40,388 nucleotides of DNA, from contig JASJDX010000008.1 of the NCBI GenBank assembly GCA_030064975.1, forward strand, positions 1 to 40,388. Direction: 5' to 3'. The position numbers were made by a program, and so were the translations under genes. The notes beneath the pieces are model-generated. The model was not told where the DNA came from and did not search any database. It saw nothing but the letters and a program-made list of their open reading frames with translations. Every line of letters starts with the position of its first letter. Within the stretch, counting starts at the first letter, position 1. The stretch is from Pleurocapsa sp. MO_192.B19. GTDB lineage: Bacteria; Cyanobacteriota; Cyanobacteriia; Cyanobacteriales; Xenococcaceae. Below are positions 1-40,388 of the stretch, one piece after another.

Positions 1-603
1 CAGGTAGATTATTGTCGCTCTAAATTTTCTGAAGTAGAGAATTATTACTTCTACAATCATAGTTACCATGACCAATATCACCAGATTCTCACTGAATCTG
101 GTGTCGATCGCATTACCAAGTGTATTTTCCTCGAAACTATCGAACACGGGGGAACTAGAAACTGGGCCAATATTCTCAAGAATGTACGACTGGTAATGAG
201 TCAGGATGGAATATTAGGAATTCAAACCATTGGCTCAGATCACCCAAACCTAGTTTGCGATCCATACATCAATCGCTACATCTTCCAACACTTGTCTCTT
301 GGTTCTCCCTCAGAACTTGGCAAAGCGATCGAAAGCAACCGCCAATTTATTAAGTGTAAAGAAAATAACATTGCCGACCATTATCCACCAACTTTGCGCG
401 CCTGGAATTATTATTTTCAAAAAAATTGGAGTGATATTGAACCGTATATCACAAGGATCGTCGATTCAACTCCGTTCTCAACCACAGAAGAATGGAAACG
501 TCAGTGGGAGTTCTACTTATTAATTTGTGCTGGTGCTTATGAAGCGGGAACATATCCTCAACTTTATCAACTTACTGCTAGACCAAATTTCTTTGTGAGT
601 TAG
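1..603 (+). CDS. Class I SAM-dependent methyltransferase, CFA-synthase-like, C-terminal part (5' truncated by window)
   Basis: Frame 1 is open from base 1 (QVDYCRSKFSEVENYYFYNHSYHDQYHQILTESGVDRITKCIFLETIEHGG...) into the listed ORF; pattern FLETIEHGG...N.L...GILGIQTI...YINRYIF and the W..YLLICAGAYEAG tail resemble CFA synthase-like methyltransferases. Confidence 0.6.
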   Translation, partial: QVDYCRSKFSEVENYYFYNHSYHDQYHQILTESGVDRITKCIFLETIEHGGTRNWANILKNVRLVMSQDGILGIQTIGSDHPNLVCDPYINRYIFQHLSLGSPSELGKAIESNRQFIKCKENNIADHYPPTLRAWNYYFQKNWSDIEPYITRIVDSTPFSTTEEWKRQWEFYLLICAGAYEAGTYPQLYQLTARPNFFVS

Positions 604-626
604 TAGTTAATTAGTAGTTAGTTAGT

Positions 627-665
627 AGAAAGTAGGAGCTTAGCAATGCCTAGCTCCTACTTTCT
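627..665. terminator. Bidirectional intrinsic-terminator-like hairpin between convergent genes
   Basis: agaaagtaggagct (627-640) / agctcctactttct (652-665): perfect 14-bp inverted repeat, 11-nt loop, located between convergent CDSs ending at 603 and 669. Confidence 0.7.
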
Positions 666-668
666 CAG

Positions 669-1514
669 TTATTTATCAATATTTGCTTGGATAAATTTTT
701 GTAAATTGGATATGTATTGTTGACCTCCAATTCGATCCAAATTATTATGATTTGCTTCGGGAATAATTACTAATTTTTTAGGTTCTGATGCAGCAGCAAA
801 TATTTTTTTTGCCATTGATACTGGAACAGTTTCATCTGCCGTACCATGAAACATCAATAGAGGAGTTTGTAGAGATTTTATTTTAGTAATAGAATCAAAG
901 TGCTGAGTAATGATCCAATTTAGGGGGAAAAGTTGCAAAACTTTGCTATGGCTAGCCATATCCTTAATAGAAGTAAAAGTTCCCTCTATAATTAATCCTG
1001 CCATTTCAGGATATTTTACTGCCAGTTCAATGGCAATTGCTCCTCCTAAAGAATGACCGTATACAAAAATGTTTTGTGGCTTCATCTGGCGATCTTTACC
1101 CAAGTATTGCCAGACTGCAAATGCATCTTCGTAAACTCTTTTTTCATTAGGAAAAACCTGGCTGCTTTTGCCATAACCCCGATAATCAATGAGCAACACA
1201 GACAATCCCAACTGATGAAAAGTAAAAGCGATATCGGTTACATCGCCATTATTACTGGCATTACCATGAAAATATAGCAATACTGGTGCTGCTTTTTCTG
1301 AAGCAGGAATCCACCAACCATGAATTTTGTCTTGCTTGATATCTATCCAAACATCTTGATAATCTAAATTATGTTTTTGGGGAGTTGATCTAATTAAACT
1401 ATCAGGAAGAAAAATTAATCTGCTTTGTCCCCAACGTAACAATAGACAAACTGAAGTGTATAAAATTACTGAAATTCCGCTAAAAATCCAACCAAGTTTT
1501 TTATTCAGCATCAA
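669..1514 (-). CDS. Alpha/beta hydrolase (ABHD13/BEM46-like), N-terminal membrane anchor
   Basis: YFHGNASNNGD oxyanion region, GHSLGG nucleophile elbow, D/H residues in FHGTADETVPV and EANHNN. Confidence 0.85.
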   Translation of the reverse strand: MMLNKKLGWIFSGISVILYTSVCLLLRWGQSRLIFLPDSLIRSTPQKHNLDYQDVWIDIKQDKIHGWWIPASEKAAPVLLYFHGNASNNGDVTDIAFTFHQLGLSVLLIDYRGYGKSSQVFPNEKRVYEDAFAVWQYLGKDRQMKPQNIFVYGHSLGGAIAIELAVKYPEMAGLIIEGTFTSIKDMASHSKVLQLFPLNWIITQHFDSITKIKSLQTPLLMFHGTADETVPVSMAKKIFAAASEPKKLVIIPEANHNNLDRIGGQQYISNLQKFIQANIDK

Positions 1515-1606
1515 TATTTATATATATATATATATGAGTGAGTGATTGAGTAAACTAATTGGCATTCGTCTTGAGAGCGATTACGGTCATACGAACCTCT
1601 TGACTG

Positions 1607-1629
1607 TTTGCCATTTTTTTGATGGCAAA
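1607..1629. promoter_or_regulatory. Short perfect hairpin upstream of the kinase gene
   Basis: tttgccat-ttttttg-atggcaaa, 8-bp stem, about 60 nt upstream of ATG 1691. Confidence 0.3.
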
Positions 1630-1690
1630 ACCCTTAATATCATAGTGTTAAACTACTTTAAAGAATTATATTGAATATAAGAATGATTCT

Positions 1691-2995
1691 ATGGAACTAC
1701 CTCTGGGGAAAATCTTAGATCGCAGATATCGACTGCTCAAGGTTTTGGGAGAAGGAGGTTTCGGCAAAACATTCTTGGCTCAAGATACTAAACGCCCAGG
1801 TAATCCTATTTGTGTAGTAAAGCAACTAAAGACTAATTTCTCTACACCAGAAGTATTTGCCAAAGCACAAGAATTATTTAATCGTGAAGCTGAAACTTTA
1901 GAAAATTTAGGCAAGCATCCTAATATTCCGACTTTATTAGCTTATTTTGCTGAAGAAGAGCGTTTTTATCTGGTTCAAGAATATATTAGTGGTCATACTC
2001 TCAATACAGAACTAATTTCTCAACAGCCATTACCAGAAGTCAAAGTAACAGATATTCTACAACAACTATTAGTAATACTTCAGTTTGTTCATAGCAAAAA
2101 TGTTATCCATCGAGATATTAAACCTGAAAATATTATTATTAGAGAAGAAGATAATCGACTAATTTTGATTGATTTTGGAGCAGTTAAAAAAGTTACCGCA
2201 TCTCCACAACAACAAACGATTATTGGTACTCCTCAATATGTACCAGAAGAACAATTACGCGGACAACCAACATTGAGTAGCGATCTTTATGCAGTTGGGA
2301 TTATTGCCCTACAAGCTTTAACAGGAATTACACCAGATTATAATATTAATTGGCAGGAAATATTAAGCCATAATAATTTAAGTGTTAACGATTGCCTGAG
2401 GGATTTTTTGCTAAAAATGTCTGCTCAAGATGCTCGTCAGCGTTATCAATCTGCTACAGAAGCTCTTCAAGTATTAAATAATATCTTAAACCCAAAAGCT
2501 GAAGCCACCTTAACTGAAGCCACCTTGATTGCTCCCGCCAAAACTCCAAAAACAGCAAATATCATCTTAAAAGTATCAGCACTTGTTTCTGGTTTATTTG
2601 CTATGGCAACTATATATCTTTTATTTAATAAACCTAATCTAGAACAGCAGTCATTGTCACAACTAAAGTTAGATAACAAGTTAAGAGAAAGTCTATTAGA
2701 TCACAATGATATGTGCGACAATTTTATGGAACAAGTATATTGCGAAGAATATATTTTTTCAGGAGAAAGAGGACAAACAATAACTATTGAAATGAATAGT
2801 AAAGAATTTGATCCCTATTTAGTTATACGCCAACCGGATGGTAATAAATTAGCTATCAATAATGATATATCTCCTCAAGATTGGAACTCTAGAGTTATGG
2901 TGACATTGCCTCAAAATGGTAAATACAAGGCGATCGCTAGAACCTCTACTGTTGGAGAATCAGGAACATACACGATCAGAGCAAAGATTAAGTAA
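1691..2995 (+). CDS. Serine/threonine protein kinase with TM segment and C-terminal PPC-like extracellular domain
   Basis: LGEGGFGKTFLA glycine loop, VIHRDIKPENI catalytic loop, DFGAVK; TM around VSALVSGLFAMATIYLLF; C-term YIFSGERGQTITIEM...FDPYLVIRQPDGNKLAINND typical of bacterial PPC domains. Confidence 0.9.
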   Translation: MELPLGKILDRRYRLLKVLGEGGFGKTFLAQDTKRPGNPICVVKQLKTNFSTPEVFAKAQELFNREAETLENLGKHPNIPTLLAYFAEEERFYLVQEYISGHTLNTELISQQPLPEVKVTDILQQLLVILQFVHSKNVIHRDIKPENIIIREEDNRLILIDFGAVKKVTASPQQQTIIGTPQYVPEEQLRGQPTLSSDLYAVGIIALQALTGITPDYNINWQEILSHNNLSVNDCLRDFLLKMSAQDARQRYQSATEALQVLNNILNPKAEATLTEATLIAPAKTPKTANIILKVSALVSGLFAMATIYLLFNKPNLEQQSLSQLKLDNKLRESLLDHNDMCDNFMEQVYCEEYIFSGERGQTITIEMNSKEFDPYLVIRQPDGNKLAINNDISPQDWNSRVMVTLPQNGKYKAIARTSTVGESGTYTIRAKIK

Positions 2996-3081
2996 TGCTA
3001 AATTGACCGTTAATCATTGGTTGTTAGACAAATATAAATTGTATTATTTGTGCAATATTAATAAATGCATATATTCAACTA

Positions 3082-3749
3082 ATGATCGGGTCAAAATTAG
3101 TAACACTCATTATTTCTGCGATCGCAATTGCCACAGCTAGTTTTGGTTGTACCAACAAAGAAGTAAAATCATCTTCTGCTGCGAATCAAGAAAAGCCTAT
3201 AAGAACAGTTAAATTTGTCTGCAATAAGCTGATCCACATTAAACTTGCATAATTTCAGCTCTGAAACCCTTGAGGGGCTTGAGGTGACTATAAAAAATCA
3301 ATGTTGATTAGCTTAAAACCTACGATAAAAATAGTGACCAATACGTTTATTCAACTGTTGCCTGGAATCCAGACAATAAAAAGCCGATAGTTGTCTGGAA
3401 ACGAGAAGATTTTAGTGGCAACAACTATCCTCCTCAAGCCCGTTGTGAAGAAGTATCTCCTCGATTTCAACAAGCTTATGACAGTGGTAGTTTTAAATAC
3501 ATTACCCATGGGGAAATGAATGGTCAGCCCGTAATCTGTACCTCTTCAGCAGTAGGTGGCGACTGTCAGACACTATTAATTACTTTGAAACACGAAGATA
3601 ATGCCGAAAGAACTCTAGAACAATTGAGCGACATTTTATTGGGTTATGCCAGTTCAGCATTAGAACAAAGTTCTGGAGATATATCTTATTCAGAAGATAA
3701 CAAGCTCTATGTAGAAGTAGATGTAGAAGATTTTCTTAGTCAACCTTAG
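3082..3749 (+). pseudogene. COP23-domain lipoprotein gene, interrupted by a MITE-like insertion
   Basis: 5' part MIGSKLVTLIISAIAIATASFGCTNKEVKSSSAANQEKPIRTVKFVCN; after deleting 3227-3315 the frame continues KTYDKNSDQYVYSTVAWNPDNKKPIVVWKREDFSGNNYPPQARCEEVSPRFQQAYDSGSFKYITHGEMNGQPVICTS... to 3749. Confidence 0.85.
3227..3313. mobile_element. MITE-like element, 87 bp, with TA target duplication
   Basis: TIRs agctgatccacatt (3227-3240) / aatgttgattagct (3300-3313), 12/14 matching; flanked by TA (3225-3226, 3314-3315); excision plus one TA restores the COP23 frame exactly. Confidence 0.85.
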
Positions 3750-3764
3750 TGAATCCATTAATAA

Positions 3765-4100
3765 TCACTAAAGCGATCGATCGCTCTCAATCCCAACAGT
3801 GATCGTCTTCATTATTCTCATGGCTCTTTATTGATGGAATCATATCGTCTTTCCGAAGCTATTGAAGCTTATACTAAAGCGATCGCTATTAAACCCAATG
3901 CTTTCTATTATCTGAGTCGAAGCACTGCTGTTCTAATGAAGGGTGATTTACAGCAAGGAAAAGCAGATATTAAGCGTGCCAGAGAAATCAATCCTGAGTT
4001 CATGAGCCAAGAATCTTGGTCTGACTTATTAGAAAACTTTCCTGACATGGAGAACTCCCCTGAATTAGAAAAATTGCTGCAAAATTTTTCCGACTTATAG
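3765..4100 (+). pseudogene. TPR-repeat protein remnant (no proper start; 5' truncated)
   Basis: Open frame from 3765 reads SLKRSIALNPNSDRLHYSHGSLLMESYRLSEAIEAYTKAIAIKPNAFYYLSRSTAVLMKGDLQQGKADIKRAREINPE: TPR-like repeat begins upstream of any ATG. Confidence 0.55.
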
Positions 4101-4254
4101 AACTTGCCAGACTTGGAAAACATTGAGTAACAGATAGTTGAATAAGACAATTCATATTACAATACCCAATAATTCATTGGGCTTTCAAGGATTAAAACTG
4201 CTCATATAATCTCAGCCAATTAGCAATATCAACATATTATTAAGATATTTCAAT

Positions 4255-5742
4255 ATGATTTCTGTATCTAAGCTTACTACCGCATTACTTACTGCTTTCT
4301 TATTGGTCAGTTGCGATAGTCTCCCTCAAGTAAATATCACCTTTGAAGACAAGACAAGTGAGGAGAAAGCTCAATTAGAATCAACTACCACAGAATCTTC
4401 ACCAAAATCAGAATTAGAAGAACCAGAAGAAATAGGACAAGGATATCAAAGCACGGACGAATCCGAGACGATAACTCAATCTGCTTCAGAGCTAACACCA
4501 CAACAACTCAATCGACGTGCTAAATATATTACTGTCCGTATTGATGGTGCCAGTTCTGGTTCGGGAGTAATTATTAACGAATCAAATAATACCTATACCG
4601 TTCTTACTAACTGGCACGTAGTTAAAGAACCAGGAGAATACACTATTCAAACTACTGATGGCAGACAGCATCAGGTTGACTATCAACAAGTACAAGAGTT
4701 GTCGGGAGTTGATTTAGCTTTGGTTCAGTTCAGTAGTGAACAAAATTACCAAACTGCTGAAGTCGGTGATTCTGATTTTCTCAGTGAAGGGCAAACGGTT
4801 CATTTAGCTGGTTATCCTGGGGTGAAAACGAACAACGATCGCGTTTATCGTTTTTATAATCTTAGTGTTGTCAGTTTGTTGGATACTCCTACAAATCAAG
4901 GTTATTCGGTTTTATATGAAGGAGAAACCGTAGCAGGAATGAGCGGTAGTCCTCTAATAGACGAAAATGGTCAACTAGTCGGCATACATGGCATTTATCG
5001 TGTAGATGACCCCAAAATCAGGAAGGGTTCTAGTTATGCAATTCCGATTAATACTTACAAAGAATTAGCTATAGACAACCAAGAATCAACAGAAACAGTA
5101 GCCTTAAAACCAGATTCTGATACTACCAAGAAAGATATTAAGTCTAAGTCTACTGATAATTCACCAGAAGAAGTTGCTATTGAAAAGTCTCCACCCACGC
5201 CAACAGAAGATTCTCCAGCTTCCGACATCATCACTCAATCTTCAGAAACAGGCATAGACTATGCCAGGGTAGAGAAATTACTAGCCGCAGGAGATTGGCA
5301 AGAAGCACATCAAGAAACCAGAGATTTAATGATTCAAGCTGGTGGCAGAGAAGAAGATGGTTATTTAAATAAAGAGAGCGTTAATAATTTTCCTTGTTCA
5401 GATCTCAATGCTATAGATCAATTGTGGTCAAAATATAGCGATGGTAAGTTTGGCTTTAATGCCCAACGACAAATCTGGGAAAACATGGGAGGAAGTGCGT
5501 CTTCGGGAAATAGTGCGTTAGAGAAATTTTCGATACAGGCAGGCTGGAAAAAAGAAAACTCCAGTCAAAATGAATTTTCCGAATTTTCCGAATTAACTTT
5601 CTCTCTTCAAACTGCGGTTGCAGGACACCTACCTGCATTAAGATTTATTCCTAATATCTATGATGCTGATAGACCAGGTAGTACTGCATATACTCTATTA
5701 CCTCAATTTATGTATCGCGTCAGGACTTGTAGTAAGCAGTAA
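4255..5742 (+). CDS. Lipoprotein trypsin-like serine protease fused to C-terminal GUN4 domain
   Basis: Lipobox LLVSC; protease SGSGVIINE...LTNWHVV, GVDLALVQF, GMSGSPLID (H, D, S triad); C-term YARVEKLLAAGDWQEAHQETRDLMIQAGGREEDGYLNKESVNNFPCSDLNAIDQLWSKYSDGKFGFNAQRQIW...LTFSLQTAVAGHLP matches GUN4. Confidence 0.88.
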   Translation: MISVSKLTTALLTAFLLVSCDSLPQVNITFEDKTSEEKAQLESTTTESSPKSELEEPEEIGQGYQSTDESETITQSASELTPQQLNRRAKYITVRIDGASSGSGVIINESNNTYTVLTNWHVVKEPGEYTIQTTDGRQHQVDYQQVQELSGVDLALVQFSSEQNYQTAEVGDSDFLSEGQTVHLAGYPGVKTNNDRVYRFYNLSVVSLLDTPTNQGYSVLYEGETVAGMSGSPLIDENGQLVGIHGIYRVDDPKIRKGSSYAIPINTYKELAIDNQESTETVALKPDSDTTKKDIKSKSTDNSPEEVAIEKSPPTPTEDSPASDIITQSSETGIDYARVEKLLAAGDWQEAHQETRDLMIQAGGREEDGYLNKESVNNFPCSDLNAIDQLWSKYSDGKFGFNAQRQIWENMGGSASSGNSALEKFSIQAGWKKENSSQNEFSEFSELTFSLQTAVAGHLPALRFIPNIYDADRPGSTAYTLLPQFMYRVRTCSKQ

Positions 5743-5811
5743 GCAGAAAAAGCTCAAAGGGCTAAATACAGCGATCTCCAAGACAATAAGGAAGTTCAGT
5801 AACATAAGTTC

Positions 5812-5839
5812 GGAGGCAAGGAGGCAAGGAGGCAAGGAG
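5812..5839. repeat. Short tandem repeat, octamer ggaggcaa x3.5
   Basis: ggaggcaaggaggcaaggaggcaaggag read directly. Confidence 0.9.
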
Positions 5840-5910
5840 TATTCGCTATGTCCTTTGGACAACGGGGCTTATAAAACTAATTTAGACTACCTGTAGAAGA
5901 TAATCAAAAA

Positions 5911-5945
5911 GCGATTACGACGTGACCCGTAGCCTTCGGATCGCC
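5911..5945. repeat. Dispersed palindromic repeat copy A
   Basis: gcgattacgacgtgacccgtagccttcggatcgcc; shares gcgattacg and gtagccttcggatcgc with the reverse complement of 28548-28579. Confidence 0.75.
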
Positions 5946-6102
5946 GACTATACTCAATTCATTGAAGTTAAATCTTGAGTATAATTTTTTGATTTATTGG
6001 TTTTATACTAGCGATTAAAAGATTCAAATCAATGCTCAAAAGCCTGCTGTGACTTATTAAATGCTATAAAATCTACTTACTTACTTTCAAATTAATATAG
6101 TT

Positions 6103-7968
6103 ATGAAGCTAAAGCTAAAACTAATGATTCGCAATCTAGTCAGAGCGACAAGCTTTTGGCAAGATAATTATATTATTCTACGGCAGTTTAAATATTTTAA
6201 ATTTATAGCATTGATTGCCATAAGCTCTACTTTAGTTGGAGCTTTTTTTGATGGCGTAACAGTTAGTTTAATCGCTTCATTTCTACAAGGTTTGACTAAT
6301 TCTAACGAACCACCAATTCAAACAGGTATTGCTTGGTTTGATGTATTTATCTTAGCAACTAAAGCTTCGCCATCAAAAAGAGTTTATCATTTAGCAGTAG
6401 TAATTCTGATCGCAATTTGGCTGAGATCGCTATTAAATTATTTGGGGCAACTTTATAGAGGATTAACACAATGCCATTTAAGCGATCGCATACGCAAATT
6501 AATTTTTGAGCAGTTACAAAGTTTGAGCTTGAGCTACTATTCACAAATTAATTCAGGTCAACCTCTCAACAGCATTACTCGTGAGGTTAGCGAACTCAAA
6601 CAAGTATTTAACATAACTGCTAATATTATTGCTTTAGGTTCGACGCTGCTAGCTTATATTTTGTCTCTGTTTTGGCTTTCTTGGCAGCTTTCAATTGTGG
6701 CGGTGCTAATGTTTAGTCTGTTATCTGTAGGACTATCAAACTTAATTGCCAAGGTAAGAGAAGCTAGCTTTGCTTTGCCCCAGGCTAACGGACAATTAAC
6801 TTCTGTGGCGATCGAGTTTATCAATGGTATTCGTACTGTTCAGGCATCAGCTACCCAAGATTTTGAACGACGCAAATTTTATCAGGCAACAACTAAAGTG
6901 ATGAAAGCCGAGATTGGGGTGCAAACCGCCTCAGCAACAATTAAGCCCTTAGCTGAGGGAGTATCAAGTACGGTATTAATTGTTATTGTTGTGGGGGCAT
7001 TTGGTTTATTGATTGAAACTGGACAAATACGGGCAGCATCTTTATTGACCTTTATGTTTGTCTTGTTTCGCTTGATTCCTCTGATCACGCACATCAATCA
7101 CAGTCGAGAAAAATTAAATAGTTTCCAAGGTTCGATTGGCAATATTAAGGAGCTATTACGTAGTGACAATAAAAAATATTTAATAAATGGCACAATACCT
7201 TTTGCCCAACTTAAACAGTATATCGAGTTTGTAGCTACTGATTTTGGCTATGATTCGACAGAATTAGTTCTCAAAGATATTAACCTCAAAATCTCTAAGG
7301 GACAAACAACCGCTTTAGTGGGAGCTTCTGGAGCGGGTAAAACCACTTTAGTCGATCTCATCACCAGATTTTACGATCCCGTTTGTGGAAAAGTATTGAT
7401 TGACGGTATCGATCTACGGAACATTGATATTAATTCCCTGCGTCGTCAGATGGGTATTGTCAGCCAGGATACCTTTATTTTTAATACTTCTGTGAGAGAC
7501 AATATTGCCTATGGTTTGGAAAATATAGACGAGCAGGCAATTATTGAGGTAGCTAAACAGGCAAATGCTTGGGATTTTATTCAACAATTACCCCAGAATA
7601 TGGACACAATTTTAGGCGATCGCGGGGTACGTCTATCAGGAGGGCAACGGCAGCGAATTGCAATTGCTAGAGCCATTCTGCGCAATCCAGAAATCCTCAT
7701 TCTTGATGAAGCTACCAGTGCTTTAGATTCAGTTACCGAAAGATTAATCCAACAGTCTTTAGACCATTTAACCGAGGGTAGAACCGTCATTGCGATCGCT
7801 CATCGTCTTTCAACTATTGTGCGGGCTGACAAAGTAGTAGTTCTTAAAAATGGGCGCATCGTTGAACAGGGTAGTTATGGAGAATTACTATCTCAACGAG
7901 GCGAATTGTGGAAATACCACCAAATGCAATTTGAATCAGTTGCTGGAGATATACCAGAACGGACTTAA
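6103..7968 (+). CDS. ABC exporter, fused permease/ATPase (MsbA/HepA-like)
   Basis: TM domain then GASGAGKTTLVDLI Walker A, LSGGQRQRIAIARA signature, ILILDEATSALD Walker B, H-loop IAHRLST; N-term resembles cyanobacterial HepA. Confidence 0.93.
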   Translation: MKLKLKLMIRNLVRATSFWQDNYIILRQFKYFKFIALIAISSTLVGAFFDGVTVSLIASFLQGLTNSNEPPIQTGIAWFDVFILATKASPSKRVYHLAVVILIAIWLRSLLNYLGQLYRGLTQCHLSDRIRKLIFEQLQSLSLSYYSQINSGQPLNSITREVSELKQVFNITANIIALGSTLLAYILSLFWLSWQLSIVAVLMFSLLSVGLSNLIAKVREASFALPQANGQLTSVAIEFINGIRTVQASATQDFERRKFYQATTKVMKAEIGVQTASATIKPLAEGVSSTVLIVIVVGAFGLLIETGQIRAASLLTFMFVLFRLIPLITHINHSREKLNSFQGSIGNIKELLRSDNKKYLINGTIPFAQLKQYIEFVATDFGYDSTELVLKDINLKISKGQTTALVGASGAGKTTLVDLITRFYDPVCGKVLIDGIDLRNIDINSLRRQMGIVSQDTFIFNTSVRDNIAYGLENIDEQAIIEVAKQANAWDFIQQLPQNMDTILGDRGVRLSGGQRQRIAIARAILRNPEILILDEATSALDSVTERLIQQSLDHLTEGRTVIAIAHRLSTIVRADKVVVLKNGRIVEQGSYGELLSQRGELWKYHQMQFESVAGDIPERT

Positions 7969-8023
7969 AAAACTATAACTATTTTTCTCACTTTAGGGAT
8001 AGTAGTTGCTGCCTTAGTCTGCT

Positions 8024-9448
8024 TTATCCGACCACAGAATCGATTGGAACCAGAGAGCGTAATAATAAAACAGAATATGGACTTAAAGTAAAAGTCTTAA
8101 GATTAGTTTTTGCTTGGGGATTAAATACTTTAATTCCATCAGCATTTAAGGAATTTATTTGAGTTTTTCCAACTTCAAAAGAGCCATAGTTTTCTGTAAG
8201 ATTGACTTGGGCATATTCGGCTGACTTATTAATTAATAAAAGGGAACGGTTGCCATTTTTTTGCTGAATTGGTAGAGCTTCAATCAAAGAGCGATCGCTT
8301 TGATTTTCCATAACTTTTCCTGTCAAGAATTTAATTGCCCAAGCGAATATTGTTGCTGATGGTCGGAGGTTATTTTTGGGATCAATCATGCCGTAAATGC
8401 CATCTTTTAAATGCCAAGAAGCTGCCATATCTATTTCGGCTTCAGCAAGATGTTTCAAAACTGAAGCAAACCAAACTGCACCAATGTGATTATTTTGCCT
8501 AGTTTCACCAGAATCCCAAGAGTAATTAATATTATATTCACTGAGAAATAAAGGAATTTTTCGTTCGGGAATATGTTTGGCTACTATAGAACGAAATTTA
8601 CGAGTTTGTTTGCCATACTGAGGCGTAAAAGACATAATTTTGTCCGTAGAATCATTAGCATCACCACTCCCATAGCGATGCCAAGAAATAAAATCTACGT
8701 TTTGACTACAGCGAGCGAGAAAATGATTTAATGTTTGAGAATCATCCCAGGTCAAAACTGGACCTCCAACCTTAATTTGCGGGTCTACCTTTTTCATTCT
8801 TATGACTACTTTGTTGTAAATTTGCCATAATTCATCTAGCTTTCCTGCATTTTTGTATGGTTTATCCAGTTCGTTGAACGGTTCCCAGTAGGTAATTTGT
8901 CTGTTTTGAGTTTTATTGAGAATTCTCACTAATTCGCCACAGAAATGAGCATAGTTGTCATATTCCGTAGAATCGAGTAAACCATTGCTACTTTTCATCC
9001 AGATTGGCCAGCGAGGAATTGTCTGTACTATTTTTGGTTGGTGAGAATACGAAGCATCATAACAGGCTCTTATTTTGGATTCATCCCAGCTTTTAGTAGT
9101 AGAATCGCTCCACTTTTCACTGAGTTTTGCATAGTGGATACGGATTAGACGAATGTTGAGTTGAGCCAGCAAATTTTGAAATTCGTTATCTGCTGCGTGT
9201 TTAGGATCGGCAATCTCATAGTCGTTAGAGCCAAAAACCAAAGGTGTGGTCTTTGATATTGCTGTTGACCAGTCAACGCTGACCCCAACATCACTATATT
9301 TAGCATATTTAGCCTGTGAAGATAGAAAATTTACCGACTCAAAATTAGAACCAAACAAGTCAGAACTCAGAACTTGCTGGCTGTCAACTATTAGTTTAGT
9401 TAATACCGTACTCGCTGTCGTTAAGTGCAAAAATCTTCTTCTTTTCAC
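8024..9448 (-). CDS. Secreted glycoside hydrolase (GH39-like clan), Tat-like signal
   Basis: MKRRRFLHLTTAS N-term; WEPFNELDKP acid/base motif, SWHRYG, PLFLSEYNINY nucleophile-like motif. Confidence 0.75.
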   Translation of the reverse strand: MKRRRFLHLTTASTVLTKLIVDSQQVLSSDLFGSNFESVNFLSSQAKYAKYSDVGVSVDWSTAISKTTPLVFGSNDYEIADPKHAADNEFQNLLAQLNIRLIRIHYAKLSEKWSDSTTKSWDESKIRACYDASYSHQPKIVQTIPRWPIWMKSSNGLLDSTEYDNYAHFCGELVRILNKTQNRQITYWEPFNELDKPYKNAGKLDELWQIYNKVVIRMKKVDPQIKVGGPVLTWDDSQTLNHFLARCSQNVDFISWHRYGSGDANDSTDKIMSFTPQYGKQTRKFRSIVAKHIPERKIPLFLSEYNINYSWDSGETRQNNHIGAVWFASVLKHLAEAEIDMAASWHLKDGIYGMIDPKNNLRPSATIFAWAIKFLTGKVMENQSDRSLIEALPIQQKNGNRSLLLINKSAEYAQVNLTENYGSFEVGKTQINSLNADGIKVFNPQAKTNLKTFTLSPYSVLLLRSLVPIDSVVG

Positions 9449-9505
9449 AGCAATGATTCAAAAATATTATTGATGATTAACTAGCTAAGAGCTATTGAAA
9501 TTCGT

Positions 9506-11671
9506 TTAAGTTGCCTCCGCCTCGGATGTCAAAAGATAATTGGAACGAGTTGAATACGTCGAATACGAATATTGTTCAGTGTTCTTTTTAACTCCATTAA
9601 CAACTAGACCCAGAATACGAGATTTGTTTTGAGTAAGTTGATCCAAGCTACTGTTAACAGAATTACGTTTGCTTATTCCTGGACGAACGACAAATAAGAT
9701 ATCTGAAATCATTGATGTCATAATAACTGCTTCACTGGTAACACTAACGGGAGATGTATCGACCAGGACATAATCATAATTACCAGATAATTCTGCCGCT
9801 CTGAGCCTTCCGTCGAATTGTCCTTGAGAAACTAAAGCTATAGTTTTTCCTGCTTCTGGAGATTGAGTAACCAATAAATCAAGATTTGCCTCCACATGTA
9901 CTGGGTGTTTAAAGTTGGATTGTATTTCTGGATTGTAATTGAAGTGTCGGCTTAATTCTGCCTTATGATAATCTGCATCTACCATTAGTACCCTATGTCC
10001 CAAATTGGCTAATGCTTGACCTATTCCTATAGTTGCACTAGTTTTTCCTTCTCCTGTTTCTGCGCTGGTAATTAGCAATCTATGAGATTGCTTAGGGGGA
10101 GAATCAATCGAGATTAATTCTAATTGTGTCGATTCTAATTCTTCTGCGGCGGATAATAACTTTGAACCCAGAGTGGGGTTAGTAATTTTGGTCTGAGAAG
10201 CGATTGCCGAGGCTAACTTTTCAAATTCTACTTCTGCATAATGCGGTAGATTTAAAGTGAAATCAGAATTTTTAAATTTAGGAATACAAACCACAAAGGG
10301 AAAATTAGATGAGTGAAGATCTTTTGCATCTAATAAAGGATCTGAGTTTTCTAACAGAAGCAACAGTGCTGTGCTACCTACAAATGAGGTGAGTAAAGAA
10401 CCGAGAATAATTAGTTGGCTATTATGACTAGAAGGTTGGGAATCAGCTTCTGGTGGATCGATTACTTGAACATTGGGATAGGTATCAAAAGAGTTAATCC
10501 CGGCCTGTTGTACCTGAGCTATTAAACCTTGATATACACCTTCTGCAATATCTTTTTGTCTTTTTAGCTTTGATAATTGAGATCGATTTTGAGGAATAGA
10601 TTCCAGCTTGACATTTATTTGCTCAATCTGAGATTCTAATTGCTCTGCTTGTTTTTGACTAGCTTCAGCTTCGCTTTCTAATAATACCAATTGTTGAATT
10701 AAACTGGCTCGTCCTTGACCATCGTTACTTACAGTAGAGTCGATTTGTACTTCTTCCCCAGCATTATCTACGTACTGTTGTAATTGATGTTTTAATTCTT
10801 CTCGTTCTAAGAGTAATGACTGTATTCTGGGATCTTCATTAGTAAAGTTGGCTTGAAGCCCATTCAAAGTGCTTTCTATTTCTACCAGCTTATTTCTCAG
10901 AAACTGATAATCTTTGTTTTCTCCCAAACTCAAAGAGCGAATAGCTTCATCAGGCGTAAGTCCTAATCTTTGAGAAATAGCTGCAATTTGTTTTTGATTT
11001 GCTTGTGCTTTTGCTTTTGCTTGCTCTTGTAAAGAGGTAAGGTCACCAACTACTTTAACCATACCTTTGACTTGTTCTTCACTACTAATCAGTCGTGAAT
11101 TTTGCTCGAAGTCAGCTAATTCTCGCTCTGCTTTTGCTAAATTTTCTTTAGCTTCTTCGATTTGCTTTTGATTGGTTTGAAATTGTTGCCGACTTTGATT
11201 ATCAGCTTGTCGTAATTGATTGAGTCGTTCCTGATACGCTTTTATCCAATTAGCTGTTCTTTGGCGAGCTAATTCAGGACTCGAAGCAGTTACATTTAAA
11301 TTGAAAGTATTAGAGTTTTCAGCAAGCAACACCTCAAAGAATTTTTTATAGCCTGAAACACTGGAAAAAAGCTCTTTTTCTGGGTCTGAATCCAAAACTT
11401 GTTTCAATACTGGATTACTGATTAAAATGGATTCTTGAGCTAAAAGCGGATCCATGGAACTAGAAAAATTTACGCCACTATTTTTCAAAGAACCAAGTGT
11501 TCCTAAATCAGCATCTAGATTTCCACTTGTATTAGGCAAAATTAATTGTGCTTTAGCATCCCAAGTTTTTGGAGAAATAGTAACTTTTCCAATTACAGCT
11601 CCAACTAAAATTAAGTTGAATAATAATAAAGATTTCCAATGTCTCTTTACTTTTGAAGTAAGTTTTTCCAC
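9506..11671 (-). CDS. Wzc-type polysaccharide co-polymerase / BY-kinase
   Basis: N-term Wzz-like TM, long coiled coil, TSAETGEGKTSAT Walker A, HRVLMVDAD Walker A', C-term Tyr cluster EQYSYSTYSTRSNYLL. Confidence 0.92.
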   Translation of the reverse strand: MEKLTSKVKRHWKSLLLFNLILVGAVIGKVTISPKTWDAKAQLILPNTSGNLDADLGTLGSLKNSGVNFSSSMDPLLAQESILISNPVLKQVLDSDPEKELFSSVSGYKKFFEVLLAENSNTFNLNVTASSPELARQRTANWIKAYQERLNQLRQADNQSRQQFQTNQKQIEEAKENLAKAERELADFEQNSRLISSEEQVKGMVKVVGDLTSLQEQAKAKAQANQKQIAAISQRLGLTPDEAIRSLSLGENKDYQFLRNKLVEIESTLNGLQANFTNEDPRIQSLLLEREELKHQLQQYVDNAGEEVQIDSTVSNDGQGRASLIQQLVLLESEAEASQKQAEQLESQIEQINVKLESIPQNRSQLSKLKRQKDIAEGVYQGLIAQVQQAGINSFDTYPNVQVIDPPEADSQPSSHNSQLIILGSLLTSFVGSTALLLLLENSDPLLDAKDLHSSNFPFVVCIPKFKNSDFTLNLPHYAEVEFEKLASAIASQTKITNPTLGSKLLSAAEELESTQLELISIDSPPKQSHRLLITSAETGEGKTSATIGIGQALANLGHRVLMVDADYHKAELSRHFNYNPEIQSNFKHPVHVEANLDLLVTQSPEAGKTIALVSQGQFDGRLRAAELSGNYDYVLVDTSPVSVTSEAVIMTSMISDILFVVRPGISKRNSVNSSLDQLTQNKSRILGLVVNGVKKNTEQYSYSTYSTRSNYLLTSEAEAT

Positions 11672-11747
11672 GATCTTTCCTTAAAGGTAAACTAATTGAA
11701 CAAAACTGGTCTAGAATATTTATCTTGAAAATTTAAGCTTATATCCA

Positions 11748-12602
11748 TTACTCAAAAAAGGAGGCATAAGGGCTTCCTTGAAAACGGGTTTTTAGCTCTG
11801 AGTAATTTTGAATTGATTTTTGGAGAGAATTTTTTGACTGTCTTTTGGTGGAAATATAAACAGGAGTTGATTGTACTCCCAGAAAATTTTGAATTTTTTC
11901 CATTTCTGTCATATTATTTTTGACTAAATCTTCATAAAAAACTTTAAGTATTTGGTGGTCTTGAAAAAAATCTTCATTTTCTTGTTCTAATTTTTTTGTT
12001 TGTTCAAAAGCTTTCATGGTTTGTTCGTAGTCTAGTTGAATTGTCGGCTCACTTTGGGTATGGCGATCGCGAAGTTTGCTAGCCCAATCACTTTTTAAAT
12101 ACCAGGTATTAGTAGTTAAAGCCATTTGCTGAGAAACATGAGTTTTTAATAAATTTCTCCTGACTAAATGGATAATTTTGATTTCCTGTCTCTCCTTTAA
12201 ATATTGCCAGATTTCTTTTTGTTTTCCTACTTTAGCGTGATAGTAAAATAACTTAAATCCAACTGCACTGATATTTAATGGCATCTCTCTATATACAAAA
12301 TCATCCAACAATTTAACTGGATGATTTTGCTTTAAATTTCTAATATTTTGGATATCGTAGTTGATATAATCCCAAAATTCTTTCGGACTTTGATCTGGAC
12401 TAAAAATTTCATAAAACATCCTAATATTTTGATGAAACTGTAATTGATTGAGTGACAAATTAGAGCCTGTTCGAGAGCGACAAAGAATGATGAATTTTGT
12501 GTAATCTTGATGACCTTTAATTAAATTGAATTTTAGAGCAAGATCTTGAATTACAGACTTGCCTCGTTTAGCTTTTAAAAGTATTTCTGGTTTAGAAATC
12601 AT
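11748..12602 (-). CDS. Sulfotransferase family protein
   Basis: FIILCRSRTGSNLSLNQL (5'-PSB-like loop), IKIIHLVRRNLLKTHVSQ, VFYEDLVKN...IQNFLGV. Confidence 0.82.
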   Translation of the reverse strand: MISKPEILLKAKRGKSVIQDLALKFNLIKGHQDYTKFIILCRSRTGSNLSLNQLQFHQNIRMFYEIFSPDQSPKEFWDYINYDIQNIRNLKQNHPVKLLDDFVYREMPLNISAVGFKLFYYHAKVGKQKEIWQYLKERQEIKIIHLVRRNLLKTHVSQQMALTTNTWYLKSDWASKLRDRHTQSEPTIQLDYEQTMKAFEQTKKLEQENEDFFQDHQILKVFYEDLVKNNMTEMEKIQNFLGVQSTPVYISTKRQSKNSLQKSIQNYSELKTRFQGSPYASFFE

Positions 12603-12681
12603 GATTTTCTTCCAAATATTTAGTTGCTTTGATTTTAATTGCTTTGAACTTAAAAAATTGGCACTGTTAATGATATTTTTC

Positions 12682-14004
12682 TCACCATATTCTCTTTAAA
12701 TTAGATCGCTGTTTTTTTTGTGTTTCTGATAGCACTGCTCCTAACCAAATAAAGAAAAACCAGATGTATACCGATATCCAGGACAAAGGAAGACCTTGAA
12801 GGAAAACGTACAAGGCGACCAAGCCAGCGACAGCTTGTTGACAAAGCTGATTTCCTTCAACAGCAGATTTCCAGAAAGTTCCAACAGTTGTAGCCAGGGC
12901 GGCAATAAAAAAAATAAAGCCCAAGATACCATGTAAATAAAGAACAGCAGCATAGGTAGAGAAAGAACCGAGTTGGATCTTGTAAGTGTGCCAGTTGGCT
13001 GTGCCTTGAGCAATTCCCCAGCCCAGCCAAGGCGATTCCTGCCAGGCTTCAAGAGTCTTTCTCACAACGAATTCACGGTCTGTTGATGAAGCTTGACGAG
13101 CTTGGTTAAAAACTTCTAATGGTTTGTTAATTAAATCGGATAAAGTCCACTCCCACAAAGTACATACGAAGGCGGTAGAGGCGATAAACCAAAGATAGAC
13201 TTGACGCGCTAAAAAATTTTTAAAGCTGGCATTAGTGGCAATAGCGATCGCTAGACAGACAAAAGCTAAACGACTTTGACTAATAAACACTGCACTCAAA
13301 CTACCAGCTAAAGCTAGATTGCGCAAGCGAGTATTGGGTTCTCTCAAGCAAATAAAAAAGCTCAAAAGACCACATATTCCAGGAATAGGATAATCTCCCA
13401 TGTATAGTGAAGACCTGGGCAAATTCATCCCAAAGAAAGGTTTGAAGCTTGCTGAAAAATTCACCATCAAACTTAGTTTGTTTCCTGGTGTAAGGTTTGC
13501 CAGCGGTGGATAAAATGCCCCAATATTGATTCCTGCAAAAAGTAAAATAAGCTGAAGGCAAATTAATACTAGATAGCCGATTGCCATCCAAGCAACTGCC
13601 CGTGTAATTAAGCGAGAATCGATTTTATGCCAAAAGGAGAGTGACAAACAGGCAAAAATTAAAAAGTAGCCCTTAAAAAAAGTAACTAAAGTAGAAGCTA
13701 CTTTAATCAGTTCAAAATTGACGCTGCTCAAACCGATTAATGCTGTCCCTAACATTACTATGGACATTGCTAACCAAGCCCAGGCACACATAGGCAGAGG
13801 TTCTCGGATCGGCTTATCAAAATCGAACGACAAAGCCAGCAAAGAGATAACAACCGTTGGATAAAACAAAGGCTGTATCCCGAGTAGCCACCAAACAGGA
13901 GTTAAGACAATGGTTAAGTAAAGAATACGCTCGGCAAATGATAACTTGGTTGATTTGAGATATTCTTGTTTGAACAGAAATGATTTGTCGATCGCTTTAA
14001 GCAT
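12682..14004 (-). CDS. O-antigen ligase/polymerase (Wzy/WaaL-like) membrane protein
   Basis: Multiple hydrophobic TM segments; WLGWGIAQG and EWTLSDLI...STDREFVVRKTLEAWQESPWLGWG motif typical of O-antigen ligase family. Confidence 0.85.
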   Translation of the reverse strand: MLKAIDKSFLFKQEYLKSTKLSFAERILYLTIVLTPVWWLLGIQPLFYPTVVISLLALSFDFDKPIREPLPMCAWAWLAMSIVMLGTALIGLSSVNFELIKVASTLVTFFKGYFLIFACLSLSFWHKIDSRLITRAVAWMAIGYLVLICLQLILLFAGINIGAFYPPLANLTPGNKLSLMVNFSASFKPFFGMNLPRSSLYMGDYPIPGICGLLSFFICLREPNTRLRNLALAGSLSAVFISQSRLAFVCLAIAIATNASFKNFLARQVYLWFIASTAFVCTLWEWTLSDLINKPLEVFNQARQASSTDREFVVRKTLEAWQESPWLGWGIAQGTANWHTYKIQLGSFSTYAAVLYLHGILGFIFFIAALATTVGTFWKSAVEGNQLCQQAVAGLVALYVFLQGLPLSWISVYIWFFFIWLGAVLSETQKKQRSNLKRIW

Positions 14005-14017
14005 AAGTCTGTACCAT

Positions 14018-14989
14018 TTATGCTCCCTTAACTTGTTGCGTTTTTATTCTGAACCATGCCCGAAGCGTTCTCCTGGCATTTTTGGGAACGAACCACATCA
14101 GAAAATATAAAATTAGATCGATAGGCTTAGGCTTACCGCGAGCAAACGCTTCTTGGAGCAAAGACCAAAACACCTGCCATTGCCTTTCTCTGGCAGCTTG
14201 CGGACTTACCTGAGTCATAATAAAGCCTGAATAGGCTCGTGGGGTAACTAAGTTTTGACTGTTGCGAATCCAAGCTAGAGATTGTTTCCAGTTACTCATG
14301 CTACTGGTACTTTGACCTTTTTGCCAGCAATACCAAATAGCTAAAGTTTCGGCGACAAATTCAATTCTGACATCTTCTAAAACATCTACTTTTAACAACC
14401 AGTCCCAATCTTGGTGCTTTGATAATCCCTCCTGAAAAGGAAATTTTTCTAACAGCTCTCTTTTAGTAAAAATAGTTGAAGTTTGAATTAATCCTTCTCC
14501 AAAAGAAAGAGAATTGCGTGCCAAAAGGTATTCACTTAAGGGTTCATCCGCCTGGGGAAATCTACGAGGATAGGTAAATTCGCCTTTTGGTGTGCGAGCA
14601 GTAAGAGAACAACTAATAATGGGATATCTAGACTGAGATTTTTCGGCTACTGCTAACTGTCGCTCCAATTTTTGAGGCAACCATTCATCATCATCATCTA
14701 AAAAAGCAATCCATTCACCTCTGGCTTTAGCAACCCCTGCGTTACGCGCCCCTGCACCTCCTTTGCTATCAGTAAGCTGTACTATCTTTAAACGAGGTTC
14801 ATTAATTTTTTCTAATTCCTTACTAGTTGATATATCTAAACCATCAATAACAACTATAATTTCAATTTCTTTTAAGGTTTGTGCTATAGAACTTTCTACG
14901 GCTCGCTTAACTAATTGAGGTCTATTTCGGGTAGGAATTATTACACTAATAGTCGGTTTCAACATTGCTTGCTCCATAAGTTTAGTCAC
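14018..14989 (-). CDS. Glycosyltransferase family 2
   Basis: PTISVIIPTRNRPQLVKRAVESSIAQT...GAGARNAGVAKARGEWIAFLDDDDEW. Confidence 0.93.
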   Translation of the reverse strand: MTKLMEQAMLKPTISVIIPTRNRPQLVKRAVESSIAQTLKEIEIIVVIDGLDISTSKELEKINEPRLKIVQLTDSKGGAGARNAGVAKARGEWIAFLDDDDEWLPQKLERQLAVAEKSQSRYPIISCSLTARTPKGEFTYPRRFPQADEPLSEYLLARNSLSFGEGLIQTSTIFTKRELLEKFPFQEGLSKHQDWDWLLKVDVLEDVRIEFVAETLAIWYCWQKGQSTSSMSNWKQSLAWIRNSQNLVTPRAYSGFIMTQVSPQAARERQWQVFWSLLQEAFARGKPKPIDLILYFLMWFVPKNARRTLRAWFRIKTQQVKGA

Positions 14990-15013
14990 CTAAAATTATT
15001 AGTAATTGTGGGA

Positions 15014-15985
15014 TTAGTAATTGTGGGATATTCCTCCCATCATTACGCGCATTTTTTCTGAGTTAAGTCCCCATTTCAAAGCAAATAAAATGAAAAGTAT
15101 TTTTATTCTTTGAAATACTGAGTAATCACCTTTGATTGCCACAACCAAAATATCTTTAGGAATTGCTAAAAGGTTTAGAGCAACCTCATAAACTATTTTT
15201 AATTGAAAGACATGGTTTTGATATTTTTCTCGATAAGCATCGGCTCTCCCTCCTGCCATACGAAGATAGCGACGATAAATCTGTTGAAATGAATATCTAG
15301 CTGGATGGGAAACAATTGCTGTTTCAGCGTATTTAATGCCATAGCCTTGTCTATAAACAAGTTGACACCACTCGCGATCGCCATTGGATTTTAATTGATG
15401 ATTAAACTTACCTACTTTTTCAAAAATTGCTTTATGGGTAAATAAATTAGCTGTAGGAGTAAAATTATTTCTTTCTATGTGTCTTTTTTGCGGAAAAGCA
15501 GTTAAATCTTCATATAATTCAACAGCCGTTAAACGAATAGGATCGCGAAAGAAAAGTTTAATTCTACCACCAATAATGCCACAATCAGGATTATTTTTTA
15601 ACTCTGCGACTCCATTTTTAATCCAATCAGGATCAGGAATACAATCAGAATCAGTAAAAGCCAATATCTCTCCTTTGGCAACACTTAGTCCTTTATTGCG
15701 AGCAGCATAAGAACCAGGTTGAGCTTCATAAATAGTAGATGCTTGCTGGTATTTATTAACAATTTCTACAACACTTTCATCTGAAGCATTATCTACCACA
15801 ATAACTTCGTATAAATCTTGAGGATAGGTTTGCTTTTCTAGTGCAGCCAGACACTTTTCTAAACGTTCTGCATCGTTATAAACAGGAATAATGACGGAAA
15901 CTAATGGAGTGTTTTTCATTTGTTTTAAAAGATTACTAAACTTATCTAAAGAATATACTTTACTTGAAAATGTATTTAGAGACAC
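15014..15985 (-). CDS. Glycosyltransferase family 2 (start may be internal, MKNTPLVSVIIPVYND at 15919)
   Basis: LVSVIIPVYNDAERLEKCLAAL...AARNKGLSVAKGEILAFTDSDCIPDPDW. Confidence 0.92.
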   Translation of the reverse strand: MSLNTFSSKVYSLDKFSNLLKQMKNTPLVSVIIPVYNDAERLEKCLAALEKQTYPQDLYEVIVVDNASDESVVEIVNKYQQASTIYEAQPGSYAARNKGLSVAKGEILAFTDSDCIPDPDWIKNGVAELKNNPDCGIIGGRIKLFFRDPIRLTAVELYEDLTAFPQKRHIERNNFTPTANLFTHKAIFEKVGKFNHQLKSNGDREWCQLVYRQGYGIKYAETAIVSHPARYSFQQIYRRYLRMAGGRADAYREKYQNHVFQLKIVYEVALNLLAIPKDILVVAIKGDYSVFQRIKILFILFALKWGLNSEKMRVMMGGISHNY

Positions 15986-17085
15986 TTAATATCTATACAT
16001 TTTTGATAAATATTAAGTGTTTTTTTCGCTACACTATTCCAATTTTGTTTTTTGATTGATAGAAAATTATGTTGACCCATGTGCTTTAAATCAGTCCTTT
16101 TACTGATAGCTTCATTCATTGCTTGTAACAAACCATATTCGCTATCAGGATCGTATAAAAAGCCTCCTGCTTCGCTAAGTATTTCATTCATACAACCGAC
16201 ACGGGGAGCAATACAAGGTTTGGCAAAAGACATAGCTAATAATAAAGCCCCTGAAGTTAGAAATTCCTGATAAGGACACACAACTAAATCACAAGCGTTC
16301 ATATATGTCTGAACTTTTTCATTGGGAATAAACTGAAGTATAGGTTTAATATTGTGTTTATTCTCAGCTTTACTTTTGATTAGCTTGAGTAATCTATCAT
16401 CCATAGGTTTGCCAGCTATGACTAAGTAGACTTGCTTTTGATCGCTCTGCAACTGTTCAAAAGCTTCAAGCATTTTTTCTATCCCTTTATATGGACGAAT
16501 TAACCCAAAAAACAACATAACAATGCTTGAATCAGGAATTTTTAAAGCTTGGCGAGCTTCCTTACAGCTAATGTTGTTTTCGTAATCTTCAATATAGTTA
16601 GCATGAGGAACAACATATACTTTGTCAGTTTTTTTAAGACTTAAATTTGTTGTAATTACTTCTTTTGCCGTTGCTGAATGAGAGATAATCGCATTGGCAA
16701 GATGAGCTACAAACCAAGTACAAATTCGATCTGATAATGGATATATACTATCGTGACTCTTAAAATTATGTACTGTCCATACGATTTTTACACCCCTTAG
16801 TTTCAAGAAAATCAACCCAGTAATAAATTTAAATAATTTATATAGGGAAGCTAAATAATTTGAGGCATCGAAGTACATATGCAGCCAGTGTAAATGTAAA
16901 ATTCGAGGTTGCCAATTATTTAATTCAACAGGTAAGAAAACTTTACTGTGAGAGATTCCTTTTGTTTGAACGCCAAAGTTTTCTATATGCTCTGCTAGTT
17001 GTTTTTGATACGGATTTATCTTCAAAAACTTGGGAGCAAAAGCTACTTTTATATCGTTCATTTTGTTTATATCAGACTTATACAT
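15976..17085 (-). CDS. Glycosyltransferase family 4
   Basis: VMLFFGLIRPYKGIEKMLEAFEQL...VYLVIAGKP...VCPYQEFLTSGALLLAMSFAKPCIAPRVGCMNEI. Confidence 0.9.
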   Translation of the reverse strand: MYKSDINKMNDIKVAFAPKFLKINPYQKQLAEHIENFGVQTKGISHSKVFLPVELNNWQPRILHLHWLHMYFDASNYLASLYKLFKFITGLIFLKLRGVKIVWTVHNFKSHDSIYPLSDRICTWFVAHLANAIISHSATAKEVITTNLSLKKTDKVYVVPHANYIEDYENNISCKEARQALKIPDSSIVMLFFGLIRPYKGIEKMLEAFEQLQSDQKQVYLVIAGKPMDDRLLKLIKSKAENKHNIKPILQFIPNEKVQTYMNACDLVVCPYQEFLTSGALLLAMSFAKPCIAPRVGCMNEILSEAGGFLYDPDSEYGLLQAMNEAISKRTDLKHMGQHNFLSIKKQNWNSVAKKTLNIYQKCIDIKCL

Positions 17086-17094
17086 AGCTTCTTA

Positions 17095-17266
17095 TTACAT
17101 TAAATATTGTGTATCGCCAGAAAAATGAAATGGACTAGATCTATTCAAATTAGTCAAGGTGTTTTGAATAGCTTTATCTGTCGAAGTACCTCCACATTTT
17201 GGAAGATGCCTAAAAAACTTTTGATAGTGTTCTACCAGTTAATCGTCTATAAAACTTGTTGAACAT
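17095..17266 (-). pseudogene. Sulfotransferase 5'-end remnant
   Basis: Minus strand reads MFNKFYRRLTGRTLSKVF, then after a 1-nt shift in a T6 run RHLPKCGGTSTDKAIQNTLTNLNRSSPFHFSGDTQYLM**; HLPKCGGTS is the 5'-PSB signature of sulfotransferase families. Confidence 0.65.
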
Positions 17267-17333
17267 TAGTTCAATTAATCTCTAATTTACTGGATTTTTA
17301 ATGTTAAGAAAAAGCCAGGAACTCTGCCCAACT

Positions 17334-18497
17334 TTAAATGATTGAAAAGGTCTGTGAAAGAGCTGTTTCTACTTGTATTGTCCGTTCTCGATAATTCTTA
17401 ACCCCTGATTCTATATTTCTTCTAGCTGCTAATGAATTGTCTAATATATTTTTAATTTCAGGAATTAGACGCGTCCTATCAAATGAATTCAAGGGAATTG
17501 AAAGATTTGACTGGTCAATTTCTTCCATAAAACCTCTAACTTTCGGAGCATATTCGGCAGCTATAGCAGGTATACCTAGACCAGCTGAAAGAATAAGCGA
17601 ATGCAGCCGCATGCCAATCATTAGGTCTAAACCAGAGATTAGACTACTGAGATCTTTTAGAGTTCCAAAATATCGATGTACAACAAATTTTTCTGAATAA
17701 CGACTATAGCGTAGTACTTCTAATGCACTTTCGTAATCATCATCGATAGGATGATAGCTGTGTTGATAGGTTCGGAAGGGCAAAAAATGTACCGTAGCAC
17801 CATATTTTTCTACTAAGAAATCTGCTACTGCTGCAATCTCTTTGAGCAAGGTAGTATAAACACTTGCATCTACTGATGGACCGCGACCACTTAAATGCCG
17901 AACTGAGATTCCTACCTGAAAAGGTCGATTCGTAGGAAGTTTGGATTGAGAAAAAGTTTCTGGTAAAAAATGTAGTGCCAAATCGCTCATGACATGAATA
18001 GTATTATTGACACCTAATTCTTCTAGCTTTAATTTTGACTTTACATCGCGTACTGCTAAAAAATCGACTTGATTCAGAACTTTAGGGATGAGAATCTTAG
18101 ATTCCTGCTTCCAAATTTCTCCAACGCTTATTCCCAGAACGAGTGTACGGCGGCGGAGTTTAATAGCATACTGTAGTGGGTGTAACCAAGTTTCTGCAAT
18201 AGAGGATTTTGCACTATCACGAAGCAAGTCACCACCTCCAAGTACAAAATAGCGATTCTGAAGGATTTTCAAAAGATGTTGAATTTTAAGTCTTTTTCTA
18301 GTTGGGCGACGGATAGATTCTACAGAGTATTGTGTCTGAGTATTTTGCGGATCATTGGAAAAGACGGTAAATGATAGATCTTCTTGTTGCTTTTTCAGCA
18401 AATTTATCATGCCAGCAAGCATAGCCTCATCTCCAAGATTATAGTTGCCATAGAATCCATTAATCAAAACACCTTTTTTTCTAGTCATTTTTTTCAA
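17334..18497 (-). CDS. csaB: Polysaccharide pyruvyl transferase (CsaB-type)
   Basis: GFYGNYNLGDEAMLAGMI N-term, YFVLGGGDLLRD, GMRLHSLILSAGLGIPAIAAEYAPKVRGF. Confidence 0.9.
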   Translation of the reverse strand: MKKMTRKKGVLINGFYGNYNLGDEAMLAGMINLLKKQQEDLSFTVFSNDPQNTQTQYSVESIRRPTRKRLKIQHLLKILQNRYFVLGGGDLLRDSAKSSIAETWLHPLQYAIKLRRRTLVLGISVGEIWKQESKILIPKVLNQVDFLAVRDVKSKLKLEELGVNNTIHVMSDLALHFLPETFSQSKLPTNRPFQVGISVRHLSGRGPSVDASVYTTLLKEIAAVADFLVEKYGATVHFLPFRTYQHSYHPIDDDYESALEVLRYSRYSEKFVVHRYFGTLKDLSSLISGLDLMIGMRLHSLILSAGLGIPAIAAEYAPKVRGFMEEIDQSNLSIPLNSFDRTRLIPEIKNILDNSLAARRNIESGVKNYRERTIQVETALSQTFSII

Positions 18498-18586
18498 ATT
18501 AGTAATTTTATTACCAAAAAAGTTGATAGATAGTTGTTTGCAAAACTCAATTGTTTTTGACTTTTTAGTTCATCTGGTTGATAATT

Positions 18587-20110
18587 TCATTTTTTCTGAA
18601 AATCTTTAGCAATTTTGACAATATCTACCAATGTATGTCTACCATTTGGAAGAATTAACCAAATTGAAAGATAGAGTGAAGAATATATTAAAAAGTCCAG
18701 ACATAATCTGATTAACATATTGATTTCAATTGGAATAAATATGTTAATTGCCATTACTATAGCTGCTGCACCTATTGAAGCAAAACTTGGTAAGGCTATA
18801 GTTTTCATCAAATCGATTGGCTTTAATAATGTTCCCTTGTAACAGTAGATAATTTTAGGAAATAGCAAGAGCGGTCTTGTTAAACCAAAAATTGCTGCTA
18901 CACCAATTGCACCCCATCGAATTCCAATTAAGAAAATTATTGAGTTTAAAGTTGACATTACCAGTTCTATCCGAAACTGGCGATCGGTTCGACCTAGCGT
19001 TTGGTAAACCCATCCTGTGGCAACATTAAATGTACCAATAAAAGCTGCTGGCATTAAAAATCGGAAAATTGTCACTGCACCTATCCACTGCTCTCCTAAC
19101 ATCAAAAGAATTACTTTGTCAGCAGAAGCAAACATAAACCCCACAATTGGCATTCCCAGAGTGGTAATTAGCAAAATTGCTTTGTAGTAGTATCTACGGT
19201 ATTTTTCTGGTTCTGACTGTAATCTGCTCAAAGCTGGGAGAGCAACACTGCTAACAGGACTGTTAACTTGCTGAATAGGTAAGAGAAGTATCTGATAAGC
19301 CTTAGCATAGAGTCCTAACTGTTGAGAACCCCAGTAACGACCGATAAGCAAATTGTCTAAATTACGGGTAAAGTAATTTACCAAGCGAAAACCAGTCAAA
19401 TTTCCACCAAAAGCAAGCATCGATTTAATCGCCGCATCTTTTACAGGTAACCCAGGTCGCCAACTACAGGCAATCCAAACCGCTATCGCATTAGTAAGAA
19501 CAGTAGCAATCTGCATTAGAACTAATGCCCAATAACCTAATCCATACCAGGCAGAAGCAATTGCAACTATCACTCCGACCAACAGCGAAACAATTTCAAT
19601 TTTGGCAAGCTCCTTAAAGCGCATTTGCCTTTGCAGCAGTGCTTGATGCTGAACAGTTAAACCGCCGAAGACAAAGGTGATCGCTAAAACCAGCGTAATT
19701 CCTCGTAAAAGTGGCTCATCATAAAACCAAGCAACCACAGGAGCTAATGCCACCACTACTAAAGCAATGGCACAGCTTATTATTAGGTTGATCCAAAATA
19801 GGGTACTAACTTGCTGATGATTAATCTTGGTTCTTTGAACCGTTGCTGCTGATAAACCTAAATCTTTGAACAACTGCACAAACCCAATAATTACAGTTGC
19901 CATACCAATTAAGCCGTAATCCTCAGGTGATAGCAAACGTGCCAAGACTACGGTAGACCCCATTCTGAGGATAAACTTGAATGCCTGCGCCGTAATTGTC
20001 ACCACACCCCCTCGAACAGAACGCCTTTTTAAATCGTCCTTGAGGTGTTCGGTAGAAAAATACTCTATTGTATTTAGCTTAGATAATTTAGTTTGAGTAG
20101 ATTTTGTCAC
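18587..20110 (-). CDS. Lipopolysaccharide/polysaccharide flippase (Wzx, MOP superfamily)
   Basis: RGGVVTITAQAFKFILRMGSTVVLARLLSPEDYGLIGMATVIIGF... multi-TM MOP-type N-terminus. Confidence 0.92.
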   Translation of the reverse strand: MTKSTQTKLSKLNTIEYFSTEHLKDDLKRRSVRGGVVTITAQAFKFILRMGSTVVLARLLSPEDYGLIGMATVIIGFVQLFKDLGLSAATVQRTKINHQQVSTLFWINLIISCAIALVVVALAPVVAWFYDEPLLRGITLVLAITFVFGGLTVQHQALLQRQMRFKELAKIEIVSLLVGVIVAIASAWYGLGYWALVLMQIATVLTNAIAVWIACSWRPGLPVKDAAIKSMLAFGGNLTGFRLVNYFTRNLDNLLIGRYWGSQQLGLYAKAYQILLLPIQQVNSPVSSVALPALSRLQSEPEKYRRYYYKAILLITTLGMPIVGFMFASADKVILLMLGEQWIGAVTIFRFLMPAAFIGTFNVATGWVYQTLGRTDRQFRIELVMSTLNSIIFLIGIRWGAIGVAAIFGLTRPLLLFPKIIYCYKGTLLKPIDLMKTIALPSFASIGAAAIVMAINIFIPIEINMLIRLCLDFLIYSSLYLSIWLILPNGRHTLVDIVKIAKDFQKK

Positions 20111-20168
20111 TTGAATTGTTTTAATTCCTAATCTATGACATTACGAAACCAACGCAGACTCTATCCCT

Positions 20169-21125
20169 TTAAGACGGAGTATCTTTACCCGAGCCAAGTG
20201 ATCGCCTAATTGCCAACTGTGATAGGGGTGCTAGATATACTGAAACCAGAGTTAATAGCGATCGCGGATCTAAAAGAAATATCGTGCGATCGCAAACCAG
20301 AGCTAGATTGATAAATTTTCTGGCTGATGTTACATCCCCCGCCGTTAAAGATAGTCGTGCTAAATAACGACTCATATAAGCATAAGCAGTTGGCAATAAA
20401 CTATCTATTAATTCTGGACAACGTTTGCAAGCTGCAATAATTACTCGTAATTGGCTAGCTTTCATTTCCTGTACATCAAATGAAAGTCCCGAAGGACGAA
20501 CTCGGTAAAAAGAGTAAACTTTTGGTTCTCGATAAAAATGCCACTTTTTAGTTGCGGCAATTCTCAACCAAAAATCAACATCCTCACAACTGCGTAGAGT
20601 TTCATCAAATCCTCCTATCTCATCAACAATACAGCGACGAAATATAGCATTGGAGCCATGACCAATAAAGTTTTTACAGAGTAAAGCTGCAAGAGGATCT
20701 CGTTTGATTGGTTTTCCACTCAAGCGGATAAAGGTTGGCGTACCATCATCGCTAATTGCTTGAGATGCACTATAGACGATACCGATCTGTGGCGAAGATC
20801 TTAGCCTAGTAACGTGATTAGCCAATTTTCCCAAGCCATAGATGTCATCTCCATCCAAAAGGGCAATGTATTCACTTTGAGCATGACGAATGCCATAGTT
20901 GCGAGCAGAGGAAAGACCACCGTTGGGTTTTTGTAATAATTTAAACCGAGAATCGCGATCGCTAAAGGATTTAATTATTTCAGGAGTGCGATCGCTAGAA
21001 CCATCATCAACTACTAAGACTTCAAAATTACTAAACGATTGGCGTTCTAGAGACGATAGTGCATCTGCGATATATTTTTCAACATTGTAAGCAGGTACGA
21101 CTACAGATACTTCGGGAGTAGACAT
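20169..21125 (-). CDS. Glycosyltransferase family 2
   Basis: PEVSVVVPAYNVEKYIADALSSLERQSFSNFEVLVVDDGSSDRT...GLSSARNYGIRHAQSEYIALLDGDD. Confidence 0.93.
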   Translation of the reverse strand: MSTPEVSVVVPAYNVEKYIADALSSLERQSFSNFEVLVVDDGSSDRTPEIIKSFSDRDSRFKLLQKPNGGLSSARNYGIRHAQSEYIALLDGDDIYGLGKLANHVTRLRSSPQIGIVYSASQAISDDGTPTFIRLSGKPIKRDPLAALLCKNFIGHGSNAIFRRCIVDEIGGFDETLRSCEDVDFWLRIAATKKWHFYREPKVYSFYRVRPSGLSFDVQEMKASQLRVIIAACKRCPELIDSLLPTAYAYMSRYLARLSLTAGDVTSARKFINLALVCDRTIFLLDPRSLLTLVSVYLAPLSQLAIRRSLGSGKDTPS

Positions 21126-21145
21126 AATATAGCTACTTAATTAAG

Positions 21146-22084
21146 TTATGAGTAATTGATCTTCGTGCCGATCAAATTAGTTTTTGAGTCTATTACCTGA
21201 TTAGTGTTGGATTGGGGAATATCTTCCTTTATTTGATTTTTGCTAGTTTGGATAGAATAAAAATCATGATACTTAGCCCAAAAAAGATTGAGTAAGAAAA
21301 GAGAATTTCCTAACAAATATCTTGCAGCTAAACGTTTTGGCTCTCTCATTAAACGAAATAGCCACTCCAAACCCATATCAGACATCCATTGAGGAGAGTT
21401 TGGCACTAATCCCGCCAGGCGATCGATAACTGCACCACAAGGAATCATTACCAGAGCTTTTAGATTTTGATAATTATTTTGAATCCACAGTTCTTGCAGC
21501 GGCATTCCCATCCCTACGATTAAAATATCGGGCTGAAACTGATTTATTTTTTCAATCACAGTTTGATTTTCAACAGGATCGTTGTGGTCAAAGTATCCAT
21601 GATGGCCAGCTATTTTTAAAGCGGGATGTTTGACTTTTTCATTGTTGAGGGCTGTTTCTAAAATTTGCGGTTTAGAGCCCAATAAAAATACCGATAATTT
21701 ATGTCGCTCACACTTATCTAGTAACTTGGGAATCATTAAAGTTAAAGGTACTCTGTGGTGAGATGAAACACATACACCTTTGAGCTTTAAGCCTTGTAAC
21801 ATACCCATGCCATCACAAACAGTAATATCAGCATTTTGTTGAAATGCTAAAAATTGGGGTAATAACATGGATAAATTAAAAGCATGAACATTGTAGTTAG
21901 AAACAGTAATTTTGGCTTTCTGCTTACAACTTGTATAGATCGCTTCAACAATTGTATCGGTGGTAGCTAAATTGAGCCGCCTATTGAGCAGATAAACTGA
22001 AGAAAACTTTGATTTAATAGATTCATACTTGGCACTTTCTACTTTGACACTTTCTACCTTGGCGCTTTCTACATCTGACAACAT
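21146..22084 (-). CDS. WecG/TagA/CpsF family glycosyltransferase
   Basis: VYLLNRRLNLATTDTIVEAI..., SNYNVHAFNLS, ADITVCDGMG, LGSKPQILETA, PDILIVGMGMPLQELWI, PCGAVIDRLAG. Confidence 0.92.
   Translation of the reverse strand: MLSDVESAKVESVKVESAKYESIKSKFSSVYLLNRRLNLATTDTIVEAIYTSCKQKAKITVSNYNVHAFNLSMLLPQFLAFQQNADITVCDGMGMLQGLKLKGVCVSSHHRVPLTLMIPKLLDKCERHKLSVFLLGSKPQILETALNNEKVKHPALKIAGHHGYFDHNDPVENQTVIEKINQFQPDILIVGMGMPLQELWIQNNYQNLKALVMIPCGAVIDRLAGLVPNSPQWMSDMGLEWLFRLMREPKRLAARYLLGNSLFLLNLFWAKYHDFYSIQTSKNQIKEDIPQSNTNQVIDSKTNLIGTKINYS
22029..22073. repeat. 15-bp in-frame tandem repeat (x3) at the 5' end of the WecG-like gene
   Basis: ttggcactttctact / ttgacactttctacc / ttggcgctttctaca, encoding AKVES VKVES AKYES (reverse strand). 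Confidence 0.9.
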
Positions 22085-22355
22085 AAGATACTTCCTAATT
22101 TTTTTGATGCATACTGAGTAGAGGTTTACAGCGGTTTTACCTGAATATTTTTAAATCGTCAAGTGTAATGAACAAATTAATTATCAACCCACCTGAAGCA
22201 CGTCAATTCGTAATATATTAAGTAGGGTTTGCTGAATAAAGGAGAAAAGTAGGCACAAGTCAACAGTGAAGGAGGTTGCTGCCTAAAAAAATTGATTCAG
22301 ATGTCAGAAAAACTGCTAAAGTACTTCAAAACCTTTGAACATTAAGTAGGTGATT

Positions 22356-22770
22356 GTGTACCGCAAAGTAGAGCAAACCTTGAACCCAGCAGAAAACTTC
22401 GAGCTTCCTTTCGAGGGAAAGCTATCGGAAAATAATCGTTGGGTAATCATGGCGTAACTAATACAGGGCGTCAGAGTTTGAAGAGGAGTATGCGGTGCTT
22501 TTTTCAGAAGAAATGGGCACACCAGCTAAACCGTTTAGGATGGCGTTGACAGCATTAATAATCAAAGAAAAGTTAGGGACAAGCGATCTCAAAACAGTAG
22601 AACAAATCAAAGAAAATCCCTATTTACAATATTTTATAGGACTATCATCCTATAGCAATGAAGCTTCCTTAGACCCATAAATGTTATGTCACATCAGACA
22701 AAGAATCAACATAAACTTAGTGAATAAAATCAATCAAGAAATGGTAGGGAGTTTGATATATAGCCGTACA
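22356..22770 (+). pseudogene. Degenerate IS5/IS1182-like transposase N-terminal remnant
   Basis: VYRKVEQTLNPAENFELPFEGKLSENNRWVIMA* then shifted frame ASEFEEEYAVLFSEEMGTPAKPFRMALTALIIKEKLGTSDLKTVEQIKENPYLQYFIGLSSYSNEASLDP*MLCHIRQRIN; stops and frameshift. Confidence 0.8.
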
Positions 22771-22849
22771 AAGTTATATTAGGACATATTAGTTATTAGC
22801 TCGAAAGTAGCAAGTAGCAATTTTAAAGAGTGTCCTAACCTAAATACGT

Positions 22850-23050
22850 AATGCTATAAAATCACCGTAGCGAAGAGAAAATATAGGCGAATAACACAAT
22901 CTTCAACCCAGCGATCCCCAATAAAATCTGGAGCAGAAAAATTATAGCCCGTAAAACTCAGTAAGCAAGGAATAGCTACTAATAAACACAATTTTAGACG
23001 TTGACGTAAAAAGCGAGAGTGACACTCTTTATATTCAAAAGATTCTGCAG
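22850..23050 (-). pseudogene. Small membrane-segment remnant, possibly N-terminus of a sensor/cyclase protein
   Basis: Minus strand: EKPAESFEYKECHSRFLRQRLKLCLLVAIPCLLSFTGYNFSAPDFIGDRWVEDCVIRLYFLFATVIL*; preceded by a stop in frame. Confidence 0.3.
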
Positions 23051-23087
23051 GTTTTTCAAACCCTCGCTATACCTGCTAAACGTTCTT

Positions 23088-24290
23088 CTAACTAGTAGGT
23101 AAATCTCTTTCAGTTTTTACCCATCTACTTTGAGGTTTTACTAAGAATTTGAGGTAGATTGGGATTTTACTCAAAATATAAAAGGGAATAGCAATGAGAT
23201 TTTTTAGAGGAAGATCAGAACGTCCAAATCTACTCCAAGCAAGGAATAGTCCTGTTGTGAGGAAGCCTCCTGCTATGCCGACTAAAATTGCGGGGGTAAT
23301 AGAAACTACGCCGATGATTGCTGCTAACAAGGTAAATATCATGCTAGCTAACCAGATGATTACGAGTAAAGACAACGGCGGAATAAAAATATCTAAAGCT
23401 AACCCCAAGGCGGCAAAACTCCCTGTTTTGAAGAAGGCTTTGAGTAGTCGAGGCACTTCCACTAAGATCATTTCCAAATGACCATGTTCCCAGCGCGATC
23501 GCTGACTTTGAGCGTCTTTGTCTTTCATGAGGCGACCAACTACCAAAGCATCTTCACAGAAAACAGGAATTGAACCAGCCAAAGCTAAGTCTACTGTTAG
23601 CTGCAAATCATCCGTAGTTTTGCTCCCTGCCAAAGAAACCTGGCTAATTAATGACCAAGGAAAAGCCATTCCCGAACCTGTAAGTAAGCAGTGCCATCCC
23701 AAGCGATTTAAACCCAACAGACGTACTAAATTTTTAACCTTGATCGAGAACATCGAGATCTTATCTTTGAGACTGGGTAATTCTGGCTGTTCCATAAGAT
23801 AGGTTGCCTGTACTGGTCTACCTGTAGCGATCGCCTTACACGTAATATTTTTGATTGTGTCGGGTTCAATAATACAGTCACCATCCAGAATGACTAGAAC
23901 TTCAGGAGGGTTATCTTTAATCTGCTGCATGGCATAATCTAAAGCATATCCCTTACCCCGATGAGTTAAATTTTCTCGTTCTAATACTGTTACTCCCACA
24001 GATCTAGCTAGTTCCGCAGTATTGTCGTGGCAATTATCAGCAATGACAATGACTTGATCTTCTTCTGTTATTTGTTGCAGCAATACTTCTAATACTTCTA
24101 TGATTTGTGCGGCTTCATTATGAGCAGGAATTAAAACTGTAGTTTTTGGTCGTTCAGCATCGGCTACATCTAGATTAGATGGCTGTGAGACAAAAGCAGC
24201 AAGGATTTCAATAAAAAAAATGAAACAGGGAATAATTAAAATTACTCCGCCTAACAATAAAACGGTATTTAAACTCGTAAGAAATTCCAT
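23088..24290 (-). CDS. Membrane glycosyltransferase family 2 (cellulose synthase-like)
   Basis: PKTTVLIPAHNEAAQIIEVLEVLLQQ..., VLVILDGDCIIEPDTI, SRWEHGHLEMI (Q/RxxRW-like), TM segments at both ends. Confidence 0.9.
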   Translation of the reverse strand: MEFLTSLNTVLLLGGVILIIPCFIFFIEILAAFVSQPSNLDVADAERPKTTVLIPAHNEAAQIIEVLEVLLQQITEEDQVIVIADNCHDNTAELARSVGVTVLERENLTHRGKGYALDYAMQQIKDNPPEVLVILDGDCIIEPDTIKNITCKAIATGRPVQATYLMEQPELPSLKDKISMFSIKVKNLVRLLGLNRLGWHCLLTGSGMAFPWSLISQVSLAGSKTTDDLQLTVDLALAGSIPVFCEDALVVGRLMKDKDAQSQRSRWEHGHLEMILVEVPRLLKAFFKTGSFAALGLALDIFIPPLSLLVIIWLASMIFTLLAAIIGVVSITPAILVGIAGGFLTTGLFLAWSRFGRSDLPLKNLIAIPFYILSKIPIYLKFLVKPQSRWVKTERDLPTS

Positions 24291-24608
24291 TTTAATAATA
24301 ATTAATTGATAATTTATGATAATTTTAAATGTTGATTAATTAATAATACTATATTAACCTTTTAAAACTGGCACAATTCTGGCAATCTCTCTATATAAGA
24401 AATTTATACTAGATCGGTGTAATTGATAAACCATGTTAAATTTGGTGAAATAAATAATCTAGATTTTAGTAATATACAGTATTGAGTTAACGTTGATTAT
24501 TAATTTTTCATAGGGCAATCTAACTTTTACGTAGTTTAGTTGCCTAACATACTTAATATATATATTGTGTTGTCAAGCTGATTGTAGTAGCTCACCATTT
24601 AAATTCAT

Positions 24609-25556
24609 ATGCTAATCTCCGTTTGTGTTATTACTTTTAAACGCCCCGAAGGCTTAAAACGTCTTCTAGAAGGCCTTAATCAATTAAGCTTTACGACTAT
24701 AGAGCGTCCTAAAATTGAGGTGATTGTAGTAGATAATGACACTTGTGGTGTGGCAATAAAAGTGTGTGAGGAAGTCAAACCTAATTTCCAGTGGTCACTC
24801 AAAACTGATATAGAATCACAAAGAGGAATTACTTACGCTCGTAACAAATCAGTCAGCTTGGCTTCAAGAGAAGCAGATTTTGTTGCCATCATTGATGATG
24901 ATGAAATACCAGAAGCATCTTGGCTAGAAGAACTATTATTGGCGCAGCAAAAATATAATGCAGATGTAGTAACTGGCCCAGTTTTACCTTACTTTCAAGA
25001 AAGTAATGTCCCTAGTTGGGTGAGAACAGGAGGTTTCTTTAACACTCCTCGCTATCAAACTGGAGATAGACGTCATGTCGCCTTTACTAATAATGTTATA
25101 GTCCGGGGTGAGATTATCCGCCAGTATGATAGGGTGTTTGACGATCGCTTTGCCATTACAGGAGGCGAAGATTCACACTTTTTTTTGAGCCTTAACAAAG
25201 CAGGGTACAAGATTATCTGGGCAAATGAAGCCATTGTTTATGACTGGGTTCCTGCTTCTCGTACTAATCTGAAGTGGATTCTGGCAAGAGGTTATCGCAC
25301 TTGGGGTACTCATAGTTTAGTCGAGAAAGAGCTATACCCTTCGATGCAGGTGCAATTTATCAGGATGCTTAAGGGACTGGCATTGATTATGCTGGGTATC
25401 GTTAAACTAATTCCCGCCTCTTTGATGGGGAAACAAGCGATCGCCAATGCTCTCTTATCGATTTATCGAGGTGCTGGAACTTTCGCCGGTTTACTAGGTA
25501 TAGATTATCAAGAATATAAGACAGTTCATACCGATCTAGGAGTCAGTGAACATTGA
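24609..25556 (+). CDS. Glycosyltransferase family 2
   Basis: [26 protein letters not shown]...[29 protein letters not shown]...GGEDSHFF. Confidence 0.9.
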
Positions 25557-25587
25557 TTTGTGGTTGCAAATTAGCAGACTTTCAGAC

Positions 25588-26565
25588 TTACCGTGTTTGA
25601 AATATATTTTGTACCATCGGCTTATCTATTGCTCCTGCTGCACGATCTAACTCGGCAACTTCTCCTGCGTCTAGTTGCCAATTTTTAGCGGCGATGTTTT
25701 CTTGAGCTTGTTTGATATTTTTTGCCCCTGGGATAGGAATTGCCCCTTTAGCAATACACCAATTTATAGCTACTTGAGACATAGTTTTATTACGGTATTG
25801 AGCGATCGCTCGTAAACAATTCAAAAGCGATCGCGCTTCAGGGACTAATCTTTTAAATAGTAAACCCCGCAAGCCTTTGGGATAAGTACTTTTGTCGGTA
25901 TATTTCCCTGTTAAAATGCCCAAACATAGAGGACTGTAGGCAATTAACTTGATACCCAATTCATCACAAGTTTCCTTGATGCCTAAATCTGTCACAGGAT
26001 AGGTAGAGAGAAGGGAATATTGCACCTGTAGAGTAGTGATGGGGATATTGCGATCGCTAAATTTTTGATATACTTTTTTAAGTCTTTGTGTGCCATAGTT
26101 AGACAACCCCACACCTTTAACTAAGCCTTGTTCATAAAGATCTGCTAAACCATCTAATAGTTGCCATTCTTGCCAGGGAAAATAATTGGCGGTTGACCAG
26201 TGCATCTGGGCTAAATCCACTCTTCCCATGCGTTGCGCCGAAGCTTTTCCCGCAGCCACCATCGATTTTGGAGTTAGCCGCCAGGGATAAGCAGCTAGTT
26301 TAGTCGCTAGACAAATATTATTTTTATTTACTCCCGAATATTCGCGCTCAAACTTCCCTAATAGTTTTTCACTTTGACCATTAAGTTTACCTGTACCATA
26401 AGAATCGCCAGTATCAAAGAGAGTTACACCGTTGCTCACACAAAGATTAAATACTTCTTGTAATTGACTATCCATACTCTCATCGTAGCCCCAGAGGAGT
26501 CGGTTCCCCCAAGCCCAAGTACCACAACCCATGGTCGGTAAAATCAGTTTTTCCTTAGTTGACAT
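25588..26565 (-). CDS. Aldo/keto reductase
   Basis: TLFDTGDSYGTG, LATKLAAYPWR, GLSNYGTQRLKK, QVQYSLL, PIPGAKNIKQAQENIAA. Confidence 0.93.
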   Translation of the reverse strand: MSTKEKLILPTMGCGTWAWGNRLLWGYDESMDSQLQEVFNLCVSNGVTLFDTGDSYGTGKLNGQSEKLLGKFEREYSGVNKNNICLATKLAAYPWRLTPKSMVAAGKASAQRMGRVDLAQMHWSTANYFPWQEWQLLDGLADLYEQGLVKGVGLSNYGTQRLKKVYQKFSDRNIPITTLQVQYSLLSTYPVTDLGIKETCDELGIKLIAYSPLCLGILTGKYTDKSTYPKGLRGLLFKRLVPEARSLLNCLRAIAQYRNKTMSQVAINWCIAKGAIPIPGAKNIKQAQENIAAKNWQLDAGEVAELDRAAGAIDKPMVQNIFQTR

Positions 26566-26741
26566 AATTGCTCTTTATTTTAATTTGATAGGATATTAAA
26601 AATTAAAGTGGCTAAAATTAGCAGAATAAGCGTAAGTTAGCAGAAAAACATCAAATATCAACAAAAATTTAGAGCTTTATTTGTATACTGCTAAACTTAA
26701 TCGGTTTCATATCCCAGCAAAACCCTTACAACAAGCACAAC

Positions 26742-28460
26742 ATGAATTCTGAAATACCCTTAGGTTCTGTTATTCAAGGTTCTTTAACCAAAGGTCTAGA
26801 AGTAAGATTACATCCTGATGTGTCTGTGGAAGATATGCGCGTCGGTAAATTTTTGGTAGTGCAGGGGGTTAGGTCACGTTTCTTTTGTTTACTGACCGAT
26901 GTCTCTCTAGGAACTTCCAGCGATCGCATTATTGCTAATCCTCCTCCTATTGAAGATACTTTTTTACGGGATGTGTTGGCAGGAAGTGGTACTTATGGCA
27001 CAGTCGATCTTTCACCGATGCTAATGTTTACCCCTACAGCCACTAACAAAGATTTTTCTAGTCTTCCTATCGATACTCCTAAAGATACCAGTCTGGCTTC
27101 TTTTCAGGCACAAACTAGCACTGATATGGAGTTGTTACCTGTGAAAACAATTCCTGCTCACTTTAGTCAAGTTTACGAAGCTTCCGAAACTGACTTCCGC
27201 AGCGTTTTTGGTTGGGAAGATGACCCCTATCGCCGTAACTTTTCTATTGGTCGTCCTTTGGATATGGATGTACCTGTCTGTATCGATCTCGATCGCTTTG
27301 TTGAACGGAGTAATGGTATCTTTGGTAAATCTGGTACAGGTAAATCATTTTTAACCCGTCTGTTGATCTCTGGCATTATTCGCAAGGATGCAGCAGTCAA
27401 TCTAATGTTTGATATGCACTCGGAATATGGCTGGGAGGCGATGAAAGAAGGTAAACAGGTAAGCACTGTTAAAGGCTTGCGCCAGCTTTTCCCAGGAAAG
27501 GTAGAGATGTATACTCTTGACCCCGAATCTACCAAACGAAGGGGTGTTAGGGATGCTCAGGAACTTTATCTAAGTTACGATCAAATTGAAATTGAAGATT
27601 TAAAATTAGTCGCTAAAGAATTAGGTCTTTCTGAAGCAGCATTAGATAATGCCAACATTCTCTATAACGAATATGGCAGATCTTGGATTATGCGTTTGGT
27701 TAACATGACCAACGAAGACATCAAGATGTTTTGTGAAGCGAAACAAGGACACCAGGGTTCGATTTCTTCCTTGCAACGTAAACTGATGCGCTTCGATAGT
27801 CTTAAATATATTCGCTCAGCCTGTCCTCATAACTATATCGACCAATTGATCCAAGCTTTAGATGCAGGAAAAAATGTCATCATTGAATTTGGTTCGCAAT
27901 CTAATATGTTGTCTTATATGCTGGCGACAAATATGATTACCCGTCGTATCCATGCTAACTATGTCAAAAAAGCCGATCGCTTTCTGCAAACTAAAAACCC
28001 CCTTGATAAACCACGTCAATTGGTAATTACCATTGAAGAAGCACACCGTTTCCTTGATTCTAGTATCGTTCATCAAACCATTTTTGGTACGATCGCCCGT
28101 GAAATGCGGAAGTATTTTGTTACCCTACTAGTAGTAGATCAGCGTCCATCAGGAATTGATAACGAAGTGATGTCTCAAGTTGGTACTCGTGTCACCTGCT
28201 TACTTAACGACGAAAAGGATATTGAGGCGATCTTTACTGGGGTTTCTGGGGGAAGTAGTTTGCGCTCTGTTTTAGCTAAACTCGATTCTAAACAACAGGC
28301 TTTAGTATTGGGTCATGCTGTGCCGATGCCTGTGGTAGTTCGTACTAGAGCTTATGATGCACAATTTTATCGTGAAATTGGTGTTACTGATTGGGAAGAA
28401 ATGCCTAATGAAGAAGTATATGCAGCAGCAGAAATTGCCAAGGCAGATTTAGGGTTTTAA
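26742..28460 (+). CDS. HerA-like ATP-binding protein (HAS-barrel + DUF87 ATPase)
   Basis: N-term HAS-barrel-like; GIFGKSGTGKSFLTRLLISGI Walker A; LMFDMHSEYGWEA; LVITIEEAHRFL Walker B; VVDQRPSGIDNEVMSQVGTRVTCLL. Confidence 0.88.
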   Translation: MNSEIPLGSVIQGSLTKGLEVRLHPDVSVEDMRVGKFLVVQGVRSRFFCLLTDVSLGTSSDRIIANPPPIEDTFLRDVLAGSGTYGTVDLSPMLMFTPTATNKDFSSLPIDTPKDTSLASFQAQTSTDMELLPVKTIPAHFSQVYEASETDFRSVFGWEDDPYRRNFSIGRPLDMDVPVCIDLDRFVERSNGIFGKSGTGKSFLTRLLISGIIRKDAAVNLMFDMHSEYGWEAMKEGKQVSTVKGLRQLFPGKVEMYTLDPESTKRRGVRDAQELYLSYDQIEIEDLKLVAKELGLSEAALDNANILYNEYGRSWIMRLVNMTNEDIKMFCEAKQGHQGSISSLQRKLMRFDSLKYIRSACPHNYIDQLIQALDAGKNVIIEFGSQSNMLSYMLATNMITRRIHANYVKKADRFLQTKNPLDKPRQLVITIEEAHRFLDSSIVHQTIFGTIAREMRKYFVTLLVVDQRPSGIDNEVMSQVGTRVTCLLNDEKDIEAIFTGVSGGSSLRSVLAKLDSKQQALVLGHAVPMPVVVRTRAYDAQFYREIGVTDWEEMPNEEVYAAAEIAKADLGF

Positions 28461-28547
28461 ATTCTTAATTTTTCTTGAAGTATTAGCTAGTTTTAGCGGC
28501 AAATGAGACAGTAACACTCTTAGTCAACTGATTGTTTTATTATATTA

Positions 28548-28579
28548 GCGATCCGAAGGCTACGTGGAGCGTAATCGCC
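28548..28579. repeat. Dispersed palindromic repeat copy B
   Basis: gcgatccgaaggctacgtggagcgtaatcgcc; reverse complement matches 5911-5945 except in the middle. Confidence 0.75.
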
Positions 28580-29109
28580 TATAGTATTAATACTTTTAAA
28601 TATGCATCTAATCTGAATTAAAAAAAATTCAGTAATCCTTTTAAAGCTCTCATTTTTATCCATATACTTTTTGCTTCCTTACCTTTTATTGATTTGAGAA
28701 AAATAATAATTACAATCAGCTGCTGTTAAAATTAATTATCTGACAAAATCTCAGTTTATCATCTAATTAACTAGACTTTTTAGCAATTTACGCCACTGTT
28801 CAATAAGGATGAATGCTAAAAAAAACAACTTTTACCAAAAAAGTTTCTCTAACATAATTAATATTATAGATCTGTTTTTATAATAAAAAGTAATATTTAG
28901 ACTAGTTTACTAAAACTAAAATTGGCAGAGTAATTGGGCATAATAAATAGATTACTCGCTGAAGAAACAAACATAATTTATCGTTACTATGGGATTTACT
29001 ATTGCAACTTTACTATCTTTGATTCGTCATTTAGTTAAAATGGAAGTTGTATTTAAAATTTCGATATTACTAGAAAATATTAATAGACTTCAAGATTTAA
29101 ATTATTCTA

Positions 29110-29808
29110 ATGAAGAAAGTTATTTTATTAGCTGTACTAATTTTGTCAGCTTGTAGTCCTAAAACTGATAACACCCAATCTCAGACTATTAATCCTGCTG
29201 AAACTAGCCAAAGTAAGCTGATCGCCGAAAAGCCTGTAGCCCAACACCTCCTGATCTCATCAAATGGTATTGGCAAAGCAAAACTTGGGATGACGTTGGG
29301 TGAACTAAAACAGATATCTGATAGCAATACCGAATTTAAATTGATATCACCTTTTATGGTTGATATCAATGCGATCGCTGTTAGTGAAGATAGCATAGTC
29401 CAATATTACATTCTCTATGTTGCAGGAACGACTTCTCATCCCGATCAGGTAACTCCTACCGATGACGATCCAATTACAGCCTTGATGACAGATAACCACA
29501 ATTATCAAACAAAAGAAGGAGTTAAAGTCGGTACGTCAATCAAAGAAGCTGAGGAAATTTATGGCGATGCTATTCTGTCTTACAATATCGAAGGTGAATC
29601 CCGAGAATACATCACATTTAGCGACAAGATGCCAGAAAATCTGCGATTTAGAGCATCGTATTTTAGATTAATTTCCGATGGACTAGGTTTTTCGGGTATT
29701 TATCCAGAATATCCAGGAGTATCTTATACAACAGACAAGTTTCGCCAAGATGCAGCGATCGCCGCTATCGAAGTTTCCTGTACACCAGATAATTGTCCTC
29801 AAAAATAA
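29110..29808 (+). CDS. Hypothetical lipoprotein
   Basis: MKKVILLAVLILSACSPK lipobox; GIGKAKLGMTLGELKQ repeats GVKVGTSIKEAEEIYG pattern. Confidence 0.7.
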   Translation: MKKVILLAVLILSACSPKTDNTQSQTINPAETSQSKLIAEKPVAQHLLISSNGIGKAKLGMTLGELKQISDSNTEFKLISPFMVDINAIAVSEDSIVQYYILYVAGTTSHPDQVTPTDDDPITALMTDNHNYQTKEGVKVGTSIKEAEEIYGDAILSYNIEGESREYITFSDKMPENLRFRASYFRLISDGLGFSGIYPEYPGVSYTTDKFRQDAAIAAIEVSCTPDNCPQK

Positions 29809-29983
29809 TCATTTTCAATTTTTTGTCTATTAATACTAAATCCGATTAGTAAAAATAGCTTACAATAGCTTAAAATAACAGGTAAAACAACTAATATTAC
29901 CAATATTGAGAAATTGTCCAGTTATCATAGATTAGTCAAGGGCGATCGCGCTCCGCGCACTGGCAGAGCCAATCGTGCAACTT

Positions 29984-32359
29984 TCAAGAACTTCCAACCG
30001 TGAGCGAATCACCCTGACCGACTGGATAGAGTGCTGTGGGCAAAACTTCATCCATATGCTCGACCAAGACAAAGTGAAGTTGCTCTCGTGCCGAAGTAGG
30101 CACCTCCTTCAGGTCTCGTTCGTTCTCTTTCGGGAGGATGACAGTGCGCACTCCCGCACGCTGGGCGGCCAAGATCTTTTCTTTGATCCCACCCACCGCG
30201 AGTACTCTACCTCGCAGGGTAATTTCCCCCGTCATGGCCACCCGCTTGTAGGCGGGTCGCTTGGTCAGTGCTGAAATCAAAGCTGTAGCGAGAGTAATGC
30301 CTGCTGAAGGGCCATCTTTGGGAATTGCTCCGGCAGGTACGTGGATGTGCACGTCATATTTTTTGTGGAACTCTTCGGGCATTTCCAGTTCGCCCGCTTT
30401 CGAGCGGGCATAGGTTAGTGCCGCTTTGGCTGACTCCTGCATTACCTTTCCTAGATGACCAGTTAAGGTTAGATTGCCTTTACCTGGAACCAGTGCTGTC
30501 TCAATTAAAAGTAAGTCTCCCCCAGTCGGCGTCCAGGCTAGTCCAGTTGCCACCCCACATTCATCTTTACCTAGATGAACTTCGGCTCGAAAAGGCGGAG
30601 ATTCTAATAATTCTTCCAGCTCGTTGGCATTGACGGTAAAAGGACCAAGTTCTCCAGTTGCTACCCTACAGGCAATCTTGCGACACACTGAGCCAATCTG
30701 GCGTTCTAAATTTCTGACCCCCGCCTCACGAGTATACTCTCTAATTAGGCGTTGCAGGACTGCCTCATTGATGGTTAATTGTTCTGCTTGGAGACCGCTC
30801 TCGTCTATCTGGCGGGGAATCAGGTAGCGACGGGCAATATGTAATTTCTCGTCCTCGGTATAACCTGGCAGTTCCAAAACTTCCATCCGATCCAGCAGTG
30901 CTGGCGGGATAGTATCGGTAAGGTTAGCCGTGCAAATGAACATGACCTTTCTCAGATCGAAGGGTAGATCCAGATAATGATCCAGAAAGGCGTGGTTCTG
31001 CTCCGGGTCGAGCACTTCCAAAAGAGCTGCCGCTGGATCTCCTTGAAAACCAACTGTCAGCTTATCTACCTCGTCGAGCATAAAAACTGGGTTGTTGGAC
31101 TCGGCACGGCGCAATTGCTGAATAATGCGTCCCGGTAACGCTCCAATATAAGTGCGGCGGTGACCTCGAATCTCGGCTTCATCCCGCATCCCACCTAGGG
31201 AGAAGCGGACAAATTTACGACCTAAAGCCCGCGCAATCGACTGACCCAAGCTAGTTTTGCCCACTCCTGGAGGGCCGACAAAACAGAGAATTGGTCCTTT
31301 GGCCTCTGGTTTCAACTTACGCACAGCCAGATATTCCAGGATGCGCTGCTTCACTTTGTCAAGATTGTAATGATCTTCGTCCAATACCCAGCGAGCTCTA
31401 GTCAAATCGAGGAGATCTTCCGTACTTATCTGCCAAGGCAGGCTCAGGAGCCAATCTAGATAGGTGCGAACCATAGTGTATTCTGCGGCGGCTGGTAACA
31501 TCTGAGCAAGTCGCTTTAGTTCTCGCTCTGCTTCTTTGTAGACTTCCTCCGGTAGCTCCGTAGCTGCCAGCTTTTGGCGCAGCTCGTCGATCTCTGCTTC
31601 TTGCTCGTTTTGCTCTCCTAGTTCGTGGCGAATGGTTTCTAACTGTTGGCGCAGGACGTACTCTCGTTGTGCTTGGGCCATTTCTTTTTGGGCTTTCTGT
31701 CCAACTGTCAAAATCTCCTTTTCTCGATTCAAGATAGAAACAATCTGCCGCAGCCGTTCGGTCACGTCCAAAGTGTCTAGAATTTGTTGCTGCTCTTCTA
31801 GTTTCAGACCAAGGGTGGCTGCAATACAATCAGCAAGTGTTCCTGGTTCTTTTACTTTGGTAGCTGCCGAGACGAGTTCAGAGGAAAGATAAGGAGCTAG
31901 ATTAACTACCTCTTGGAGAAGTCCCAGAGCAGACCGAGCCAGTCCCTCTAGTTCGACGCTAGATTCTACTCTCTCGTTAAAAACTTGAACTGAGGCTAGG
32001 GGATAGGGTTCAGTCTGATTTACCTGTCCTAGCTGAACGCGAGCTAGCCCCTGCACGTGCAATTGCAAGCTGCCGTCGGGAAGTCGGATTAAGCCTAGTA
32101 CTTGGGCCGCAGTCCCTGTTTTGCCTAACGCTAATAGATCTAACTCTTCGTTCTGTTGTCCCTTATACCAAAATAAAGCAATGACTTTCTGAGTTAACAA
32201 AGTATCATCGATCATTTTTACCCAGAGCTCACCTCCCACGATCAAAGAAGACAATCTCATAAAAGGGTAAATAACTACTTCCTGGATGGGAAGTAAAGGT
32301 AAAATTGAGGGGATGTCAGGTTTCTGTTGGACGACCTTAGAAGTTTCAGCACGATTCAT
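29984..32359 (-). CDS. lon: ATP-dependent Lon protease (LonA)
   Basis: N-domain [15 protein letters not shown]; Walker [44 protein letters not shown]; catalytic PKDGPSAGI and [19 protein letters not shown]. Confidence 0.97.
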
Positions 32360-32832
32360 GACAGCGATTCTCCTTGGAGATTGATACGGACGGTCAGAGG
32401 CGGTAGGGGAGTAGTTCCCTGTTTAAGCAGCTGGATCTCCAGCAAACCGTCACGGTAGCTAGCCTGTATCTGCTTGGGGTCAATTGGTCTCGGCAGGGAA
32501 ACCTCAAACAAAAAGGGCTCCGACCAGATTTCCAGTTGATGAACTTTTTGAACTTTTTTCGGTATGATTCCTGGTCGCTGACCCTGGATGACCAGTAGCT
32601 TTGGTTCTAGTTGAACGATTGTCTTCTCAGGATCGATCCCAGCTAGTTCAGCTATAATCACAACTGCCTCTCCTGTTTCGTAGACATTGACCGCTGGTCG
32701 CCATGGTTCGAGAGCAAAGGATGGCATCAGACGCTGGGCACTGGCGACTTGATGTATGTGGTTCAGAAAGCGCTCCACTACCAGCGTCCACTCTTCCATT
32801 TGCTTGATGAGGTGCTCTCGCTCTTGATTCAT
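32356..32832 (-). CDS. Small heat-shock protein Hsp20 (alpha-crystallin domain)
   Basis: [41 protein letters not shown]...[29 protein letters not shown]. Confidence 0.92.
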
Positions 32833-33003
32833 CTCTTTGCTCCTACTGCGATTATCACAAAAATTTGCTCCTTCTTCTCAAGGGACCACTAACTTGCCAT
32901 CAGAAACTTATTTGCTTAAGCTAAAAACTAAATTAATCCAGTCAATTTTGCTAACCTAGTTTTTTGCTCCCTCAAAACAAACTTGATGACCTACTAGACT
33001 ATT

Positions 33004-33966
33004 TCAGACAGCTTCATCATTGAGACAATGTCCAGCTTGATTTAGCTTGGTCATCTGTGCGGTTGATAAGGTTATGTTTAGTGCGCCTAAATTTTCCTGC
33101 ATATGTTCGGGATTTCCTGCCGAGAAAACAGGAAGTAGGGGAGGTTGGCGATGCATCATCCAAGCTAGAATTATTTGATTGACAGTCGCCCCCTGTTCCC
33201 GTGCAACTTCTTGTAATACCTCTAGTCGTACATCAGTATCAGGACCAAGGTAGGGTGAAGGGATTGGGCGATCGCTACGGACATAAGCACCACGCAGCAA
33301 AGGAGTGTAGGGCAACATGGTTTTACCTCTAGCATCGCAATAACTGATCAAATTTTCGTCGATGAGTCGTTGTACTCCAAAATCTGCACCTGGACTGGGT
33401 CGTAGATAAGTGAAACGCTGCTCTACACATGTGAAGTTGACCCATCCCTTCTCAGCACAGAGGGCATCGGCATCAGCTAAACGCCATGCTAGATAATTAC
33501 TAGCTCCAATAAAACGAACTTTACCATCTTTTACTAGTCGATCGAAGGCGGATAGAGTTTCCTCTAGGGGTGTGTTACTGTCATCGTGGTGGGCATAGAA
33601 CAGATCTATACGATCTGTGCCTAACTGTCTGAGACTATTTTCACATTCGGCAATGATGGTTGAAGCTGCCAAGCCTTCAGGAACGTCTCCATAACCAAAG
33701 CCTACCTTAGTTGCGATAAAAAGATCATCTCGATTATTGCGTTCGCGCAGCCAGCGTCCAATAGTTACTTGGCTTTCACCTCCCTTACCCTGAGTACACC
33801 AGCGGTCGTAGCTGTTGGCTGTGTCAATGAAGTTACCTCCAGCCTCAACATACATATCCATTAGTTGAGCAGATTGCTCATAATTATTTCTCGTGCCAAA
33901 ACGAAGAGTACCAAGGCACAAACAACTCACCTCAACTCCTGTCTGGCTAAGCTGAATCTTTTTCAT
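33004..33966 (-). CDS. Aldo/keto reductase
   Basis: FIDTANSYDRW, LFIATKVGFGYG, DRIDLFYAHHDD, FIGASNYLAWRL, ILAWMMHRQPPLLPVFSAGNPEHMQENLGA. Confidence 0.92.
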   Translation of the reverse strand: MKKIQLSQTGVEVSCLCLGTLRFGTRNNYEQSAQLMDMYVEAGGNFIDTANSYDRWCTQGKGGESQVTIGRWLRERNNRDDLFIATKVGFGYGDVPEGLAASTIIAECENSLRQLGTDRIDLFYAHHDDSNTPLEETLSAFDRLVKDGKVRFIGASNYLAWRLADADALCAEKGWVNFTCVEQRFTYLRPSPGADFGVQRLIDENLISYCDARGKTMLPYTPLLRGAYVRSDRPIPSPYLGPDTDVRLEVLQEVAREQGATVNQIILAWMMHRQPPLLPVFSAGNPEHMQENLGALNITLSTAQMTKLNQAGHCLNDEAV

Positions 33967-34201
33967 AGCTACTTCTTTTTTCTGTTAAGTTTTCTGGTGG
34001 ATAATTTTTCTGACGTGTTAATAGTTAATCCTCTGTTGCTGTTCCAAATAGCAAGCTTAAATCCTTCATATTTAAGATTAGGAAAAAAGCTTGAGGAAGT
34101 TGTGAAGGATTAAGAAACAGCATTACAGCGTCATATCCAAGCTAGGCTTGATATAGATATGTAATAGATAGATATGTAATAGATTTAATAAATTCTGGAG
34201 G

Positions 34202-36175
34202 GTGGTCATGTTGAGGTTAAAAATAAATTCACAACCAGAAACAACAGAAAAAAATCTAAAATCTAAAGATTGGACGAGAATTCGTTACTATCGAAAACCA
34301 GATTACACCAGACCGCTATTAGAAATTCCCCAACTCGCTCGCCAAAGAATTTTCCAGCGATTCCGTTTTCTGTATGGAGAAAACTTGGCGAATCAATATT
34401 TGCCTGAATTAGAGCGGATTATGCAAGTTTTCTATGCCTATAAACCACCAGAACTAATCCAAGCTGAGCAAGAATTAATCCCAGCCAATCGCTTTACAGA
34501 GAAGGACTTAATTTTAATTACTTATGGAGACCTTCTTTCTAGTGAGTCCAGCTCACCTCTGGCAACCTTGGCTAACTTTTTGGCACAAGTTCCCGGATTT
34601 AAGAAGGCGATCAATACTTTGCATATCCTGCCCTTTTTTCCTTATTCTTCCGATCATGGATTTTCGATTACCGATTTTCGCACTGTAGATCCCAAATTAG
34701 GTGATTGGCAAGATATTGAAGAAATTGGCGATTCTTATCAGCTGATGTTTGATGCAGTGTGCAACCATATATCATCTCAAAGTATTGCCTTTCAAGAAAT
34801 GCTCAATGGAAATCCCGTTTATCAAGATATTGCTACTGTCTATCGTTCTCCCGAAGAATTAACCCCACAACAACGTCAAATTATCGTTCGTCCTCGTACC
34901 TGCGATCTCCTCACAAAATTTCAAGCTATTGATGGAGCAGTCTGGGTTTGGACAACGTTTTCCCCTGACCAGATTGACCTTAATTATCAAAATCCCAAGG
35001 TGCTGCTGTGGGTCATTGAAACCTTGTTACTCTATATCCGTCGTGGAGCCGACCTGATTCGTTTAGATGCGGTAACTTATTTATGGGAAATCCCTGGAAC
35101 GCCCTGTGCTAATTTGGAGCAAACTCATGAGACGATTAAACTCTTGCGCGATATTTTTAATGTTGTCGCTCCAGGAGTCGCTGTGATCACAGAAACCAAC
35201 ATTTCTCATCAACAAAATATTGCTTATTTTGGCAATGGTCACGATGAGGCGCAGATGGTCTATAATTTTGCCTTACCTCCTCTAGTACTACATACTTTTT
35301 ATCGCGAAGATTCAACTGCTCTGTCCTTATGGGCTAAAGAATTACAGTTCCCTTCAGCAACTACAACTTATCTCAATATATTAGATACTCACGATGGTAT
35401 TGGATTGATGGGCGTAAAAAACATTCTCTCCTCTAAAGACATCCAGTTCCTGATTAACCAAGCCAGAGAACACGGCGCTTTTGTTTCGTATCGTACTGCA
35501 GTAAATGGTCAAGATGAACCCTACGAAATTAACACCACCTGGTTTAGTGCCTTGAACTTAGATAGTAGCAACGAAGATCTAACTCTTCAAATTAAGCGTT
35601 TTGTCGCTACCCGTAGCATTGCTCTGGTACTCAGAGGTGTGCCAGGAATTTACCTGCACGGTTTGATTGGCAGCACCAACGATGTAGATGCTGTTTTGCA
35701 AACTAAATCTAAACGAGATATTAATCGCCAAATCATTAACGAAACTGAACTCTATGATGAACTCAAGATACCAAGCTCCAAATTATCTCAGCTGACTCTT
35801 TATCTGGGCAGAATCCTGCAAATTAGAGTTCGACAGTCAGCCTTTCATCCCAATGGGTCACAACAAATTTTGCTGCTCTCACCAGAATGTTTTGTAGTTC
35901 TACGTATTGCTCCGAATTGTGAAGAACATATTTTGACCCTAACCAATGTTACTAATAAAGTTTGTCAAATTGAAGTTCCTCTCTCTCAGCTTCAGCTAGA
36001 GAATTCTAATTCGATTACCTGTGCTACTCCAGACGATACTTATTGGTACGATTTAGTCGGAACAAGGGGATGGAGAGTTCAAGCACAAAAATTAACCATA
36101 GTCTTGCAGCCATACGACATTGTCTGGCTGATTCCTTTTGTTGAATTAGAGAGAAATATTGAAAATCAAGAATAG
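34202..36175 (+). CDS. GH13 subfamily 18-type sugar phosphorylase (sucrose/glucosylglycerate phosphorylase-like)
   Basis: LHILPFFPYSSDHGFSITDFRTVDPKLGDW, LMFDAVCNHISSQS, GADLIRLDAVTYLWE, VITETNISHQQN, LDTHDGIG. Confidence 0.88.
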   Translation: MVMLRLKINSQPETTEKNLKSKDWTRIRYYRKPDYTRPLLEIPQLARQRIFQRFRFLYGENLANQYLPELERIMQVFYAYKPPELIQAEQELIPANRFTEKDLILITYGDLLSSESSSPLATLANFLAQVPGFKKAINTLHILPFFPYSSDHGFSITDFRTVDPKLGDWQDIEEIGDSYQLMFDAVCNHISSQSIAFQEMLNGNPVYQDIATVYRSPEELTPQQRQIIVRPRTCDLLTKFQAIDGAVWVWTTFSPDQIDLNYQNPKVLLWVIETLLLYIRRGADLIRLDAVTYLWEIPGTPCANLEQTHETIKLLRDIFNVVAPGVAVITETNISHQQNIAYFGNGHDEAQMVYNFALPPLVLHTFYREDSTALSLWAKELQFPSATTTYLNILDTHDGIGLMGVKNILSSKDIQFLINQAREHGAFVSYRTAVNGQDEPYEINTTWFSALNLDSSNEDLTLQIKRFVATRSIALVLRGVPGIYLHGLIGSTNDVDAVLQTKSKRDINRQIINETELYDELKIPSSKLSQLTLYLGRILQIRVRQSAFHPNGSQQILLLSPECFVVLRIAPNCEEHILTLTNVTNKVCQIEVPLSQLQLENSNSITCATPDDTYWYDLVGTRGWRVQAQKLTIVLQPYDIVWLIPFVELERNIENQE

Positions 36176-36230
36176 CTAATGACGCTTGATATGAATTAAG
36201 AAAATTAATTGGCCATAAAAACCTTAATTA

Positions 36231-36299
36231 TTAGACCTCTTTAGCTTCATAGGCATTAATTATTCGTTGCCGTAGGTCAATTGAATAAGGAGCAGGCAT
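36231..36299 (-). pseudogene. IS630-family transposase N-terminal fragment (22 codons)
   Basis: Minus strand from ATG 36299: MPAPYSIDLRQRIINAYEAKEV*; MPAPYS.DLR is a typical IS630 transposase N-terminus. Confidence 0.65.
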
Positions 36300-36418
36300 C
36301 AATTTTAATCTGTTTTGTACTCTTTTAGCTTATCTGTTTTTTGGTCTACTCAACTGAAAACTGCTGTAAATAACTATATTCTTTCTCTAGGGAATGTGTT
36401 TCTGGGAAGTTTTAGAGC

Positions 36419-36458
36419 AAGAGCGATCGCGACTCTTATCTGAGTCGCGATCGCTCTT
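36419..36458. repeat. Perfect 17-bp-stem palindrome carrying two HIP1 sites
   Basis: aagagcgatcgcgactc-ttatct-gagtcgcgatcgctctt. Confidence 0.9.
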
Positions 36459-36475
36459 CACAAGGGATGGATTAG

Positions 36476-37847
36476 CGGTACTTAAACAAAAATTAAGCCC
36501 AAACAAACCCTAAGCTAGTTTTATAAGCTATGAATACGTCACGATTTTGGTTGAGCCACTCTACAAAACGATAAGACATGGCTGTACGAAATGACTGTCT
36601 TAGCTTCAGGAAATGTGTTCAAAGGTTTATTAGCCCAACGTCGTCTCAAACCTCCAGTTAACTTATGCCAAAGAATAAAACTATAGGCACAAAAGACAAG
36701 AATAAAATGTCTTTTTAAACTTTTAATTCCTCTGATTTGGTATTCTTTTAGTCCTAACGACCCCTTGGCTTCACGATAAAATACTTCTACCCAATTTCTC
36801 TCAGAATAAGTATCAACTACCCACTGTGGAGTTACAATTGATGGCTCAACATTGGTAATAAAGTAATCTATGTCATCCGCATCTTTAAACAGAGGTGCAT
36901 TCATAACGATAGCTATTTTCCTTGTTCCTTCAAGACGAGATATTTCTACTTCAATAGTAGCCACCCAAACAGTTCTGGATTTTTCTAAGTTGATTGTAGT
37001 TTGAGTATAAGCCTCTTTTGGCAGTGATTCTGCTAAAGTATCTAATCTTATTTCTTCGGTTAATTCTTTTGAATTAACAACTTTAACCTTACGGTTTTTA
37101 GCCAGCCCTCCTAAGTAGTTTAATTTTCTCTTTTCTAGTTCCTTAAGAAATTTTGTATTATTACCATATCCTGAGTCGATTAATACTATTCCTGGTTCAT
37201 ACCCTCTCTCTCTACTTTTATCAATTAACTTTAAAGCCAACTCAGGTTTCTTCTGAAAATTTGGGTCTTTCTTTCCCTCTGGTAGTGAATTTGCATGTTG
37301 ATATAACTCTATATCTAAAGGTAAGCTTTTTTTTCCATCATATAAATGAGTTGTTACTACGACATTCCCATTATCTGTTTTTCCAATTTCTCCGATGTAT
37401 TGACGACCTACTCCTGCGGTAAAGTTACCACTTTTCCTATGTCCCGAATCATCAACAATTAAACTAAATCCTCGGCTTATTTTCGTTTGCCTGCACTTAT
37501 TCATCACTTCTAAACGCCGCTCATTGAGCTTGTCTGCACACCAAGTTGCTTCTGTTAAGAAGTGGTGTAATTTGTGGTAAGTTACTCCTACAGAGTCTGA
37601 AGCCATTTGGTATATGTTTTTTCGCTCACTTTCTCCCAATAAACCCCCTAAATAGTTTCTAAACTCTCTTTTTTGTGCTTTAGTTCTCAATAAATCATCA
37701 AACTTTTTACACCATCTATTAAAGCAGGGGGGCATAGCTGCGGGAGTTGTTTCTCTCATCATCAACAATCGCCATTCATGGCAATGTAAAAAGCTTATAC
37801 AATGATGATTTTACTTGATTTTTAGTTTTAAACTTGTTTAAGTACCG
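36476..37847. mobile_element. IS701-like insertion sequence, about 1.37 kb
   Basis: 14-bp inverted ends cggtacttaaacaa (36476-36489) / ttgtttaagtaccg (37834-37847); enclosed IS701-type transposase. Flanking tetranucleotides ttag / ttat do not match perfectly. Confidence 0.85.
36493..37768 (-). pseudogene. IS701-family transposase with a C-terminal frameshift
   Basis: SLIVDDSGHRKSGNFTAGVGRQYIGEIGKTDNGNVVVTTHLYDG, ERNWVEVFYREAKGSLGLKEYQIR; main ORF stops at 36539, but the alternative frame continues QSFRTAMSYRFVEWLNQNRDVFIAYKTSLGFVWA* to 36493. Confidence 0.85.
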
Positions 37848-37851
37848 TTAT

Positions 37852-38043
37852 TATCAAGACGGAGTAACAGGCTATTTGTATCAACCCCAAAATGAGTTGG
37901 ATTTTTTAACCAAGTTAGGTTTATTAATTAATAATCAAAATCTGCGAGAGTCGATGGGTATTAAAGCTCAACAAACTGTACAACAATATAGTTGGGAACA
38001 AGTAGTTGATAATTTAGTTGAGATTTGGGTAGAGCAGATCTAA
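37852..38043 (+). pseudogene. Glycosyltransferase family 4 C-terminal fragment truncated at the IS end
   Basis: QDGVTGYLYQPQNELDFLTKLGLLINNQNLRESMGIKAQQTVQQYSWEQVVDNLVEIW is a GT4 C-terminus; the frame starts within the IS terminal repeat. Confidence 0.8.
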
Positions 38044-38449
38044 CAGAATAAATTGCTTGATTAAATTGATGGGTTGCATACTAAGAGTGCAGTGTAGCAA
38101 AGATGCGTAGAGTAATTGTAGAGTAATTGTTTCACCAGGCCAAGCATAATCTTAATCTCTCAATATTTAATCTCTTAATACAGCAGACCTCTGGCGATAT
38201 AATAAAGTACGAGCGATTGATTATGCCAAAAAACTAAAGCCTGAAGAGTTTAGTTTAGGCTATTAAATTCTGGGAAGCCTAATAAACCTAAGGCTATTTT
38301 ATTTTAATATCGCAACACTGGAAAAATTTAAAGGTCTAACTTGCAAAAGTAGTATAGTTACAAGTTATGAGTTAGTTGTTACATCTATATCTAAATTCAA
38401 TTAACCTAATCAATATCAATATTGAATAAACTTCTTATTTTTTTACTTT

Positions 38450-39541
38450 ATGAACCCAATAACTTTTTTGACCTTAGTAGTGGGATTAATTTTACTGGTG
38501 GTGGGTGCTGAATTTCTGGTTAAGGGTGCATCTCGCGTAGCCGCTATTTTACAAATTCCTCCTTTAATTATTGGATTAACTATTGTCGCCTATGGTACTA
38601 GTGCGCCAGAAATGTCCGTTAGTATTATGTCTAGCTTTTCAGGGCAGGGTGATATTGCTATAGGTAATGTGATCGGCAGTAATATTTGTAATATCTTATT
38701 AGTCTTGGGTTTGTCTTCACTAGTTGCCCCTCTCATTGTCTCTAAACAGGTAATTAGATCTGATGTCCCTATTATGATTGGGGTTTCTTTATTGTTATTG
38801 ATGTTTAGTTGGGATGGCAAACTGAGCAGAGTAGATAGCATTATTTTGTTTATTGGTGGATTACTTTACACTCTGTCCTTAATTTATCAAAGTAGTAAGC
38901 AAGGTGCAGAACAAGATGAGTTCACGGAAGAATATAGTTTTTCAGGTAATGTTTCTGCTGCACTATGGATTAAAAATATCGTTTTTATTTTTGCTGGTTC
39001 AGGTTTACTTATTTTAGGTTCTCGTTGGCTAGTTGAATCAGCAGTGACTATTGCTGAAGCACTAAAAGTCAGTGAGTTATTAATTGGTTTAACTATTGTG
39101 GCACTTGGTACATCATTACCAGAATTAGCTACCTCTATGGTTGCCAGCTTTCGGGGAGAAAGGGATATTGCAGTAGGAAATGTTTTAGGTAGCAATATTT
39201 TTAATGTTTTGGCGGTGCTAGGTATTGGGGGAGCAGTTTCCCCTAATGGAATTGCTGTTAGTGAAGCGATAATTCAGTTTAACGCTCCAGTAGCGATCGC
39301 CGTAGCCTTTGCTTGTCTACCAATTTTTTATTCTGGTAAACGGATTGACCGTTGGGAAGGTTTGATGTTCTTATTTTATTATTTGGCATACAATGCCTAT
39401 CTCATTCTAGATGCTTTAAACCATGAAAGTCTTCCTGTATACACTAACATCATGCTCGGTTTTGCTCTTCCTTTAACTGCCATTACCCTGCTGACTCTAG
39501 TCATCCAAGAAAGACTAGCGAAGAAAAATAAGACTGGTTAG
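38450..39541 (+). CDS. Calcium/sodium antiporter (YrbG/CaCA family)
   Basis: Two alpha-repeats IIGLTIVAYGTSAPEMSVSI...GNVIGSNICNILLVLG and LIGLTIVALGTSLPELATSM...GNVLGSNIFNVLAVLG. Confidence 0.95.
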   Translation: MNPITFLTLVVGLILLVVGAEFLVKGASRVAAILQIPPLIIGLTIVAYGTSAPEMSVSIMSSFSGQGDIAIGNVIGSNICNILLVLGLSSLVAPLIVSKQVIRSDVPIMIGVSLLLLMFSWDGKLSRVDSIILFIGGLLYTLSLIYQSSKQGAEQDEFTEEYSFSGNVSAALWIKNIVFIFAGSGLLILGSRWLVESAVTIAEALKVSELLIGLTIVALGTSLPELATSMVASFRGERDIAVGNVLGSNIFNVLAVLGIGGAVSPNGIAVSEAIIQFNAPVAIAVAFACLPIFYSGKRIDRWEGLMFLFYYLAYNAYLILDALNHESLPVYTNIMLGFALPLTAITLLTLVIQERLAKKNKTG

Positions 39542-39674
39542 TTGTTGGTTATTAATAGCTAATTTAAAGTTCAAAATTAGAAACCAATCACTGTGAACCT
39601 CCAATATCTTTAAAGCCAAATAAAAGTTAATTGTTACCGCATATGGGCAGGGAATGGAGTATCAGTCACTTTTC

Positions 39675-40388
39675 TCAATTACTTTCAGCTGCTGTTCCTG
39701 ATTCAATTTCTGCAATTTTTTCTTGAGTCAAACGATTCTCTTTCTCAAGAGTTTTTAAGACAAAATCGGGTAATTGCGCCGATTTTTCTAAAGCTTGCTC
39801 AAAGTTTTCCATGGCATTTTCTAATACTTTAATATCATTTTTATTCTTGCCAATTTGTCTTAAAATTTGTCCTTTTAAATAGTAATGTTCTGGATTATCA
39901 GGGGCAGTTTCTAAAGCTTTATTAGCATATTTTAAAGCCCGATCGTATTGTTTTAAATCGCGATAAGCTACCGCCAAACCACGATCTACCAAATAATTAG
40001 GTGCAGCATAGGCTTCAAAACGAGTTATCGTTTGTTCGGGACTAGAAAAAGGCAAGTTTACGGCTAATAATAAATCCATATAGCCTTTTATTAAGTTAAA
40101 CTCAGGGTCATTGGGGTCATTTTCTTCTGCCTCATCTAAATATTTAAACACTAATTGTAACTTATTTACGGCATCTATTGCACCTTGTTTTTCATAAATA
40201 TATGCCCCATCTAAAAAATGCCCCACTGCTAAATATAAATTACCCCGCACAGGATCTTTAGCACTTAAAAATTGAGCCGATTCTAAAGTTTTAATGGCAT
40301 ATTTTTTAATACTTTCCCAGTCCCTTTCGGTATAGGCTAAAGAAGCAAGCATAGCATAGGCTAAAGGTTCATTTGCTTCTTCAGATTC
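39675..40388 (-). CDS. TPR protein (Sll0314/Alr1548-like), 5' part beyond window
   Basis: Frame remains open to window edge (ESEEANEPLAYAMLASLAYTERDWE...); TPR units YDRALKYANKALETAPDNPEHYYLKGQILRQIGK. Confidence 0.8.
   Translation of the reverse strand, partial: ESEEANEPLAYAMLASLAYTERDWESIKKYAIKTLESAQFLSAKDPVRGNLYLAVGHFLDGAYIYEKQGAIDAVNKLQLVFKYLDEAEENDPNDPEFNLIKGYMDLLLAVNLPFSSPEQTITRFEAYAAPNYLVDRGLAVAYRDLKQYDRALKYANKALETAPDNPEHYYLKGQILRQIGKNKNDIKVLENAMENFEQALEKSAQLPDFVLKTLEKENRLTQEKIAEIESGTAAESN

Follow-up and report, generated by a model that had tools for sequence, protein, structure and literature searches.

Bacterial MITEs range in size from 50 to 500 bp (PMC10969869). In cyanobacteria, Nezha (Zhou, Tran and Xu 2008, doi 10.1016/j.bbrc.2007.11.038) is a MITE proposed to be moved by ISNpu3-like elements (cited in PMC3049150). 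By this description it is like the MITE studied here, i.e. small, non-autonomous and cyanobacterial, with an IS carrying similar ends as the proposed mover. RUP of Streptococcus pneumoniae is a 107-bp MITE whose ends resemble the IS630-family element IS630-Spn1 (PMC3049150); by description the two are alike in their IS630-like ends, but the host differs. The IS630/Tc1-mariner element ISY100 (ISTcSa) of Synechocystis shares the TA target duplication, imperfect terminal inverted repeats (TIRs) and a DDE transposase with N-terminal helix-turn-helix (HTH) domains (PMC2170065). However, ISY100 is autonomous and has 24-bp TIRs, and the full-length partner described below is another IS630-family element. 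In Anabaena sp. 90, 147 MITEs of 77-541 bp have been described, 15 of them inside disrupted ORFs (PMC3542288), an outcome that the present case shares. No IS with ends matching these MITEs was found in the Anabaena genome, and they are classed as type II (PMC3542288).

That MITEs interrupt cyanobacterial genes is already established, and the event described here is an ordinary one that leaves the general understanding unchanged. No published description of the present MITE family was found in the open-licence literature. What the locus offers is a clean, base-exact case in which a cyanobacterial gene is inactivated by a MITE and both the empty site and a full-length IS with matching ends are identified. 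It is of use in annotating Xenococcaceae genomes, where such elements recur, and in calling the split gene a pseudogene.

The window is a stretch of 40,388 nucleotides of contig JASJDX010000008.1 from Pleurocapsa sp. MO_192.B19. A preliminary description, made from its letters, had placed an 87-bp MITE-like element with a TA on both sides at 3225-3315, and these coordinates are exact, Table 1. Our reading, which we hold with a probability of about 96%, is that 3227-3313 is a MITE of the IS630/Tc1-mariner kind, trans-mobilised into a TA of a COP23-family gene, which it would have turned into a pseudogene. The element contains neither a transposase gene nor an ORF that spans it. Its 14-bp TIRs had been called near-perfect; inverted repeats are indeed present and are conserved across the element family, but with 12 of 14 positions matching the wording was slightly generous. 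In the whole window, this is the only TA-flanked element of 60-130 bp with TIRs matching at 12 or more of 14 positions. One such pair was also obtained in 3 of 20 first-order random sequences of the window's length, so the TIRs alone are weak evidence. The case for the element rests instead on its copies and on the empty site, i.e. on comparison.

Table 1. Positions in the window of the MITE and of the COP23-family gene that it splits. G010 is a genome of the same genus, L044 its orthologue of the split gene, C235 another contig of the window's own genome and L181 a full-length IS630-family element of the same family of bacteria.
Feature	Position	Strand	Basis
COP23-family gene, 5' piece	3082..3224	+	Lipoprotein-like signal sequence ...SFGC; orthologue L044 in G010
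TA target dinucleotide, left copy	3225..3226	.	Sequence; single TA at the G010 empty site
MITE, 87 bp, without own ORF	3227..3313	+	97% own-genome copy C235:6393-6483; family copies; matches to L181 IS630 ends
MITE orientation	3227..3313		+ strand starts with the equivalent of the full-length element's transposase-3' end
Left terminal inverted repeat AGCTGATCCACATT	3227..3240	+	12/14 against right repeat; conserved in family copies
In-frame TAA from the element, closing the 5' COP23 piece after 56 codons	3250..3252	+	Translation
Right terminal inverted repeat AGCTAATCAACATT (read on -)	3300..3313	-	12/14 against left repeat
TA target dinucleotide, right copy	3314..3315	.	Sequence; G010 empty site
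COP23-family gene, 3' piece	3316..3749	+	ORF list: only the 77-aa ORF 3516-3749 called

The preliminary description had proposed a search for further TA-flanked copies, and such copies exist. By DNA search the own genome (606 contigs, 82% complete) contains three. The second, on the other strand of a different contig (C235:6393-6483), is 97% identical across all 91 bases, both TAs included, and the sequences around it show no relation to those around the window copy. The third is a diverged copy of 91 bases (C425:12506). Together with the copies in related genomes, the 97% copy bears out the element as described. Among 100 genomes searched, matches were found in the own genome and seven others, all in the window's own family, and the 91-bp element is absent from all 73 sampled genomes of other families of the same order. 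Plasmid records gave no match to the element.

Across the GTDB species genomes, exact matches to the 30-base left end were confined to Xenococcaceae (Xenococcus, Hyella patelloides LEGE 07179 and further members); Xenococcus and Hyella belong to this family, as the kinship given with the matches also indicates. When up to three mismatches were allowed, 42 left ends were found in 9 of 27 Xenococcaceae genomes, and none with a reversed control pattern. These genomes hold about 40 related copies. With both ends paired, the elements measure 82-135 bp, mostly 91-92 or 119-127 bp, and nearly all copies with both ends found are flanked by TA on both sides. For the other two own-genome copies, searches with their flanks turned up no usable orthologous empty site.

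In the C235 region (L002:1501-1591 and about 1793-3046), the MITE copy is located a short distance upstream of an isocitrate lyase/PEP mutase-like gene, with a TnpB-like ORF on the opposite side; both gene calls were made by eye, without a profile. A 108-bp copy in another genome (G025:C216:5531-5638, L015/L028) carries a 17-bp tandem duplication of the subterminal GAGTTTTTATAGTCAAA and has perfect 16-base ends, TA included. Apart from the MITEs, further own-genome matches to the 16-base pattern are unrelated sequence. A candidate second genic insertion (L175) is located at the extreme 5' edge of an ORF and is not claimed.

The nearest orthologue of the split gene is intact (L044, in G010), with 91% amino acid identity over 192 residues. 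A first search of the genome contigs with the repaired protein gave no match; a six-frame protein search did find matches. In the DNA alignment, G010 reads TTTGCAG-TA-AAACC where the window reads TCTGCAA-TA-[87 bp]-TA-AAACC. The flanks of the empty site are 86% and 94% identical to those in the window, and G010 has one TA, with nothing else missing. Therefore the insertion duplicated the TA and added 89 nt, as the preliminary description had proposed, and the intact orthologue does not carry these 89 nt as coding sequence. Insertion at TA with duplication of the TA, seen here from the single TA of the empty site and in line with the TA at both ends of nearly all copies, is a character of IS630/Tc1-mariner-type elements.

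The frame that starts at the ATG at 3082 enters the element and is closed by its TAA, which gives a 56-aa product with little beyond the signal sequence, and the 3' piece is open up to the stop at 3749. Rejoined at one TA, the flanks form a continuous COP23 protein of 192 aa, for which G010 holds the natural counterpart. The assignment to the COP23 family stands: against PF14218 (cut-off 27 bits), the G010 orthologue scores 125.5 bits and covers 137 of 138 positions, and the 77-aa ORF of the 3' piece by itself reaches 46.3 bits. It is also true that this fragment is all that ORF calling sees of the gene. Neither half has a further stop or shift besides the insertion, and most differences between the 3' half and G010 are silent, with 23 in synonymous codons against 5 in nonsynonymous ones; both observations fit a recent insertion. 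We infer that the split gene has lost its function. Other COP23-family genes are present in the own genome, e.g. on contigs C3 and C399, so its loss may be tolerable.

Several contigs from relatives carry the same terminal sequence at their ends and, next to it, the apparent end of a transposase gene, and these led to a full-length IS630-family element in a family member (L181, G021:C351). It is 1,185 bp long and TA-flanked (1,189 bp including both TAs), and contains an intact ORF of 371 aa with DDE_3 (PF13358, 122.9 bits) and HTH domains. The two ends of this element are not identical to each other. The MITE ends match them in corresponding polarity: of 30 positions, the left end shares 23-24 with the transposase-3' end. 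The right end matches the 5' end at 21 of 30 positions in the window copy and at 23 of 30 in the 92-bp subfamily. The polarity preference of the window copy is slight (23 vs 22 on the left, 21 vs 20 on the right); a clear one is seen in the right end of the 92-bp subfamily alone (23 vs 18). The family thus holds an autonomous partner whose ends match and which encodes a DDE_3 transposase, and the IS630-type origin first proposed from the TA duplication is borne out. The interior of the MITE is, by eye, not evidently shared with this IS, so that by the terms of PMC10969869 the MITE appears nearer to type II, which shares the ends only. The transposase of this IS or of a close relative would be the one that moves the MITE.

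An intact IS with such ends (AGCTGATCC/AGCTGATCA) was not found in the own genome (G000, 82% complete). Among its IS relatives, a broken copy (C291) and a fragment (C102) come nearest; their ends, AGCTGTTGTGCATTTAAA, differ and match the window MITE ends at 14-18 of 30 positions. A sibling IS630 group (L123, L202, L203, L210), with ends close to AGCTGTTATGCATTTAAA, occurs in the own genome, where it is broken, and in relatives; its transposase is 57-62% identical to that of the partner. An IS630 transposase adjoining a MITE end in another genome (G012:C53) was considered as a partner and rejected, as its own ends, TAGT.ATTTCAA, are in our reading those of a different IS inside a MITE remnant. 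This decayed element with other ends (L127:1331-2350) is apparently nested in a remnant of the MITE family.

According to the proposed mechanism, the MITE would hold only the terminal sequences recognised by an IS630-family transposase, and a transposase supplied in trans would have taken it from another site into the TA of the COP23-family gene. Insertion would have duplicated the TA and added 89 nt, and the resulting frame shift and stop would leave a pseudogene, i.e. a stump of 56 aa and a remainder that is either unexpressed or truncated. The preliminary description had also stated that excision restores the exact frame. This holds for the allele before insertion, which is in frame in G010, and since the element with one TA makes up 89 nt and both COP23 halves are without further stops or shifts, one could imagine the insertion as a reversible on/off switch of the gene. 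However, in ISY100 the 3' ends are cut precisely at their termini and the 5' ends 2 nt further in, and donors that have been re-ligated contain a TATATA footprint (PMC2170065). By analogy, transposase-driven excision would be expected to leave about +4 nt here, as a TA+2 nt+TA junction; the gene would stay broken and most likely not regain its frame. The intact frame is a property of the pre-insertion (ancestral) allele and not a predicted molecular event of excision, and a recent insertion explains the lack of further decay equally well. We regard such a switch as very improbable, and give equally little credence to the broader idea that the insertion is kept as a reversible or regulatory switch or that the 56-aa stump, signal sequence included, remains in use.

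Slightly less probable still are two readings that do without a transposase-driven insertion into the gene. The 89 nt could be an assembly error or chimera, given a fragmented and probably metagenome-derived contig set and the tendency of repeats to break assemblies. Against this, both junctions are base-exact with a TA duplication, the 97% copy has other flanks, and independent genomes, among them that of the isolate Hyella patelloides LEGE 07179, show this structure as well. Just as little weight falls on the inverted repeat being a REP/attenuator-type element or a structural RNA element with some other mode of spread. Folded as single-stranded DNA, the ends of the element form a hairpin that is only weakly better than shuffles (z -1.6), which would suit such an element, but Rfam gave no match for it, and neither the TA duplication seen via the empty site nor a full-length IS630 element with matching ends agrees with that origin. 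A MITE inserted by an IS630-family transposase remains by far the best explanation.

In the window (1691-5742), the split COP23 gene stands in a row with a serine/threonine kinase gene before it and a trypsin-like/GUN4 gene after it. Upstream of the COP23 homologue in L044, L046 and L058 there is likewise a kinase motif, and downstream of it a GxSGG protease motif; most other COP23 homologues examined have a protease motif nearby.
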